From Alphaproteobacteria bacterium (GTDB lineage: Bacteria > Pseudomonadota > Alphaproteobacteria > Caulobacterales > Maricaulaceae), in assembly GCA_024742735.1 (NCBI GenBank), contig JANSXV010000001.1:744001-808000 (forward strand): a stretch of 64,000 bases of DNA, read 5' to 3'. Positions 1 through 64,000 of this stretch are shown here, in pieces; positions within the stretch are counted from its first letter, which is position 1; the number at the start of each line of letters is the position of its first letter. The notes under the pieces are model-generated. The model saw nothing but the letters and a program-made list of their open reading frames with translations, was not told the DNA's origin and did not search any database. A program made the position numbers and the translations under genes.

Positions 1-129
1 GGGCGCGCACGCCCCCTCCCCATGAGCCCTCCCCGTGAGGAATCGCGCCGCCTTACGCGAATGTTGCGCCTGTCCGGGCCAGGTGCGAAGCGCGCCGAGC
101 CGGGACCACGGAGATTGTTCTGCAAGGGG

Positions 130-158
130 TCCCGGACCGCCCTTTCGGGCGTCCGGGA
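130..158 (-). terminator. Hairpin downstream of lon
   Basis: A 12-13 bp stem (TCCCGGACGCCC pairing with GGGCGGTCCGGGA, loop GAAA, read on the minus strand) lies just after the lon stop codon. There is no clear T-run, so termination is inferred from position and stem strength. In the remaining bases of 1-182 I see no gene. Confidence 0.5.
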
Positions 159-182
159 TAGAGGGCGCCAAGCTGTGACGCC

Positions 183-2582
183 CTAGTGCGCCCGGGCCTG
201 CTCGCCGCCGGCCTCGCCGCCGGACACGGCCGCGAGCGCTGCTGCGTCGGCTTCGGTCCACTCCACCGGCTCGACTTCGCCCGCCAGAGCGTTCTGGAGC
301 ACTTCATCCACGGTCTCCACCGGAATGATGGACAGCTCGGACTTCACATTGTCCGGCACGTCCTCCAGGTCTTTGACGTTCTCCTGCGGGATCAGCACGG
401 TCTTCACGCCGCCACGCAGGGCCGCCAGCAGCTTCTCTTTCAGGCCGCCGATGGGCAGAACGCGGCCGCGAAGCGTGATCTCCCCGGTCATGGCGACGTC
501 CTTCTTCACCGGGATGCCGGTCAGGGTCGACACGATCGCGGTGATCATGGCGCCGCCCGCGCTCGGCCCGTCCTTGGGCGTCGCGCCTTCGGGCACGTGA
601 ACGTGGATGTCGGTGTTGCGGAACACGGTCGGCTTCACGCCCAGCGCCGGGGCCCGGCTTTGAACAAAGCTGTTCGCCGCCGAGATGGATTCCTTCATCA
701 CGTCGCGCAGATTGCCGGTGACCGTCATCTTGCCGCGGCCGGGCATCTTGACCGCCTCGATGGAGAGCAGATCCCCGCCGACCTCGGTCCAGGCCAGACC
801 CGTGACCAGACCCACCTGGTCCTCGGCCTCGGTCTCGCCGAAGCGGTGCTTACGCACACCGGCGAAGTCCTTGAGGTTCTCGGGCGTGATCGTGACGCTC
901 GTCGCCTCGCCCGAGACCAGCTGGCGCACGGTCTTGCGGGCCAGACGCGCCAGTTCGCGCTCGAGGTTCCGCACCCCGCTTTCGCGGGTGTAGTAGCGGA
1001 TCAGGTCGCGCAGGGCCTCGTCGGTGATCGTCCATTCGCCCTCTTTCAGGGCGTGGTTCGTCACCTGCTTGGGGATGAGGTGACGGCGGGCGATCTCCAC
1101 CTTCTCATCCTCGGTGTAGCCGGCGATGCGGATGATCTCCATGCGGTCCAGCAAGGGCTGAGGCATGTTCAGCGTGTTCGCCGTGGTGATGAACATCACG
1201 TCGGACAGGTCGTAGTCGACCTCCAGATAGTGGTCGTTGAACGTGGCGTTCTGTTCAGGATCGAGCACCTCCAGCAGCGCGGCGGACGGGTCGCCGCGAT
1301 AGTCCGCGCCCAGCTTGTCGATTTCGTCGAGCAGGAAGAGCGGATTGGAGTGCTTGGCCTTCTTCATGGACTGGATCAGCCGGCCCGGCATGGAGCCGAT
1401 ATAGGTGCGCCGGTGGCCGCGAATCTCGGCCTCATCGCGCACGCCGCCCAGAGACATGCGCACGAACTCGCGATTGGTCGCTTCCGCAATGGAGCGTCCC
1501 AGCGAGGTCTTGCCCACGCCCGGCGGACCGACCAGGCACAGGATCGGGCCTTTCAGCTTCTTGGTGCGCGCCTGAACAGCCAGGTGCTCGATGATGCGTT
1601 CCTTGACCTTCTCCAGACCATAATGATCGCGATCCAGGATCGCTTCGGCCTGGGCCAGATCAGACTTCACGCGCTTGCGCTTGTTCCAGGGAATGGACAG
1701 CAGCCAGTCCAGATAGTTGCGCACCACGGTGGATTCCGCCGACATGGGGCTCATCTGGCGCAGCTTCTTCATCTCCTGATCGGCCTTGGCGCGGGCCTCC
1801 TTGGAGAGCTTGGTCTTCTCGATGCGCTCTTCGAGTTCGGCGAGTTCTTCCTTGCCCTCGTCGCCCTCGCCCAGCTCGCGCTGGATCGCCTTCATCTGCT
1901 CGTTCAGATAATACTCGCGCTGGGTCTTCTCCATCTGGCGCTTCACGCGGCTGCGGATCTTCTTTTCGACCTGCAGGACGGAGATTTCGCCCTCCATCAG
2001 GCCGAACACCGCTTCAAGGCGCTCGGAGACGTTGGCGTTGGCGAGCAGCTCCTGCTTGTCAGCGATCTTCACCGCCAGATGCGCGGCGATCGTGTCGGCC
2101 ATCTTGGCCGGCTCGGTGATCTCTTCCACCGCAGACAGGGCCTCGGGCGGCACCTTCTTGTTCAGCTTGACGTAGTCCTGGAACTTCTCCGAGGCGGTGC
2201 GCATCAGCGCCTCGGCCTCCGAGGCGTCGGGAATGTTTTCCTCGACCAGCTCGGCTTCGGCCTCGAAATAGGCCTCGTTATCGAGGAAGCGCTTGATCGT
2301 CATGCGCCGGCCGCCCTCGACCAGCACCTTCACCGTGCCGTCGGGCAGTTTGAGAAGCTGCAGCACGCTCGCGACGACGCCGCTCTCATAGATGGCGTCG
2401 GTCGCCGGATCATCATCCGCAGCGCTTTTCTGAGTGGCGAGCAGGATCTGCTTGTCCGCGCGCATCACTTCTTCCAGGGCGCGCACAGACTTTTCGCGGC
2501 CGACGAAGAGCGGAACGATCATGTGGGGAAACACCACGATGTCGCGCAGCGGCAGCAAAGGAAGGGATTTTGTCTCAGTCAT
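183..2582 (-). CDS. lon: ATP-dependent protease Lon
   Basis: LonA-type AAA+ serine protease that degrades misfolded and regulatory proteins in the cytoplasm. The 799 residues are the normal family length. In order one sees the N-terminal substrate-binding LON domain (starts [20 protein letters not shown]), a coiled middle region, the AAA+ module with Walker [10 protein letters not shown], and the C-terminal protease domain with catalytic Ser in [11 protein letters not shown] and catalytic Lys in [12 protein letters not shown] chose the ATG at 2582 (MTETKSLP) because AGGAG sits 9 nt upstream; the ATG at 2591 would directly abut that site. About 190 bp separate it from the next minus-strand gene. 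I looked for a heat-shock promoter there and could not identify one. Identification is essentially certain. Confidence 0.98.
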
Positions 2583-2771
2583 CGAATTCATCTCCTGGCG
2601 GACCGGTCCTTGCGCCCTTGCTCTGGAAGCAACGCAAGGCCGGCGTCCTGCCCCCTCGTATCAATGCGGCGGGCGGCGGCCCCGTCTTAATGTCGGCAGC
2701 CTTCACCCGTTCGCGTCTTATCTCAAGTGGAGGCCGCTTATCCCCGCTTCAAGGCGAGGCGCTGCGCGCCC

Positions 2772-3836
2772 CTATCCCCGCTTGAAGAAGCCCGCCTCGA
2801 TCATGAAGGCGAACATGTCCTCCAGCGTCTCCTTCAAGGGCCGGTAGGTCATCCCCAGCTTCTCGACGCCTTTGGAGTTGTCGGCATGCCACTCGATGTC
2901 GACATTGCGCGCGATGTATTTGCGCGTGGTCATGGGGTTCAGCATCGGCCCGACCAGCCAGGCCAGCCATTTGGGGATCGGCCCCTTGGGCAGCGGATAA
3001 TCCGCCCCGTACGTGTCCCGAAGCTTGTCCGCCAGACCCAGGAAGTCGGTCTCCTCATTGGAGATGATGTGCCGGCCCTCAGCGTCGGGCAAAAAGCCCG
3101 CGCGCATGTGAGCCACGGCGAGGTCGCGCACATCCACCGTCCCGATGCCGATGCGCGGCGCGCCGGTCTTGAACGTGCCGTCGCCGAAGCCCTTCATCAG
3201 GGAGAAGCTCTCCGAGGTCGGACGCGGCTGCAGGGCCGGACCGAGCACGAAGCTGGGATTGACCACCACGAGCCGCCACCGGTCCTGGGCGGTCGCGATC
3301 TCCCATGCGGCGCGCTCAGCGACCGTCTTGGAATAGGAATAGGCCACGTGATCCAGGCTCGAGCTGGTGTTCCAGATCTCCTCGGTCAGCACGCCGCCGG
3401 GCGCGTCGGCCAGGTCCGCATTGTCGCCATAGATCGCCGCGCACGAGCTGGTCACCACCACCCGCTCGACGCTGTCCTGCCGGTTCGCCTCCTCAAGCAC
3501 GTTGCGCGTGCCGTTCAGCGCCGGATCGACCAGATCCTTCTGCGGATCGGTGATCTTCGAGGTGAAGGGCGAGGCGGTGTGGAACACGATCCGGCAGCCC
3601 GCCATGGCCTCGGCGAATGAGCCCTCATCCAGCAGATCGGCCTTGAAGAATTTGATCTCGCCTGGCGCGTTGGCGGCCAGGTTCACCAGATGAGCGAGCT
3701 TTTCAGCATTGTCCGGATCGCGCACGGCGGCGTGAACGGTCGCACCCGCGTCCAGCAGCGCCTTGACCACCCAGCCGGCGACATAGCCTGTCGCCCCTGT
3801 GACGAGGACGGGGGCGGACGTGTCGATGCTGCTCAT
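2772..3836 (-). CDS. NAD(P)-dependent epimerase / dihydroflavonol-reductase-like protein
   Basis: Extended short-chain dehydrogenase/reductase of 354 residues. The Rossmann motif VTGATGYVAGWVVKALL near the N-terminus and the catalytic YSYSK (Y-x3-K) around residue 167 are visible. Sequence character is that of the dihydroflavonol-4-reductase/cinnamoyl-CoA-reductase-like group, which reduces carbonyl groups with NADPH; the bacterial substrate cannot be told from sequence. The start has GAAAGG upstream. It lies between lon and a porin gene, all on the minus strand, with no functional link evident. Its end lies near a short tandem repeat of TATCCCCGCTT at about 2738 and 2772. Confidence 0.85.
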   Translation of the reverse strand: MSSIDTSAPVLVTGATGYVAGWVVKALLDAGATVHAAVRDPDNAEKLAHLVNLAANAPGEIKFFKADLLDEGSFAEAMAGCRIVFHTASPFTSKITDPQKDLVDPALNGTRNVLEEANRQDSVERVVVTSSCAAIYGDNADLADAPGGVLTEEIWNTSSSLDHVAYSYSKTVAERAAWEIATAQDRWRLVVVNPSFVLGPALQPRPTSESFSLMKGFGDGTFKTGAPRIGIGTVDVRDLAVAHMRAGFLPDAEGRHIISNEETDFLGLADKLRDTYGADYPLPKGPIPKWLAWLVGPMLNPMTTRKYIARNVDIEWHADNSKGVEKLGMTYRPLKETLEDMFAFMIEAGFFKRG

Positions 3837-3875
3837 GGCGGGCCTTTCGCTGGCGGGATTGCGCGCCAGCGTAGA

Positions 3876-5174
3876 CTAGAAATACCGGGTGAGCATCACA
3901 TAGCTGTAGATTGAATCCCCGTCCGCCGGGGCGCCGGGCGCGTCGGTGGCGAACTCGCCCTTGAACAATACGGCTGCGCCGGCTTCCAGCCGGTATGTGT
4001 CCGGCGCGATCCACCAGCGCAGGCGGGTGTCGATGACCTGGCCGACATGATCGCCGGAGGCGCCGGTCACATCGCGCAGACCCGCCCGGCGCCAGCGATC
4101 CGTATCCGAAGCCAGCGACACATCCTGCACCAGCACATGGGCCTGGAGCGGCCCTCGGCGCACTTCGACGCGGGCGCCGAGCGCGACGATGTTCTCCACA
4201 TCCAGCGGACCGAAAATGCCGGTCTGGCCCAGCGCCCCGCGCCGCAGGCCGTACAGCCGGTCAAAACCGTTATCCTCCGCGTCGCCCGGATCCTCATCGC
4301 CTGAGGCATACACCAGCTGGGCCGACACGCGCGGCGACCAAGCGCCTTCAAAGCTGTAACCCGCCTCGGCATGAACCTTGCCCGCAGCGACATCCTCGCC
4401 GCCACCGGTCTGACCGACCTGGCGCATGATCTCGAGATCGAAATCGATCGGGCCGCGTTCGCCGGAGATGCGGCCCCCCAAGGTGTAGCGGTCGTCCCCG
4501 CCGTCTTCGTTGAGGCCGTACAGATAAACCTCCCCGGTCACACCCGGAGCGAGTTCCTCACGCGTCAGGTGGGCGGCCCAGAACCGCGTATCCCAGTCGC
4601 CCTCGTCGAACTCGTGGTCGTTATCCAGAAGCGAGGCCCGGTCGCCGGGACGCCGGCTCACCGGCGCGGTGTAGAACGCGTCCAGCGTCAGGTCCGCGGA
4701 CAGCGCGAACACGCCGCGCACGCCCTCGAAACTCGCGGGGAAGTTCCGGAAGGAGTTCTCCCCGGCGAGGCGGCGCGAACCGATATTCATCACGAAGCGT
4801 CCGGCCTGGATCTCCCCGCCTTCGAATTCGGCCTGCACATAGGCCTGCAGAATCTCAAGCGTGTTGATGGCGGTGGAGGTGAGATAGCTGCCGTCATCGG
4901 TCAGCCAGGCGCGTGAATCGAAGAATTCGCCGCCGAGGGTGAGCGGCCCCGCGTCGTATTCGGCCAGCGCGCGCGTGCGCCAGCTGAGCTGCTGATCGGA
5001 GCCCCCGCGTCCGGCGCGATAGGCGCCGCTGAGCGTCTCGTAGCGCACGCGCGTGGACGCCTCGAAGGTGAAGGGCGAGGCCGCCGGCGCATCGTCCGCG
5101 AAGGCCGGCGCAGTCAGTCCGGCTGCGGCGATCGCGCCGCTCAGAGCGGCCATGGTCGAAAATCGGATCAACAT
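3876..5174 (-). CDS. Outer-membrane beta-barrel protein (alginate-export/porin family)
   Basis: Secreted outer-membrane protein of 432 residues from the chosen start. It opens with a Sec signal peptide (MLIRFSTMAALSGAIAAAGL, cleavage near AFA-DD). The mature part is a string of alternating hydrophobic/polar strands with aromatic girdles and ends in a C-terminal Phe (YVMLTRYF), as barrel proteins recognised by the Bam machinery do. Strand patterns such as FEASTRVRYETLSGAY and the paired R/D-rich strands recall the alginate_exp/OprO-like porins. GGGGAGG lies directly upstream of ATG 5174; TTG 5171 is possible. The upstream reading frame to 5315 has no signal-peptide character and was discarded. 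Substrate unknown. Confidence 0.75.
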   Translation of the reverse strand: MLIRFSTMAALSGAIAAAGLTAPAFADDAPAASPFTFEASTRVRYETLSGAYRAGRGGSDQQLSWRTRALAEYDAGPLTLGGEFFDSRAWLTDDGSYLTSTAINTLEILQAYVQAEFEGGEIQAGRFVMNIGSRRLAGENSFRNFPASFEGVRGVFALSADLTLDAFYTAPVSRRPGDRASLLDNDHEFDEGDWDTRFWAAHLTREELAPGVTGEVYLYGLNEDGGDDRYTLGGRISGERGPIDFDLEIMRQVGQTGGGEDVAAGKVHAEAGYSFEGAWSPRVSAQLVYASGDEDPGDAEDNGFDRLYGLRRGALGQTGIFGPLDVENIVALGARVEVRRGPLQAHVLVQDVSLASDTDRWRRAGLRDVTGASGDHVGQVIDTRLRWWIAPDTYRLEAGAAVLFKGEFATDAPGAPADGDSIYSYVMLTRYF

Positions 5175-5326
5175 CCCCTCCCCGGATTGCTGTCTATAAC
5201 TTGGGGCGAGCAGGGTTAATGTCGAGAGTGGACGCAGGCACTCAAAGCCCGATCGCCGCTTCGCTGGCTGGGCGCTAAGGCGGGGCATGTTAGGCTTGCC
5301 GCGCAAATCCATCAAAGGAGCAGGAA

Positions 5327-5569
5327 ATGGGATTGATCGTCTGGCTTCTGATTGGCCTGGCGGCCGGCTATCTCGCCGGCTACGTCATGAAGGGCAAGCG
5401 GCCCTACGGCCTCCTCGGCGACCTGGGCCTCGGCATTCTGGGCGCAGTGGTCGGCGGCTTCCTGCTGGGCCTGGTCGGGTTTTCCGGCAGCGGGCTGATC
5501 GCGACCTTCATCACCGCCTTCATCGGCGCGGTGATCCTGATCTTCCTGGTGCGCCAGTTCAAACGCTAG
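5327..5569 (+). CDS. GlsB/YeaQ/YmgE-family small membrane protein
   Basis: An 80-residue inner-membrane protein with three hydrophobic, glycine-rich segments (LIVWLLIGLAAGYLAGYVM, a GLGILGAVVGGFLLGLVG stretch, and FITAFIGAVILIFLV). This is the layout of the transglycosylase-associated / YeaQ stress-response family, whose biochemical role is not established. AAAGGAG precedes the ATG at good spacing. It is divergent from the porin gene, and its stop overlaps the convergent yacG stop by 4 nt. Confidence 0.85.
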   Translation: MGLIVWLLIGLAAGYLAGYVMKGKRPYGLLGDLGLGILGAVVGGFLLGLVGFSGSGLIATFITAFIGAVILIFLVRQFKR

Positions 5570-5766
5570 GCGTCGTCGTCCTGAGGACGCTCCTGAGGCG
5601 GCAGCGCCTCGGGATCGACCGGCTCGCCCGGGACCGCGTAAGCGCCGGAGAACCACTTGCCCAGATCGGCGTCCGCGCAGCGTTTCGAGCAGAACGGCCG
5701 GTAGGCTTTCTGCGAAGGTTTTTTACAGATCGGACAGGGCGAAGCGGTCGTCTGGGGATCGGCCAT
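5566..5766 (-). CDS. yacG: DNA gyrase inhibitor / zinc-binding protein YacG
   Basis: A 66-residue zinc ribbon with CPICKKP...FCSKRCADADLGKWFSG, the family signature C-x2-C-x(~15)-C-x3-C followed by the LGKW helix. The E. coli homologue binds GyrB and inhibits gyrase. It is the last gene of the minus-strand murA-to-yacG run and begins 4 nt after the RNase E/G-like gene. The acidic proline-rich tail (PPQERPQDDDA) is typical of alphaproteobacterial members. Confidence 0.92.
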   Translation of the reverse strand: MADPQTTASPCPICKKPSQKAYRPFCSKRCADADLGKWFSGAYAVPGEPVDPEALPPQERPQDDDA

Positions 5767-5770
5767 GGAC

Positions 5771-6832
5771 TCAGGCTCTCACATCAAAGCCGCGCGGCGC
5801 CAGCTCTTCGCCCAGCTCCAGGGTGAAGCGCGCGCCAAGGCGGTCTGTCATGGACTTGCGCCAGCCGATCGCGTCGGCCTCCAGCCAGGCGTGAACCTCA
5901 GCGCCGGCGCGCAACACCAGTTTCGCTGACCGATTCGCCCGGCCCTCGCGCTCCAGGCCCCGCAGGGCGGCCAGTGAGCAGGTCTCCACGCTCTCAACGC
6001 CGAAGCGCTCCCAGCAGATCTCGTGCAACGCCCGGCCCAGGCGCTGTCGGGCCAGCTCCACGATGGCGAAGCGGGAGGACGGCGCGATGTCGATCTTGGC
6101 CGGATCATTGCGGAAGGCGCCCTTCATGGCCTGATCCAGCGCGCTCTGATCGGCCTTCTTCTTCAGCGGCAGGAAATCGATGGCGACCACGCCGCCAATC
6201 CCGCGCAGGCGGATCTGGCGCCCGGCCTCGCGCGCGGCGGCCTTGTTCAGGTCCAGGGCGAATTTCTGCCCGGTGGATTGCGCCTTGCGTCCGGAGGCGT
6301 CGACATCGATAGCGGTCAGGGCCGTCACCGGCTCGATGATCAGACGCCCGCCGCCGGGAACGGCCACGACCGGCTCCAGCGCCGCCTCGAACAGATCGTC
6401 CAGACTCACCTCCGCCTCGGCCGGAGTGCGCACGGGCGCGTCGAACATCATGGACAGGCGCTCAGCCAGGGGCGGCGCGGACACGACGGTGGCGGGCGCA
6501 TCGCCGTCCTCCACCTCGAACAGGGCGAGCGTCGGCCCCTTGTCCTGGAACTGCTCGCGCGCGATCTGGACACCGATCGCCGAGCCGTTGGTCATCCCGT
6601 CCGGGCGCCCGCTCTTGCCGAAGGGCAGGAACCCGTCCGGGCCCTTGCCCAGGGCTACGAAGGCGCCGTTCAGCCCCGCCTCGATGCTGGTTACGCGCCC
6701 GCGAAACACTTCTCCGCGCACGGCGCGCGCCTTGCGCTCGCTCCAGCGTTCCAGGTGCAATTCCACGGCCCGGTCCCCGTCCATGACGGCGGCGCGGGTC
6801 TCGCCCACATTCTGCTCGGCGACGATCCTCAA
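5771..6832 (-). CDS. Short ribonuclease E/G-family protein
   Basis: Endoribonuclease-family protein of 353 residues, shorter than E. coli RNase G (about 490). An S1-like RNA-binding region is seen near residues 38-90 (RGEVFRGRVTSIEAGLNGAF). The DNase I-like catalytic part keeps two candidate metal-binding aspartates in AIDVDASG and GGVVAIDFLPL. The CPxC zinc-link motif of classical RNase E/G is not visible. The likely start is a TTG overlapping the maf stop, suggesting translational coupling. Its place between maf and yacG matches the usual alphaproteobacterial context. RNA substrates are unknown; the organism's full-length RNase E would lie elsewhere. Confidence 0.85.
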   Translation of the reverse strand: MRIVAEQNVGETRAAVMDGDRAVELHLERWSERKARAVRGEVFRGRVTSIEAGLNGAFVALGKGPDGFLPFGKSGRPDGMTNGSAIGVQIAREQFQDKGPTLALFEVEDGDAPATVVSAPPLAERLSMMFDAPVRTPAEAEVSLDDLFEAALEPVVAVPGGGRLIIEPVTALTAIDVDASGRKAQSTGQKFALDLNKAAAREAGRQIRLRGIGGVVAIDFLPLKKKADQSALDQAMKGAFRNDPAKIDIAPSSRFAIVELARQRLGRALHEICWERFGVESVETCSLAALRGLEREGRANRSAKLVLRAGAEVHAWLEADAIGWRKSMTDRLGARFTLELGEELAPRGFDVRA

Positions 6833-7422
6833 AACACGTATCCCAATCCGTTCAACAGCTGGCGGGTTTCATAGACCGGCAGGCCCACCACGCCGGTATA
6901 GGAGCCGATCAACCGCACCACATAGGCGCCCGCCAGCCCCTGTATGCCATAGCCGCCGGCCTTGCCGTTCCACTCGCCACTGTTCAGGTAAGCCGTGATC
7001 TCGCCCTCGCTCAGCGGCTTGAAACTGACCTTCGTCTCCACGACCCGGCTCGCCTCCCGCCCGTCGGGTGCGCGCACGGCGACGCCAGTGAAGACCCGGT
7101 GATTGCGGCCGCTGAGCAGGCGCAGACAGCGCTCGGCCTCTTCGCGCGCTTCGGTCTTGGGCAGGATGCGCCGGCCGACCCCCACGACCGTATCGCTGGC
7201 CAGGACGAAGCAGCCTGGATGCTGCGCGGCGGCGAGCTTGTCTTCAGCCAGACGCAGGGCCAGCGCCCGCGGCGTCTCGCCGGGGCGCTCGGATTCGTCG
7301 ATGTCAGCAGGGGCGATCTGATCAGGCGTGGCGCCGATCTGGATCAGAAGCTCGCGCCGGCGCGGCGAGGCGCTGGCCAGCACGAGCGGCGCGCGGGGTT
7401 CAGACCCCATCGCGCCGGTCAC
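6829..7422 (-). CDS. maf: Maf-like nucleotide pyrophosphatase
   Basis: House-cleaning nucleoside-triphosphate pyrophosphatase of 197 residues. It shows the Maf N-terminal signature [18 protein letters not shown], the [16 protein letters not shown] block and the C-terminal [15 protein letters not shown], which hold the known substrate and catalytic residues. Family members hydrolyse dTTP/UTP or modified nucleotides. The GTG at 7422 overlaps the infA stop by 4 nt; the in-frame ATG at 7410 is an alternative that would begin MGSEPRAPL. It is part of the overlapping infA-maf-RNase run. Confidence 0.93.
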
Positions 7423-7637
7423 TTGAAGCGATAGGTGATGCGCCCCTTGGTCAGGTCGTAGGGCGTCATCTCGACCAGGACCTTGTCGCCGGCCAGTACG
7501 CGGATGCGGTTCTTGCGCATCTTGCCGGCGGTGTGGGCGATGATCTCGTGATCGTTTTCAAGTTTGACCTTGAAGGTCGCGTTGGGAAGGAGTTCCACGA
7601 CTTCACCGGGGAACTCCAGGAGTTCTTCTTTCGACAT
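7419..7637 (-). CDS. infA: Translation initiation factor IF-1
   Basis: A 72-residue OB-fold protein that binds the 30S A site during initiation. The sequence [20 protein letters not shown] through GRITYRFK is near-canonical IF-1. The gene lies inside the minus-strand housekeeping operon, preceded by an 85-bp gap after the phosphatase-like gene that probably carries its own promoter, and followed by maf with a 4-nt overlap. Confidence 0.98.
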
Positions 7638-7722
7638 GCATCTCCTCTGGCGCTAGGCGCGGCGTTCTTTTGCAGGCGCGCTATATAGGCCGGAACCCCC
7701 CGCCCCGTCGAGAACTGAAACT

Positions 7723-8151
7723 CTACGCAGATTCGCGCACATAGCGCGCGATGAGCGCGTCGATGGCCTCCCGGGCGGCCCGGTAGGCCTCCAGCCGGGT
7801 CTCCCGTCCGCCCGGAGCGGTCGTGGGATCAGCCACGGGCCAGAACTGAAATTCCGCGTCCCGGCGCTCAGCGAAGGCGGCCGCGTCCGGGCCGGCCTCC
7901 TCGGCCAGACACACCACCAGCTCGACAGGATCATCAGCGGCTTCCGCCAGATCCCGGCACTCAAAGCCTGACAGATCCACGCCTTTTTCCGCCATGACCG
8001 AGATCATGAACCCGTCCGGCCAGGCCGCGGGCGCAATCCCGCAGGACACCGACTGGGCGTCATCGCCGAAGCGCAACCGCCACAGACCTTCCGCCATGGG
8101 CGAACGCACGGCGTTGCGTGCGCAGACGAACACGACGGCCGGTGGGCTCAC
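7723..8151 (-). CDS. Low-molecular-weight protein tyrosine phosphatase / ArsC-like protein
   Basis: A 142-residue phosphatase-fold protein with the P-loop C-x5-R-S as VCARNAVRSPMAEG at residues 10-20, diagnostic of LMW-PTP and thioredoxin-linked arsenate reductases. No further arsenate-reductase cysteine pair is obvious, so a phosphatase is more likely. Start is GTG overlapping the upstream UPF0262 stop (GTGA), with GGAGGGGGGC directly before it. Physiological substrate unknown. Confidence 0.85.
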   Translation of the reverse strand: MSPPAVVFVCARNAVRSPMAEGLWRLRFGDDAQSVSCGIAPAAWPDGFMISVMAEKGVDLSGFECRDLAEAADDPVELVVCLAEEAGPDAAAFAERRDAEFQFWPVADPTTAPGGRETRLEAYRAAREAIDALIARYVRESA

Positions 8152-8621
8152 GCCCCCCTCCGGTGCAACGCGCAGATCAGGGTGAACAGGCGCCGGGCGG
8201 TGTCAAAATCCACCTCGATCTTCCCATTCAGCCGCTCGCGCAGGAGTGTGGAGCCTTCGTTGTGGACGCCGCGCCGGGCCATATCGATGGTCTCGATCTG
8301 GCTCAGCGGCGCATCGCGGACGGCCGAGTAGTAGTTCTCGCACATCAGGAAATAGTCCTTGATGATGCGGCGCAGCGGCCCCAACGAGAATACGAACATG
8401 CGAACCGGCGAGCCGTCGGCGCGCTTCACGTCGAAGACCAGCTTCTGATCCTCGATCGCCAGGCGCAGGGCGTAGGGTCCGGCTTCAGAGCCGGCGGGGA
8501 CGAACTTGTTGGATTCAAGAAGGTCGGCGATGGCCACGCGGCGCTCATGCTCCACGTTCTCGTCGGCCTTGCCGATGGTCAGCTGGTCCAGCTCCACCGA
8601 AACCAGATGATGATCGCTCAT
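8148..8621 (-). CDS. UPF0262 family protein
   Basis: A 157-residue cytoplasmic protein matching the alphaproteobacterial UPF0262 family (opens HHLVSVELDQLTIGKADENV, then VEHERRVAIADLLESNKF). Function is uncharacterised. Start ATG overlaps the DUF2948 stop (ATGA) and its stop overlaps the phosphatase start, so it is co-translated with both. This position downstream of murA is conserved in related genomes, where hisD often lies next to it; hisD is absent here. Confidence 0.85.
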   Translation of the reverse strand: MSDHHLVSVELDQLTIGKADENVEHERRVAIADLLESNKFVPAGSEAGPYALRLAIEDQKLVFDVKRADGSPVRMFVFSLGPLRRIIKDYFLMCENYYSAVRDAPLSQIETIDMARRGVHNEGSTLLRERLNGKIEVDFDTARRLFTLICALHRRGA

Positions 8622-9070
8622 GCGCCGCCCTCCGGCTCGTCAGGATGCTGAGGCCGCGCCGAGGCCGGCCAGGGGTCGGACAGGTCGGCCAGCACCAGAT
8701 CTACGCAGTCCACCTCCAGGCGCAGCACACCGCCGCCGGAGAACGTGAAGACCAGCGCGCCCGAGGGCGGGTCGCCGGCTTCGAACGTGACGCTGAGCAG
8801 GCTGACCACGGCGTCATCAGCGCCCTGCTTGAGCCTGTGGCCCCTTGCGGCGGTGACCTCGCCGGCCTGCAGGGCCGTGCGCACCCGCTCGCCGCGGCCC
8901 TTGCGCGCGCCTTCCCAGCGATAGCGGTTCAGCGCCAGGGTGAAGCGCCGCGCATTGGGCTCATAGTGAAAGTCGCCGATCTGGCCCACAGCGTCCTGCA
9001 ACGCAGCGGAGACCGGCGGCACGTCGTCGGGCTCGCGCGCGATCAGTCTCAGCGGCGCCGTGGCGGTCAT
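8618..9070 (-). CDS. DUF2948 family protein
   Basis: A 150-residue protein (MTATAPLRLIAREPDDVPPV...) of the DUF2948 family, found downstream of murA in many alphaproteobacteria. No catalytic motif is visible; the body is beta-rich (GALVFTFSGGGVLRLEVDCVDLVL). Starts 15 nt after the murA stop and overlaps the next gene by 4 nt. Function unknown. Confidence 0.82.
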   Translation of the reverse strand: MTATAPLRLIAREPDDVPPVSAALQDAVGQIGDFHYEPNARRFTLALNRYRWEGARKGRGERVRTALQAGEVTAARGHRLKQGADDAVVSLLSVTFEAGDPPSGALVFTFSGGGVLRLEVDCVDLVLADLSDPWPASARPQHPDEPEGGA

Positions 9071-9085
9071 GGGGCGGGCCTCTTC

Positions 9086-10351
9086 CTATTCGCTTTCACG
9101 GATGATTTCGGCGCCGCAGGCGGAGAGCTTTTCCTCCAGGCGCTCGAATCCCCGGTCCAGATGGTAGATTCGGTTCACGATCGTATCACCTTCAGCCGCG
9201 AGCCCGGCGATGACAAGGCTGACCGATGCACGCAGGTCCGTGGCCATCACAGGCGCGCCTTTCAGCGTCGCCGGGCCGCGCACCACCGCCTCATTGCCAT
9301 GCACCTGGATCTTCGCGCCCAGGCGTGACAGTTCAGGCACGTGCATGAAGCGGTTCTCGAAAATCGTTTCGCGAATGATGGAGGCGCCCTCGGCGACCGC
9401 CATCAACGCCATGAACTGCGCTTGCAGGTCAGTGGGGAACCCCGGATAGGGCGCGGTGTCGATATCCACGGCCTTCAGCGCGCCGGACCGGCTGACCCGT
9501 ACGCCGTCTCCAGCCGTCTCCACCTTCGCCCCGGCCTTCTCCAGGGCGCGCCACAGCGCGCCGTTATGGCCCGCCTCCGCGCCCGCCAGCGTGACGTCGC
9601 CGCCCGCCACCGCAGCCGCCGCGATGGCGTAGGTGCCCGTCTCGATCCGGTCCGGCGTCACCGTCCAGTCCGCGCCATGGAGACGATCGACGCCCTGGAT
9701 GCGGATGACCGCGTCCCCCGCGCCTTCCACCTGCGCGCCCATGGCGTTCAGGCAGCCGGCGAGATCGGCGATCTCCGGCTCGCGCGCGCAGTTCTCCAGC
9801 ACTGTCTCGCCCTTCGCCAGAACGGCGGCCAGCATGGCGTGCTCGGTCGCACCGACCGACACCATGGGGAAGGTCACGCGCCCGCCCGTCAGGCCGCCGG
9901 ACGGCGCCTTCGCGATGACATAGCCCTCCTCCAGCTCGATCTGCGCGCCGAGCGCCTCCAGCGCCTCCAGGTGCAGATTGACGGGCCGCGCGCCGATGGC
10001 GCAGCCGCCCGGCAGCGAGACTTTCGCCCGGCCCTCGCGCGCCAGCAGCGGGCCGAGCACGTTGAAGCTCGCGCGCATCTTGCGCACCAGATCATAGGGC
10101 GCGAACGGATCGGTGATGGCGGCGGCGTGGATCGACAGCTTCGCCCCGTCCTGCTCCTCCACCCCAGCGCCCAGATGAGCAAGCAGCTGGCCCAGAAAGC
10201 GGGTATCGGCCAGGCGCGGCATGCGCGACAGGACCAGCGCCCCCTCGGTGAGAAGGCTCGCGGCCATCAGCTTCAGCGCGGAGTTCTTGGCGCCGGAAAT
10301 CTCGATGCGTCCGGTCAGCGGACGCCCGCCGCGAATACGAATTCGATCCAT
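9086..10351 (-). CDS. murA: UDP-N-acetylglucosamine 1-carboxyvinyltransferase MurA
   Basis: First committed step of peptidoglycan synthesis: transfers enolpyruvate from PEP to UDP-GlcNAc. The 421 residues match family length and show the two-lobed EPSP-synthase fold pattern, starting [28 protein letters not shown] (here given in part). The catalytic, fosfomycin-reactive Cys lies in [13 protein letters not shown] around residue 117. AAGAGG lies 5 nt before the ATG. It heads the minus-strand run toward DUF2948 and UPF0262. Confidence 0.98.
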
Positions 10352-10418
10352 GAAGGCCTCTTGGTGGAATTGTGACGGCGCCGCCCCCTCGTCCTGATGA
10401 CGGGCCCATCGGGCGAAA

Positions 10419-10574
10419 TCAGGGCGAGTGCGGACCGGCGTCGGGTTTTTTCTGAGGGTCCTTCGCAGGCTTCTTGCGCCGGCGCAGATTGGCGCGCAAG
10501 GCCTCGGCCAGACGCTGTTCGCGCGCGCTGGGGGGCTGTTTGGGCGCTGAGGGCTTGGCGTCGCGGTCGCTCAT
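10419..10574 (-). CDS. Small basic hypothetical protein upstream of murA
   Basis: A 51-residue, strongly charged protein ([20 protein letters not shown], then [19 protein letters not shown]). Short proteins of this composition occur at the same place beside murA in related alphaproteobacteria, which supports it being real. No domain is recognised. The longer open frame to 10742 runs through the tRNA gene on the other strand and was cut back to the internal ATG. Confidence 0.55.
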
Positions 10575-10685
10575 GACCCTCGAATGGCGCCGCCTGCAAA
10601 ACGCGTCAAGCCCGGCCTTGGCGCGCCCGCGATGATGGGGTATACGCCCCGCTCCGATGAAGCCGGTCGCCCGGCCCGCCATCGC

Positions 10686-10760
10686 GCCGCCATAGCTCAG
10701 GGGTAGAGCGTTCCCTTGGTAAGGGAGAGGTCCACAGTTCAAATCTGTGTGGCGGCACCA
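10686..10760 (+). tRNA. tRNA-Thr(GGT)
   Basis: Cloverleaf: acceptor GCCGCCA pairs with TGGCGGC; D-arm GCTC...GAGC; anticodon stem TTCCC/GGGAG with loop TTGGTAA giving anticodon GGT; T-arm with GTTCAAATC; CCA encoded. Its 3' portion, 10706-10762, is duplicated exactly at 18585-18641, so the gene is the attachment site of the adjacent integrative element and was kept intact by the insertion. Confidence 0.97.
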
Positions 10761-10762
10761 TT
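10706..10762 (+). repeat. attL: 57-bp direct repeat within tRNA-Thr
   Basis: Begins GAGCGTTCCCTTGGTAAGGG and ends GGCGGCACCATT. It covers the anticodon arm, T-arm and acceptor 3' strand of tRNA-Thr plus 2 bp, and is identical at every position to 18585-18641. Bases flanking the repeat differ between the copies on both sides, which fixes the limits. Confidence 0.97.
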
Positions 10763-10839
10763 ACTTACCCAGCAAAAACAATAGTATATGCGCTTGTCTC
10801 AATCCGCAGACGGACGGTTTTTGGCCCCAGTACTGCCGC

Positions 10840-10859
10840 TGTCCCAAGTATGTCCCAAG
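10840..10859 (+). repeat. Left integrase arm-type sites
   Basis: Two direct copies of TGTCCCAAG at 10840-10848 and 10851-10859, spaced 11 bp, with a related inverted copy (CTTGGGGACA) at 10894-10903. The same octamer GTCCCAAG recurs with identical 11-bp spacing next to attR. Position just inside attL and one-turn spacing fit arm-type binding sites of the integrase or excisionase (inference). Confidence 0.65.
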
Positions 10860-10927
10860 CGTGATCGAACTTCCCAACGGGCCTCAGGACACACTTGGGG
10901 ACAGCCGATGAGGCCTCAAAGTCTGCT

Positions 10928-11176
10928 TTAAGCAGCAGCAGTTTCAGCCGCAAGACGTGCTTCAGTCCCGCTCTTGAATGCCTGCGAGCGAGCCCAAGTG
11001 TCCACCTCGGAGAGCTTGAAGGCGATCCGACGCCCGATGTTGTAGCAGGGGAATGGCACCTCTCCGCGCTCTCTCCACTTCCGCAGGGTAGACGGCTTCA
11101 GACCGAGAAACTCAGCAGCATCGTTCAGGGAGACATAGGGTTCAGGTTGGGTGGTTTGGTTGTGGTTCGTGGTCAT
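10928..11176 (-). CDS. Helix-turn-helix excisionase/AlpA-like DNA-binding protein
   Basis: An 82-residue protein with a MerR/excisionase-type winged helix: YVSLNDAAEFLGLKPSTLRK followed by WRERGEVPFPCYNIGRRIAF, a pattern of the HTH_17 family in which one finds phage excisionases and AlpA regulators. CAGGAACC precedes the ATG. It is the gene closest to attL and the last of the leftward row, an expected place for a directionality factor; a transcriptional regulator role is equally possible. Confidence 0.75.
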   Translation of the reverse strand: MTTNHNQTTQPEPYVSLNDAAEFLGLKPSTLRKWRERGEVPFPCYNIGRRIAFKLSEVDTWARSQAFKSGTEARLAAETAAA

Positions 11177-11205
11177 GGTTCCTGTTCAGCGGTAGACGCG
11201 GCCTC

Positions 11206-11222
11206 CCGCAGGCTCATGAGCC
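11206..11222. repeat. 17-bp repeat with 12-bp palindrome, copy 1
   Basis: CCGCAGGCTCATGAGCC, ending in the perfect palindrome GGCTCATGAGCC. An identical 17-bp copy is at 11949-11965. This one lies about 30 bp upstream of the start of the HTH gene, so an operator for that protein is conceivable (inference). Confidence 0.6.
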
Positions 11223-11380
11223 GAGGACTAGCCCCGGCTCCCTCCCCCCTCGGCTTCCTTCAGAAACTCAGGGAGGGGGTACGGGGGGAAGCGCGCTTCG
11301 ATATAGATGATTTCGGGCTCTCAGATTTTTGGGCCGAAATCTCGACCCCACCAGAGAGGCTTGGGGTTGCCTTGAGCGGC

Positions 11381-11460
11381 GGTTTAGGCGGGGGCTAATG
11401 GCCGTCTCGGTGTGTCCATAGGCCAACCTACCGGAGCCGCTCGGATGCTCATTGGCCCCG
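11381..11460. repeat. Element-specific palindromic repeat, copy A
   Basis: About 80 bp running from TTTAGGCGGGGGCTAATGGC to CTCATTGGCCCC; outer arms are inverted repeats. It fills much of the 11177-11500 gene-free stretch, which also holds an imperfect hairpin at 11309-11341 (GATTTCGGG / GCCGAAATC). Copies A and D share CAACCTACC(G/A)GAGCC in the centre. Confidence 0.75.
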
Positions 11461-11500
11461 GAGGGCTTTGCCCGAGGACAGGCCTAGGCCCCAAAGCGAT

Positions 11501-11854
11501 CTACTCATACGAAGGCCCGGAGGCTTCCATCGGGACGCCATGGAGAAACTCCGCAGGAAACACGCGGTAGGTCTCATGGCGCTGATAGTGAGCTTCAACG
11601 CCTTCGAGGTAGGTCCGGCGCTCGGCTTGGAGCCGGGGTACGGCCTCAGCCGTCAGCCGCTCCATTTTCGACTTGCGCTCAAGCCTGAGAGCCTCAAGGG
11701 CGTTGGCCTTGCGCTCGGCCCGGCGTTGTCTGGCGTAGGCGTTCTGACACTCCTTGCAGCGGGTCAGGCGTCCGCCTTTGGAGCGTTTCACGAAGGCCTC
11801 GTAGGGCTTGGTCTCACCGCAGTCTCGGCAGACTTGGGTTTCAGGCTCTTTCAT
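11501..11854 (-). CDS. Zinc-finger protein of the phage endonuclease VII-like type
   Basis: A 117-residue protein with an N-terminal four-cysteine finger, CRDCGETKPYEAFVKR then CKECQNAYARQRRAERK. This finger is common at the N-terminus of phage HNH / recombination endonuclease VII-like proteins. The remainder is a charged helix and a short tail without an HNH motif, so nuclease activity is not supported. GAGGG lies upstream of the ATG. Palindromic repeat B separates it from the preceding gene. Likely a nucleic-acid-binding accessory of the element. Confidence 0.6.
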   Translation of the reverse strand: MKEPETQVCRDCGETKPYEAFVKRSKGGRLTRCKECQNAYARQRRAERKANALEALRLERKSKMERLTAEAVPRLQAERRTYLEGVEAHYQRHETYRVFPAEFLHGVPMEASGPSYE

Positions 11855-11871
11855 GGATGGCCCTCACGTTC

Positions 11872-11950
11872 GTTTTAGGCGGGGGCCATTGGCCGTCTAG
11901 GGGTATCCGAAGGGTAGACCACCAGAGACAGTGAGACGGTCATTGGCCCC
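11872..11950. repeat. Element-specific palindromic repeat, copy B
   Basis: Begins GTTTTAGGCGGGGGCCATTG and ends GGTCATTGGCCCC. Its centre contains TCCGAAGGGTAGACCA, shared exactly with copy C. It lies in the gap between two leftward genes, partly within the leader of the zinc-finger gene. Confidence 0.75.
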
Positions 11951-11965
11951 GCAGGCTCATGAGCC
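11949..11965. repeat. 17-bp repeat with 12-bp palindrome, copy 2
   Basis: Exact second copy of CCGCAGGCTCATGAGCC, abutting the end of palindromic repeat B and lying upstream of the zinc-finger gene. Confidence 0.6.
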
Positions 11966-11983
11966 ATTGGCTCCGCGCATTCA

Positions 11984-12193
11984 CTACGCCTCAGGCTTGG
12001 GCTTCTGTGGGATCATCCGAGAGGCCGTCTCTTCGATCCATCGGCCAAGGTCTCTGAGGGTCTCAGGCGTGGTCGTGGCGAGCGGGTCCACGTCGATTTG
12101 GACCTTCCCCGGCTCTCCGGCGCGGGCCCTCAGGGTGACGGCCTTGGACGGAGAGACGAGGAAGTGAACGGGGAAGCGGGCGGTCTTGGGCAT
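11984..12193 (-). CDS. Small hypothetical protein of the element
   Basis: 69 residues, no recognised domain. An N-terminal beta-rich part (FPVHFLVSPSKAVTLRARA) is followed by a helix (ETLRDLGRWIEETASRM) and a basic proline tail. It starts 20 nt after the stop of the preceding gene with AAGGA a little far upstream. Position in the compact leftward row supports it being expressed; function unknown. Confidence 0.6.
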   Translation of the reverse strand: MPKTARFPVHFLVSPSKAVTLRARAGEPGKVQIDVDPLATTTPETLRDLGRWIEETASRMIPQKPKPEA

Positions 12194-12213
12194 GGCGTGT
12201 TCAATCCTTCGGG

Positions 12214-12504
12214 TCAGCCGTTGATTTCCTCAATGCGGTCGCAGAGCCCAACGGCTCGGCGCGTCATGAGGTCTGCAATCGACGGCAGGGGCGTGGCGTT
12301 GAGCTTGAGGTCCTCGCGCCATGCGAGTTGACGCAGGCACTTCAGAACACCGTGGAAGCCCTCGCGGGTGAACTTGAGGTTCTCATAGCGGGGCTTGCCG
12401 TTCTTCCGGGTCCCCTTGCGCTTGGACACGATGAGCTGAAGGGGATCGCAGCGCAGCGCGAGGTCCTCATTGAGGTCCATGAGGAAGCGGTCTTCGGTCT
12501 TCAT
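12214..12504 (-). CDS. Hypothetical protein of the element
   Basis: 96 residues, mixed charged, with a basic patch (SKRKGTRKNGKPRYENLKF) that may bind nucleic acid. No family recognised. A near-perfect AGGAGG lies 7 nt before its ATG and only 11 nt separate it from the upstream gene, so the two are almost certainly co-transcribed. Confidence 0.68.
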   Translation of the reverse strand: MKTEDRFLMDLNEDLALRCDPLQLIVSKRKGTRKNGKPRYENLKFTREGFHGVLKCLRQLAWREDLKLNATPLPSIADLMTRRAVGLCDRIEEING

Positions 12505-12515
12505 CGCCGGACCTC

Positions 12516-13418
12516 CTAGCGCCGCTTGGCGTAGTTGATGACCGCAGCCGGAACCCAGTCCGGGAGGGTCGCCGGTTGGGCCGGGGAGGTCAGGAAGCCG
12601 ATCAGGAAGCGTAGGGCGGACGTGGCCTCAGTTGGCAGCTTGGAAGCGAGAGCCTCAGCGGCCTTCCACTGGGAAGCCGTCAGGTCCCGGTCGAGGGACT
12701 TCAGGGCCGTCCGCAGGGCTGCGAGGGCGTTCACCGGGCTTTGATGGTTCGACATCAAGACCCCGTTGGTGTTCGTGCAGAACCAATGGTCTGCGTTGCG
12801 GCTCTTGATCCAGACCGCGAAGCCGCCGCGTTCGATCCGCAGGGCGGTGTCGGGAGAGAGCTTGGCGAGAAGGATGGACGGATAGCCCGCGCCATTCCTA
12901 CCTATGACCTTAGAGCCTGCATCCTCGGAGACATCGCCTTCGATGGACGCCAGCCCGTCGAGGCTTAGCCGGACGCGATTAACGGGGTTGGAGGTCGTGG
13001 TTTCCACCTTCAGCCCATGGACCCGCTTGCGCTCGGCTACGAGGTCAGGGTGTACCCATGCCGGGGGCTCTGAGGTCATGGCCCCGCCCGAGGCGATATT
13101 GTGGACGGCCTGATAGGCCGCAGCGGCCACCGCAGGGACGCCATGGAGGAGAAGGTCTACCTCCCGGTTCCCGGTGAGGCCCAGAGCCTCGGCTTGCTGG
13201 CGGAGCGTGGTTTTGTCGCGCGCGAGGCCATTGGGACAACGCAGAGCCCCCGTGTCGAGAGTCAAGATGCGATAGGCCTGCGGTTCAATACGGATGGCGT
13301 AGGCTTGGCCTGCGTTCTCCACCTCGCAGAGTAGGTATGAGGAACCGCCGTTGGCGAGCGTGGCTTTCAGGGCCGTGAGATTAGACGCGGAGAGTTGTTC
13401 GACGGCGTGAGACATCAT
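12516..13418 (-). CDS. Hypothetical protein, largest unknown of the element
   Basis: 300 residues from the ATG at 13418, chosen because AAAGGA lies 5 nt upstream; the frame upstream to 13613 runs through a hairpin and repeats and is not protein-like. The N-terminal third is rich in short strands (GSSYLLCEVENAGQAYAIRI), the centre carries VETTTSNPVNRVRLSLDGLA, and the C-terminus is helical and basic (ending YAKRR). No signal peptide or membrane segment. I do not recognise the family. It directly follows the scaffold-like gene in transcription order, so a role in capsid redirection or packaging is possible, but nothing in the sequence shows it. Confidence 0.7.
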   Translation of the reverse strand: MMSHAVEQLSASNLTALKATLANGGSSYLLCEVENAGQAYAIRIEPQAYRILTLDTGALRCPNGLARDKTTLRQQAEALGLTGNREVDLLLHGVPAVAAAAYQAVHNIASGGAMTSEPPAWVHPDLVAERKRVHGLKVETTTSNPVNRVRLSLDGLASIEGDVSEDAGSKVIGRNGAGYPSILLAKLSPDTALRIERGGFAVWIKSRNADHWFCTNTNGVLMSNHQSPVNALAALRTALKSLDRDLTASQWKAAEALASKLPTEATSALRFLIGFLTSPAQPATLPDWVPAAVINYAKRR

Positions 13419-13533
13419 CGAGGTCCTTTTGTTGTTGCTGGGATGGGTTGCGGGGCTGAGCTTGTTCTCAGCCTTCGGCTTGCGGGGCTGAGGCCGGTCC
13501 TCTGCTTTCAGCCTGCGGGGCGTGAATGACAAA

Positions 13534-13597
13534 AGAAGCCGAACCCGCGCCTCAGGAGGCCCTAGGGGAGGCTTCCCGGTCGCATGGTTCGGCTTCT
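13534..13597 (-). terminator. Hairpin between scaffold-like gene and next gene
   Basis: Twelve-base perfect inverted repeat AGAAGCCGAACC (13534-13545) / GGTTCGGCTTCT (13586-13597), with a nested GCCTC/GAGGC pair in the loop. On the minus strand the stem is followed by TTTG, giving a plausible intrinsic terminator or attenuator after the scaffold-like gene. The gap also holds two copies of TTGCGGGGCTGAG at 13448 and 13480. Confidence 0.6.
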
Positions 13598-13674
13598 CTC
13601 TCTCTCCGCTCACGCCAGACGGAGAGCTGGTTACGCCTAGGCTTGTCCTCGGCTGAGAGACAGTGGGAACGCGC

Positions 13675-14163
13675 TTAGGCGTCCCAGTCTGTCGCGGCGA
13701 TCCGAGCCTCTACGGTTTCAGCGTAGGTCGGGTCGCTGCGGTATCGCGGGTCTTGAATGGCCGCGATCATGTCGGATTGCGTCTCGAAGGCCGGAGCCTC
13801 AGGGACGGGCTTCATCTCGTGGGCTGAAGCGTTTCCAAAGACCCCTTCGAGCTGAACGCCTATGGACGGAGATGAGGCCGGTTCCATAGGCGCACTCATG
13901 GGCGCGCTCTCTGGCCCTTGGAAGGACCTTCCTTGCGCCTCATAGGCTTGACTGAGGTCGTGAACGAAAGCCTCAAATCGGGAGATGTCCTTGCCGTCGA
14001 GTGCGTCGTTCAAGGCTGCGTCGAAGGCTTCCTTGGAGGCTTGGTCCAAGGTGTTACGTCCGAAGTCTACGAGCGCTCGAAGTCGGTCATAACCGCCGCC
14101 TGCGAGGAGAACGCGGTCTTCGTAGCGCTCCTCCTTCGAGGGCGAATAGTCGATAGGTCGCAT
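13675..14163 (-). CDS. T7 gp9-like capsid scaffold protein fragment
   Basis: 162 residues. The C-terminus, SDMIAAIQDPRYRSD followed by PTYAETVEARIAA, matches what I recall of the extreme C-terminus of T7 gp9 (SEMIKAMSDPRYRTD...YRRQVEQK). The region GGGYDRLRALVDFG...FDAALNDALDGKD parallels the GGRERFDALYNHL...LDNALTNRD segment of gp9. Gp9 is about 307 residues and acts inside the procapsid; this protein corresponds mainly to its second half, the part expected to contact capsid protein. A proline/alanine/serine linker joins the two conserved blocks. It lies alone without portal or capsid genes, downstream of three promoter-like repeats. A capsid-remodelling role, as with satellite scaffold proteins of P4 or PICIs, is an inference. 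Confidence 0.78.
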   Translation of the reverse strand: MRPIDYSPSKEERYEDRVLLAGGGYDRLRALVDFGRNTLDQASKEAFDAALNDALDGKDISRFEAFVHDLSQAYEAQGRSFQGPESAPMSAPMEPASSPSIGVQLEGVFGNASAHEMKPVPEAPAFETQSDMIAAIQDPRYRSDPTYAETVEARIAATDWDA

Positions 14164-14353
14164 GGTCGTCTTTCTGGTCTGGCGTGAGTTTGGCTGAAGC
14201 CCCGGTCTTCGCGGGGAAGGCGGTCGCGAACGAAGAGGCCCCCGCCTGCGTCAACCTTTCGGCAAACGCCAGCGAGGGCCTCTCCATCTCAGCAATAAGG
14301 ACCACCGCTCCCACATCGACCGTAGGGAGCTTCAGGGACGCAGTTCAGGGCGT

Positions 14354-14415
14354 CCCGGTGTTCCCTGAGGAGTGAGCTTTGGACGCCAAGAGGCGCAGCC
14401 TCAGGAAACACCGGG
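14354..14415. repeat. Long inverted repeat in the leader of the scaffold-like gene
   Basis: CCCGGTGTTCCCTGAGG at 14354-14370 pairs with CCTCAGGAAACACCGGG at 14399-14415 (16 of 17), and imperfect pairing extends about 11 bp further out. It falls between the promoter-like repeats and the scaffold-like gene, so a minus-strand transcript would carry a long hairpin. RNase III processing site, attenuator or DNA cruciform are all possible. Confidence 0.7.
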
Positions 14416-14424
14416 AGGTCCTGA

Positions 14425-14518
14425 AGATGTCTTTGAGATTATGACTACGGAGATGTCTTCTTCGTCGTCGAGCTATGGAAGGTCTAAAAGAGAGACTGAA
14501 GGTATCTTTAGATGTCTT
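14425..14518. repeat. Triplicated AGATGTCTT and weak hairpin
   Basis: AGATGTCTT occurs at 14425, 14451 and 14510. Between 14485 and 14535 GAGACTGAA and TTCAGTTTGTCTC can pair; on the minus strand the stem is followed by CTTTTAG, resembling a weak terminator. The whole stretch 14164-14796 contains no convincing gene. Confidence 0.4.
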
Positions 14519-14624
14519 TCAGTTTGTCTCTTGGCCCCCCTTCCCCCCAGAGCAGTGTCTCTGGGTTCGTCTTCGTCATCGTCGATCATGGGTGATCTTG
14601 GAGAGCGCGGCTGAGAGCGATCTT

Positions 14625-14773
14625 TCTCCTATAACACTGGGTTTTGGATCGGCCTTGGTCGGAACCTGTCTCCTGTGTTACAGAGGGTTTTGAAAATCCA
14701 TTTGATTTCAGAGGCTTGGCGGAGGGGCGTTGCCGATTGCGAGCGAACTCGTCCCCTATAACACTGGGTTTTT
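14625..14773 (-). promoter_or_regulatory. Three direct repeats resembling phage-type promoters or iterons
   Basis: On the minus strand: AAAACCCAGTGTTATAGGGGA (14752-14773), AAAACCCTCTGTAACACAGGAGA (14669-14691) given here only as a description of the second variant copy, and AAAACCCAGTGTTATAGGAGA (14625-14645). Copies 1 and 3 agree at 20 of 21 positions; copy 2 diverges in the middle. Copies 1 and 2 are also similar for about 15 bp upstream (AATGG-TTTTCAAAA). The TATAGG(G/A)GA ending recalls T7-type RNA polymerase promoters, and all point toward the scaffold-like gene. Iterons of a replication origin are the other reading. Confidence 0.55.
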
Positions 14774-14796
14774 GAAAGCCATTGTACTTCAATGAC

Positions 14797-15432
14797 TTAC
14801 GGAATCTCCGAGGCTCTACGTCCCAGAGAGGCGTCCATGAACTCAGCAGGCCCCAGCCCCGCAGGCCGAAGCCCGAAGCCCGCTCTCACTGACGTTCGCC
14901 CTACGAGAAGACAAGCCTCGGCCCAGACACGTCCATAGGCGGCGATTTTGGCGGGGCTAATGCGCTTCCGAAGGTGTCCGAAGGGTAGACCAGCGGGGAG
15001 CCTCGGATCGGCGTTGGCCCCTCGGTCTCTCAAGGCGATGAGCTTCATGGCGTGGGAAAGGTCCCGCGCGTCAGGCGTAGGAGGCTTAAGGCTGTTCCTA
15101 AGGGGCTCGCCGGGGGCCTCCTTAGGCTTATTGCCGCATATCTCCTGCCAGCGGTCCCACGACACCGGCCACTCACGGGCCAGCTTCATGAGCTGCCCGA
15201 TGCGGGATCGGGAGATGTCCAGTATACTGGATATTTCCACCTTCAGCGGCTCGAACTCCCCGTGCTTACACGCGGCCTTCAGCTCGATCAGGGCTTCCCC
15301 GGCGTTCTTGTAGTGAACCAGCGCCTCGTCTCGCTTGGCGTCTCCAAGGCGAACCTCGGAGACCACGCGGGAGACCAGCCGGTCGATCTCCCGCACGGTC
15401 GGCAGGTCGTGGCGGTTACGTCGATCCATCAT
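14797..15432 (-). CDS. DUF3102-like DNA-binding protein
   Basis: 211 residues from the ATG at 15432, which overlaps the preceding stop as ATGA. The segment YKNAGEALIELKAACKHGEF and then ISRSRIGQLMKLAREW resembles DUF3102-type proteins: a helix bearing the AGEAL-E-K motif, then an HTH. These are found on plasmids and phages and are thought to act in replication or regulation. The C-terminal ~70 residues are partly encoded by palindromic repeat C and look unlike a conserved domain, suggesting that the repeat extended or replaced the original end. Confidence 0.6.
   Translation of the reverse strand: MMDRRNRHDLPTVREIDRLVSRVVSEVRLGDAKRDEALVHYKNAGEALIELKAACKHGEFEPLKVEISSILDISRSRIGQLMKLAREWPVSWDRWQEICGNKPKEAPGEPLRNSLKPPTPDARDLSHAMKLIALRDRGANADPRLPAGLPFGHLRKRISPAKIAAYGRVWAEACLLVGRTSVRAGFGLRPAGLGPAEFMDASLGRRASEIP
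14944..15021. repeat. Element-specific palindromic repeat, copy C
   Basis: Begins GATTTTGGCGGGGCTAATGC and ends GCGTTGGCCCC; shares TCCGAAGGGTAGACCA with copy B. Unlike the other copies it lies inside a coding frame, the 3' part of the DUF3102-like gene. Confidence 0.7.
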
Positions 15433-15641
15433 GAGCCCTTGCCCTCCCATTGGTCCAAGTCGAGGACAAACGGACCAGCCCGGAGCGTCGTCCCTGTGTG
15501 CTCTCGCTCAACGAAGAAGGCGGGAGAGCCTTTCGGAGCCGGGTCCCAAGCGAGATGGAAACCGCGTCCGTTGCGGGCGAAATGGAGAAGCGTGAAGCCG
15601 TCGAAGGCGGTGAAGCTCAGCGAAGCGGTATGCAGCGTCAT
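15429..15641 (-). CDS. Small hypothetical protein, translationally coupled
   Basis: 70 residues (MTLHTASLSFTAFDGFTLLHF...DLDQWEGKGS), beta-rich, no recognised family. GAGGA lies 4 nt before the ATG and its TGA overlaps the start of the DUF3102-like gene, so translation of the two is coupled. First gene of the leftward row after the divergent promoter region. Confidence 0.62.
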   Translation of the reverse strand: MTLHTASLSFTAFDGFTLLHFARNGRGFHLAWDPAPKGSPAFFVEREHTGTTLRAGPFVLDLDQWEGKGS

Positions 15642-15949
15642 AGTTCCTCTACCGGGTCGTCTTTGTGTGCGTGTCGTGGAGCCTAGAGCGGCTCTGAAAC
15701 TTGGAAATACGAATCCGTCGCGCCGACCTCAAGTGCATGAAGTTAAATTGTTTTATTGATTTTCTTGCCCATTCGTGATACGCAGATATCGAAGCTGAGG
15801 ACTCCAATTCCCATCGCCGCCTTCTGCTGTTCCGGCATTTGCGTTGCAGATCGCGGACATAAAGAAGCCGGGCAGGTTCCCATTGGGGCTGGTTTTGTGA
15901 CGCGGCGTGACGCAGGTTGTACGCGCAAACCAATTCAGGGAATTGAAAC
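15642..15949. promoter_or_regulatory. Divergent intergenic region, AT-rich
   Basis: About 308 bp between the leftward row and the rightward Mrr gene. It contains the most AT-rich tract of the element (around 15736-15780, TTAAATTGTTTTATTGATTT). Promoters for both directions are expected here; I cannot assign -35/-10 boxes with confidence. The small open frames within it are not convincing genes. Confidence 0.45.
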
Positions 15950-16885
15950 GTGATACCAGACTTCCAATCGCTTATGCGTCCGGTGCTGAGTTACGCGGCG
16001 GCGCGCGAGGAAGCGCGCATAGGCGCTGCGGTGTCTGATCTAGCAGACGAACTGGGGCTATCAGACGAAGAGCGGGCTGAGCTTCTTCCCAGCCGGAAGC
16101 AGACGCGGTTCGCCAATCGCGTGCATTGGGCGAAGTTCTACTTGACCCGAGCGGAACTCGTTAAGGCCACGAAGCGCGGCTACTTCCAGATTACAGAGGC
16201 GGGGAAGGAGGCGCTGAAAACCGACGAGCAGATCAATATGGCGTTCCTTGAGCGCTTCGAGGCCTACCGGGAGTTTCGCGAGAGTATGACGAAGGACGAT
16301 GCAGGCGATGAAGCCGCAGCTCGCCCTACTCAATCGCAGTCCGATGATGACGTGGACGATGCGACACCGGACGAACAGCTCAGGTCGGCGCACAAGCTCA
16401 TAAACGACGCCCTTGCGGCAGAGCTTCTCGAAAAGCTGCGAGACGCAACTCCTGCCTTCTTCGAGGAAGTGATTGTGTCGCTTCTTCTGGCGATGGGCTA
16501 CGGCGGGGCAGATGAAGGCGCTGGCAGAACCCTTGGCCAGAGCGGTGACGGCGGCGTTGATGGGGTCATAGACCAAGACCCGCTAGGCGTTGACCAGATA
16601 TATGTTCAGGCAAAGCTGTATCGCGAAGGGAACAATATCGGCCCCGGAGCGATCCGGGATTTCTTCGGAGCGCTGGACATCAAGAAGGCCAAAAAGGGAA
16701 TTTTCGTTACTGCCTCAACCTTCTCCCGAAGCGCGCGAGAGACGGCTGCGGCGCTAGGCACGCGAATTGTCCTTATCGACGGCCACGAATTGGCCCGCCT
16801 GATGATCCGTTACGGGGTCGGGTGCCGGGTCATAAACGTGCTTGAGGTTAAGCAGATTGACGAAGAGTTCTTCCCCGATCCGTGA
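15950..16885 (+). CDS. Mrr-type restriction endonuclease
   Basis: 311 residues. The N-terminal ~90 residues are the Mrr_N winged-helix domain (IPDFQSLMRPVLSYAAAREE; ELGLSDEERAELLPS). Residues ~150-300 form the PD-(D/E)xK catalytic domain with GQSGDGGVDGVI (Asp) and YVQAKLY (Q-x-K). Mrr enzymes cleave DNA carrying particular methylation, thereby excluding modified foreign DNA, often phage. Start is GTG with AGGGAAT upstream. It is the only rightward gene of the element, and no methyltransferase accompanies it, as expected for a type IV enzyme. Best read as defence cargo. Confidence 0.9.
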   Translation: MIPDFQSLMRPVLSYAAAREEARIGAAVSDLADELGLSDEERAELLPSRKQTRFANRVHWAKFYLTRAELVKATKRGYFQITEAGKEALKTDEQINMAFLERFEAYREFRESMTKDDAGDEAAARPTQSQSDDDVDDATPDEQLRSAHKLINDALAAELLEKLRDATPAFFEEVIVSLLLAMGYGGADEGAGRTLGQSGDGGVDGVIDQDPLGVDQIYVQAKLYREGNNIGPGAIRDFFGALDIKKAKKGIFVTASTFSRSARETAAALGTRIVLIDGHELARLMIRYGVGCRVINVLEVKQIDEEFFPDP

Positions 16886-16897
16886 TGCCCTTCAGCG

Positions 16898-16979
16898 GCG
16901 TTTTAGGCGGGGGCCAATGACCGTCGAGAGGGTTCCTCGGGTCAACCTACCAGAGCCCCCTCAGAACGTCATTGGCCCC
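16898..16979. repeat. Element-specific palindromic repeat, copy D
   Basis: Begins GCGTTTTAGGCGGGGGCCAA and ends AACGTCATTGGCCCC. It fills the gap between the convergent Mrr and integrase stop codons, where a bidirectional terminator function would be useful, although no T-run follows. Confidence 0.75.
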
Positions 16980-16983
16980 ACCG

Positions 16984-18282
16984 CTAGGCCGGGAACCGAA
17001 CCACGTTGGACGCGGCCTCCTCAGTCGCCTCCTCGCCAGCCGCGATGCGCTCCACAAGACGCCCCCAAGCCTCCAAGGCCCGGCGCTTGTCCGGGAGGTA
17101 GGCGTTAAGGTCGTAGGTGCGCTGAAGGCCAGAGCCGGTGGCGTGGTTCAGCACCAGCTCCCCCACATGAGGCTCCATACCGATCCTCTCAGGGTCTGTG
17201 ATGGCCGTCCGGCCAGTCCGGCGAAGGTCATGCGGCGTAAGGTTCTCAATCCCCAGAACCTCACAGTCACGCCGGAAGACCTGAGTGAGGGAGTTCCGCT
17301 TCAGGGTCCCGTCCCCATCGCGGCCTGCGAAAGGCCCTTCGTGATCGCCGTTCATTTCCAAGGCGGCTTCGAGGACGGCGACGGCCTGAGAGGAGAGCGG
17401 GACAACGGCCTCCCGGCCTTCCTTCTTGCGGCCCTCTGGGAGCGTCCAGACCTTCCGCTTCCAGTCGATTTCCTCCCACCGCATTGACGCTACTTCCTCG
17501 CCCCTTTGAAGCGTCAACGCCATGAACTGAAGCGCGAGAGCCCCAGAGACGGCCCGAGGGTCGCCTCCTGTCGCCTTGGCGTCCCAACGGGTCCAGAGCG
17601 CGCGGAGTTCTTCGTCTGAGGCCCGGCGCGTCCTCGGCTTCTCCGGGAACTTCTCAATGTGCTGCATGGGGTCCAGTTCGATCCACTTCAGGAAGTGGGC
17701 GTGCTTGAAAAGCTGAAGGAGGTACTTGCGCGCGTCGTTCGCGGCCCCTGCGCCTGTCCCACCGCTCCGCTTTGCGGCCTCGGCTTGGACCTCAAGAAGG
17801 AACTCCATGATGTCTGTGTGATCCACTTCGGAGACGATGCGGTGTCCAAGGCCGGGGACGATCTTCGCCTCCACCTGATACCGGGCCTTCTGGAGCGTCG
17901 AGAGCCTCTTACCGCTGCGGCGCTCTTCGTGAGCGAGATAGAGTTCCCCGAGGCGCTTGAATGTCCGCTCGCGCTTCTCGACGCCCTTCTTGCGGGTGGC
18001 CTTGCGCTCGGCTCCGGGGTCCTTCTTGTCGCTGCGGACATCGGCGCGGACCTTCGCGGCCATGTCGCGGGCCTTCTCCGGGAGGAGGCTTGGGTACTCC
18101 CCGAGGATTTGGTCTGAGTTCTTACCCTCGGCGGTCACATAGCGGACGGCGAACTTCTTGCGGCCTGTCGGATAGACGAAGAGGCAGAAGCCGGGCTGGT
18201 CGGTGTCGTTGATCCGGTACCGTTTGGGACGGATTTCGGCGTTTTCGACGGATCGCTTGGTGAGTTTGAGTTTCTCGGGCAT
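16984..18282 (-). CDS. int: P4-type tyrosine recombinase / integrase
   Basis: 432 residues. The N-terminal DUF4102-type arm-binding region (LTKRSVENAEIRPKRYRIND; GFCLFVYPTGRKKF) precedes a core-binding domain and the catalytic domain, with Arg in TLQRGEEVASMRW, HDLRRT, the late LNH and the nucleophilic Tyr in LQRTYDLNAY. Length and layout match integrases of P4-like elements that use tRNA genes. It sits beside attR and is transcribed inward, as usual. It should mediate recombination between the two 57-bp repeats. Confidence 0.95.
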   Translation of the reverse strand: MPEKLKLTKRSVENAEIRPKRYRINDTDQPGFCLFVYPTGRKKFAVRYVTAEGKNSDQILGEYPSLLPEKARDMAAKVRADVRSDKKDPGAERKATRKKGVEKRERTFKRLGELYLAHEERRSGKRLSTLQKARYQVEAKIVPGLGHRIVSEVDHTDIMEFLLEVQAEAAKRSGGTGAGAANDARKYLLQLFKHAHFLKWIELDPMQHIEKFPEKPRTRRASDEELRALWTRWDAKATGGDPRAVSGALALQFMALTLQRGEEVASMRWEEIDWKRKVWTLPEGRKKEGREAVVPLSSQAVAVLEAALEMNGDHEGPFAGRDGDGTLKRNSLTQVFRRDCEVLGIENLTPHDLRRTGRTAITDPERIGMEPHVGELVLNHATGSGLQRTYDLNAYLPDKRRALEAWGRLVERIAAGEEATEEAASNVVRFPA

Positions 18283-18431
18283 TTTCGGCGCGTTTCACTT
18301 CCTGAGGACTTATGGCGAACCCTAGGAGGGGATTTGGAGGGGACTTCGTTGGGACGCTTCTCAGCTTGGCTGTTCTGACAACGCGGTGAAGACAGCAAGT
18401 CGCCTCGAAGTGTCCCTGAAAACCCCAGAGC

Positions 18432-18460
18432 GTCCCAAGAATGTCCCAAGTATGTCCCAA
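18432..18460 (+). repeat. Right integrase arm-type sites
   Basis: Three direct copies of GTCCCAA(G) at 18432, 18443 and 18454, spaced exactly 11 bp. They match the pair at 10841 and 10852. The 18283-18584 stretch contains no gene; it probably also carries the int promoter. Confidence 0.65.
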
Positions 18461-18584
18461 TTTCAAGGCCGAAAAGCGTCGAACTCCATCGCACTCAATA
18501 CGAAAGCCAACGAGGTCTAAACGCCTGTTTTTCCATGGAAAACAAACAAACAGTCGATGAGAAACAGGCACTTAGAACATATCT

Positions 18585-18641
18585 GAGCGTTCCCTTGGTA
18601 AGGGAGAGGTCCACAGTTCAAATCTGTGTGGCGGCACCATT
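18585..18641 (+). repeat. attR: 57-bp copy of the tRNA-Thr 3' part
   Basis: Identical to 10706-10762. Lacks the tRNA 5' half, so it is not a functional tRNA. Marks the right junction of the element with chromosomal DNA. Confidence 0.97.
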
Positions 18642-18661
18642 TTCAGGCATGACGAAGCGCC

Positions 18662-18850
18662 TTAGACGGCCGGCTCGCCAATCTCCACCGCCCCCTCCCC
18701 CGTTTCCGGATCACCGTGCACGAGCCGGCGGTAATCGGCGTTGTGCGGATCAGCCGGGACGAAGCGGCGCTCGCCGTTCTGCTCCACGATGATCTCGGCG
18801 TGGCGCGCATCGCTCCAGCGCGCTGTGAGGGCGGGGGTCGTCTCAGTCAT
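18662..18850 (-). CDS. Small hypothetical protein after tail-fibre-like gene
   Basis: 62 residues (MTETTPALTARWSDARHAEI...), acidic, without recognised domain. It starts 2 nt after the TGA of the DUF2793 gene, so the two form an operon. A chaperone or accessory for the fibre-like protein is conceivable from context only. Confidence 0.55.
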   Translation of the reverse strand: MTETTPALTARWSDARHAEIIVEQNGERRFVPADPHNADYRRLVHGDPETGEGAVEIGEPAV

Positions 18851-18852
18851 GA

Positions 18853-20337
18853 TCAAAGCTCCGCGAGGGCGTCGACGGTGGTGTCGGCGGCCGTGGTGTA
18901 GGTGAGTTCAAATCCGGCGGGCGTGATGTGCGCTGCGGATCCCGCGCTGAGGCTGACGGTGGGCGCGGCGCGCATGGGGCTTAAGCCGATATGCCGGTTC
19001 CCGTTTTCGGTGCGCACGGTCTTCCTCTGGAAATAGCGCGCGCACAGGGCCGCCTCCAGGCTGCGCGGACGCCGCTCGAAGGGCGTGGCGAGCGGGCCCG
19101 GCTCCAGCTGGACATCGGCCAGCTCGATGGTCGGCGCGGCGCTGGCCGCCGGCACGGTCAGGCGCAGGGCCAGGTAATGGCCCGCCGCCAGGGTGCGCCC
19201 TGTGAGATCGGGCAGCGTCACGGTCTGGACGCACCGCGACCAGCTGGTCCCGACCGCGAAGGCTTTGGTGTCCCCGAAGCTCGCCGCGGGTGAGCCGCCG
19301 CCCCAGTATTGCTGCAAGCGGGCCTGCAGGCTCACCGTTTCGCTCGCCCGGGCCCAGAAGCTGTAGGTCAGCGTCTGACCGGCCAGCGTGCGCACATCCT
19401 CGATGCGTTGCTCGATGGAGGCGTCAGACGGGACCGCATCCATCACCCATCGCAAATAAGAGCCCGGCGCGCCGGGGACATCAGACTGCCCCGGCGCGAA
19501 ACTCTCCTGGGTGAACACATGGCCGACGCCGCCGCTCTGCACGCGCACCCACCGGTCCATGAAGGCAGGCTGGCTCTGCGCGCCGCCGCGCTGGTGGATG
19601 GAGAAATCGCCGTTGATGATCCGGTTTCGCAAGCCTCCCAGCGCATCGCCGTTGAGCGCCGTCAGCGCCCGCGCGGTCAGCGCGCCGGAGTTCCGGTCCA
19701 CATGGACCGCCTGCGTCCAGTTCGCCCCGTCCGCACTGACTTTCAGCGACAGGTCATCCGATCCGGTCAGCCCCAGCTCGGCCCGGCCAGACCACGCGGA
19801 CTGGAACAGAAGCGAAAGGACGTTTCCCGGCGCTTCCTTGTTCAACGTGTAGCGCAAGTCTCCCGTGCCGCCTTCTGCGTCAAAGCGGGCGGTCCACAGC
19901 GCGCTGTTGAGCTTGGCGGCGAACGGGTTGGCGATATCCGGGGCGGTTCCGACCCCCAGTCCTGTCAGGTCGCTGAGCACCGTGATCGCATCCGCAAACG
20001 CCGCCCAGCCCGTGCCGTCGAACATGATCAGCGCCGCCTCGTCCACGACCCAGGCGGTCAGCCCGGCACGCGCGGTGATGCGCCGCCAGGCGCCGTCCTG
20101 GAAATAGGCGATGTCATGCTCGAAGAATCCGTCCCAGTCCGCCCCGCTCGCGCCGTCCGGCAGGATCCAGGCCTCCCCCTCCCCCGGGGCGGCGGGCTGG
20201 GCGGTGGTCGTGCGGCTCTGGACGGCGCATTGCACCAGGGCGTCCAGGCGCCCCAGGCTTTCATTGACGGTGACGTGCTTCTGGGCCTGGGCCGGCATGA
20301 GCCAGGGAAGGCCAAGGCGGGGGGTGGCGTCGCTCAT
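18853..20337 (-). CDS. DUF2793 phage/GTA-type fibre-like protein
   Basis: 494 residues. Residues ~5-110 are a DUF2793 domain (LGLPWLMPAQAQKHVTVNES; WVVDEAALIMFDGTGW), found in phage and gene-transfer-agent spike or fibre proteins of alphaproteobacteria. Residues ~230-430 have the RIINGDFSIHQRGG start of a jelly-roll/carbohydrate-binding fibre domain (MDRWVRVQSGG, WARASE). The C-terminus is a short beta region. No signal peptide. No other virion gene is nearby, so it is an orphan: either a remnant of an earlier prophage at this tRNA or a dispersed gene-transfer-agent component. Confidence 0.75.
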   Translation of the reverse strand: MSDATPRLGLPWLMPAQAQKHVTVNESLGRLDALVQCAVQSRTTTAQPAAPGEGEAWILPDGASGADWDGFFEHDIAYFQDGAWRRITARAGLTAWVVDEAALIMFDGTGWAAFADAITVLSDLTGLGVGTAPDIANPFAAKLNSALWTARFDAEGGTGDLRYTLNKEAPGNVLSLLFQSAWSGRAELGLTGSDDLSLKVSADGANWTQAVHVDRNSGALTARALTALNGDALGGLRNRIINGDFSIHQRGGAQSQPAFMDRWVRVQSGGVGHVFTQESFAPGQSDVPGAPGSYLRWVMDAVPSDASIEQRIEDVRTLAGQTLTYSFWARASETVSLQARLQQYWGGGSPAASFGDTKAFAVGTSWSRCVQTVTLPDLTGRTLAAGHYLALRLTVPAASAAPTIELADVQLEPGPLATPFERRPRSLEAALCARYFQRKTVRTENGNRHIGLSPMRAAPTVSLSAGSAAHITPAGFELTYTTAADTTVDALAEL

Positions 20338-20473
20338 GGGCGGGCGGTCCTTCTTCGCGGTTGAAAACGCGCCAAGCCTAGGTGCGGCGGACAGGACGGC
20401 GGATTGCGCCGGGCCCTCTCCAACGCCGCAGACCGGCTTTTCTCAGGGGCCTGTGCGGTGTAGGCAGACCGCC

Positions 20474-22435
20474 ATGAGCGACTCTCTCCACGCCTTCGCG
20501 GGGGATTTCCCCGCAGCCGACCTCGACGCCTGGCGCGCCGAGGCGGACAAAGCCCTTAAAGGCGCGCCCTTCGAGCGCCTGATCCGCACAACCGTCGACG
20601 GGATCGAGCGCGGCCCGCTTTTCACGCGCGCCGACCTGGCGGACGCCGGCGACAGCGGAGCCCCCGGCGCGGCGCCCTTCATCCGCGGAGGCTTTGCGGA
20701 GCGCGACGAGTTCCTGCCCTGGGGCGTTCGCCAGACGGTCGATCATCCCGACCCGAAAGCCGCCAACGCCCACATCCTTGAAGAGCTGTCCGGCGGCGCC
20801 AGTGAGATCGCCCTCAAGCTGGATCCGCTGGGTGAGACCGGCGTCGCGGCGCGCACGCTGGAGGAACTCAAGATCGTGCTTGACGGGGTCATGCTGGACC
20901 TCGCGCCGGTGCACCTTCAGCCCAGCCGCATGGCGCCCCAGTCCGCGGCGTTGTTCCTGGCCCTGCTGGAGCAGTCCGGCCTCGATCCCAAGACGATACG
21001 CGGCGGGCTCGGCCTGTCGCCCATCGGGCAGAAATCCCTCGCTGGCGGCGGGGCGGCGAGCCTGGAAGAACGCTTGCAGCGTACGGCGGAAGCCGCCGCC
21101 TACGCTGCTGAAGCCGTCCCGGGCGTGAAGACCGTGGCCATCACCGCCACCGCACCTCACGAGGCCGGCGGATCGGAAGCCCAGGAGATCGCCTTCGCCT
21201 GCGCCGGCGGCGCCAGCTATATGCGCGCCTTCATCGATTCAGGCCTGAGCCCGGACCAGGCCGCAAACGCCCTGGAATTCTCCTTCGCCGCCGACGCCGA
21301 CATTCACCTGACCATCGCCAAGCTGCGCGCTGCGCGCCGGGCCTGGGCCAGGGTCGCCGAGGCCTTCGGCGTCAGCGAAGACAAGCGCGCCATGCAGCTT
21401 CATGCCGTGACCAGCGCGCGCATGCTGACCGCGCGCGATCCCTACACCAATCTGATCCGCAACGCCTGCGCAGGCCTCGCCGCCGCGGCGGGCGGCGCAG
21501 ACAGCCTGACCGTCCGGCCCTTCACCGAGGCGCTGGGTCCCGCGACACCGTTCGCACGGCGCATGGCGCGCAATCTGCAGATCCTGCTCATGGAGGAAAG
21601 CCATCTGGGCAAGACCGCCGATCCGGCCGGCGGCGGCTATCTGCACGAGACCCTTGGAGCACGCATCGCCGAGGCCGGCTGGGCGGTCTTCCAGGAGATC
21701 GAGCGGCGCGGCGGCCTGTTCTCGACCGTAAGGTCCGGCTGGCTGCAGGGCGAAATCGCGAAATCTCTGGACGCCCGCCGTCAGGCTTTGGCCAAGGGTA
21801 AGGATGCTCTCATCGGCGTGTCGCACTTCCCGCAGCTCGACGCGAAAGCCGTGGAGACCGAAACCCGCATCTACGCCGCGCCGAAGCTCGACGCGCCCGT
21901 CATCGAACCCCAGCCCTTCGCCGGCAAGGTCGAGGCGGCCCGCTCCGGCGCCCAGGTGCGCGTGCTCGACCTGCCCGAACCGGAATGGACTCCGGTCAGC
22001 CCGGTGCGCCTGGCCGAACCGTTCGAAGCGCTGCGCGCACGGGCTGAAGCCTTCATGGCCACCAACGGCGACCGGCCAAAGGCGTTTCTGGCGACGCTCG
22101 GCCCGCTGGCCGACTTCAACGCCCGGGCGACCTTCGCGGCCAACCGTCTGGCCGTCGCCGGTGTCGAAGCGATGGCGCCTGACGCTTACGAGACGCTGGA
22201 AGACTGCGTGGCGGCCTTCGGCGCGTCCGGCGCGACGCTCGCGGTGATCTGCGGAACCGACGAGGCCTATGCCGAGCAAGGCGAAGCGCTCGCCCGGCTG
22301 ATCAGGATCGGCGGCGAGGTGGAGGTCTGGATCGCCGGCAAGCCCTCTGAGACAGCTGGCGTCGACCATTTCATTCACATGCGAAGCGATGCGCTGGACG
22401 ACGGCGCGCGCGCCTTGCAGGCCGTGGGAGCCTGA
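20474..22435 (+). CDS. mutA: Methylmalonyl-CoA mutase small (beta) subunit
   Basis: Partner subunit of the B12-dependent enzyme that interconverts (R)-methylmalonyl-CoA and succinyl-CoA, the last step of propionyl-CoA assimilation. 653 residues from ATG 20474 ([20 protein letters not shown]); the frame upstream is not coding. It has the substrate-domain fold but lacks the cobalamin DxHxxG motif, as small subunits do. Six nucleotides separate it from mutB, so they are co-translated. Confidence 0.93.
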
Positions 22436-22440
22436 GCACC

Positions 22441-24567
22441 ATGAGCCATCCTGATTTCACCCAGATCGATCTCGGCGCACCGAACGCCTCCGCGGGCGCC
22501 GCCCCGTCCCGCGATCCCTGGACCCCGCCGGAGCAGGTGCCGGTGAAGACCGCCTACACCGCCGCCGACCGGGATGCGCTGGACTTCGCCGACACCCTGC
22601 CCGGCCTGGCGCCGTTCCATCGCGGGCCGTACCCGACCATGTACACCCAGCGCCCCTGGACGGTGCGCCAGTATGCCGGCTTCTCCACGGCGGCGGACTC
22701 AAACGCCTTCTACCGGCGCAATCTGGCGGCGGGGCAGAAGGGCTTGTCCGTGGCCTTCGATCTGGCCACCCACCGCGGCTATGACAGCGACAATCCGCGC
22801 GTCATCGGCGATGTGGGCATGGCGGGCGTGGCCATCGATTCCATCCTGGACATGCGCCAGCTCTTCGACGGCATTCCGCTCGACCAGATGAGCGTGTCCA
22901 TGACCATGAACGGCGCGGTGCTGCCGGTCATGGCGCTCTATATCGTAGCGGCCGAGGAACAGGGTGTTTCACACGCAAAGCTTTCAGGAACGATCCAGAA
23001 CGACATCCTGAAAGAGTTCATGGTGCGCAACACCTATATCTACCCCCCTGCGCCCTCCATGCGGATCATCTCCGACATCTTCGCCTACACGGCCGAGGAG
23101 ATGCCGCGCTATAACTCCATCTCCATCTCCGGCTATCACATGCAGGAGGCCGGCGCCCCGGCCGATATCGAGCTGGCCTACACCATCGCCGACGGGCTCG
23201 ATTACATCGCCGCCGGGGTGAATGCAGGCCTCGACGTGGACGCCTTCGCGCCGCGCCTGAGCTTCTTCTGGGGTATTTCCATGAATTACTTCATGGAGGT
23301 GGCCAAGCTGCGCGCCGCACGGCTGATCTGGGCGAAGCTCGTCAAAGAGCGCTTCGATCCGAAGAACCCCAAGTCCTACTCCCTTCGCACCCACTGCCAG
23401 ACCTCCGGCTGGTCCCTGACCGCCCAGGACGTGTTCAACAACGTGGCGCGTACAGCCGTGGAGGCCATGGCGGCCGTGGACGGGCACACCCAGTCCCTGC
23501 ACACCAATTCGCTGGACGAGGCGCTGGCGCTGCCCACCGACTTCTCCGCGCGCATCGCGCGCAACACCCAGCTGGTTCTGGAGACTGAGGCTCACTTGTG
23601 TGACGCCATCGATCCCTGGGGCGGGTCCTATTATGTGGAGCGGCTAACCCATGATCTGGCCGCCCGGGCGCTGGAGCATATCGCCGAGATCGATTCGCTA
23701 GGCGGCATGACCAAGGCCATCGAGGAAGGCGTGCCGAAACTGCGCATCGAGGACGCGGCCGCGCGCACCCAGGCGCGAATCGATTCCGGTCTGCAGACCA
23801 TTGTCGGGGTGAACAAGTTCCGCCTGACCGAACCCGAAGACGTGCCGGTCCTCAAGGTCGACAACGCCAAGGTCCGTTCCGAGCAGCTCGCCAAGCTGGA
23901 AAAGCTTCGCGCCGAGCGCGACAGTGCGGCGGCGGACACAGCGCTTGAAGCGCTCACCAATGCGGCCGGCTCTGACGGCAACCTGCTGGCGGCCTGCGTA
24001 GAGGCCGCCCGCGCCGGCGCCACGGTGGGCGAGATGAGCGACGCCATGGAGAAGGTCTTCGGCCGCCACAAGGCGGAGATCAAATCGGTTCAGGGGGTGT
24101 TCTTGAAGGCTTCAGGCGACGACGAGAAGATCAAGACCGCGCTGGCCGCCTCCGACCGCTTCGCCGAAGCTGAAGGCCGGCGCCCGCGCATCCTCATCGC
24201 GAAAATGGGCCAGGACGGCCATGACCGCGGCCAGAAGGTCGTGGCGAGCGCCTTCGCGGATCTGGGCTGGGACGTGGATATTGGTCCCCTCTTCCAGACG
24301 CCTGAAGAAGCCGCCCGCCAGGCGGTGGAGAACGACGTCCACGTGGTCGCGGCCTCATCGCTCGCCGCCGGTCACCTGACCCTGGTGCCCGAACTCAAAC
24401 GCCAGCTCGCCGAGATGGGCCGCGAAGACATGCTCATCGTCGTCGGCGGCGTCATCCCGCCCGAAGACGTGCCGACGCTCCTGCAGATGGGCGCGGCGGC
24501 GGTCTATCCCCCGGGGACCGTGATCGCCGAGAGCGCGGTGGAGTTGATCGAGCGGTTGGAAGGTTAG
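22441..24567 (+). CDS. mutB: Methylmalonyl-CoA mutase large (alpha) subunit
   Basis: 708 residues. The N-terminal TIM-barrel domain carries the [16 protein letters not shown] signature; the C-terminal B12-binding domain has the base-off motif [20 protein letters not shown] (D-x-H-x2-G), whose His ligates cobalt. It forms a heterodimer with the preceding gene product. Next to it on the other strand are beta-oxidation genes, consistent with routing odd-chain or branched-chain acyl-CoA through propionyl-CoA into the TCA cycle. Confidence 0.97.
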
Positions 24568-24581
24568 CCTCCGCTCTTTCT

Positions 24582-24679
24582 GAATCCCCGGCCAAGTCCG
24601 AAGGGCGCAGAGCCGAGGGGCCTCCCTGCGAGCTCGCAGACAGGTCCCGGCCCGGCGCTGCGCTTGGCCGGGAATTCAA
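24582..24679. repeat. Large imperfect palindrome, REP/BIME-like
   Basis: Outer arms GAATCCCCGGCCAAG and CTTGGCCGGGAATTC enclose further pairing (GCGCAG / CTGCGC; CCTGCGAGCTCGCAG). About 98 bp. Likely an intergenic repetitive hairpin element; it lies between mutB and the convergent fad gene. Confidence 0.6.
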
Positions 24680-24695
24680 CGCGATTGAAGTAAAG

Positions 24696-24726
24696 AAAAA
24701 CCCCGGCGCGCTTTCGCACGCCGGGG
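24696..24726 (-). terminator. Intrinsic terminator of the beta-oxidation operon
   Basis: On the minus strand CCCCGGCG-TGCGAAAGCG-CGCCGGGG is followed by TTTTTCTTT, a textbook rho-independent terminator just after the FadJ-like stop codon. Confidence 0.88.
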
Positions 24727-24754
24727 CTCGTCATGTCAGCGATGAGGGGGCGAG

Positions 24755-26950
24755 TTACGCCGCCGCCTTCTCCGGGTTGAACCGTTTGTAGAAGGTCTCG
24801 CCCTTCGCGGCCATGTCCCGCAGGAGCTCCGGCACGTTGAAGGGTTCGCCGTACTTGCCCTTCAGCTCATCAGCGCGGGCCACGAAGGCTTTCGCGCCGA
24901 TGGTGTCGATGAAGGACAGCACCCCGCCGGTATAGGGCGCAAAGCCCCAGGCCAGGATGGAGCCGACATCGGCCTCGCGCGGATCGGCGACGATGTTCTC
25001 CTCCATGGTGCGCGCGGCCTCGATGGCCTGGGCGTAGAGGATCCGGTCCTTGATCTCGTCGACGCTCGGCTGCTCGTCCAGAAGCTTGCCGTTCGGGGCG
25101 AACTGGTCGAGCTCGTCCCAGAGCTGCTTGCCGCTGTCGGAATAGACGTAGAAGCCCTTCTGGTTCTTCCGCCCATAGCGGCCGAGATCATACATCTTCT
25201 CGATCACCGTGGCGTTGGGGCCGGCCACAGCCGCCTCGCCCAGATCCGCCTTGGTCTGCTGAAGCACCTTGTAGCCGAGATCAATGGCCACCTCGTCCTG
25301 CAGGGAGAGCGGGCCGACCGGCATGCCGGCCATGCGCGCGCCGTTCTCGATCAGGGCCGGCTTCACGCCTTCGGTCAGCATGTACATGCCCTGCTCGATA
25401 TAGCGCATGACGCAGCGGTTGGCGTAGAAGCCGCGCGTGTCGGCGACGACGATCGGGGTCTTCTTGATCTTGCCCACGAAGTCCAGCGCCAGCGAAATCG
25501 CCTTGTCGCCGGTCTTCTCGCCCACGATCAGCTCGACCAGCATCATCTTCTCAACCGGGGAGAAGAAGTGGATGCCGATGAAGTTTTCCGGCCGCGAGGA
25601 GGCTTTCGCCAGCGAGGTGATCGGAATGGTCGAGGTGTTGGAACCGAAGATCGCGTCGGCGGGCAGATGCTCCTCGGCGGCCTTGGTGATCTTGTGCTTC
25701 AGCTCGGAGTTCTCGAACACGGCTTCGACCACCAGATCCACGTCCTTCAACATGGAATAGTCGGTCGTGGCGGTGACCAGATTGGTCTTCGCATCAGCCG
25801 CTTCCTGGGTGAGCTTGCCGCGCTTGACGCCCTTGGCGAAGTGCGCCGCGACATGGGCCTTGCCCTTGTCGGCGCCTTCCTGGTTCACGTCGATCAGCAC
25901 CACTTCGATGCCGGCCTGGGCCGACACCGTGGCGACGCCCGCACCCATGAAGCCCGCACCGATGACGGCGATCTTCTTGATCTCGCCCTTGGTCTGGCCG
26001 GCCGGACGGCGCGCGCCCTTCTCAAGAGCCTGCTTGGACAGGAAGAGCGAGCGGATCATGTTCCGGCTTTCCGGACGCATGAGCAGCTTGGTGAAGTAGC
26101 GGCTCTCGATGCGCAGCGCGGCGTCCATGGGCACCTGCAGGCCCTCATAGACGCAGGACAGGATGTAGCGCTGGGCGGGATAGTTGCCGTAGGTCTCCTT
26201 CAGCAGCATCGGGGATGCGCCCATGAAGACCTGCATGCCGGCGGGGTGGTAGGGGCCGCCGCCGGGCAGCTTGAACTTGTCCTGGTCCCAGGGCTGCTTG
26301 GCGCCCATGGGATCGGCTTTGACCAGTTCCTTGGCCTTGGCGACGATCTCGCTGGCCGGCGCGATCTCGTGGACGACGCCCTGGGCCTTTGCCGTTTCGG
26401 CGTCGAACTGCTTGCCCTGCAGCATGATCGGCGCGGCGTTCATCACGCCCACAAGGCGCGGCAGACGCTGGGTGCCGCCGCCGCCGGGCAGAACGCCGAC
26501 GAGGCTTTCCGGCAGGCCCAGCTTGGCGCCGGTGTCGGTCGCCATGACCCGGTAATGGCAGGCGAGCGTCACCTCGAACCCGCCGCCCAGCGCCAGGCCG
26601 TTGATGGCCGCCGCGATAGGCTTGCCGCAGGTCTCCAGCGCACGCAGGGACTGGTTCAGACGATAGGCGACCTCGAACAGGGCTTCCTTGGCTTCCTCTT
26701 CAGATTTGCCGGCCAGAGCGCCCATGCCGCCGCCGAGTTCGGACAGATCCGCGCCGGCGCAGAAGGCTTTCTTGCCCGAGGTGATCACCGCGCCCTTGAT
26801 GGCGTCATCGGCGGCGATCTTCTCCACCATGTCGCCCATCTCGGCCATCACGGCATTGGAGAGGACGTTCATGGAGACGTTGGGGCTGTCGAAGGTGATG
26901 AGGGCGATGCCGTCGGCGTCGACCTCGAATTTGAAGTGTGTGTAGGTCAT
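24755..26950 (-). CDS. fadJ: FadJ/FadB-type fatty-oxidation multifunctional enzyme
   Basis: 731 residues. The N-terminal crotonase domain (enoyl-CoA hydratase; [18 protein letters not shown]) is joined to the NAD-binding domain of 3-hydroxyacyl-CoA dehydrogenase ([19 protein letters not shown]) and its C-terminal domain (catalytic His in [16 protein letters not shown]). It hydrates trans-2-enoyl-CoA and oxidises the product to 3-ketoacyl-CoA. ATG 26950 (MTYTHFKF) was chosen over an upstream GTG-type extension. It follows the thiolase gene by 25 nt on the same strand, forming an alpha/beta fatty-oxidation pair. Confidence 0.95.
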
Positions 26951-26975
26951 TGTTTCTGCTCTCAAATGCCTTGGA

Positions 26976-28184
26976 TTAAACCCGCTCGATGATGGTGGCC
27001 GTGCCCATGCCGCCGCCGACGCACAGCGTGGCCAGGCCCGTGCCCTTGCCCGTGCGCTCGAGCTCGTCGAGCACGGTGCCCAGGATCATGGCGCCGGTGG
27101 CGCCCAGCGGGTGACCCATGGCGATGGCGCCGCCGTTCACATTGGTCTTGGAGTGGTCCACTCCCAGATCCTCCATGAAGCGCAGCACGACCGAGGCGAA
27201 GGCCTCGTTCATCTCGTAAAGGTCGATATCGTCCGGGCTCATGCCGGCCTTCTTCAGCGCCTTGCGCGCCGAAGGAGCCGGGCCGGTGAGCATGATGGTC
27301 GGTTCAGACCCGATGGAGGCCATGGCCTTGATGCGCGCGCGCGGCTTCAGGCCCAGCTTCTCGCCCATTTCCTTGGAGCCGATCAGGATCGCCGCGGCGC
27401 CGTCCACGATGCCCGAGGAGTTACCGGCATGGTGGACGAAGTTGATCTTCTCGATGTCCGGGTATTTCTGGATGGCGACCCGGTCCAGGCCCACCATGGC
27501 CGACAGCGCCTCGAAGGAGGGCTTCAGGCTGGCCAGGGACTGCATGTCGGTTTCCGGACGCATGATCTCGTCATGGTCCAGCTGGGTCAGGCCCAGCTGG
27601 TTCTTCACCGGAACGACCGAGTTCTTGAAGCGGCCCTCTTTCCAGGCCTGGCCGGCCCGGCGCTGAGACTCCACCGCGTAGGCGTCCACGTCGTCGCGGG
27701 AATAGCCGTATTTCGACGCGATCAGGTCGGCCGACACGCCCTGGGGCACGAAGTAATGGTCAAACGCCATTTCCGGATCGACGGCCATGGCGCCGCCGTC
27801 AGAGCCCATGGGCACGCGGCTCATGGCCTCAACGCCGCCGCCGATGGCCAGGTCCGCCTCGCCGGACATGACTTTCGCCGCGGCCAGGTTGGTCGCTTCA
27901 AGGCCAGAGGCGCAGAAGCGGTTCACCTGGAAGCCGGACGCGGTCTCGGCGTAGCCCGCATTCAGCGCGGCGGCGCGGGCGATGTCAGCGCCCTGCTCGC
28001 CCACAGGCGACACGCAGCCCAGCACCACGTCGTCCACGAATGAGGTGTCCAGATTGTTGCGATCGCGGATCGCCTCAAGCTGCTGGGTGGCCAGCTGCAG
28101 AGCGGTGATCTCGTGCAGCGAGCCGTTCTTCTTGCCCTTGCCGCGCGGGGTTCGCGTGGCGTCGTAAATATAGGCTTCAGTCAT
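26976..28184 (-). CDS. fadA: Acetyl-CoA C-acyltransferase (thiolase)
   Basis: 402 residues. Nucleophilic Cys in [13 protein letters not shown], His in [15 protein letters not shown] and the second Cys in [13 protein letters not shown]. It cleaves 3-ketoacyl-CoA to acetyl-CoA and a shortened acyl-CoA. Lies between an acyl-CoA dehydrogenase and the FadJ-like gene in the same operon. Whether it is fadA- or fadI-like cannot be decided by eye; the chain is degradative rather than biosynthetic from context. Confidence 0.94.
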
Positions 28185-28214
28185 GGGGTTTCCTCCCGGT
28201 TGAGGGGTGTTGTC

Positions 28215-29381
28215 CTAAAGCGTCCGAGCAATCAGCAGCTTCATGATTTCGTTCGTCCCGCCATAGATCCGCTGGACGCGGGCGTCGCGGAACATGCGGG
28301 CGATGGGGTATTCGTTCATGTAGCCGTAGCCGCCATGGAGCTGGACGCATTCGTCGATCAGCTCGCACTGGATATCGGTGACCCAATACTTGGCCATGGA
28401 GGCCGTGGCCGCATCCAGCTGGCCCTTGATCAGCAGGTCCGAGCAGTGCTGGGTGAACACCTCGGCGATGGTCGCCTTGGTCTTCAGCTCGGCCAGCTTG
28501 AACTGGGTGTTCTGGAAATCCAGGATCGCCTTGCCGAAGGCCTTGCGCTCCTTGACGTAGGCGATGGTCTCTTTCAGCGCGCGCTTCATCATGGCCACGC
28601 CCTGGACCGCGATCTGCAGGCGTTCCTGGGGCAGCTGCTCCATGAGCTGGATGAAGCCCTGGCCTTCTTCCTGACCCAGACGCGCCTCGGCGGGCACCCA
28701 CATATCCTCGAAGAACAGCTCAGCGGTGTCCTGAGACTTCATGCCGACCTTGTCGAGATTGCGCCCGCGGCGGAAGCCTTCCACCTCGTCGGTCTCGACC
28801 ATGAACAGGGTCGTGCCCTTGGCGCCGGCCTTGGGGTCGGTCTTGGCCACGACGATGATGAAGTTCGCCGTGCCGCCATTGGTGATGAAGGTCTTCGAGC
28901 CGTTGATGCGGTAGCCGTTGCCGTCCTTGACCGCGGTGGTCTTGACGCCCTGCAGGTCCGATCCGGCGCCCGGCTCGGACATGGCGATGGCGCCGACATA
29001 TTCGCCGCTGACCAGCTTGGGCAGGATTTTCTTCTTCTGCTCCTCCGAGCCGTAGTGCCAGACATACGGACCTACGATGGAGTTGTGCAGAGACGCGCCC
29101 CAGCCTTCCACGCCGGCCTCAGTGGTGGCCATGTGGAAGGCGTAGTCATGGGCCCAGTTGCCCCCGGCCCCGCCGTATTCTTCCGGGCAGGACGGGCAGA
29201 GCAGGCCGGCCTCGCCCGCCTTTGTCCACACATCGCGGTCGACGATGCCTTCCTTCTCCCAACGATCGGTATGGGGCAGGCATTCTTTCTCGACGAAGCC
29301 GCGCACGGCGTCCTCGAAGATGTTCACGTCTTCCTGATCGAGCCATTCAGGGCGCGGCACGTTGAGCACTTGAGCGGTCAT
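28215..29381 (-). CDS. Acyl-CoA dehydrogenase (short/medium-chain type)
   Basis: 388 residues. FAD enzyme that makes trans-2-enoyl-CoA; the family segments AMSEPGAGSDLQGVKTTA, ITNGGTANFIIVVAKTD and the C-terminal QIHGGYGYMNEYPIARMFRD-type block (QLHGGYGYMNEYPIARMF here) are clear. ATG 29381 has GGGAGG 6-7 nt upstream; the extension to 29450 runs over an intergenic hairpin. Second of two dehydrogenase genes in the operon. Chain-length preference unknown. Confidence 0.94.
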   Translation of the reverse strand: MTAQVLNVPRPEWLDQEDVNIFEDAVRGFVEKECLPHTDRWEKEGIVDRDVWTKAGEAGLLCPSCPEEYGGAGGNWAHDYAFHMATTEAGVEGWGASLHNSIVGPYVWHYGSEEQKKKILPKLVSGEYVGAIAMSEPGAGSDLQGVKTTAVKDGNGYRINGSKTFITNGGTANFIIVVAKTDPKAGAKGTTLFMVETDEVEGFRRGRNLDKVGMKSQDTAELFFEDMWVPAEARLGQEEGQGFIQLMEQLPQERLQIAVQGVAMMKRALKETIAYVKERKAFGKAILDFQNTQFKLAELKTKATIAEVFTQHCSDLLIKGQLDAATASMAKYWVTDIQCELIDECVQLHGGYGYMNEYPIARMFRDARVQRIYGGTNEIMKLLIARTL

Positions 29382-29411
29382 GTCATCCTCCCGAGGGGTC
29401 GTCTTTTTTAG

Positions 29412-29448
29412 AAGAACGCCCCGCCCGGATGTCCGGACGAGGCGTTTC
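29412..29448 (-). terminator. Hairpin between the two acyl-CoA dehydrogenase genes
   Basis: On the minus strand AACGCCTCGTCCGGA pairs with TCCGGGCGGGGCGTT (some mismatches) just after the upstream stop codon. No T-run follows directly, so partial termination or mRNA stabilisation is as likely as full termination. Confidence 0.45.
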
Positions 29449-29456
29449 AAACGGCC

Positions 29457-31244
29457 TTAAAAGGCCGCGGCGTCGAGCGCCATCAGGGTTTCCGCGCCGG
29501 TTTCGACACGGGCGAGATGGGTGTCGGCCTGCGGCAGCCAGCGCTCCACGAAGTATTTCGCGCACACCATCTTGGAGGCGTACATGGGATCGCTGTCGCC
29601 AGCCTTGATCTTGGCGTTGGCGACTTTGGCCATCTTCGCCCACATGTAGGCCATGCAGGTCAGGCCGAAGAGGTGGAGATAGTCGGTCGAGGCAGCACCG
29701 GCGTTGTCGAAGTTCTCAAGCCCCTTCTCGACCAGCCAGTTGGTGGCCTTCTGCAGCTTGGCCTTCACCGCCTTCAGCCCTTCGACGGAAACTTTCAGAT
29801 CCGCATCGCCTTCGTTCTCGGCGATGAAGCCGTCCAGTTCGGCGAAGAAGGTGTTGATCGGGCGCATGCCGGCCATGGCCAGCTTGCGGCCCACCAGGTC
29901 GAGGGCCTGAACCCCGTTCGTGCCTTCATAGATCAGGGTGATGCGCGCATCGCGCAGGGTCTGCTCGATGCCCCATTCCTGAGTGAAGCCCGAGCCGCCA
30001 TGGATCTGCAGGCCTTCGGACACGCAGTCATAGCCCTTGTCGGTCAGGTAGGCCTTGATGACCGGGGTGAGCAGCGCCATAAGGTCGCCGGACTTTTCGC
30101 GCGTGGCCTCGTCCTCGGACTTGTGCTCCAGATCGCCGTGCAGCGCAGTCCAAAGCGCCAGAGCGCGCGCGCCTTCCACAAAGACCTTCTGGTTCATCAG
30201 CATGCGGCGCACATCGGGGTGCACGATGATCGGGTCGGCCGGGCCGTCCGGGTTCTTTGGCCCCGTAAGCGAGCGGCCCTGGATGCGGTCTTTCGCGAAC
30301 GCCAGGGAGTTCTGGTAGGCCACTTCGGCCAGGCCCAGACCCTGCAGACCCACGCCGAGGCGCGCCTCGTTCATCATGATGAACATGGTGCGCAGGCCCT
30401 TGTTCTCCTCGCCCACGAGCCAGCCCTTGGCGCCGTCATAGTTCATGACGCAGGTGGCGTTGCCATGGATGCCCATCTTCTCTTCCAGGCCGCCGCACTG
30501 CAGCGCGTTACGCTCGCCCGGCTCGCCATTCTCATCGGGGATGAATTTCGGCACGACGAAGAGCGAAATGCCCTTCACACCGGCGGGCGCGCCTTCGACG
30601 CGCGCCAGCACCAGGTGGATGATGTTGCTGGACATGTCGTGCTCGCCGGCGGAGATCCAGATCTTCTGTCCGGTGATGGCGTAGGAGCCGTCGCCGTTCG
30701 GCACGGCCTTGGTGCGCAGCATGCCCAGATCCGTGCCGCAGTGAGGCTCGGTCAGGTTCATGGTGCCCGACCACTCGCCGGAATACATCTTGGGCAGGTA
30801 GAGGTCTTTCTGCTCCTGCGACCCGCCGATGAACATCGCGTGCGCCGCGCCGTTGGTCAGGCCCGGATACATCCCGAACGCCATGTTCGAGCTGGTGATC
30901 ATCTCGTTGAAGGCGAGGTTGAGATAGGCTGGCAGGCCCTGCCCGCCGTATTGCGGATCGGCCGACAGCGCGGTCCAGCCCGCTTCAGTCAGCTGCTGGT
31001 AGGCGTCCTTGAAGCCGGTCGGCGTCGTCACTTCGCCGTCCTTCAGGGTGCAGCCCTCTTTGTCGCCCACCTTGTTGAGCGGGTAGAGCACGTTCTCACA
31101 GAACTTGCCGCCCTCTTCCAGAACGGCCGAAATGATGTCCGGCGTCGCTTCGGCGAAGCCAGGCACGTTGTTGTACTGGTGGACGTTCAGCACGTCGTTG
31201 AGGACGAAAAGCTGGTCTTTCACCGGGGCGGTATAGGAGGGCAT
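29457..31244 (-). CDS. Acyl-CoA dehydrogenase, long FadE-like type
   Basis: 595 residues, longer than classical acyl-CoA dehydrogenases by a distinct N-terminal segment (MPSYTAPVKDQLFVLNDVLN) and a C-terminal domain typical of the alphaproteobacterial DmdC/FadE-like group. Core motifs include TEPHCGTDLGMLRTKA and the QIHGGSGFTQEWGIEQTLRD segment near residue 415. First gene of the operon and nearest to the MerR gene. Likely oxidises longer-chain or specialised acyl-CoAs; DmdC-type activity on methylmercaptopropionyl-CoA is a possibility that sequence reading cannot settle. Confidence 0.92.
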   Translation of the reverse strand: MPSYTAPVKDQLFVLNDVLNVHQYNNVPGFAEATPDIISAVLEEGGKFCENVLYPLNKVGDKEGCTLKDGEVTTPTGFKDAYQQLTEAGWTALSADPQYGGQGLPAYLNLAFNEMITSSNMAFGMYPGLTNGAAHAMFIGGSQEQKDLYLPKMYSGEWSGTMNLTEPHCGTDLGMLRTKAVPNGDGSYAITGQKIWISAGEHDMSSNIIHLVLARVEGAPAGVKGISLFVVPKFIPDENGEPGERNALQCGGLEEKMGIHGNATCVMNYDGAKGWLVGEENKGLRTMFIMMNEARLGVGLQGLGLAEVAYQNSLAFAKDRIQGRSLTGPKNPDGPADPIIVHPDVRRMLMNQKVFVEGARALALWTALHGDLEHKSEDEATREKSGDLMALLTPVIKAYLTDKGYDCVSEGLQIHGGSGFTQEWGIEQTLRDARITLIYEGTNGVQALDLVGRKLAMAGMRPINTFFAELDGFIAENEGDADLKVSVEGLKAVKAKLQKATNWLVEKGLENFDNAGAASTDYLHLFGLTCMAYMWAKMAKVANAKIKAGDSDPMYASKMVCAKYFVERWLPQADTHLARVETGAETLMALDAAAF

Positions 31245-31345
31245 GGATCAGTCTCCGTGGAGGGGTCGCGTAACGGGGATAAGCAAACCGCGCCAAGCGG
31301 CCTGCGTCGAGAAAAACAGGGGCGGCGTCGCGAAAGCTTCACGCA

Positions 31346-31825
31346 TCATTCGCTCGCCCCTTCGGTCCAGTCGTTCAGGCGCGCTGCGGCCAAAGCCTCG
31401 AAGGCCCGCGCGCGGCGCTTGATGTCCTCGGGCGGGTCGCGATCGGCGATCTTCTCCTCCAACCAGCGGCAGCCAGCGGTGAGTTCGGCGAGCGCGTAAT
31501 CGATGTCGCGGCGTTGACGCTCCAGCGTGGCGATCCGGTCGCGGAAACGTTCCAGCGCGGTCTCGAGCCGCATGCGTGAGCCTTCATCCAGACGCTCGAT
31601 CTCCTGCATCTCCTTGATCTCTTCCAGGGAGAAGCCGACGCGGCGTCCCCGCAGAATCAGATCAAGGCGTGCCGCATCCGCAGCACTGTAGACCCGCGTC
31701 GAGCCTCGGCGCGTGGGGCTCAAAAGCCCTTTCTGCTCGTAAAAGCGCAGGGTCCGCGCGGTCACATCGAACCGGTCGGCGAGCTCGCGGATCGTGTATT
31801 CCGCCTTGCTCTTGCGTTCAGTCAT
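31346..31825 (-). CDS. MerR-family transcriptional regulator
   Basis: 159 residues. N-terminal MerR HTH (YTIRELADRFDVTARTLRFY, then EQKGLLSPTRRGSTRVYS) followed by a long dimerisation coiled coil. No effector-binding cysteine cluster is apparent. The ATG at 31825 gives the normal family start; the frame upstream reads through the operator. Immediately upstream of the acyl-CoA dehydrogenase operon on the same strand. MerR-type LiuR-like proteins control branched-chain amino acid and fatty-acid degradation in proteobacteria, so control of this operon is likely (inference). Confidence 0.9.
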   Translation of the reverse strand: MTERKSKAEYTIRELADRFDVTARTLRFYEQKGLLSPTRRGSTRVYSAADAARLDLILRGRRVGFSLEEIKEMQEIERLDEGSRMRLETALERFRDRIATLERQRRDIDYALAELTAGCRWLEEKIADRDPPEDIKRRARAFEALAAARLNDWTEGASE

Positions 31826-31843
31826 GGCGCGCAAGCTAACGAA

Positions 31844-31861
31844 GTTGACGTGAACGTCAAC
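31844..31861. promoter_or_regulatory. MerR operator palindrome
   Basis: Perfect palindrome GTTGACGTGAACGTCAAC (8-2-8) followed by another ACGTCAA half-site, 19 bp upstream of the MerR start and about 100 bp before the divergent secreted-protein gene. Fits autoregulation and perhaps divergent control. Confidence 0.7.
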
Positions 31862-31961
31862 GTCAATATGGCTGCGATCTGGAAACGCCTTTGCGGTCAT
31901 CGCCTTGACCGCGCCGCATTCGCGCGCTGACCTCCACGCTGAACTCAAGACAGGATCCGCC

Positions 31962-33446
31962 ATGCGCCTCGCCCTGCTCGCCAGCGCCCTTCTCTCCGCG
32001 CCCGCCGCCGCACAGAGTCCGGCGACGGCGCCGGACGCTTACGAAACCGCGCGCGGCGCGCCGTTCGGCGACGCCTCGGCCCATGTGTGGGAAATCGGCG
32101 TGGCCGGACCGGATGGCGCACCGGGCGAAAAAACCCGCCTCGCCGTCAGCCTGGGCGAGGACTGGGCGCGGTGGGATGATCCGGACGGTGAAGGCGCCCT
32201 GATCGACCTGCGTGCGGCGCGGTTCGTAACGATCGAGCCTGGTGAAGACGGCGCGCCGGCCCGCGTGACCAACTCCAGCCTCTACGCCGAGGCGCGGCGG
32301 CGCCTCGATATCTATGCTGGCCTGTCCCAGGGCGGATCGCGCGAGCAGATCAGCTTCGGCCCCGCCGGGACGTTTCACCGGATCTGGCTGGAGGCGGCCA
32401 TGGGCGTCGCCGCCCAGTCCGGCGCGCTTGAGATCGGCCAGGCGCCGGGCGTCCTGACCGCCTCCCACGACGGCGAGGTCATCGCGCAAGCGTGGTTCGC
32501 GCCTGGCGAAGACAGCCCTTGCCAGAGCGATCCGGCGGCCGAGCTTGAACCCATGCTCGCGCTCCTTCGCCACAGCGCGCCCTTGCATCCCGACCTGATC
32601 TCGGCCTTCCGGCAGCTGGGCGTCGCGCCGTGTGCGATCACTTTCACCGTGTTTAGCCCGGACAGCCCGCAGGGCCGCACGGAGACCTGGGTGCTGCAGA
32701 CCGCAGAAGACGGCCCGCCCGCGCTCCCTTCGGACGCGGTCGCGGTCCTCCCGCGCGCCAGCCTTGCCGGCGAAGTGGCTGTCGCCGCGGTTGAAGCCGC
32801 CCAGGCAGACGGCGCAGGCGCCCTCGATCCGGCCGCGTTCTACGAGCTGATGCTGACGCTGCGCAGCGATAACGACCTGACCGGGGCCTTTCTGCTGAGC
32901 GTGCAGGAGACCCATAATTTCGGGCCCTGTCCGGAGCAGGTGATCGGCAGCGCGCGCCTGGTCTGCGGAGAGCTGAACGCCCTGACTCAGGCCGGCCTGG
33001 GCGATGCGGATTTTGAACGCGCCCTGGAAGGCGTCACCGCCGTGCGCGAAACACAGCACGCTGTGGCGGTCAACCAGCTGTCCCGCTTTCTTGGCCGGGA
33101 CGATCGCGCCGGGGCCGCAGCGCGGATCATGGTCGCGAATGAACTGGTGGCCTGGGGTCAGGAGGGGCTGGAAAGCCGCCCCGATCTCGATCCAGCCGCG
33201 CTTCTTTCCGAAGCCCTGATGATCGACCCCTATGCGCCGGACACTTACTGGCATCTCGGCCGGCGCTATCTGGAGGCCGGCGCGCCCCATGCGGCCTGGC
33301 TGTTCTTCGACCTGGGCCGGGCCATTCCCGGCCGTGCGCCGACGCCGCTGCTCGAACAATCCGGCCTTCTGGAACAGCGCATCAGCGCCCTCGCCCCGGA
33401 TCTGGCGCCTGCGCCCCGAGTCGAATCGGGTGAAGATCAGCGATAA
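31962..33446 (+). CDS. Secreted hypothetical protein
   Basis: 494 residues with a Sec signal peptide (MRLALLASALLSAPAAAQS, cleavage after AAA). The mature protein contains beta-rich segments and a helical C-terminal third with TPR-like spacing (ALMIDPYAPDTYWHLGRRYL). Two cysteine pairs suggest an oxidised periplasmic protein (e.g. EDSPCQSD and GVAPCAIT; NFGPCPEQ and ARLVCGEL). AGGA lies 6 nt before the ATG. I recognise no family; probably periplasmic. Confidence 0.7.
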   Translation: MRLALLASALLSAPAAAQSPATAPDAYETARGAPFGDASAHVWEIGVAGPDGAPGEKTRLAVSLGEDWARWDDPDGEGALIDLRAARFVTIEPGEDGAPARVTNSSLYAEARRRLDIYAGLSQGGSREQISFGPAGTFHRIWLEAAMGVAAQSGALEIGQAPGVLTASHDGEVIAQAWFAPGEDSPCQSDPAAELEPMLALLRHSAPLHPDLISAFRQLGVAPCAITFTVFSPDSPQGRTETWVLQTAEDGPPALPSDAVAVLPRASLAGEVAVAAVEAAQADGAGALDPAAFYELMLTLRSDNDLTGAFLLSVQETHNFGPCPEQVIGSARLVCGELNALTQAGLGDADFERALEGVTAVRETQHAVAVNQLSRFLGRDDRAGAAARIMVANELVAWGQEGLESRPDLDPAALLSEALMIDPYAPDTYWHLGRRYLEAGAPHAAWLFFDLGRAIPGRAPTPLLEQSGLLEQRISALAPDLAPAPRVESGEDQR

Positions 33447-33469
33447 TTTCGCGAAACGCTTTGGTAAGT

Positions 33470-33485
33470 TTTACGCCGCGTTAAC
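33470..33485. promoter_or_regulatory. CtrA-like box 1 upstream of the PodJ-like gene
   Basis: TTTA-CGCCGCG-TTAAC, one mismatch from the CtrA consensus TTAA-N7-TTAAC. About 170 bp before the gene start. Spacing exactly matches the cell-cycle regulator's consensus. Confidence 0.45.
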
Positions 33486-33582
33486 CGCATCAACGGCTCC
33501 TGAGAGCTGATGTCGTAGGGTCGTGTCGCGGAACCCCCGTACTATTCTGTGGATATACCAGATGTTGGGCCTGCAGCTCTGG

Positions 33583-33598
33583 TTTACACAATATTAAC
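33583..33598. promoter_or_regulatory. CtrA-like box 2 upstream of the PodJ-like gene
   Basis: TTTA-CACAATA-TTAAC, with the same single deviation as box 1. It is followed by two GANTC sites (GAGTC near 33615 and 33633), the CcrM methylation target, just before the ATG. Confidence 0.5.
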
Positions 33599-33641
33599 GG
33601 TTCCGCTACCGTCGACGAGTCTGCAGGGGAGTTGAGTCGGT

Positions 33642-36600
33642 ATGCCGTCCGGGGCGCCTTGGAGTGTGAAGGGGATTGATCCCCGCGCCCGCGCGATCGC
33701 CAAGACGGCCGCGCGCAAGGAAGGGCTGACTCTGGGTGAATGGCTGAACCGCGTCATTCTGGACGACGGCGAACCCGGCGTCGGCTGGGATGACCGGCTG
33801 GAAAACTTCCCCGGGTTTGGATCCGGCGGCGGCGATGATGATGACAGCGACGCCCTGCGCGCGGTCGTGGACCGCCTGGCCGAACGCCTCGAAGCCGCCG
33901 AGCGGCGCTCCACCCTTGCGATTTCCGGCGTCGACCAGTCGCTGAACGCCCTGACCCGGCGCCTGGATGCGCTGGAAGACGAGGCCGAGGACGAGGACGG
34001 CGCACTTGACGCCGCCCTTTCGAGAGCCCGGTCTCAGCACGACGAACTTCTGGACCGGGTGCGCAAGCTGGAGCGCAGCGGCCCCGGCGGAAGCGACCCG
34101 GCCGCCCTGAAAGCCGTTGAAGGCGCGCTCGGCAAGCTGGCCGGCCGGCTTTATGAGACCGAGCGCGACATGCGGGCCGAGATCGATAATCTCACCCACC
34201 GCGAAGAGGAGCGCGCCTCCCTGTCTCAGAAGGCGCTGAAGTCGGTGAAGTCCCTGGCTGATCAGGTCGCCGAAAGCGAGCGGCGGCTCGCCTCGGAGCA
34301 GACAGATCTGCGCGAGCGGGTCGAGGCCGAGGCGCGCGCCCGCACAGAGGCCCTGTCCGGCGCCGAAGACCGCGCGCGCTCCCTGCAGGGCCGCATCATC
34401 GCGGCGGAGAACGCCACCCACCGCGCCGCAGAAACTCTGGCTCACTCTCATGAGCGCCTGGAAGTCCGGCTGAGAGCGCTTGAGGGCCGCGCCGGTCAGG
34501 CCGTCGGCGCCGAGGAGATCAACCAGCGCTTTGAATTGCTGGGCCGCGAACTGGCGGACTTGATCCGCGAAACCCGTCAGGACTGCGCCCGCCAGATCTC
34601 TGAATTGAACGCCTCTGGGACTGCCGCGCCGCAGCTGGAACGCGCCCTGGAAGCCGCCGAAGCCCGCCTGACCCGGGCCGAGACGCGCCAGTCCGACGCG
34701 CTGGCCCGGATCGGCCAGGAGGTCTCGCGCCTGGCGCGCGCCGTCGACAAGCGCATCGAGGAGGCCGAACGTCGCCTGGAACGCAAGTTCAACGATGTGG
34801 AGAGCCGCCGCGAAGGCCGTGAAAGCCGGGCCGACTTCGAGACCCGTCTGGAGCGCGTGCGCGCGGAAAACACCGAAGCCGTGCGCCGCATCGGCGAGCA
34901 AATGGCCCGCCTTGGCGAAAGCCTCGCCGACCGGGTGCACCAGGCAGAAGCTCGGTCGGCCCATGCAGTCGAGCAGGCGGGCGAACGCATGGCCCAGGTC
35001 GTTGAAAAGCTGGAGACCAAGCAGACCTCGCCCCGGGCCGTTGATCTGGACGAGCGCATCCGCGCCAGCGAGGAACGCACCGCCAAGCGCATCGAGGACG
35101 CCATGCAGGGCGTCCACGCCCGGCTGGATCAGGCGCGCACCGAAACCGCCGACGCCCTGTCACCGGTGCAACGCGCCATGAGCGCCCTGGCCGACCGGCT
35201 GGAAGCGATCGAGCAGCGTGGCGGACCGGCGAAGTCCGGCGAGGCCGCCGCGCTGAAGATCGAGGCTGACTCAGTCAGCCTGGACCCGTCCACGCCCCTG
35301 CCCCAGCCCCCCGGCCTTCGCGATGAAGCCGCGAGCGGTGAGTGGGATACCGATCCCGGCACTGTGCGCGACAGCTTCGTCATGGATGCCGAAGCGCCGC
35401 GTCCCACGCGGCGTACCGCCGAACCCGAGCTTGAACGGTTGCAGGTGGAAGAGCCGGCCGAGGCGCCCGCGCCCCCGCGGGAACGCCCCGCACCGCGCCT
35501 GGGCGCGACAGCGGACGCGGACTTCCTGGCGTCAGCGCGCAAGACTGTTCGCGCCAACGCCAGCGCCACCCAGTGGAGCCCGCCGCCGGAACCTTCGGAG
35601 GGCGGAGGCGGCCGCAAACTCTTGATTGGAGCAAGCGTTCTGGGTTTCGTGGCGGTCGCGGCGGCGGCCGGCATGCTGGCCATGGAAGCGCTGAATGGCG
35701 GGGATGAACCTGCCCGCGCCGCCCAGCCTGACGAAGGCGGGTCGCTGTCCACGCTTTTCGCCGACCCTGAACCCGGCTCGACAGCTCCGGAGCAAGACGC
35801 CGCGCCCGCTGCCGACACGGGTCCTTTGACGCCTGAGACAGGCGAGACCGCACCGCAGACCGATCCACAAGCCTCGCTCAGCCAGACCGTTGAAACCACC
35901 CCGTCAGATCAAGTTCAGACCCAGCCCGCCGCCTCGACCGAGCCTGCGCCGCAGATCGCGGTCGAGCCTATGTCGCTGGAAACAGCCGCGGCGAACGGAA
36001 ACGCCGTCGCGCGCTATCAGCTCGCGCTGCAGCGTCTCGAGGCCGGGGCCCGCTCCGACGGCGCCGCCCTCATGCGCCGCGCCGCCGAGCAGGGCGTGCC
36101 GGACGCCATGCGCCGCTTCGGCCTGATGCAGGCGCGCGGTGAAGGCGTGCCTGCCGATCCCGCCGCAGGGCGCGCCCTGGTCGTGGCCGCCGCCGAGGTG
36201 GGGAATATCCAGGCCATGCATGACGCCGGCGGCCTGTTCATCAACGCTGAAGGCGTGACGAACGCGGAACAGACCGCCGCCCAGTGGTTCCAGCAAGGCG
36301 CTCTGCACGGGGTGCGCGACAGCCAGTTCAACATGGCGCTGCTGTTCCAGGAAGGCTTCGGGGTCGCCCAAAGCGCCGCTGACGCCTATGCCTGGTTCCT
36401 GATCGCGGCTGAAGCGGGCGACACCGATGCGGCCGGACGCGCCGCCGCCCTGCGGCGCGAGCTGACCCCTGAGGCGCGCGCCGCCGCCGAGCAGGCCGCC
36501 CGGGACTTCACCCCGCGCCCGGCCGATCCGTCCGCCCAGGGCCAGTACCCGGCTCAGCCCTGGGAGACGGGACCGCAAGGCATGATCGCGCGCACCCAGA

Positions 36601-36764
36601 CTCTGCTGGCCGAGCTGGGCTATGATCCCGGCCCGGCGGACGGGGTCATGGGCGACCTCACGCGCCGCGCCATCGTGAGTTACCAGCGCGCCGAAGGCCT
36701 GGAGCCCGGCGCGCCGCTGGATGCGCGCCTGGTCGCCCGTCTCGAACGATCCGCCGCCGATTAG
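33642..36764 (+). CDS. podJ: PodJ-like polar localisation protein
   Basis: 1040 residues. Cytoplasmic N-terminus (GIDPRARAIAKTAARKEGLT) followed by ~500 residues of heptad-rich coiled coil, a proline-rich disordered stretch, one transmembrane helix near residues 658-682 (LLIGASVLGFVAVAAAAGML), a periplasmic Pro/Thr-rich linker, Sel1-type repeats at about 775-930 (GNAVARYQLALQRLEAGARS; MRRFGLMQARGEGVPADP) and a C-terminal peptidoglycan-binding domain (QTLLAELGYDPGPADGVMGD). This order is that of Caulobacter PodJ, which organises the new pole for pili and stalk/holdfast factors. The two CtrA-like boxes and GANTC sites upstream support cell-cycle control. Confidence 0.85.
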   Translation: MPSGAPWSVKGIDPRARAIAKTAARKEGLTLGEWLNRVILDDGEPGVGWDDRLENFPGFGSGGGDDDDSDALRAVVDRLAERLEAAERRSTLAISGVDQSLNALTRRLDALEDEAEDEDGALDAALSRARSQHDELLDRVRKLERSGPGGSDPAALKAVEGALGKLAGRLYETERDMRAEIDNLTHREEERASLSQKALKSVKSLADQVAESERRLASEQTDLRERVEAEARARTEALSGAEDRARSLQGRIIAAENATHRAAETLAHSHERLEVRLRALEGRAGQAVGAEEINQRFELLGRELADLIRETRQDCARQISELNASGTAAPQLERALEAAEARLTRAETRQSDALARIGQEVSRLARAVDKRIEEAERRLERKFNDVESRREGRESRADFETRLERVRAENTEAVRRIGEQMARLGESLADRVHQAEARSAHAVEQAGERMAQVVEKLETKQTSPRAVDLDERIRASEERTAKRIEDAMQGVHARLDQARTETADALSPVQRAMSALADRLEAIEQRGGPAKSGEAAALKIEADSVSLDPSTPLPQPPGLRDEAASGEWDTDPGTVRDSFVMDAEAPRPTRRTAEPELERLQVEEPAEAPAPPRERPAPRLGATADADFLASARKTVRANASATQWSPPPEPSEGGGGRKLLIGASVLGFVAVAAAAGMLAMEALNGGDEPARAAQPDEGGSLSTLFADPEPGSTAPEQDAAPAADTGPLTPETGETAPQTDPQASLSQTVETTPSDQVQTQPAASTEPAPQIAVEPMSLETAAANGNAVARYQLALQRLEAGARSDGAALMRRAAEQGVPDAMRRFGLMQARGEGVPADPAAGRALVVAAAEVGNIQAMHDAGGLFINAEGVTNAEQTAAQWFQQGALHGVRDSQFNMALLFQEGFGVAQSAADAYAWFLIAAEAGDTDAAGRAAALRRELTPEARAAAEQAARDFTPRPADPSAQGQYPAQPWETGPQGMIARTQTLLAELGYDPGPADGVMGDLTRRAIVSYQRAEGLEPGAPLDARLVARLERSAAD

Positions 36765-36772
36765 GGCGGAGC

Positions 36773-37699
36773 GTGGTGCAGATCTACCTTCCCATCGCGG
36801 AAATATCGCTGAACCTCTTTGTCCTGCTCGGACTGGGGCTGGGCGTGGGATTCCTGTCCGGCCTGTTCGGAGTCGGGGGCGGTTTTCTCATGACCCCGAT
36901 CCTCATCTTCCTGGGGATTCCACCAGCCGTCGCCGTCTCCACCCAGGCCAACCAGATCGTGGCCAGCTCGGTCTCCGGGGCCCTGGCTCACTGGCGGCGC
37001 AAGACGCTGGACGTAAAGATGGGGCTGGTGCTGATCATCGGCGGTGTGTTCGGCTCGGTCTTCGGCGTCCAGTTGTTTTCCCTGCTACAGCGTCTGGGGC
37101 AGATCGATCTGGTGATCTCGCTTTGCTACGTGCTGTTCCTGGGCGTCATCGGCGGGTTGATGCTGGTGGAGAGCGTCAATGCGATCCGGCGCCGGCGCAA
37201 AGCGGGCGGGTCGCGCAGCAAGGCCCGCCGCAAGCGCGGCCTGATCGACACGCTGCCGTTCAAGACCCGCTTTCCGGTCTCCGGGCTGTACATGAGCGTG
37301 ATCCCGCCGCTGGCGATCGGCTTCTTCGTCGGCGCGCTAGCCGCCCTCATGGGCGTGGGCGGAGGCTTCGTCATGGTTCCGGCCATGATCTACCTGCTGC
37401 GCATGCCCACCAGCGTCGTCATCGGCACATCCCTGTTCCAGATCCTGTTCGTTACGGCGCTCACCACAGTCCTCCAGGCGACCCAGAACCAGACCGTGGA
37501 CATCGTGCTGGCGGCGATCCTGATCATCGGCGGGGTGATCGGCGCCCAGATCGGCGCGCGGTTCGTCCAGCGGGTCCCGGCTGAAGAGCTGCGCGCCGCG
37601 CTCGCCCTGCTGGTCGTGTCGGTGTGCCTGAAGCTCGCCTGGGATCTCGGCGCGCCGCCGCCAGATCTCTACGAGCTGATCGAGGCGCGCGGACCATGA
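36773..37699 (+). CDS. TauE/SafE-family sulfite/sulfonate exporter
   Basis: 308 residues with about eight hydrophobic helices in two repeats, each opening with the family glycine motif (GLFGVGGGFLMTPIL; LMGVGGGFVMVPAMI). Family members export sulfite, sulfoacetate or related organosulfur anions. GTG start with GGCGGAG upstream, 8 nt after the podJ stop. Its stop overlaps the next gene as ATGA. The pairing with a TIGR02186 protein is frequent in alphaproteobacteria. Confidence 0.9.
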   Translation: MVQIYLPIAEISLNLFVLLGLGLGVGFLSGLFGVGGGFLMTPILIFLGIPPAVAVSTQANQIVASSVSGALAHWRRKTLDVKMGLVLIIGGVFGSVFGVQLFSLLQRLGQIDLVISLCYVLFLGVIGGLMLVESVNAIRRRRKAGGSRSKARRKRGLIDTLPFKTRFPVSGLYMSVIPPLAIGFFVGALAALMGVGGGFVMVPAMIYLLRMPTSVVIGTSLFQILFVTALTTVLQATQNQTVDIVLAAILIIGGVIGAQIGARFVQRVPAEELRAALALLVVSVCLKLAWDLGAPPPDLYELIEARGP

Positions 37700-38523
37700 T
37701 CAGATCGCTCAGCGCCCTGTTTACGGCGGCCGTCGCCGCCCTCGCCTCGGCGGCGGCCGCCCGCTCCGCCCCGCCTGAGGGAACCCCGCCGCCTGCGCGC
37801 ATCGCAGCCGCCCTGACCGAAGACGTGGTGGAGATCCGTTCCGACTTCGCCGGGGCGGAGCTGGTGGTGTTCGGCGCTGCGGAGGGGCTGGAGGACAGCG
37901 ACGCCATCGTCGTCGCCGTGCGCGGGCCCCAGCGCGATCTGCGTGTCATGAAGAAGCGGCGCGTGCTGGGAATCTGGGTCAACGCCGCGCCGGTCAGGTT
38001 CGAAGGTGCGCCGACCTTCTTCGCGGTGGCCTCGACCGCGCCGCTTGAGCAAGTCGCCAGCTTCGGCGCGCTGCGGCGCAACCAGCTGGGCGCCGACCAT
38101 GTGCGCCTTTCAGCGCCGGAGACCGAGCGCACGGAAACGCTTCTGGGTGTGACCGGCGTGACGGTGTCCGAGCTGGGCCCGGAGATCGTGGATTACCGCG
38201 AGGCCGTGGTGCGCGCGCGCAGCCGGCTGGGCCTGTTCGCCGAGGACCCTGACGGCGTAGAGCGCCTTGAGGGCGGACTGTTCATTGCACGCCTGGCGCT
38301 GCCCTCGGGCGCGCCGACCGGGGACTATAACGTCGACGTCTACCTCTTCCGCGACGGCGCACCGATCGCGACGCGGCGCACCGGTCTGACCGTGGCCAAG
38401 GCGGGAATCGAGCGCGCGGTCTTCGACCTTGCACACGGCCAGCCCCTTGCGTACGGACTTCTGGCGGTGATCATGGCGGCGCTGGCCGGCTGGGCCGCCG
38501 CCGCCGTCGGCGGACGGCGCTGA
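37696..38523 (+). CDS. TIGR02186-family membrane-anchored protein
   Basis: 275 residues. Signal peptide (MIRSLSALFTAAVAALASAA), periplasmic beta-rich body (EIRSDFAGAELVVFGAA; KKRRVLGIWVNAAPVRF) and a C-terminal transmembrane helix (GLLAVIMAALAGWAAAAV). It matches the alphaproteobacterial TIGR02186 family, whose genes follow TauE-like exporters. Translationally coupled to the exporter by the ATGA overlap, so a transport accessory role is inferred. Confidence 0.85.
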   Translation: MIRSLSALFTAAVAALASAAAARSAPPEGTPPPARIAAALTEDVVEIRSDFAGAELVVFGAAEGLEDSDAIVVAVRGPQRDLRVMKKRRVLGIWVNAAPVRFEGAPTFFAVASTAPLEQVASFGALRRNQLGADHVRLSAPETERTETLLGVTGVTVSELGPEIVDYREAVVRARSRLGLFAEDPDGVERLEGGLFIARLALPSGAPTGDYNVDVYLFRDGAPIATRRTGLTVAKAGIERAVFDLAHGQPLAYGLLAVIMAALAGWAAAAVGGRR

Positions 38524-38540
38524 ACAGGACGAGTTACACC

Positions 38541-39035
38541 ATGAAACGCTTGAGCGACGCCCCTCTCATCGCAGTCATTCTCGGCTTTGGCGGCCTGATC
38601 CCGTTCGCTGCTGGCGCAATCGGGCTTGGACTGGGCGGCCAGGCTGAATTGCAGGCGGCGAATGCGCTTCCGGTCTACGCCGCGGTCATCCTGTCCTTCC
38701 TCGCCGGTGGGCGCTGGGCGTCAGAACTGGTCATCCGCTCTGATGCGCCTCGCGCCGGCGTCCTGCTGCTGGCCGTGACCCTGGCTCTGGCCGGCTGGAT
38801 CGCCGTGCCGCTTCAGGTCTGGAGCCAGCCGGGACTGACGCTCAATCTTGAGCTGGTCGGCTGGTGCGTCCTGATCGCGGGATTCCTGATCCAGTATCTC
38901 TGGGACCGCGCCGCCATCCGCGACGCGGTCTTTCCGGAATGGTATCTGCCCCTGCGCGGCATGCTGACTCTCGGGGCCGTGCTCAGCCTGTCGGCGGCCG
39001 CCTTCATCCGCTGGTCGCCGACCTTCAGCCTTTAA
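38541..39035 (+). CDS. DUF3429 membrane protein
   Basis: 164 residues with five hydrophobic segments (LIAVILGFGGLIPFAAGAIG; AVILSFLAGGRWASEL; the rest up to AAFIRWSP). The FLAGGRWASEL block is the DUF3429 signature. Integral inner-membrane protein of unknown function; starts 17 nt after the preceding gene, so probably the end of the podJ-downstream operon. Confidence 0.8.
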   Translation: MKRLSDAPLIAVILGFGGLIPFAAGAIGLGLGGQAELQAANALPVYAAVILSFLAGGRWASELVIRSDAPRAGVLLLAVTLALAGWIAVPLQVWSQPGLTLNLELVGWCVLIAGFLIQYLWDRAAIRDAVFPEWYLPLRGMLTLGAVLSLSAAAFIRWSPTFSL

Positions 39036-39039
39036 ACGC

Positions 39040-40203
39040 CTACTCGATCCTGAACGTCAGGCCGGCATGGCGGGTCAGGCGATCGATGAGCGCCTGGCCG
39101 AGCGCAGGCGCGGGCGTGTAGACGCCGCCCGGCGTGGTCTCCCGCGGGGTCTCCCGCAAAGTGAGCGCGGCTTCACTGATCATCTTCGAGGTCGATCCGT
39201 AGCCCGGGTCCTTGTCGCCGGCGACCACGGCGGTCAGGCGGTCGCCCTGAACCGTCTCCCCGGTGAACATCACCTCGTAAAAGCCGGTCTCGCGCTCTTC
39301 CTTGGACGGGCCCTCGCCGGGCTTGGGCGGGTTTTCCGCCATGGACTTGTCGTTGGCGACATGGTTGGCGAGCTTTTCGCCATCCTCGCCCGGACCGGTC
39401 AGCATCATTTCGTCATAGACGAAGTCCTCGCCGTAGCGGTGACCGAGAAGCGCGTTGGACCGGTGGATATTCTTCACGTTGATCGTGGCCATGATGAACG
39501 GCGCCGACCAGGAGCCCAGGTCCTCCTCGTAGACGGGTCTGGAGCCTGAAGGCTGCTTCGGCCCTGTGAAGCCGTCCGACAGGGAGAACGGGTCTTTCAG
39601 CCACTCCAGAATATGGGGCTCGTCCCCGGCGCGCTTCATGGTCTCGAAGAAGCTCGCGGCTGTTCCGCCGGAGAAGGTGCCCTTCATCTTGCGCACACGG
39701 CCTTTCACCCGGGCGATCGGTTCGCCGGAGCGGCGGATCGCCTCCTCCTGCAGGAAGAACACGCCCAGATCGAAGGGAATGGAATCAAAGCCGCAGGACA
39801 GAACGATGCGCGCGCCGGTCTTCTTCGCCTCACCGTCATGGCGGTCGATGATGTCGCGCATCCAGGCCGGCTCGCCGCACAGGTCGACATAGTCCGTACC
39901 CGCCGCGACGCAGGCCTGCACGAGCGGCTCGCCGTATTTCTGGTAGGGCCCGACCGTCGTGATGACAGCGTCGGTGCGCTCGGCCAGCGACTTCAGAGAA
40001 GCCGGATCGGAGGAGTCCGCCTCGATCAGCGGCGTGTCGGCCGGCGCGCCGATCTCGTCGCGCACGCTGGTCAGCTTGTCCATCGAGCGGCCCGCCATGG
40101 CCCAGCGCACGCCGGGATGCTCGGCGGCCAGATACTCGGCCACCAGACGGCCGGTGAAGCCGGTCGCCCCGAACACCACCACTTCAAACTCACGCTGGCT
40201 CAT
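39040..40203 (-). CDS. Saccharopine-dehydrogenase-like / trans-acting enoyl reductase family protein
   Basis: 387 residues. N-terminal Rossmann motif VVVFGATGFTGRLVAEYLA; the remainder (CGEPAWMRDIIDRHDGEAKK; GFDSIPFDLGVFFLQ) is typical of the bacterial and mycobacterial saccharopine dehydrogenase-like group that includes trans-acting enoyl reductases. ATG 40203 has GGAGG 7 nt upstream. Probably a lipid-related NADP oxidoreductase; substrate unknown. Convergent with DUF3429. Confidence 0.85.
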   Translation of the reverse strand: MSQREFEVVVFGATGFTGRLVAEYLAAEHPGVRWAMAGRSMDKLTSVRDEIGAPADTPLIEADSSDPASLKSLAERTDAVITTVGPYQKYGEPLVQACVAAGTDYVDLCGEPAWMRDIIDRHDGEAKKTGARIVLSCGFDSIPFDLGVFFLQEEAIRRSGEPIARVKGRVRKMKGTFSGGTAASFFETMKRAGDEPHILEWLKDPFSLSDGFTGPKQPSGSRPVYEEDLGSWSAPFIMATINVKNIHRSNALLGHRYGEDFVYDEMMLTGPGEDGEKLANHVANDKSMAENPPKPGEGPSKEERETGFYEVMFTGETVQGDRLTAVVAGDKDPGYGSTSKMISEAALTLRETPRETTPGGVYTPAPALGQALIDRLTRHAGLTFRIE

Positions 40204-40277
40204 GGTCATCCTCCTCATAGACGCGGTTCATTTGCGCGGGAGGGTTCACGCTTGAGCCAGTGATGGCAAGCGCGGAC

Positions 40278-40991
40278 TTAATCGGGACGCAGCTTGGCGG
40301 CCCGCACCGGAAACACGCGCGCATCGCCCAGCATCCAGGCGTTGGGCCGCTGCTCGAAAACAGCCGCCCAGGCCGGATCGCACACATTCAGCCCGCCCGC
40401 ATAGGCGCCGAAGGCCGGCAGCACCAAGCGGCGGCCATCGGTGGCGAAACAGCGCTTGCGCAAGGTCCGGCCACGCACCGCGACCCGCGCGCAGGGATGC
40501 AGGTGTCCCGCGATCTCGCCCTCAGCCGGATACGGGCCAGGTTCATGGCGCAGGGTGAGCGGACCCAGTTCGATCTGCGGCGCGGTTCGTCCACCGAAGC
40601 GTGCCGGCGGTTCGGGATCGTGATTGCCTTCGATCCAGAGCCAGTCCTCGACCGAGTTCACCAAAGTTGCGAGCTGGCGGGCGTCGTCGTCATGGATGCG
40701 CCCATCCGCGCCCAGATCATGGAAGCTGTCGCCCAGGGCGACGACCCGCCGGGCGCCAAGACGCGCCATGGCGTCAGCCAGCCGGTTCAGAGTGGACCGT
40801 GTGTCATAGGGCGGCAGCATCTGGCCGCGCGCGGCGTAGGCGCTTCCCTTCTCCAGGTGAAGATCGGCGACGAGCAACGTCTCCGTCGAAACGTCGAAGG
40901 CTGCGCCGCTGATGTCAGCGAGCAGCACCGCCCCGTTCACGGTCAGGCGGGCCGGAGCGGAGAGGGAGGCGCGAGCGCTTGAGGCTGACAT
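40278..40991 (-). CDS. pdeM: Ligase-associated DNA damage response endonuclease PdeM
   Basis: 237 residues. Calcineurin-like metallophosphoesterase with VADLHLEKG, ALGDSFHD, IEGNHD and AGHLHPC, the ligands of a two-metal site. These features and the AFGAYAGGLNV segment match PdeM, normally encoded with the LigD-like ligase and Lhr helicase of the LigB-lhr-pdeM repair cluster; neither partner is in this window. ATG 40991 is preferred, 41003 is possible. Confidence 0.85.
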   Translation of the reverse strand: MSASSARASLSAPARLTVNGAVLLADISGAAFDVSTETLLVADLHLEKGSAYAARGQMLPPYDTRSTLNRLADAMARLGARRVVALGDSFHDLGADGRIHDDDARQLATLVNSVEDWLWIEGNHDPEPPARFGGRTAPQIELGPLTLRHEPGPYPAEGEIAGHLHPCARVAVRGRTLRKRCFATDGRRLVLPAFGAYAGGLNVCDPAWAAVFEQRPNAWMLGDARVFPVRAAKLRPD

Positions 40992-41046
40992 GCCCGCAAT
41001 CATGCAAACATATCGTGAACACGCAAGCGTGACGGCCTGTTGAAAC

Positions 41047-42153
41047 TCAGTCGGCGCGGCCGCGCTCGAAAACCCAGTTCCAGTAGCGCAGAACCGTCTG
41101 GGCCTTGTCCACCGACAGCGTATCGAAGACCAGCTGAGCCTGGCGACCGCGCGCGGCCTCCGCGCCCTCACCCGGCTTGCCCGCGATCAGCTCCAGATGG
41201 GCGCGCGACATCCCCGTCGCCTTGGCCAGAACCGCAATCGGCTCTCCGCCCATGTCGGCGAGCAAGCGCTCGGCGAGGTCGGAACGCACTCCGGCCAGCC
41301 GGGCGATTTCGGCCTGCAGCTCCAGATCTTCTCCGCGGCGTGCATACTCCTCCACCGCGCGCTCCAGCGAGCCGTAGACAGAGCGCTCGGCGGCTTCGCG
41401 ATTGCGCTGGCGGCGATCGATGTAACGCAGCGCTTCGCCGACATCGCGGTCGACTTCAGCAGCACCCGCGGCAAGGGGAAATACGTCCGCCGCCGCTTCC
41501 TGGAGAATGGCCCGGCTGACCGAGAAGCGCTCCAGAATCTGCCGGCGCAAGGGATGAGACACCGACCAGAACAGGGCGAAGGCCTGGTTCGGGCGCAGTT
41601 CGGGACGCTTGATCAGCAGCTCGGCGAGGCGATCATTCTCCCGCAGCTCACGGACGAGAAAATCTGTCGTCTGCGGCGCAAGACGCGCTCCACGATTGCG
41701 CAGCAGCACTGCAATAACGTCCGGACCGCCTGACGACGCCAGCGAGGCGGCCACCGTCTCTGAAACGTGTTCGCGGCGGGCAAGAGCCATCTGGTGGCTC
41801 GGCCCGCCCTTACGCGCGATCTCCATCATGTCGAAATCGGTCAGCGCCTGGGATCGGCGCACGATCGGTTCTGCGACCTCGAACGCATCCAGCGCCAGGC
41901 GTCGCAGCAGCCCAGCCGGCGCGTCACCCTGACCGGCCAGGCGCTCTGCGACCTTGGCGCGCAGGTCCGGCGCGGCGTTGCGCAGAAGCTCTTCCAGCAC
42001 ATCCGCCGTCATCCAGCGTTCCTGTGGGGAGACGCGGGTCTCAGGCAGGCACACGATGTCGGCCAGCCGGCGCGTCAGGCGCAGCCGCGCCCGGCCCGCC
42101 GGCGGTTCAGGGGCGGAAGCCATGAGTTGGGACGTCTGAAGATCGTCGGCCAT
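41047..42153 (-). CDS. DUF2336 protein
   Basis: 368 residues, almost entirely helical and HEAT-like (LEELLRNAAPDLRAKVAERL; PIVRRSQALTDFDMMEIARK), the hallmark of DUF2336, an alphaproteobacterial family of unknown role in which some members have been linked to cell-cycle or stress signalling. No signal peptide or membrane segment. Monocistronic; divergent from the MFS gene. Confidence 0.82.
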   Translation of the reverse strand: MADDLQTSQLMASAPEPPAGRARLRLTRRLADIVCLPETRVSPQERWMTADVLEELLRNAAPDLRAKVAERLAGQGDAPAGLLRRLALDAFEVAEPIVRRSQALTDFDMMEIARKGGPSHQMALARREHVSETVAASLASSGGPDVIAVLLRNRGARLAPQTTDFLVRELRENDRLAELLIKRPELRPNQAFALFWSVSHPLRRQILERFSVSRAILQEAAADVFPLAAGAAEVDRDVGEALRYIDRRQRNREAAERSVYGSLERAVEEYARRGEDLELQAEIARLAGVRSDLAERLLADMGGEPIAVLAKATGMSRAHLELIAGKPGEGAEAARGRQAQLVFDTLSVDKAQTVLRYWNWVFERGRAD

Positions 42154-42350
42154 ATCAGCCCGCTTGCAAGCAGAAGGGCCGCCAGCATCGCGCGAGGCCG
42201 TTAATGAACGCCTTAATCACGGAAACAAGACCGCACGACCGCTTGTACGGACAATATTTCGACTGCGCACTGGCGCCTCGCAGATCAACCGCGTATCAAG
42301 CATCAAGGCGCGTCATAAGCGAAAGGGGCAAGACCCCGCCGGGAGGAGAC

Positions 42351-43613
42351 TTGAAGCTGGATCAGGCTGACCGCAGGCGCCGAGCCTGGCGACTACCCCC
42401 TTTTACCGCTTACCTTCTTGCGGTGAGCGGCTGGTTCTTCGGCTTCGGACTCCAGACCACGCTCTTCCCGGGCGTCATCAACTATACGCTGCAGGCCGGC
42501 CCGGAACGGCTCGGCATGGCCCAGGCTGCGCTCACCGCGCCCATGCTTTTCCTTCTGCCGTTGGCCGGCGTGCTGGCGGAGCGCTTCGAGCGGCGCAAGA
42601 TCATGTTCCGCTTCCAGCTGCTGGCCGCCGGCGCCTCCGGTCTCCTCGCGGTGCTGCTGCTTCAGGATCAGCTCAGCTATGCGCTACTGGTCGGCTACGC
42701 CTTGCTCACCGGAACGGCGGGCGCGTTCATGATGCCGGCGCGCGACAGCGCGGTGAACCCGGTGACACGGGCGACCCAGCTCATGGGCCGGCGCGCGCTC
42801 ACGCTTCAGAAGGCCGTGATCATCGCCTCTCTCGTCCAGTTCGCCGCCCAGATCGCCGGAATGGCCGCCGGGTTTCTCGCCGGGATCCTCGGGCCCGGGC
42901 CGCTATTCGCGGCCCAGGCCGCAGGCCTGCTGATCGGCGCGGGCAGCGCGCTTCTCCTGCCGCGCCTGAACCGATCGGCGCCGACCGGCGAACCGGTCCT
43001 ACAAAGCCTGTCCGACGGCGTGCGCGCGGTCACCGGGTCCAATATTCTCGCGCCGATGACGCTGGTGATGATGGCCGTCGGCTGCCTTATCGTCGGCGGG
43101 GGGTTCTTCGTGATCGTGCCCACCCTTGTGCGCGACGCCTATGACGGCGGCTACGGGCTGCTGGCCTTTCTGCTGGTGGCCTTCTGGATGGGGGCGTTTC
43201 TGGCCAATGTGATGCTGGCGCGGGCCGGGTCGATCGAGCGGCCGGGCCGGGCGCTGATGCTGGCCCAACTGGTGACGGTGGTGTCCATGGGCCTCCTGGC
43301 GCTCCCCATGGCCTTGCCGGCGTTGTTTGTTCTGGTGTTCGCCTGGGGGCTGGGCGGCGGCGTGGCGATCTCGCTGTCGCGCGCCGTAGTTCAGGAAAAC
43401 GCGCCGCGCGACAAGGTCGCCCGGGTCATGAGCGTCTATCAGCTGGGCCTGTTTGGCGGCATGCCGGTCGGCGCCTTCTTCATGGGCTTCGTCGTCGCCG
43501 AGTTGGGCCCGCGCCTGTCCGCGCTTGTCCCGATGGCCGGGCTGTTCCTTGTGCTCGCAGCGATCGCGCTGCTGACGCCGATCCTGACCATCAGACGGCT
43601 CGATCCAGCCTGA
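42351..43613 (+). CDS. MFS transporter
   Basis: 420 residues and about twelve hydrophobic helices. The loop 2-3 motif is LAGVLAERFERRKIMFRF, a variant of the MFS G-x3-D-R-x-G-R-R signature. Resembles the MFS-type drug or metabolite exporters of the Bcr/TetA-like or Enterobactin-exporter group. The TTG start at 42351 was chosen because GGGAGGAG lies directly upstream; the longer frame from 42204 reads an improbable leader. Substrate unknown. Confidence 0.85.
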   Translation: MKLDQADRRRRAWRLPPFTAYLLAVSGWFFGFGLQTTLFPGVINYTLQAGPERLGMAQAALTAPMLFLLPLAGVLAERFERRKIMFRFQLLAAGASGLLAVLLLQDQLSYALLVGYALLTGTAGAFMMPARDSAVNPVTRATQLMGRRALTLQKAVIIASLVQFAAQIAGMAAGFLAGILGPGPLFAAQAAGLLIGAGSALLLPRLNRSAPTGEPVLQSLSDGVRAVTGSNILAPMTLVMMAVGCLIVGGGFFVIVPTLVRDAYDGGYGLLAFLLVAFWMGAFLANVMLARAGSIERPGRALMLAQLVTVVSMGLLALPMALPALFVLVFAWGLGGGVAISLSRAVVQENAPRDKVARVMSVYQLGLFGGMPVGAFFMGFVVAELGPRLSALVPMAGLFLVLAAIALLTPILTIRRLDPA

Positions 43614-43654
43614 ACCCGTTCCTATATGGTGCAGGAAAAGCATGGAGACCGGCC

Positions 43655-44062
43655 ATGGCTCGTCTGAGCTCATCTGAAATCAATGCCCTCCGCGAGAACC
43701 TGCCTGAGGAGGTCGACCGCATCGCCTTCTTTGAAGGCACCGAAGCGCCGGGCTGCAGTCCGCTGAATGCGGAGAAGCGCGAGGGCGTCTATGCCTGCGC
43801 GGTGTGCGGCGAGGTCCTGTTCACCAGCAAGGAAAAGTATGAAAGCGGATCGGGCTGGCCCAGCTTCTGGGCGCCGGCCCATGACCAGGCGCTTGAGACC
43901 AAGAGGGACTTCAAGCTGATCATGCCGCGCACCGAGTTCCATTGCGCCAATTGCGGCGCCCATGGCGGTCATGTCTTCCCCGACGGGCCGCAGCCGACAG
44001 GGCTTCGCTATTGCGTCAATGGCGCGGTGCTGGACTTCAAGCCTGCACAAGGCGAAAACTGA
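43655..44062 (+). CDS. msrB: Peptide-methionine (R)-S-oxide reductase MsrB
   Basis: 135 residues. Repairs Met-R-sulfoxide in proteins. GSGWPSFW, two zinc CxxC pairs (CAVC and CANC) and the active-site Cys in LRYCVNGAVLDF are present. The residue after Asn is Gly where most members have Ser (RYCxNS). GGAG lies before the ATG. The MFS gene is 40 bp upstream, so co-transcription is possible. Confidence 0.95.
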   Translation: MARLSSSEINALRENLPEEVDRIAFFEGTEAPGCSPLNAEKREGVYACAVCGEVLFTSKEKYESGSGWPSFWAPAHDQALETKRDFKLIMPRTEFHCANCGAHGGHVFPDGPQPTGLRYCVNGAVLDFKPAQGEN

Positions 44063-44105
44063 GCCCCTCAATCACCCAGGGGAGTCGGCGACTGCGCCGG
44101 ACATC

Positions 44106-46433
44106 ATGCCCATGATCAAGAAGACCTTTACGCCCGCGCCGATGGTGTTCGCCCTCGGCGCGTTTCTCACATTATCCGCCTGCTCTGATCAGCCCGCCGA
44201 TCAGGCCGGCGAGCCGGACCCGACTTTGGAGACTGATACCGCCATGGCCGAAACCGCCCCGCAGGACCTGATCGCGCGCGCGCAAGGCCTTGAGGCTCCG
44301 ACCCCGGAGCAGCGCCCGCAGGAAATCACCCAGCACGGCGAAACGCGCGTCGATGAATTCGCCTGGCTGCGCGACGACGACTGGCAGACGGTGATGCGCG
44401 ATCCGTCCGTGCTGCAGGCCGACATCCGCACCCATCTCGAGGCCGAGAACGCCTATTACAACGCAGTGATGGCGCCGCTGGAGGCGCTGGAGGACCGCAT
44501 CTATTCGGAGATGCGCGGGCGCATCAAGGAAGACGACGCCTCCCCGCCGGAGCGTGACGGGCCGTGGTTCTACTACACCCGCTTCCGCGAAGGCGGACAG
44601 TATCCCGTCTTCGCCCGCCGTCCCGCCGATGAGAACGGCGAGATGAGCGGCGAGGAGCAGATCATCCTGGACGGCGACGCCGAAGCGGATGGCATCGAGT
44701 ATTTCGACCTCGGCTCGGTCGAACACTCCCCGGACCATCGCTACATGGCCTGGGCGGTCGATACCGCCGGATCGGAGTTCTACGAGATCCGCATCCGTGA
44801 TCTGCAGACCGGCGAGGATGTCGCCACCCTGACCGATGAGGGCTATGGCTCGCTGGAATGGGCCAATGATTCCCGCACGCTCTATTGGGTCTGGCGCGAC
44901 GCCAATAACCGGCCCAAGCGCGTCTATCGCCAGGCCATGGACGCCGACGAGGCCGAGCTGATCTATGAAGAGGCCGATGACGGCTTCTTCCTGGGCGTCG
45001 GCAAGACCGATGGCGACACCTGGATCGTCCTGTCCGCCAGCGACCACACCACGACCGAGATGCGCGTGTTCGACGCAAACGATCCAGCCGCCGAGCCGAT
45101 CCTCGTCTCCGAGCGCGAAAGCGGCGTGGAGTATTCCCTGACCGAGGCGGGCGGGCAGATCTTCGTGCGCACCAATCAGGACGGCGCAGTGGACTTCAAG
45201 ATCATGACCGCCCCCCTGGACGATCCGCGCCGGGAGAACTGGTCGGACCTGATCGACCATCGCCCGGGCGTCCTCGTCAACGGGCTTGTGGGCTATCAGG
45301 ACTGGCTGGTCCGAATGGAGCGGGCGAACGCCCTGCCCCGCATCATCGTGCGCAATCTCGCCGATGGCGAGGAGCACGAGATCGCGTTCGAAGAAGAGGC
45401 CTACGCCCTCGGGCTTGATGGCGGCATGGAATACGCCGTGGACATGATGCGCTTCTCCTACGAGAGCCCGTCCACGCCGGAAGAGACCTTCGACTATGAC
45501 ATGGCCTCGCGTGAGCGGACCCTGATCAAGCGTCAGGAAATCCCCTCCGGCCATGACGCCTCGGACTATGTCGTCCGCCGCCTGATGGCGCCGGCCCGCG
45601 ACGGCGAGATGATCCCGGTCACCCTGCTCTATCGCGAGGGCACGGCGCTGGACGGCTCGGCGCCGCTGATGCTGTATGGCTACGGGTCCTACGGCATCAC
45701 CATCCCGGCGGGCTTCTCGGTCTCCCGCTTCAGCCTGGTCGACCGGGGCATGATCTACGCCATCGCCCACATCCGCGGCGGCATGTCCAAGGGGTACCAG
45801 TGGTATCTGGACGGCAAGCTGAACAGCAAGACCAACACCTTCAACGACTTCGTGGACTCCGGCCGGTTCCTGGTCGAGCAGGGCTTCACGACCGAAGGAA
45901 ACATCGTCGCCATGGGCGGATCGGCCGGGGGGCTGCTGGTCGGCGCGGCCATGAACCAGGCGCCGGAGCTGTTTGCTGGCGTGATCGCAGCGGTGCCGTT
46001 TGTGGACGTGACCAACACCATGTCCGACCCGAGCCTGCCGCTCACCCCGCCGGAATGGCCTGAGTGGGGCAACCCGATCGAGGACGCCGAGGCCTATCGC
46101 TACATCATGAGCTACAGCCCGTACGACAACGTCACGGCGCAGGACTATCCCCACCTCCTGGCCACGGCCGGTCTGACCGACCCGCGCGTGACCTATTGGG
46201 AGCCGGCGAAGTGGGCCGCGCGGGTGCGCACCCGGCGGACCGATGACGGTCTGACGCTCATGCGCACGAATATGGGCGCCGGCCATGGCGGCGCATCCGG
46301 GCGTTTCGATGCGCTGAAGGAACGGGCTGAGGAATGGGCGTTCGCCCTGATGACCGTGGGCCTCGCCGATGCAGAAGCCGCGCAAGCGAGTGTTGAATCG
46401 GCAGAAGCGGGCGAAAACTCAGCCGGGAACTAA
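44106..46433 (+). CDS. S9A prolyl oligopeptidase lipoprotein (protease II-like)
   Basis: 775 residues. Lipoprotein signal with lipobox FLTLSACSD, then the S9 beta-propeller (residues ~90-450) and the alpha/beta-hydrolase domain with catalytic Ser in MGGSAGGLLVGAA, Asp about ATAGLTDPRV, and His in NMGAGHGGASGRFD. Cleaves short peptides after Pro or basic residues; anchored in the periplasm or outer membrane. ATG 44106 or 44112 are both acceptable. A likely terminator follows. Confidence 0.93.
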   Translation: MPMIKKTFTPAPMVFALGAFLTLSACSDQPADQAGEPDPTLETDTAMAETAPQDLIARAQGLEAPTPEQRPQEITQHGETRVDEFAWLRDDDWQTVMRDPSVLQADIRTHLEAENAYYNAVMAPLEALEDRIYSEMRGRIKEDDASPPERDGPWFYYTRFREGGQYPVFARRPADENGEMSGEEQIILDGDAEADGIEYFDLGSVEHSPDHRYMAWAVDTAGSEFYEIRIRDLQTGEDVATLTDEGYGSLEWANDSRTLYWVWRDANNRPKRVYRQAMDADEAELIYEEADDGFFLGVGKTDGDTWIVLSASDHTTTEMRVFDANDPAAEPILVSERESGVEYSLTEAGGQIFVRTNQDGAVDFKIMTAPLDDPRRENWSDLIDHRPGVLVNGLVGYQDWLVRMERANALPRIIVRNLADGEEHEIAFEEEAYALGLDGGMEYAVDMMRFSYESPSTPEETFDYDMASRERTLIKRQEIPSGHDASDYVVRRLMAPARDGEMIPVTLLYREGTALDGSAPLMLYGYGSYGITIPAGFSVSRFSLVDRGMIYAIAHIRGGMSKGYQWYLDGKLNSKTNTFNDFVDSGRFLVEQGFTTEGNIVAMGGSAGGLLVGAAMNQAPELFAGVIAAVPFVDVTNTMSDPSLPLTPPEWPEWGNPIEDAEAYRYIMSYSPYDNVTAQDYPHLLATAGLTDPRVTYWEPAKWAARVRTRRTDDGLTLMRTNMGAGHGGASGRFDALKERAEEWAFALMTVGLADAEAAQASVESAEAGENSAGN

Positions 46434-46460
46434 AGCCGGACCGGCTTGTCTGAATGCAGC

Positions 46461-46487
46461 GGCGCGGGCCAGACGGCCCGCGCCGTT
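46461..46487 (+). terminator. Hairpin after S9A peptidase gene
   Basis: GGCGCGGGCC-AGAC-GGCCCGCGCC followed by GTTT. Ten-base perfect stem between convergent genes; the short T-run makes it a moderate candidate and it may serve both directions. Confidence 0.6.
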
Positions 46488-46492
46488 TGCGT

Positions 46493-47161
46493 TCAGTCCT
46501 CCAGCCGGAAGGCGAGCGTGGTGGTCACGCCGCGGCGCACCACTGCATTGGGATCCTGGCCCCTGGCCGCCGAATGCCGCCAGCCCGACACCGCCTCGAG
46601 ACTTGCACGCTCGAATCCGCTGGAGTCACAGGACACCACGGAGAGGTTCGCCGTACGGCCCGACGCCAGGATGTCGTACCGGACGGTGCAATCGCCCTGG
46701 ACGCCGCGCGAGGCTTCGCGCGAGGGATAGATCGGCTCGACGCGGGTCGCCAGCGGCGGCGGCGCCAGCACGAAGTCTGCAGTCCCGTCCATCACCACTT
46801 GGTCGTCGATTACAGGCGGCTGCACAGTATAGCCAGTCTCTACAGGCCGGGCCTCGCGTTCAGTGGTGATGACCGGCCGTGGCGGCGGGGCGACGACCGG
46901 GTCAAGGGTCGGCCGGCGCTGATCCCTGACGGCGTCGCGCTCGGGCACCTCAAAGGAGATCGTGATCGTCGGCGCCTCATCGACCTCGGCGGCGGGGGCA
47001 GAATCACTGGCGATCAGCGCCTGCATCACCATGAACAGGCTGAATGTGATCGCGCCCGCGAGGCCGAGCGCGGCGACAAGGCGCAGCCCCGCACCCAGGG
47101 TGCGGGCGAGTCCGGAGGCGGCGCCCGAAGGCGCTGAAAGCATGAAAACAGCGGTGGTCAT
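46493..47161 (-). CDS. TonB-family energy transducer, second copy
   Basis: 222 residues. N-terminal transmembrane helix (VAALGLAGAITFSLFMVMQ), a proline-rich periplasmic spacer (VVAPPPRPVITTERE) and a C-terminal TonB domain (VEPIYPSREASRGVQGDCTV; ...GWRHSAARG). Two cysteines (GDCTV and VVSCDS) at matching positions in both TonB paralogues here suggest a conserved disulfide. GGGAG precedes the ATG. It couples proton-motive force to TonB-dependent transporters. It is separated from the main operon by a TPR-gene remnant, suggesting a duplicated module. Confidence 0.88.
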   Translation of the reverse strand: MTTAVFMLSAPSGAASGLARTLGAGLRLVAALGLAGAITFSLFMVMQALIASDSAPAAEVDEAPTITISFEVPERDAVRDQRRPTLDPVVAPPPRPVITTEREARPVETGYTVQPPVIDDQVVMDGTADFVLAPPPLATRVEPIYPSREASRGVQGDCTVRYDILASGRTANLSVVSCDSSGFERASLEAVSGWRHSAARGQDPNAVVRRGVTTTLAFRLED

Positions 47162-47251
47162 GGCGCAATCTCCCTTGCCGGCGCGGGAGCCGGCTGGAGA
47201 TAGACTCCCGCCAAGATCGAAATCCTAACACATACTCCCGGCAGGCGCGAG

Positions 47252-47509
47252 CTATTGCTCGATCACGCCGGCCCGCACCTCTTCGCAAAAGGGCGAGTCC
47301 AGGTCCGGAGGGCCTGTACGCTGCGGCTGGAACGGGGGCTGAGACTGGCTCGGCGCCGCCTCCGGCTCAGCGATCTGCTCGCCGTAAGCGTTGAAATACG
47401 GTGCGCAGCGCTCCGGGAAGGCGTTGTCAGGGATCGCGATCCTCGCTTCGGGATCAAGTCCCTCGGTCAGGATGAGGATGCGCCGCTCCGCTTCCAGTGT
47501 GAGGGGAAT
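47252..47509 (-). pseudogene. Remnant of a second TPR gene (C-terminal fragment)
   Basis: The minus frame from a TGA at 47510 to a TAG at 47252 reads LTLEAERRILILTEGLDPEA...FPERCAPYFNAYGEQIAEPE, nearly the same as residues ~465-510 of the 531-residue TPR protein encoded next door (LTLEAERRILVLTGEVDEDG...FPERCARYFNRFGEQIREAN). There is no start codon or upstream coding sequence; instead the neighbour's terminator lies upstream. The last ~35 residues (PSQSQPPFQPQRTGPP...) are unique. A truncated duplicate rather than a small gene. Confidence 0.75.
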
Positions 47510-47565
47510 TCAAGCCACAGTGCGCGGTAAGCGGGCCATGTCAGCACGAACCTTCACCATGCAGA

Positions 47566-47592
47566 AACCCCGCCACCAGAGGTGACGGGGTT
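47566..47592 (-). terminator. Terminator of the TonB/Exb operon
   Basis: Minus strand AACCCCGTCACC-TCT-GGTGGCGGGGTT, followed by TCTGC. Twelve-pair stem with one mismatch directly after the TPR gene. Confidence 0.65.
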
Positions 47593-47625
47593 CTGAATTC
47601 CAGGCAAGGCTTGTGACTGATAGGT

Positions 47626-49221
47626 CTACCCGCCAGCCTGTTGCTGGGCGGCCTGCTCGGCGCGGCGCTGCTGGGCCGCCTCGAACTCGGCGTCGGTCAT
47701 GTTCGCTTCGCGGATCTGCTCGCCGAAGCGGTTGAAGTAGCGCGCACAGCGCTCCGGGAACGCGTCTTCCGAGATGCGCACGCGGCCGTCTTCATCGACT
47801 TCACCGGTCAGGACCAGGATGCGCCGCTCGGCTTCAAGCGTGAGACGGCACTCATCGATGGTGACCTGGATGCGCTGGATGCGGCGGCGCTCCTCACCCT
47901 CGATCTGGGCGTTGATGAAGCGGATCCACCCGTTTGCGGAGGTTCGGCTGCCGGAGAAGCGCGCGGCCTGGCGGAAGGCTTCAAGCGCCTCATTCACCTT
48001 GCCGGCGTCGGCGGTCACGCTGTCCACCTGCTCAAAGCGCACGTTACCCAGCAGCTCCCAGGCGGCGCCCGTATTGGACAACCCGCCGCGGGACAGGGCG
48101 GTCTCGAGCGCGGCTTCGGCCTGGACCGGCTGGTTCAGCTGGAAGTGGGCCTCAGCGAGACGCAGGGCTGTTTCGCCATCGCCCATGAGCTCCGACAGAC
48201 GCTCCAGAACCGGAATCGCCCGATCAAATTCGGCGGCCTGCCGCCACATGTTGGCGAGGGTCTCCAGATTGTCTTGCGTGGTCTGGATCCGGCCCGCATT
48301 CATCTCGCGCTCAAGGATCGTGGCGCCGCGATAGGGATTTTCGTAGTAGCTGTAATACTGCACCAGGCGGATCAGCTCGTTCTCTTCCTGGAACAGGCCG
48401 TTGAGATACATCAGCTTGTTGGCCTCGAACGCATCTTCCTCCCGGCCAAGACGGGCGAACAATGCGACGAGGTTCTGCCAGCCGCGGCGCGTGCCCGGAT
48501 AATCCTGCAGAGAGTCGCGCACCACACGCAGCTCATCCTGGGGACGATCGAGCTGCTGATAGAAGAACTGCATCAGCGCGTACTCGGACTCGCTCTTGTC
48601 CGACTCCAAACGGTAGAAGCGCTCGGCATAGGGCAGACCCGCGCGGATCAGGCGCATGGTCTCGGATTCGTTATCGGTTGCCTGGGACGCCTGGATGTAA
48701 ACCTGCGCCAGGGTCTTTGACAGACGCGCGTTAAGCTCGGCCCCCGCATCGACCGCAAGCTCGAACTGACGAATGGCTTCGGAGTAGTTCTCCTGGACCA
48801 TGTAGAGCTGGCCGAGATTGGTCCGGAATGCGATTATCTGATCGGTAACGAGGGCGCCGGTATCGATGGCGGCCCGGAAGTCGCTGATGGCGCCCTGATA
48901 GTTATCGACTTGGAAATAAGCGTTGCCGCGCAGCTGATAGACGACGCTGCTTTCGTACGGAGTCATCTCGGTCGCCAGAAGGCGGGTCCCGATGCGGATC
49001 ACCTCCTGAAAATTCTCAGCCATGAGGGCATCCTGCATCAGGATGACCTGCTCACCGACGCGTGTCGTTAGAACGCGGCCTTCCGCGCTCTGTTCGTCGT
49101 TATTGTTCCGCCGCTGCGCGTCAGCAGGAGCGGCAAGGCTGAACGCGATGGCGGCGGCCACGAACAGCGCACCGACATTGCGGATCAGGGATCGGGGGTC
49201 GAGGAACTCGGACCGGGTCAT
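47626..49221 (-). CDS. TonB-system tetratricopeptide-repeat protein
   Basis: 531 residues with signal peptide (SLIRNVGALFVAAAIAFSLA, cleavage after ADAQ) and at least six TPR-like units (e.g. SVVYQLRGNAYFQVDNYQGA; AFRTNLGQLYMVQENYSEAI). Periplasmic TPR proteins are usual last members of TonB2-like operons. Starts 58 nt after tonB. Probably scaffolds or regulates the TonB complex. Confidence 0.82.
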   Translation of the reverse strand: MTRSEFLDPRSLIRNVGALFVAAAIAFSLAAPADAQRRNNNDEQSAEGRVLTTRVGEQVILMQDALMAENFQEVIRIGTRLLATEMTPYESSVVYQLRGNAYFQVDNYQGAISDFRAAIDTGALVTDQIIAFRTNLGQLYMVQENYSEAIRQFELAVDAGAELNARLSKTLAQVYIQASQATDNESETMRLIRAGLPYAERFYRLESDKSESEYALMQFFYQQLDRPQDELRVVRDSLQDYPGTRRGWQNLVALFARLGREEDAFEANKLMYLNGLFQEENELIRLVQYYSYYENPYRGATILEREMNAGRIQTTQDNLETLANMWRQAAEFDRAIPVLERLSELMGDGETALRLAEAHFQLNQPVQAEAALETALSRGGLSNTGAAWELLGNVRFEQVDSVTADAGKVNEALEAFRQAARFSGSRTSANGWIRFINAQIEGEERRRIQRIQVTIDECRLTLEAERRILVLTGEVDEDGRVRISEDAFPERCARYFNRFGEQIREANMTDAEFEAAQQRRAEQAAQQQAGG

Positions 49222-49279
49222 GTCAATCTCCGTCCGCGCCGCGCCGCAGGATCTCGGTCCTGCGGCGCTTCAGGCGCGC

Positions 49280-49897
49280 TTAGTCATCAAGTTGATAGTC
49301 AAGGCGGGTCACAACGCCGCGACGCCAGACGGCTGTGCCGTCCTGAACCTTCGGCTCGTAACGCCAGCGCTCAACGGCTCGGATAGTCGAGCGTTCAAAC
49401 ATGGAGTCGCAGGTCGTGGCCTGGATGTTGGTCGGCGTGCCGTCAGGCGTCACGTCGAACATCACCGTACAGCTGCCTTCGGTTCCCCGCTCAGCCGCCC
49501 GCGGAGGATATTGCGGGGGAATTCGAACCATCGGCTGGGCGTCGCGGTCTGACACGTCGAAGCTGACATTGTCGCCGGACATTTCCGGGGTTTCGAACTC
49601 GGGGAGTTCGCCGCCGACCGTGGACATGTCCTCGTTCGGCTGCTCGGCCCGCTGGCGCTCGATCTGCGGCGGCGGGGGCGGCGGATCGACCCGCTCCACA
49701 TCGTCGAGATTCACCTCACGCTGGCGAATATCGACATCGTCTACTTCTTCCGAGATCGCAATGCGCAGCTCTTCACCAGCCTCCTCAAGGGGAACCTGAT
49801 CCTCGAAGATCAGGATGATCATGAGCTGGAACAGCAGGAAAGTGATCGCACCGGCGATCGGAACCCCGATCAGGAGACGAATAATGCTGGCCATCAT
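49280..49897 (-). CDS. tonB: TonB-family energy transducer of the Exb operon
   Basis: 205 residues. One N-terminal TM helix (GVPIAGAITFLLFQLMIILI), acidic and proline-rich spacer (VERVDPPPPPPQIERQRAEQ), and the C-terminal domain (RIPPQYPPRAAERGTEGSCT; AVERWRYEPKV). Conserved Cys pair as in the second TonB. AGGAG overlaps the preceding stop. With ExbB/ExbD it transmits proton-motive force to outer-membrane receptors for metals, vitamins or polymers. Confidence 0.92.
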   Translation of the reverse strand: MMASIIRLLIGVPIAGAITFLLFQLMIILIFEDQVPLEEAGEELRIAISEEVDDVDIRQREVNLDDVERVDPPPPPPQIERQRAEQPNEDMSTVGGELPEFETPEMSGDNVSFDVSDRDAQPMVRIPPQYPPRAAERGTEGSCTVMFDVTPDGTPTNIQATTCDSMFERSTIRAVERWRYEPKVQDGTAVWRRGVVTRLDYQLDD

Positions 49898-49903
49898 GCT
49901 CTC

Positions 49904-50311
49904 CTAGTTATCTTCGGTCGAGATGTAGATGTTCTCGATCTCGAGATCCTGAAGCACTTCCTGCACGTCAAGAACGGTGCCGGCGGGCGCCTCGTCATCG
50001 CCCTGGATCATGGCGTCCGCCCGAGGGTTCTGGGCGAGCAGCTGTTCCAGGACGTTGCGGATCTGGCTGAGCTCATAGGCCCGGCCATCGATATAGATCT
50101 CATCGTCAGCAGAAACGGCGACCAGGATGGTCGGGCGAACCCGCTCCTGGGTCTGGGCCTCGGGACGGAGCGGGTCGATGCCCGGCTCCTTCACGAAGAC
50201 CGCCGTCACGATGAAGAAGATCAGAAGGATGAACACCACGTCGAGCATGGGAGTCATGTCCAGCTCGACCTCTGCATCATCCTGCAGAACACGGCTTTGG
50301 CGGCGTGCCAT
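49904..50311 (-). CDS. exbD: ExbD-type biopolymer transport protein (second)
   Basis: 135 residues. N-terminal cytoplasmic stub, one TM helix with the essential Asp (LDMTPMLDVVFILLIFFIVT) and a periplasmic domain (VEVLQDLEIENIYIST-like end). Forms the proton channel with ExbB. GGGAGGAG before the ATG. Lies between exbD1 and tonB. Confidence 0.95.
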   Translation of the reverse strand: MARRQSRVLQDDAEVELDMTPMLDVVFILLIFFIVTAVFVKEPGIDPLRPEAQTQERVRPTILVAVSADDEIYIDGRAYELSQIRNVLEQLLAQNPRADAMIQGDDEAPAGTVLDVQEVLQDLEIENIYISTEDN

Positions 50312-50328
50312 TGGTTACTCCTCCCGAC

Positions 50329-50742
50329 CTATTGTTCGTCTTCGCGGCGGTTGAACGACACCGGGATCGAGTTGGCGCGCAGCTCATCGATCAGATAGAT
50401 CAGCGTGCCGTGCTCGGCCTCGTCGGCAACCTCGATCAGGACGGCCGAATTCGGCTGCTCTGCGCGAATACGCGATACGGCGGCCAGCACCCGAAGCTCA
50501 CTGGTCTGCTCCTGATTCACGAACACACGATTTGAATCGTCGATCTGAACGAAGATGACTGTGTTGTTCGGCGGATTCTCCTCATTCTGGTTCGGAGGCG
50601 GGGGAACTATGTCGATCCCCTGCTCCTGCAGGAATGTGGCCGTCACGATGAAGAAGATCAGCAGGATGAACACGATATCCAGCATCGGCGTCATGTTGAC
50701 GTCGGCCTGATCGTTCCCCCTTTGCGATGCTCGTCTGCGCAT
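50329..50742 (-). CDS. exbD: ExbD-type biopolymer transport protein (first)
   Basis: 137 residues, paralogue of the next gene with the same TM signature (VNMTPMLDIVFILLIFFIVT) and periplasmic domain. Two exbD genes in tandem are common in TonB2-like operons and suggest a heteromeric ExbD pair. ATG follows the exbB stop by 3 nt. Confidence 0.95.
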   Translation of the reverse strand: MRRRASQRGNDQADVNMTPMLDIVFILLIFFIVTATFLQEQGIDIVPPPPNQNEENPPNNTVIFVQIDDSNRVFVNQEQTSELRVLAAVSRIRAEQPNSAVLIEVADEAEHGTLIYLIDELRANSIPVSFNRREDEQ

Positions 50743-50745
50743 GAC

Positions 50746-51267
50746 CTACTCCACCTCGAGTTCGTCAGCCAGCTCGTGCACGCGTTGCTTCGCCATGCGT
50801 TCGATCTGGTTGGAGAACAGAAGCCCGGACAGGGCCGCGACCATGCCGGCCATGGTGGGGATCGTGGCGCGCGCCACCCCCGCACTCATGGCTTTGGCGT
50901 CGGAGGACCCGGAGATCGACATCACGTCGAACACCGCGACCATCCCGGTCACCGTACCCAGAAGCCCGAACAGGGGAGCCACCGCGACCAGGGTCTTGAT
51001 GAGCTCCACATTCTGTTCCGCTTTCTGTTTCACCTCTGAGATGAGCTGATCCCGGATGGCCAGGGCATGCCAGGAGTGATGGTCGCTGCGCGCGCCCCAC
51101 TCCTGCATGACCCGCTTCTTCACTCCGCCATGGGCGAAGCCGAAATAAGCCAGCCGCTCCAGGATGAACGCCCACATCACAAAGGTCAGCAGCATGATCC
51201 AGTTCAGGATCGGACCGCCGCGCTCCAGGAATTCCTGAAGACCATTGAGGGCGCCTTGGAGATCCAT
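50746..51267 (-). CDS. exbB: ExbB/TolQ/MotA-family proton channel
   Basis: 173 residues with three predicted TM helices (MLLTFVMWAFILERLAYFGF; APLFGLLGTVTGMVAVFDVM; AALSGLLFSNQI). The GLLGTVTGM motif is the family hallmark. Pairs with ExbD. Close spacing to the flanking genes shows co-transcription. Short for ExbB, as are the second ExbB proteins of TonB2 systems. Confidence 0.94.
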   Translation of the reverse strand: MDLQGALNGLQEFLERGGPILNWIMLLTFVMWAFILERLAYFGFAHGGVKKRVMQEWGARSDHHSWHALAIRDQLISEVKQKAEQNVELIKTLVAVAPLFGLLGTVTGMVAVFDVMSISGSSDAKAMSAGVARATIPTMAGMVAALSGLLFSNQIERMAKQRVHELADELEVE

Positions 51268-51279
51268 GGGTTTGTTCCT

Positions 51280-52674
51280 CTAGCCCGCGGATTCTTCGGC
51301 GTGACGCGCGATGATGCCGGCCGCCTGCTCTTCCAGAGCCTGCTGCGCGCCGCGCGCGAAGCTGGCCGCAAAGGAGTGGATGAACAGAAGCGGGATCGCG
51401 GCGATCAGGCCCGACACGGTGGTCACAAGGGCCTCGGAGATGCCGCCCGCCATGATGCGGGGGTCGCCGGTGCCGAACAGGGTGATCTGCGTGAAGGTCC
51501 GAATCATGCCCGTCACGGTGCCGAGCAGACCCAGCAGCGGGGCGACGCCGGCGGCCAGCTTCAGGAAGTTCAGACCGAACTCCAGCTTTGGCGTTTCGCG
51601 CAGGATCGCTTCGTCGATCTTCAGCTCGATCGTCTCGATCGGACGGTCCTTGACCTCTTCATAGGCCAGCATGATGCGGCCCAGCGGGTTGGACTTGGAC
51701 GCCGTCGAACGGCGCTTCTGAGCGTTGATGGCCGAGGTGGTCATCAGGAGCGAGAAGAGCCGGAACAGGCCAAAGGCGGCCGAGAAGATCAGCAGCGCGG
51801 CGATGATCTGAGCGACGATGCCGCCCTGATCAAAACGCTCACGAAGGTCCGGCACATCCTTGTAGATGTTCAGCAGAGCGCCGCGCGACGGGTCGACCGG
51901 ACCGGCGACGATCTCACCGGGATCGGCGTTGATCAGACGGCTGGCGGCGTCAAGCAGACGGCCCGGAGGCTGCTGCTCGAGTTCTTTCAGGTCATAGCCC
52001 AGCGCACTGTTGGTGTCGTCCGCAGACCAGCGCACATAGCGCGGGCCGCCATCGTCGGCGATGGACAGGAACGGACCGACACGCGTCACCGGAAGCGGCT
52101 CGCCATTATTCAGGCCGAGCACGCGGCGCTGGAAGGTCACCACCTGGGCCTGGGCGTTCATCTCGCCGATAAGCGTCTGCCAGATGAGGTCCAGCTCGCG
52201 GCGCTCAGGCAGCGTGCGGCTGTTGGCCAGCTCGATCAGCGGCTCGTGGCGGCCGTCGAACTGAGCGGAGATGGACGAGGACTCAATGGTCGAGCCGAAT
52301 TCGCCGGCGGCCTGACGGGCCGCGCCGAACAGCTCACCGAACGCGCCTTGCTCTTCGCGAAGCTGGGCGTCCAGCTCGGCGATGCGCTGATCGTTCTGTT
52401 CAAACTGCGCCGTGAGCCGGTCCGCTTCAGCTTCCAGCGACGCCAGTTCGTTGCGGGCCTGGGCAAGGAGCGCGGCCTGGCGGTCGCGATTCTGGCGGAA
52501 TTCCTGAAGCCGGGCCTGGTTCTGCGCTTCCGCGTCACGCGCGTCGGCGCGAACGCGGTCAAGCAATTGTTGAATAGAGGTGACCGGTTGACGGTCAGCC
52601 TGGGCGAAAGCCGGCGCAGCGAGCATGGACGCTCCCAGCGAGACGGCCGCAATGGTCTTGATGATCATTTTCAT
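51280..52674 (-). CDS. TtpC-like ExbB-family protein with large periplasmic extension
   Basis: 464 residues. Signal peptide (SLGASMLAAPAFAQADRQPV), a long periplasmic coiled coil (DAEAQNQARLQEFRQNRDRQ; LEAEADRLTAQFEQNDQRI), then a C-terminal ExbB/TolQ channel domain with TM helices (ALLIFSAAFGLFRLFSLLMT; GVAPLLGLLGTVTGMIRTF). This layout is that of TtpC, the extra component of Vibrio TonB2 systems. Follows DUF3450 by 26 nt. Confidence 0.9.
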   Translation of the reverse strand: MKMIIKTIAAVSLGASMLAAPAFAQADRQPVTSIQQLLDRVRADARDAEAQNQARLQEFRQNRDRQAALLAQARNELASLEAEADRLTAQFEQNDQRIAELDAQLREEQGAFGELFGAARQAAGEFGSTIESSSISAQFDGRHEPLIELANSRTLPERRELDLIWQTLIGEMNAQAQVVTFQRRVLGLNNGEPLPVTRVGPFLSIADDGGPRYVRWSADDTNSALGYDLKELEQQPPGRLLDAASRLINADPGEIVAGPVDPSRGALLNIYKDVPDLRERFDQGGIVAQIIAALLIFSAAFGLFRLFSLLMTTSAINAQKRRSTASKSNPLGRIMLAYEEVKDRPIETIELKIDEAILRETPKLEFGLNFLKLAAGVAPLLGLLGTVTGMIRTFTQITLFGTGDPRIMAGGISEALVTTVSGLIAAIPLLFIHSFAASFARGAQQALEEQAAGIIARHAEESAG

Positions 52675-52700
52675 CGGTATGTTCTCCCGTCTCGACCGGT

Positions 52701-53468
52701 TTACTGAGCGTCCGGCCCAGGCAGCGGGGCCACGAAGACTTCCGGGGTGGTCACTTCGTTGGCGATGCGGAACGCACGGTCAACGTCAGCGGCCATGGAG
52801 CCCGGCACGGGGCGCCAGTCCGGATTGTCCTTGGTGCGAATTTCAAGAGCGCCGTCGACTTCGCGAATGATGGCCACGCGGCCGATCTGAAGGACGCGGG
52901 CGGGCTGGGGCACGCCGTCGACCTCGACCTCTTCCTCATAGGCGGTCAGCGACCGGCCATAGGAGGCTTCAATCTCATACGCATTCAGCAGGACGCGATA
53001 ACGTTCCGCCGGCGAGACCTGCGCGTCGCCCAGGGCCTCGCGGATCCGGTCAAGGCGCGCAGTGCGCTCTTCCATCCGGAACTCCAGGTCCTGCGCCACG
53101 AAGTCTTCCAGCGCGGTGAACATCTCCAGCAGCATCGGCGTCAGATCACGCTCGATGTTACCGACCCGCTCGAGCTGGGCCTGAAGACCAGCCAGCTCGT
53201 TTTCCTGCGAACGCAGGAACACCCGCTGCTGCTCGAGAAACACCCGCTGGGATTCGATCTGCTCGCTCAGCGCCAGATACTCGCGCTCTGCGTTGTCAGC
53301 CTGGTCCGCCAGGTTGTCGATCTGGGCCTGCGCCTGCGCGCCCGCCTGGGTGGACTGGCGCGCCACCTGGAGCGCCTGGTCGAGCTGAGCCTGAGCGCCC
53401 CCCGCCGCAACCAGCGCAGCAGCGCCGGCGAGCAGCGATGTGCGGATAGCCTTCATCGTCTTGGACAT
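52701..53468 (-). CDS. DUF3450 periplasmic coiled-coil protein
   Basis: 255 residues. Signal peptide (SLLAGAAALVAAGGAQAQ), then a coiled coil and a beta-rich C-terminal part (RVLQIGRVAIIREVDGALEI). DUF3450 genes start TonB2-like operons and are thought to work with TtpC. First gene of this seven-gene minus-strand operon. Confidence 0.88.
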   Translation of the reverse strand: MSKTMKAIRTSLLAGAAALVAAGGAQAQLDQALQVARQSTQAGAQAQAQIDNLADQADNAEREYLALSEQIESQRVFLEQQRVFLRSQENELAGLQAQLERVGNIERDLTPMLLEMFTALEDFVAQDLEFRMEERTARLDRIREALGDAQVSPAERYRVLLNAYEIEASYGRSLTAYEEEVEVDGVPQPARVLQIGRVAIIREVDGALEIRTKDNPDWRPVPGSMAADVDRAFRIANEVTTPEVFVAPLPGPDAQ

Positions 53469-53989
53469 ATGTTCGCCTCACAGTAGCCGGCGCGAACCGT
53501 CATGGTCCGCGCGCTTCCGGTTCCCTCGCTGTGTCGGTGCGCCTGGCGCCCAACGGACGCTTCGGCCCCCCAAACAAATAAAACGCGGCGCACCGCGCTC
53601 CGACGCCCTTCTCAGAACGCCGGACAAAAAGAAATTCGAGGGAAATTCTGGTTTTAAGTCTTCCCCTCGGTCATGCGGCGTAGACCACCGTCTCTTTCGT
53701 TTGGATGAACGCTAGCACCCGATTTGCAGCGCAATCAACCGCGCAAACACGCCGGAAGGCGCCACAGCTTGGTTAACGGCGATTAATTTCCTGAAGTGCG
53801 GTGATCAAGTGACACCAGCGGCTTGTCGTCGAAAGCCCTGATTTCACGGGCCGAGCGCGCCAGGTTTCCAGGATCATAGTCGTCCGCTGACGGCGCATCG
53901 CAGTCCTGCAAATAATTTTCAGCAGCGCGATGTTGCAGCAAGCCGGATGCGCCATGCTGCACGGTGATGTGCATCTTCACAGGAAGGAT
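53469..53989. other. Long gene-free region upstream of the TonB operon
   Basis: 521 bp with no convincing gene. It should hold the operon promoter. An AT-rich tract near 53640 (GAAATTCTGGTTTTAAG) and TTAA-N6-TTAA at 53773-53786 are visible; the latter is one base short of the CtrA spacing. I see no recognisable riboswitch or Fur-type box. Confidence 0.5.
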
Positions 53990-54064
<75 letters not shown>

Positions 54065-54227
54065 GCAGGGCCAGTGAGACCGGCCACGGGGCGGGCTAGA
54101 TAGCCCGGCTTCGCGGCCAATGCAACGGCCTGCACTGCAGCTCCGCCGAGCTGCGATTCAGGGCCTCGACAGCGGCCCGCACCGATTGCCAAGCCTGAGG
54201 GCATTGTCTATAAGCCGCGCCTCGGTT

Positions 54228-54304
54228 CGGAGTATAGCTCAGCCTGGTAGAGCACCGTCTTCGGGAGGCGGGGGTCGTAGGTTCAAATCCTGCTACTCCG
54301 ACCA
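54228..54304 (+). tRNA. tRNA-Pro(CGG)
   Basis: Acceptor CGGAGTA/TACTCCG, D-arm GCTC...GAGC, anticodon stem CCGTC/GGCGG with loop TTCGGGA giving anticodon CGG, T-arm GGTTCAAATCC, CCA encoded. The 163 bp between the two tRNAs hold no gene. Confidence 0.96.
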
Positions 54305-54482
54305 GTATTCCCGCTCCCTGATCATCAAGCCGCTCCGCCCCTGCTTGGGCGCTCACCGTTGCACAGCGTCGCTTTCTGGCAACGCCTGATCCGGGATCGG
54401 CAAAGCAGCGCATCGCCCCCTGTCCAGTTTGCTCGCAGTGCGGCTAAGGTGCCGGCGCAGGTGGACGGGAGGGGGCCCGAAC

Positions 54483-55886
54483 ATGCGTGAATTCTGGTTC
54501 GGCGTATTTGGATCGATCCTCGGCATGCTTGTCGGGAGCGCGATGATCGTTGTGCTCGCCCTGTTCGCGTTCGGCGCGCTGGTTACGCCGGCCCTGCAGG
54601 CGACCGGAGCCGCAGAGTCGTCTTTGGACGCCCTGGGCGGCAATCTGATCGAAATCGATATGCGCGACTCAGAGACGGCGCCGCGGACGATCGACATTCT
54701 TGAAGCGCTTTACCGCGCCCAATCCGATCCTGCGATCACCGGCGCGATCCTGCTTGTCGGAGGCGATAAGCCGCTGCCGCTGGCTCATGGTGAGTCTGTG
54801 TCGCGAGCGCTCGACAGGCTGTCGCGCGCCGGAAAGCCGGTCACGGCCTTCCTGCAGGACGCCGGAACTTCAGGTCTTTCCAACTACATTGCCGCGAGCC
54901 GAGCAGACGAGATCTGGGCTTCGCCTCTGGCGATCATACAGCCAGGCGCCGCCGGAGAGCTTGACCGGTTCCTTGCGCCCCAGACTGGAGATCGCATTCT
55001 GGGGATGATCGCCAACGCGCGCGGCCTTTCTCAGGACAGGGTGGCTGCGCAGCTTCAATCCGGCGCATTTGATTCGGCGGCCGCGCTTGACGGCGGGCTG
55101 ATTGATCAGCTGGGATCTTCTTTGGCCGCGCGCGCCGCGAGACTCCAGTCGGGGCCAGAAGACGAAGCGCTAGCGGTCGTGTCGGCGCAAGCCTACCTTC
55201 GCAGCCGCAACGCCCCTCGCCCTCCACGCGCCGCCTTCGCCCTCATCAGCATCGATGGTCCTTTGACCGCCGCCGCAGCGTCCCGCACGGCGACCGAAAT
55301 CGACGGCGCTCTGCGTGACGATCAGGTCCGAGCAATCGTGCTTCATGTCGATTCGCAGTCAGGCTCTGCGCCGGCCGCCTTCGAAGTCGCGGATGCGATC
55401 ATGCGGGCCCAGGCCGCCGGCAAGCCGGTGGTCGCCCTCGCCGGCGCTGCGGCGACCGGCGCCGCCTATTACGCGCTGTCTCCCGCCGATCAGATCATCA
55501 CGCCTTCGTTGGCGGCGCTCGTCGGTCTGGGAGCAAGCGAGTCCCGTCTGCCTGCAAGTCTTAGCCCCACCTCGCAGCCCCCAGCCGATTCCGCAGCGGT
55601 CATTGATCGCGCCCACTACGCGGTGATGCTCGAGCAGGTGGCCGACGCCCGTGACCTGCCTCTGGCGCGCGTGGCTGCGCTCGGGCGCGGTCAGATCTGG
55701 TCCGGCGCGGACGCAGTTTCCTACGGCCTTGCCGACCTTGAAGGCGGGCTTGATGAAGCGGTGACAGCTGCGCGCAGTCTCTCGGGTCTTGCGATGGACG
55801 AACCTGTCGGCCTGATCCGCAAACCAGAACGGTCCAGCACAGCCGATGTTATTGATCAGCTCATCCAGCGCCTCGCCGGGCGTTAA
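54483..55886 (+). CDS. SppA-like (S49) protein, probably inactive
   Basis: 467 residues. N-terminal TM helix (VGSAMIVVLALFAFGALV) and two S49/crotonase-like repeats. The second keeps the shape ALISIDGPL...VRAIVLHVDS, but where active SppA has an INSPGGS/ASGGYY pair this protein reads HVDSQSGSAPAAF and AATGAAYYAL, replacing the Ser nucleophile region by Thr. The Lys of the first repeat is also not recognisable (GLSNYIAASRADEIW). A non-catalytic relative of signal peptide peptidase seems likely. GGGAGGGGG precedes the ATG. Its stop overlaps the convergent DUF3667 gene by 4 nt. Confidence 0.75.
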   Translation: MREFWFGVFGSILGMLVGSAMIVVLALFAFGALVTPALQATGAAESSLDALGGNLIEIDMRDSETAPRTIDILEALYRAQSDPAITGAILLVGGDKPLPLAHGESVSRALDRLSRAGKPVTAFLQDAGTSGLSNYIAASRADEIWASPLAIIQPGAAGELDRFLAPQTGDRILGMIANARGLSQDRVAAQLQSGAFDSAAALDGGLIDQLGSSLAARAARLQSGPEDEALAVVSAQAYLRSRNAPRPPRAAFALISIDGPLTAAAASRTATEIDGALRDDQVRAIVLHVDSQSGSAPAAFEVADAIMRAQAAGKPVVALAGAAATGAAYYALSPADQIITPSLAALVGLGASESRLPASLSPTSQPPADSAAVIDRAHYAVMLEQVADARDLPLARVAALGRGQIWSGADAVSYGLADLEGGLDEAVTAARSLSGLAMDEPVGLIRKPERSSTADVIDQLIQRLAGR

Positions 55887-57196
55887 CCGGCCAGCGCGCC
55901 GAGCAGCAGCACGGCCAGGAAGCCGAAAAGCAGGACGATCAGATAGAGAAAATCCAGCGTCAGGGTTCGCAGACCGCTGGCGATGCGTCCGCGCTCGTAG
56001 ACCACGCGGTTGAGCCGGTAGAGATAGATGTTGGAGTAGACCAGCAGCGCCAGGAACGCCCATCCCGACCCGATCAGAAGCCCTGCGCCCATGGCGAGAA
56101 ACAGCGCGGAGTGAAAGTGCATCGACACGATCAGGTGATCGTAGAAAAAGAAGCGCCGCCTCCAAGCATAGACCAGACTGAGAAGAAGCGCATAGATCGG
56201 CACCATGACGAACATGATGCGCGGCACCCAGTCGAGGGTCGCCTCCACCCAGCCGCCCGGATCCTCGCTGACCCCGGCGAAACGGTCTCCCAGAAACCGG
56301 CGGACTGAAAGTGGAAAGATCGAATCAGGCGGCGATTCACCGTAATCCTCCGGCGCAAAGAAGCGGCGGATCTGATCGGGCTCCCCGCCGGGCCCGATCA
56401 CGACGCTTCCAGACTGTCCGTCGCTGCGACCGGCGATGAACTGGACATGCGAGCTGGAATCGGCGCCGGAAACCTCCGCCCCTTGCGCCGGGCCGGCTGG
56501 CTGAGCTTCGCCTGCGTCCGCCCCAGCCGCCTCGCTCTGACCAGGCGGGGCGGCCTGAGAGGCCAGTTCATCGCTCGCCTGGTTTTCTCCAGATGCGATC
56601 ACGCCCATGCGCGCAAGGGATTCAAGCGCCTGAGCGGCCTCCTCTTCCGTCATGTCCCCGGCATCGACGGAGGCTTGCAGTTCAGCCTCCATGCGCTCGC
56701 GCAGCGCTGCACGGGTCGGACCCGCTTCACTCATGGCTTGGGACACGCCGGCGGCAGTTTCGGAGAAACCGTCCGAGGCCTGATCCAGGCCAGGAACAAG
56801 CAAGAAGAAGATGAGCGAGGCGATGATGTAGAGACGGAAAGGCGGCATGTAGCGCGCCCGCCTGCCTTTGAGATAATCGCGTGTGATCCGCCCTGGCCGG
56901 CCTAGCAGATTGGGGATGGTGCGGGCCACGCGTCCATCCAGGGCGAACAGTCCCTCAACGAGCTCACCGAGCAGCCCACGCGCCGGACGGTGGTACTCGT
57001 CGGCGAGCTGACCGCAATTGTGACAGACCGGCCCCTGAAGATGAGTAAAGCAGTTCGCACACACGCCGTCAGGCGCGTCCGGCGCCAGGGCGGCGGGACG
57101 GGACGCGCGCGCCTTCGCGCCGCGTCCCGGCTCAGCCGCCGTAGCGGCGGCATGCTCGGCGGCGGTCTGCGCGGCTTCGTCGAGCCCGTCCGTCAT
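55883..57196 (-). CDS. DUF3667 zinc-ribbon membrane protein
   Basis: 437 residues. An N-terminal zinc ribbon (CANCFTHLQGPVCHNCGQ) is followed by the conserved DUF3667 cytosolic segment (DYLKGRRARYMPPFRLYIIA), a first TM helix, a long low-complexity Ala/Gln/Ser stretch, and several C-terminal TM helices (IMFVMVPIYALLLSLVYAWR; the final ones before ALAG). GGGAGG precedes the ATG. Role unknown. Confidence 0.85.
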   Translation of the reverse strand: MTDGLDEAAQTAAEHAAATAAEPGRGAKARASRPAALAPDAPDGVCANCFTHLQGPVCHNCGQLADEYHRPARGLLGELVEGLFALDGRVARTIPNLLGRPGRITRDYLKGRRARYMPPFRLYIIASLIFFLLVPGLDQASDGFSETAAGVSQAMSEAGPTRAALRERMEAELQASVDAGDMTEEEAAQALESLARMGVIASGENQASDELASQAAPPGQSEAAGADAGEAQPAGPAQGAEVSGADSSSHVQFIAGRSDGQSGSVVIGPGGEPDQIRRFFAPEDYGESPPDSIFPLSVRRFLGDRFAGVSEDPGGWVEATLDWVPRIMFVMVPIYALLLSLVYAWRRRFFFYDHLIVSMHFHSALFLAMGAGLLIGSGWAFLALLVYSNIYLYRLNRVVYERGRIASGLRTLTLDFLYLIVLLFGFLAVLLLGALAG

Positions 57197-57222
57197 GCCG
57201 CCTCCCGCGCTCTGGCTGCGCC

Positions 57223-58845
57223 TTAGCCGTCCTGGCCTTCCTGATCAGCAAAGCACAGGAAGCGCGTGCGGTGGATGTGGACGATATTGTCCTCCCATCC
57301 GGTCACGCGCGGATTCACCAGCGCCTTGTTCACGTAATAGACGATCGGGATGTACGGCATCTCATCCAGCATGACCTGCTCGGCTTCGGCCATGAGCCGG
57401 CCGCGTTCGTCAGTGTCGAGCGTGGTATTCGCCTGAGCGATGAGCGCATCGTACTGTTCATTGGACCAGCGCGAATAGTTCATCGGCACCGAGTCGGTTT
57501 CGGCCAGGAAGAGGAAGTTGAAGGCGTCGTTATAATCGCCGATCCAGCCGCCATCGCCGAGCTGGTAATCGCCCGCACGCAGATTGGAATAATGGATCTG
57601 GGTCTCGATGCCGACGATCTCCGCGTCCACCCAGTCTGCGATCGCTTCCCAGTCCTGCTGGACCACCGGCGCCACACGCGGGTTATCCCCGGTGGTGCGG
57701 TGATTGTATTCGAAACTCAGAGGATTGTCGGGACCAAAGCCGGCCTCTTCAAGCAGCTCGCGCGCCCGCGCGCGGCGCTCCTCTATGGACTGATCGAACC
57801 AGGAAATGCGGGCGGTGTCAGGATAACCCGGAACACCCGGCGGCACGAATGAGTGCGCCGGGATCTGGCCGGCCCGCAGAATTTCTTCAGCGATGAACTC
57901 GCGGTCGATCGCCATGCCCAGCGCATTGCGCACGCGCGGATCGTCGAACGGTTCGATCGTCGTGTTGAACGAGAAATAGATGATCCCGAGATAGGGGTGC
58001 ACACGCACATAATCCGGGATTTCCTGCTGGAGGAAATCCAGGCTCTGGCCGGCGAAGTCGACGGTCAGGTCAAACTCGCCCGATCGCACCCGGCGTTCGG
58101 ACGCCTGGAGTTCGGTGGGATAGTAGAACACCTCATCGATGCAGACATTCTGGTCGTCCCAGAAATATTCGTTGCGCTCGACGTGAACGAAATCGTTCGC
58201 GCGCCACTGCACCAGCTTGTACGGCCCGTTGGTTTCGATGTTCGCCGGCTGAATCCAGGCGTCACCATGCTCCTCGACCACGTGCTGGGGAACCGGGAAG
58301 GTGGTGTAGTGGGTCAGGAGCTGAGGCAGGTAGGGCGCCGGAAACTCCAGCTCGATCTGCAGCGTACGCTCGTCCAGCGCGGTCACGCCGAGTTCTTCAG
58401 GCTGGAGTTCGCCTGCGTTGACGCCACGGGCGTTACGGATCGGGTAGAGGATCGAGGCGTAGTTCGCCAGGGTCGCCGGGGTCAGAATGCGCCGCAGGGC
58501 GAACTCGAAATCATAGGCGTCCACCGGCTCGCCGTCAGACCATTGCGCCTCGCGAAGGGTGAAGGTCCAGGTCAGGCCGTCCTCTGAGACCGAATATTCC
58601 GTGGCCATGCCCGGGATCGGTTCGCCGGCGGCGTTCTCGGTGAACAGGCCGATGAACATGTCGCCGATGATATTGTTTTCCCAGGTGCCCGACGCCTTGT
58701 GCGGGTCAAGCGAGAGCGGTTCGGCGTTGTTGCCGCGATGGAGCACCACCACGTCGCTGTCGGGCGCTTCGCCTCCGCAGGCTGCAAGCGTAAGCGCAGA
58801 AGCGCCGGCGGCGAGCGCGAGGGTGAAGGATCTAAAGCTTGTCAT
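57223..58845 (-). CDS. oppA: Oligopeptide ABC transporter, substrate-binding lipoprotein
   Basis: 540 residues from ATG 58845. Lipoprotein signal LTLAACGG, then the SBP_bac_5 fold with NAEPLSLDPHKASGTWENNI and VDAYDFEFALRRILTP. Binds peptides in the periplasm and delivers them to the OppBC permease encoded by the two minus-strand genes upstream (60493-62330). In between lie two plus-strand genes, so the transporter locus is split. An ATPase (OppD/F) is not in the window. Confidence 0.92.
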   Translation of the reverse strand: MTSFRSFTLALAAGASALTLAACGGEAPDSDVVVLHRGNNAEPLSLDPHKASGTWENNIIGDMFIGLFTENAAGEPIPGMATEYSVSEDGLTWTFTLREAQWSDGEPVDAYDFEFALRRILTPATLANYASILYPIRNARGVNAGELQPEELGVTALDERTLQIELEFPAPYLPQLLTHYTTFPVPQHVVEEHGDAWIQPANIETNGPYKLVQWRANDFVHVERNEYFWDDQNVCIDEVFYYPTELQASERRVRSGEFDLTVDFAGQSLDFLQQEIPDYVRVHPYLGIIYFSFNTTIEPFDDPRVRNALGMAIDREFIAEEILRAGQIPAHSFVPPGVPGYPDTARISWFDQSIEERRARARELLEEAGFGPDNPLSFEYNHRTTGDNPRVAPVVQQDWEAIADWVDAEIVGIETQIHYSNLRAGDYQLGDGGWIGDYNDAFNFLFLAETDSVPMNYSRWSNEQYDALIAQANTTLDTDERGRLMAEAEQVMLDEMPYIPIVYYVNKALVNPRVTGWEDNIVHIHRTRFLCFADQEGQDG

Positions 58846-59087
58846 ACGAGCAGGTTCCCCTAGAGACATGCGCCCCGCCGCTTCGGGGCGATTGGATGCG
58901 GTATGCGCAGTCCGGCGGGCCGGAAGCGCTGCGGATGGCCATTATGTGCAGCGGTCGATGAGTTCGTGATGAACACGCGCCGCCTTGACGTGACCTTAAT
59001 CTCCTAGAGAACTGGGTAGAGTTTCAAGCAAAACCCGACGCGTCGCCGCAGCGGGGATGCATCGCATGCAGATCAGGAGGTCCCTCC

Positions 59088-59744
59088 GTGACCCGCTTCA
59101 GCGCCTCCATAGCCGCCCTCGCCTTGTGTCTCCCCGGCGGAGCCCACGCCATGCAGCAGGCCGAAGACGATCCGCTATCCCCTGTTCTGGATTGCCGGGA
59201 GGTGCCAGGCGACGCAGAGCGGTTGGCCTGTTTCGATGACGCGACGGCCGCGCTGGCCGAACGACGCTCCGGCGGAGCGTTCGTGGTCGTGCGCCGCGAA
59301 CAGGTCGAGCAGGCTGAGCGGGAGGCGTTCGGGCTGCCGACCCCAAGCGTCGGCGGCCTCGCACGGTCTCTAGGCGCCTTGTTCACGAGCGAAAGCGAGC
59401 CCGGCGGACCACGCCATGACGCTGTCGACGCCGCCGAACCGGCCCGCGCGGGCGACGCTGAGGCGCAGGTCGCGGAAGCCTCTGGTGTCCGGGTTCTCGA
59501 GCGTGATGACGAAGGCGAAGCTGAAGTCGTAATCATGCAGATACGCCGCTTTGATGAGTATGGTTATCAGCGCGGCAGCTTTCACATGACCAATGGCCAG
59601 GTTTGGGAGATGACCGAGACCGAGCGCATGCGCATGCCGCGCAGCGGCGAGGCTGAGGCCCACATTCGCCGACTGCGCACCGGCGGTTATGTGCTTCGGA
59701 TCAATGGTCGTGGTGCGACGACGAATGTGCGCCGGGTGCGCTGA
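59088..59744 (+). CDS. Secreted paralogous protein, copy 1
   Basis: 218 residues with a signal peptide (RFSASIAALALCLPGGAHAM). A Cys pair (LDCREVPGDAERLACFDDAT) precedes FVVVRREQVEQAEREAFGLP, an acidic variable centre and a C-terminal NGQVWEMTE block. GTG start with AGGAGG upstream. Same length and same block order as the next gene: a tandem duplicate. Periplasmic, function unknown. Confidence 0.75.
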   Translation: MTRFSASIAALALCLPGGAHAMQQAEDDPLSPVLDCREVPGDAERLACFDDATAALAERRSGGAFVVVRREQVEQAEREAFGLPTPSVGGLARSLGALFTSESEPGGPRHDAVDAAEPARAGDAEAQVAEASGVRVLERDDEGEAEVVIMQIRRFDEYGYQRGSFHMTNGQVWEMTETERMRMPRSGEAEAHIRRLRTGGYVLRINGRGATTNVRRVR

Positions 59745-59799
59745 AGCCCGCCGCGCGGACGTGAACGCGCCGGCCGGAGCGAACGTGTTTGGAGGTAAG

Positions 59800-60456
59800 A
59801 TGATGTCCCGCTTTAAACTCGCCCTGGCGACGACCGCCGCGCTGACCTTCGCCCAGGCCGAAGCGCAGGACAGTAACGGTTCAGGCGAACCGCCCGTGGT
59901 CGACCGGCTCCTCGCCTGCCGCGCGATCGAGGCGAGCGCCGAACGCGCGGCCTGTCTGGATGCGGCTGTGGACGGCTTCGCGCAGGCGCTTGAGCGCGGG
60001 GATATCGCCATCATCGAACACCGCGCCGTGCGCGAGATCGAGCGAGACGGTTTCGGATTGTCCCTGCCGTCACTATCCGGTCTGCAAGGGCTGTTCAGCG
60101 CGCGCACTTCAACGCGGGATGGCGAAGGCTCCGGCGACGCCCCTCCGCCTCAAGCCGCGAGATCACAAGTGCTCTCGGATGGTGCGCTTGCGGCCTATGA
60201 CGACGAGGGTCGGCTGGAGCGCATCACCGACGCGCCGGTCGCCTCGGTGCGCGAGAGCCGCACCGGTGTCCTCGTGACCCTCGAGAACGGCCAGGTCTGG
60301 CGACAGACCGACGGGACCCGCTTCCAGATACGCCCGATCCGCTCCCACCACCTGGAGGCTGGCCTGACGGCGACCATCGAGCGGGGCCTGCTCGGTTCAT
60401 TCTTCATGGAGCTGAGCCATGATGGCCGGAGATTTCGGGCGGAGCGGGTGCGCTGA
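59800..60456 (+). CDS. Secreted paralogous protein, copy 2
   Basis: 218 residues with signal peptide (FKLALATTAALTFAQAEAQ). Shows LLACRAIEASAERAACLDAA, IIEHRAVREIERDGFGLSLP and LENGQVWRQTDGTRF, matching copy 1 block by block. GGAGG lies just before ATG 59800; ATG 59803 is also possible. The DxxxxCxxi(x)n-RLaC-D type N-terminus is common in alphaproteobacterial periplasmic proteins. Function unknown. Confidence 0.75.
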   Translation: MMSRFKLALATTAALTFAQAEAQDSNGSGEPPVVDRLLACRAIEASAERAACLDAAVDGFAQALERGDIAIIEHRAVREIERDGFGLSLPSLSGLQGLFSARTSTRDGEGSGDAPPPQAARSQVLSDGALAAYDDEGRLERITDAPVASVRESRTGVLVTLENGQVWRQTDGTRFQIRPIRSHHLEAGLTATIERGLLGSFFMELSHDGRRFRAERVR

Positions 60457-60492
60457 CAGACACCCCCCGGAGGCATCACGTCATGCGCGCCA

Positions 60493-61398
60493 CTAGCGAT
60501 CCTTGGGATCTATCGCGTCGCGCAGGCCGTCGCCGATGAAGTTGAAGCAGAACAGCGTCACCATCATGGTCAGCGCCGGGAAGTAGAGGGTCCACGGCGC
60601 CACCTCCATGTCGCGGGCTCCATTGGAGATCAGGTTGCCGAGCGACGTGAGCGGCTCCTGAACGCCCAACCCCAGGAAGGACAGGAAGCTTTCGGCCAGG
60701 ATCACGACCGGGATGGTGAGCGTCACGTAGACGACGACCGGGCCCAGCACGTTCGGCACGATATGGCGGCGAATGATCGAAAACTGGCTGACGCCGGCGG
60801 CCCGGGCGGCTTCGACGAACTCCATTCCCTTAAGCGAGATGGTCTGGCCGCGCACGATCCGCGCCATGGTCAGCCATTCCACGGCTCCGATCGCCACGAA
60901 AATCAGGATGATGTTGCGTCCGAACACGACCATCAAAATGATCACGAAGAAAATGAACGGCAGTGAGTAGAGCACGTCGACGATACGCATCATGAGCTGG
61001 TCCAGACGCCCGCCGACGAAGCCGGCGGTCGCGCCCCAGATCACGCCGATCGCCAGCGAAACCATGGTGGCGACCACGCCGACCATGAGGCTCATGCGCA
61101 GTCCGACCAGCGTACGTGCGAACAGATCGCGGCCCTGGGCGTCGGTTCCGAATATGTGAAGATGCTCGAAGGTCGGCGGCAGCTGAACCCGGTCGCGATA
61201 GATGTGGGAGCTGTCATGGATCCACAGAAGCGGGCCCAGGAAGGCCAGCACCACCAGCACTCCCAAAAGCACGAGGCTGAATACGGCCGCCTTGTTGCGC
61301 AGAAGGCGGCTCTGAGCATCTTCCCAGAGCGAGCGGCCCTTGACCGCCGCGCCCTCGAGCATGGCGCTCTTCTCAGCTGGCGTGGAGATCAGAGACAT
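60493..61398 (-). CDS. oppC: Oligopeptide ABC transporter permease OppC
   Basis: 301 residues. N-terminal TM (AAVFSLVLLGVLVVLAFLGP), then the BPD_transp_1 permease domain with the EAA-type loop EFVEAARAAGVSQFSIIRRHIVPN (given in part). Its start overlaps the oppB stop. With OppB it forms the inner-membrane channel for peptides. Confidence 0.95.
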   Translation of the reverse strand: MSLISTPAEKSAMLEGAAVKGRSLWEDAQSRLLRNKAAVFSLVLLGVLVVLAFLGPLLWIHDSSHIYRDRVQLPPTFEHLHIFGTDAQGRDLFARTLVGLRMSLMVGVVATMVSLAIGVIWGATAGFVGGRLDQLMMRIVDVLYSLPFIFFVIILMVVFGRNIILIFVAIGAVEWLTMARIVRGQTISLKGMEFVEAARAAGVSQFSIIRRHIVPNVLGPVVVYVTLTIPVVILAESFLSFLGLGVQEPLTSLGNLISNGARDMEVAPWTLYFPALTMMVTLFCFNFIGDGLRDAIDPKDR

Positions 61399-62330
61399 CA
61401 GTCGTACTTCACCTTCGGATTGAGCGCGGCATACAGCAGATCTGCGATCAGATTGAGCAGAATGATGAGGCTGGCGTAAAGGATCACCACGCCCATCACG
61501 ACCGTGTAGTCCCTCTGGAGCGCTGCGTTGACGAATTGCCGGCCGATCCCGGGCAGCGAGAAGACCTGCTCGATGACGATAGAGCCGGTCAGCAGCGCGG
61601 CCGACGCCGGGCCGAGATAGCTGACCAGCGGCAGGATCGCGCTCCGAAGCGCGTGTTTCACGATGACCGCCGGCGCTGACAAGCCCTTTGCGCGCGCGGT
61701 GCGGATATAGTTCGACCGGATCACCTCGATCATGGACGCCCGCATGAGACGAGAGATGATCGCGATCTGCGGCAAGGCCAGCGTGATGACCGGCAGGATC
61801 AGGCGGTCCGGCGTCATGCCTAGCCGGGGATCAAGCCCCCCTGAGGGCAACCAGCCAAGATAGATTCCAATGGTCAGCGCCAGAATCGGCCCGACCACGA
61901 AAGGAGGGATCACGATGCCGACCGTGGCGAAGGCGACCACGGCATAGTCGGAGGGATTATTCTGGCGCAGGGCCGCCACCGAGCCGAACACCGTCCCCAC
62001 CAGCACGGCCAGCGTCATGGATAAAAGGCCGATCGTGGCCGAGACCGGGAAGCCCTGACCGATAATGTCGGCCACATCCATGTCGCGGAATTTCAGCGAT
62101 GGCCCCAGATCGCCGCGCGCCAGCCCTGCCAGATAGTCCAGATACTGTTTCCAGATCGGCTGATCCATGCCGTAGGCGGCCAGAATATTCTGGCGGATCT
62201 CCTCCGGCATGGGGCGCTCCAGGTCGAACGGACCGCCCGGCGCAATGCGCATCATGAAAAACGCCACCGTGATGATCACGAGGATCGTCGGGATGGCGAC
62301 AAGGATGCGGCGAAGGACGTAACCGAGCAT
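61398..62330 (-). CDS. oppB: Oligopeptide ABC transporter permease OppB
   Basis: 310 residues with six TM helices (LRRILVAIPTILVIITVAFF first) and the permease EAA loop (YIRTARAKGLSAPAVIVKHA). The MRIAPGGPFDLERPMPEEI stretch is typical of OppB/DppB. One-base overlap with oppC shows coupled expression; oppA is transcribed in the same direction further on. Confidence 0.95.
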   Translation of the reverse strand: MLGYVLRRILVAIPTILVIITVAFFMMRIAPGGPFDLERPMPEEIRQNILAAYGMDQPIWKQYLDYLAGLARGDLGPSLKFRDMDVADIIGQGFPVSATIGLLSMTLAVLVGTVFGSVAALRQNNPSDYAVVAFATVGIVIPPFVVGPILALTIGIYLGWLPSGGLDPRLGMTPDRLILPVITLALPQIAIISRLMRASMIEVIRSNYIRTARAKGLSAPAVIVKHALRSAILPLVSYLGPASAALLTGSIVIEQVFSLPGIGRQFVNAALQRDYTVVMGVVILYASLIILLNLIADLLYAALNPKVKYD

Positions 62331-62474
62331 GGAGCAACGGACCAGCTGGAGGACAAACGGAAGGCGGGTTTGTGGGCGCTTAGCCGTTTTCGATCAAGAT
62401 TGGCCCGCAGTAGGCGCGATTAATGAAGAAGTCTCAAGTGTTTCCGCACACAGTGCGCACCGAGGGACGATGTG

Positions 62475-62651
62475 TCACCCTGGAGCGACAGGGTCGGCGC
62501 CCCGGATTTGCGCACCCGCCGGAACCGGATCCGGGGGCGTGTCGAGTGCGGCCGCAGCCGTTTTCACTGCGGCCACGGCCAGCAGCGCCAGCACAGCGAA
62601 TCGGAGCCGGCGGCTGGTCCAGAGCAGAGTGTCGATGAGGCGGTCTTTCAT
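62475..62651 (-). CDS. Small single-span membrane protein
   Basis: 58 residues (MKDRLIDTLLWTSRRLRFAV then LALLAVAAVKTAAAAL). One TM helix and a short proline-rich tail; no strong ribosome-binding site. Probably real but weakly supported. The rest of 62331-62795 shows no gene. Confidence 0.4.
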   Translation of the reverse strand: MKDRLIDTLLWTSRRLRFAVLALLAVAAVKTAAAALDTPPDPVPAGAQIRGADPVAPG

Positions 62652-62795
62652 GTCAGGCTCGCTTCTGAAGACCCGCGTCGGGCAGCAAGAAGCATACCGC
62701 TCTGACAGGGGTTCAACGCCGATGTGAGCCGGTCGTGAATTGCGCCCGATACAGACGCTCGTATTCTGCCTGTCAGTGAGGCGGGAGCGATTCTC

Positions 62796-63737
62796 ATGGC
62801 GGCGCGGGCCTGGTGGCGCGATTTCCAGCTGGATGGCGCAGCGGTGCATGTCCGCAAAACCGGCGCGCGGGTTCCCATTGAGCCTGGCGTGGTCGGCGAA
62901 ACGTTGGCCTGGCTGCGTTTTCACCTGGCTGTCGAAGCCGAGCGCCGCGCGATCCGCAGCGACGGACCGCGCCTCTGGTTTGCGCCGGAGCGGCCCCGCC
63001 CCTGGTATCTGATCTGGCCTGCGGTGCAGCTGTCAGGCCTGCGCATCGCAGAGAGTCCTGACGAAGCTGACCTTGCCTTCGTGTTCGAGGACGTCACGCA
63101 AGGACGCATTCCCGCCGGTCATGGTCTGCCCATCATCAACGGGCGATGTGCGGACGTCTCCAAATCCCGGGTCGCCGACGTTTTCGAGCAGGTCAGCGGG
63201 CGCGCCCTGACGCTGGGCCCGGAAAGCTGGCATGGTCCCATGGTGGCGAAGTCCGAAGCCAATGGCGCCCACGACGGCCGCGTGGTTCACGGGCCGGCCG
63301 CGCCGCAATCGGGAATGGTCTACCAGCGCCTCATCGACACCGCCGCGCCCGACGGCATGGTGGAAGATCTGCGCTGCCCGACCGTGGGCGGCGAGATCGC
63401 AGCGGTCTTCCTGAAGCGCCGCCCGATCGCGGCGCGCTTCGCAAACGCCAACGCCGAAGTACGCGAGCTCGATCCCGGTGCGGTGTTCAGTGAGGAAGAG
63501 CGGTCCTTGATCCGCGAGTTCTGCGCGGCGTTCGGCCTGGACTGGGGCGGGGTTGACGTGTTGCGGGAGCGTTCGTCCGGCGCGATCTGGATCGTCGACG
63601 CCAACAAGACCGACATGGGGCCCCCGACGGCCCTGCCCCTGGATCGCAAGCTCGCCAGCGCGCGCGCGATCGGCGCCCGCCTGCGCGCCTATTGCGAGCG
63701 CCGCCTGACCACCGCGCAAGGAGCGCCGCAGCCATGA
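62796..63737 (+). CDS. Hypothetical protein with ATP-grasp-like C-terminus
   Basis: 313 residues. The C-terminal half contains MVAKSEANGAHDGRVV and GGVDVLRERSSGAIWIVDAN, which look like the Lys-strand and Asp/Asn metal-binding strand of ATP-grasp ligases. The N-terminal half is Trp-rich and unfamiliar (YLIWPAVQLSGLRIAESPDE). Stop overlaps the next start (ATGA). A ligase-type activity is a guess from these motifs. Confidence 0.6.
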   Translation: MAARAWWRDFQLDGAAVHVRKTGARVPIEPGVVGETLAWLRFHLAVEAERRAIRSDGPRLWFAPERPRPWYLIWPAVQLSGLRIAESPDEADLAFVFEDVTQGRIPAGHGLPIINGRCADVSKSRVADVFEQVSGRALTLGPESWHGPMVAKSEANGAHDGRVVHGPAAPQSGMVYQRLIDTAAPDGMVEDLRCPTVGGEIAAVFLKRRPIAARFANANAEVRELDPGAVFSEEERSLIREFCAAFGLDWGGVDVLRERSSGAIWIVDANKTDMGPPTALPLDRKLASARAIGARLRAYCERRLTTAQGAPQP

Positions 63738-64000
63738 CCGCCATCCCCTTCGTGCGCGAATTCGACTTCGAGTATGGCCGTTGCGATCAGCTGAGCCCGC
63801 TTGTGCGCCGGCTGATCGCACCCAATCCGGGCCCCTTCACCTTTACAGGGACCGGCGTCTTTATCGTCGGCGGAGGCGAAGTGGCGGTCATCGACCCTGG
63901 CCCGCTGGACGCTGATCACGAGGCCGCGCTCGACGCTGCTCTGGAGGGCGAGACGATCAAGTTCGTGCTGGTCACCCATCACCACATGGACCACTCACCG
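63734..64000 (+). CDS. Metallo-beta-lactamase-fold hydrolase, partial at window end
   Basis: The first 89 codons are visible. After a short lead (MTAIPFVREFDFEYGRCDQL) comes TGTGVFIVGGGEVAVIDPGP and VLVTHHHMDHSP, the HxHxDH metal-binding motif of the MBL-fold superfamily (glyoxalase II-like / LACTB2-like). Start overlaps the preceding stop. The 3' end lies beyond the window. Confidence 0.9.
   Translation, partial: MTAIPFVREFDFEYGRCDQLSPLVRRLIAPNPGPFTFTGTGVFIVGGGEVAVIDPGPLDADHEAALDAALEGETIKFVLVTHHHMDHSP

What the first reader, a model, noticed from the sequence alone, without database searches (positions are those of the whole stretch)
15950..16885. Mrr-type nuclease as defence cargo
The only rightward gene, with its own start region in the most AT-rich part of the element and a base composition unlike the chromosome around it. 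Methyl-directed restriction would exclude phages competing with the presumed helper.
Basis: partly seen in the sequence, partly recalled or inferred. Interest (0 to 1): 0.5.

Follow-up and report, generated by a model that had tools for sequence, protein, structure and literature searches.

The report
Mrr restriction gene in phage-satellite cargo slot
An intact modified-DNA-cutting restriction enzyme gene sits in the exchangeable slot of a small integrated DNA element that looks like a parasite ("satellite") of T7-like phages, because its conserved core carries half of a T7-type capsid scaffold gene; the enzyme is ordinary, the satellite is unusual.

Summary
Window 15950-16885 (+) is a 311-aa GTG-start gene with the full Mrr layout (Mrr_N 7e-28, Mrr_cat 3e-33; PADLOC type IV 1e-79) and the PD-QxK residues of E. 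coli Mrr, to which it is 34% identical. It is the only rightward gene of a 7.88-kb element bounded by 57-bp perfect repeats at tRNA-Thr. It is AT-rich for this genome, but its upstream gap is only the second most AT-rich spot of the element.

One relative was found, in Marinicauda salina: 7.68 kb, another integrase, inserted in the 5' end of ettA, with the same core genes at 40-67% identity. Its slot between integrase and core, also opposite the core strand, holds a different two-gene unit, whose homologues in ICE R997 lie beside mcrBC and a restriction gene.

Beyond the finding: the core carries a stand-alone C-terminal half of a T7-type scaffold protein and no portal, capsid, terminase or tail gene. 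I read the element as a satellite of a T7-like phage. No helper was found. Restriction is inferred, not shown. The host encodes a CcrM-like protein, so an Mrr with E. coli's reported response to methylated GANTC would be self-harming; specificity should differ.

The parts
15950..16885 (+). mrr: type IV (modification-dependent) restriction endonuclease, winged-helix N-domain plus PD-QxK nuclease domain; cargo gene
   Evidence: Pfam Mrr_N 7e-28, Mrr_cat 3e-33; PADLOC mREase_IV 1e-79; FE172, D204, Q220-A-K222 shared with E. coli K-12 Mrr
15642..15949 (.). divergent intergenic region upstream of mrr (and of the leftward core genes), 51.9% GC
10706..10762 (+). att repeat, left copy: 3' end of the intact tRNA-Thr(GGT) gene 10686-10760
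   Evidence: 57-bp perfect direct repeat; tRNA
18585..18641 (+). att repeat, right copy (tRNA 3' end only)
   Evidence: same copy seen in the own-genome hit list
16984..18282 (-). tyrosine integrase (Arm-DNA-bind_3, Phage_integrase)
   Evidence: Pfam 2e-14 and 1e-15; phrog_1 3e-54
15429..15641 (-). g70: conserved small core protein, function unknown
   Evidence: 67% identical in the M. salina element
14797..15450 (-). g217: possible DNA-binding regulator (only weak, sub-threshold DUF3102 / sigma70_r4-like hits); only the N-terminal stretch survives in the M. salina element
14623..14772 (-). three direct copies of a motif CAAAACCC..GTTAYA..GGRG upstream of the scaffold gene: candidate replication iterons or helper-responsive promoters
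   Evidence: 0 expected by chance, but the pattern was derived from these copies; two copies at the homologous place in the M. salina element
13675..14163 (-). stand-alone C-terminal half of a T7 gp9-type capsid scaffold protein (162 aa)
   Evidence: PF05396 2e-8; phrog_1052 head assembly 2e-15, profile 176-293 of 293; alignment with phage scaffolds
12516..13418 (-). g300: large core protein, function unknown, element-specific
   Evidence: 60% identical in the M. salina element; no Pfam or PHROG family above chance; no phage match; one other genome locus
12214..12504 (-). g96: small core protein, function unknown
   Evidence: 66% identical in the M. salina element
11984..12193 (-). 69-aa ORF, function unknown, not found in the relative
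11501..11854 (-). zinc-binding protein of the phage endonuclease VII / HNH type
   Evidence: phrog_1035 6e-12; 40% identical in the M. salina element
10928..11176 (-). excisionase-like HTH_17 protein
   Evidence: Pfam 3e-12, phrog_66 2e-12, TIGR01764 1.6e-6, just under its cut-off
11380..11464 (.). structured repeat copy 1
11871..11955 (.). structured repeat copy 2
14938..15021 (.). structured repeat, divergent copy inside g217
16899..16983 (.). structured repeat copy 3, between mrr and integrase

Best explanation
The gene is an intact Mrr-type type IV restriction endonuclease carried in the exchangeable slot of a 7.88-kb integrated satellite element. The element inserts site-specifically at tRNA-Thr through its own integrase (shown by repeats and gene content). 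It probably spreads in particles of a T7-like podophage: its core keeps only the C-terminal half of a T7 gp9-type scaffold, which I infer binds the helper's capsid protein and perturbs or redirects capsid assembly, as CpmB does for SaPI1. The Mrr would be expressed from its own divergent promoter region, bind foreign DNA bearing modified bases through its winged-helix domain, and cut it with the PD-QxK domain. It would thus protect host, element and an unmodified helper from modified phages and plasmids (inferred). Because the host encodes a CcrM-like methylase (GANTC), its specificity must differ from that reported for E. coli Mrr, which responds to methylated GANTC (inferred).
For: Nuclease: Pfam, PADLOC and active-site alignment. 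Element: 57-bp att repeats at tRNA-Thr, integrase, excisionase-like gene. Independent second element of almost the same size (7,681 vs 7,879 bp) with a different integrase and site, bounded by a 14-bp repeat in the 5' end of ettA; the element end supplies a replacement start (GTG-S-S in front of YQYVY, where the chromosome had ATG-S-S). Core conserved at 40-67% protein identity, slot content different. Slot pair homologous to a gene pair beside mcrBC in ICE R997. Scaffold: PF05396, phrog_1052 in both elements, tblastn to T7-like phages, conserved DPRY motif near the C-terminus. GANTC is the most depleted of 16 palindromes in both elements (4 seen vs 43 expected; 6 vs 40), more than in the chromosome (96 vs 278); one T7-like alphaproteobacterial prophage shows 3 vs 116. 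CcrM-like RAMA protein in the host. Precedents: defence hotspots in P4 (PMC9122126) and PICMI (PMC10803314).
Against: No helper phage or resident T7-like prophage was found, although the search controls were weak. Only two elements are known, so slot variability rests on n=2, and the other cargo pair is not recognised as defence by PADLOC. Close Mrr relatives are mostly solitary chromosomal genes, so the gene could be a passenger. No expression, restriction or packaging data. g300 gave no usable structure model.
Confidence: 0.62

Rival explanations
1. Mrr is a selfish passenger: a solitary nuclease gene that jumps between genomes and happened to land in the element, with no benefit to it.
For: The closest relatives (61-64%) sit alone between unrelated housekeeping genes in other genomes of the family; one is broken by stops and a frameshift (G065).
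Against: It lies exactly in the slot that holds another gene set in the M. salina element, in the same relative orientation, and its reading frame and active site are intact.
Confidence: 0.2
2. The nuclease acts against the helper itself, cutting its DNA or forcing takeover, rather than against competing phages.
For: Other satellites interfere strongly with their helpers (PLE versus ICP1, abstract of PMC7145576); a second nuclease-like gene lies in the core (11501-11854).
Against: Mrr enzymes are modification-dependent (PMC12707154), and T7-like phages generally have unmodified DNA (own knowledge). The slot gene is not part of the conserved core.
Confidence: 0.1
3. The element is a decayed remnant of a T7-like prophage, not a satellite; scaffold and Mrr are leftovers.
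For: T7-like prophages do occur in Alphaproteobacteria (G683, G928), and a scaffold gene is a prophage gene.
Against: Two elements with different integrases and sites keep the same core, nearly the same size and exact ends, and both keep only the C-terminal half of the scaffold. Independent decay to the same state is unlikely.
Confidence: 0.08

Closest known systems
E. coli K-12 Mrr (EcoKMrr)
   Same: Same two-domain layout, 34% identity over the whole length, same FE / GDGGxDG / QAK active site.
   Different: The N-domain and linker differ most (35% and 10% identity, against 42% in the catalytic part). The host encodes a CcrM-like methylase, whose GANTC mark is the mark (M.HhaII) reported to activate E. 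coli Mrr (PMC12707154), so specificity should differ.
PICMI satellites of marine vibrios
   Same: Small integrated element (a concatemer of 8 copies is ~49 kb, so about 6 kb each), integrase, an accessory locus that holds restriction systems (PMC10803314).
   Different: PICMI integrate beside fis, carry a prim gene and no capsid-remodelling gene; here the sites are tRNA-Thr and ettA, no primase was recognised, and a scaffold half-gene is in the core.
P4-like satellites
   Same: Defence hotspot with restriction systems (PMC9122126); satellite-encoded scaffold (Sid).
   Different: Sid is an external scaffold of other ancestry acting on P2; here the scaffold is a T7 gp9-type scaffold fragment. 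No P4 replication or capsid-decoration homologue recognised by Pfam or PHROGs.
SaPI1 with CpmB
   Same: CpmB is an alternative internal scaffold that binds capsid protein through a C-terminal part like that of the helper's own scaffold (PMC5644958).
   Different: Different phage type (80alpha versus T7-like), no sequence relation claimed; capsid-size effect not shown here.

Membership tests
Mrr type IV restriction endonucleases | N-terminal winged-helix Mrr_N domain | tested here: met
   PF14338 7e-28, residues 5-90
Mrr type IV restriction endonucleases | C-terminal Mrr_cat nuclease with PD-QxK site | tested here: met
   PF04471 3e-33; FE172, D204, Q220, K222 conserved with E. coli Mrr
Mrr type IV restriction endonucleases | no cognate methylase beside the gene | tested here: met
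   No methylase among the element's genes
Mrr type IV restriction endonucleases | cuts modified DNA | not testable with these tools
   needs an assay
Phage satellites | integrated, with own integrase and att repeats | tested here: met
   for the window; for the relative
Phage satellites | lacks a full set of virion genes | tested here: met
   Only a scaffold half-gene; no portal, capsid, terminase or tail hits
Phage satellites | conserved core shared by independently integrated copies | tested here: met
   two elements; a small sample
Phage satellites | mobilised by a helper phage | not testable with these tools
   No helper found; needs infection experiments
PICI | primase/replication initiator module | tested here: not met
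   No Pfam or PHROG primase or Rep hit in the element; phrog_154 for g96 only E=0.08
PICMI | insertion beside fis and the PICMI prim gene | tested here: not met
   Insertion in tRNA-Thr and ettA; no primase recognised
T7 gp9-type scaffolding proteins | match to the family profile, full length | tested here: not met
   Significant match only to the C-terminal 40% (profile 176-293 of 293), so a fragment or derivative, not a full member

The most novel reading that the evidence does not exclude
These are the first two members of a satellite family that preys on T7-like podophages in Maricaulaceae. They hijack capsid assembly with a truncated copy of the helper's own type of internal scaffold, may take their timing from the helper through the repeated CAAAACCC..GTTAYA..GGRG motif upstream of the scaffold gene, and pay for their keep with exchangeable anti-phage genes such as this Mrr, whose specificity tolerates CcrM methylation.
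Probability: 0.4. Interest if true: 0.72.

Novelty: new variant of a known kind. Interest (0 to 1): 0.45.

Why it matters
Mrr itself is familiar. The carrier is not: the satellite families I could compare with use P2-, 80alpha-, ICP1- or other phages, and full-text searches found no paper that joins phage satellites with T7-like phages or their scaffold (open-access library only). A satellite that keeps half of a T7-type scaffold would be a small, testable system for capsid hijacking in a very well understood capsid. The Mrr adds a question: how does a methyl-directed nuclease live in a host whose CcrM-like methylase should mark GANTC throughout the genome?

Tried and rejected
Helper search by motif: the pattern in IMG/VR gave 10 contigs, all one phage lineage in which the match is a symmetric hairpin followed by a T-run, i.e. 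terminator-like; rejected. Helper or relatives by g96, g300 and scaffold in viral contigs: none. T7-type RNA polymerase family in the bacterial family: nothing, but the control genomes rang in none either, so this is not informative. T7-like portal in 99 genomes of the family: nothing, no positive control. Motif in T7-like prophages and a Krakvirus: no convincing match. Structure of g300 from two sequences: mean pLDDT 37, discarded. Class-wide search (385 genomes) for g300: only the window's own genome. Reading the motif as T7-class promoters: two copies end in TATAGGRGA, near the T7 promoter end (own knowledge), the others do not; left open.

Full report
Observation. The window belongs to a 3.23-Mb genome of the family Maricaulaceae: the related element G081 was recovered under the name Marinicauda salina WD6-1, and G081 is of the same bacterial family as the window. 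ORF 15950-16885 (+) starts with GTG and codes for 311 residues. It matches Pfam Mrr_N and Mrr_cat with E-values of 7e-28 and 3e-33 and PADLOC's type IV model over its whole length (1e-79). It aligns end to end with four relatives from the same family (52-64%) and with E. coli K-12 Mrr (34%), and the residues FE172, D204 and Q220-A-K222 are shared by all six. Chance is excluded. The gene is the only + strand gene of the element and is AT-rich for this chromosome (GC3 0.67 against 0.84-0.90), but its upstream gap is only the second most AT-rich place of the element.

The carrier. A perfect 57-bp direct repeat, made of the 3' part of tRNA-Thr(GGT), bounds 7.88 kb. Inside lie an integrase, an excisionase-like protein, an endonuclease VII/HNH-type zinc protein, and several small unknown proteins. 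One gene, 13675-14163 (-), matches the C-terminal 40% of the T7-type scaffold family (PF05396 2e-8; phrog_1052 2e-15). tblastn finds the same region in hundreds of T7-like phages, where in the two records inspected the gene lies between portal and capsid genes. No portal, capsid, terminase or tail gene is present.

A relative. Of 137 genomes of the family, one other has this scaffold form. A pattern-based scan of a collection holding one genome for each of 84,980 species, with the g300 pair, gave the same place only. The M. salina element is 7,681 bp between two copies of TAGACGTACTGGTA and sits in the 5' end of ettA (gene named from its MSSYQYVYHMDNLAKTYPGGK start, own knowledge). Its edge carries GTG-AGC-AGT in front of YQYVY, so the host gene regains a start. 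The integrase is different, but the core follows in the same order with 40-67% protein identity. Its scaffold form again matches only the C-terminal part (phrog_1052 3e-17).

The slot. In both elements the stretch between integrase and core carries genes on the strand opposite to the core: Mrr in the window, and a membrane protein plus an ECs_2282-family zinc protein in M. salina. PADLOC does not recognise the latter pair. A homologous pair in the same order (41% and 40% identity) lies directly behind mcrBC and a restriction endonuclease gene in ICE R997. This is guilt by association, but it fits an exchangeable accessory slot. Close Mrr relatives in other genomes are solitary genes between housekeeping genes, one beside an HsdM-like gene and an integrase, one broken; Mrr relatives also occur on plasmids, one of them beside type I restriction genes. 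The gene thus moves on its own account.

Mechanism. Shown: domain layout, intact active site, mobile carrier, slot. Inferred: DNA cutting that depends on modification, as reported for E. coli Mrr (PMC12707154), and benefit to element, host and unmodified helper by excluding modified rivals, as satellites do in P4 (PMC9122126) and PICMI (PMC10803314). A constraint follows from the host: it encodes a CcrM-type protein with a RAMA domain, and E. coli Mrr is set off by M.HhaII, which methylates GANTC (PMC12707154). An enzyme with that specificity would attack its own chromosome, so this Mrr should read another mark or tolerate this one. GANTC is also the most depleted of the 16 possible palindromes in both elements (ratios 0.09 and 0.15, chromosome 0.35), as it is in one T7-like alphaproteobacterial prophage (0.03); another is at chromosome level (0.32). 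GANTC under-representation in alphaproteobacterial genomes is known (PMC3973325). Given the chromosome's own ratio, the extra depletion has Poisson p of 0.001 and 0.015; it is consistent with a phage-like life in CcrM hosts but not proof.

Scaffold and helper. The scaffold half recalls CpmB of SaPI1, an alternative internal scaffold that binds capsid protein through a C-terminal part like that of the helper's scaffold (PMC5644958); this is a likeness of mechanism only. No helper was found in viral contigs, nor a T7-like prophage in the family, and those negatives are weak. T7-like prophages do exist elsewhere in the class.

Verdict. The Mrr gene is a new member of a known enzyme family. The carrier is a likely satellite with an unusual capsid-related core, known from two genomes.

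Noticed in passing
window 11380-11464, 11871-11955, 14938-15021, 16899-16983; L004:9247-9335 and 12532-12620: An ~85-nt structured repeat (12-bp outer stem GGGCYAATGG../..CATTRGCCC, inner hairpin) between genes of both elements; two pairs with changes on both sides. The three best copies are the only ones in the host genome. No Rfam match.
   Followed up: partly
window 14623-14772; L004:9538 and 9768: Repeated motif CAAAACCC..GTTAYA..GGRG upstream of the scaffold gene in both elements; iterons or phage-responsive promoters.
   Followed up: partly
window 10763-18584 and L004:6246-13912: Very strong GANTC depletion in both elements; G928 T7-like prophage has 3 sites where 116 are expected.
   Followed up: yes
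L004:7745-8547: Two-gene unit (membrane protein plus ECs_2282 zinc protein) with homologues in the same order in ICE R997 beside mcrBC; the membrane protein also matches 82 plasmid records, 77 of them predicted conjugative. A candidate for an uncharacterised defence or exclusion unit.
   Followed up: partly
L004:6232-6245 and 13913-13926: Element inserted into the 5' end of ettA and restoring the reading frame with its own GTG start.
   Followed up: yes
L004:9064-9330: The homologue of g217 in the M. salina element keeps only its first ~28 residues, so this gene may be dispensable or replaced.
   Followed up: no
downstream of tRNA-Thr in L049-L061: All 14 same-genus genomes keep the tRNA-Thr; where the contig reaches far enough, the DNA between it and the conserved right-flank gene differs in length (roughly 1-5 kb), so the place is a variable site.
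   Followed up: partly
L046:9942-10861: A broken mrr relative (stops and a frameshift) in G065.
   Followed up: no
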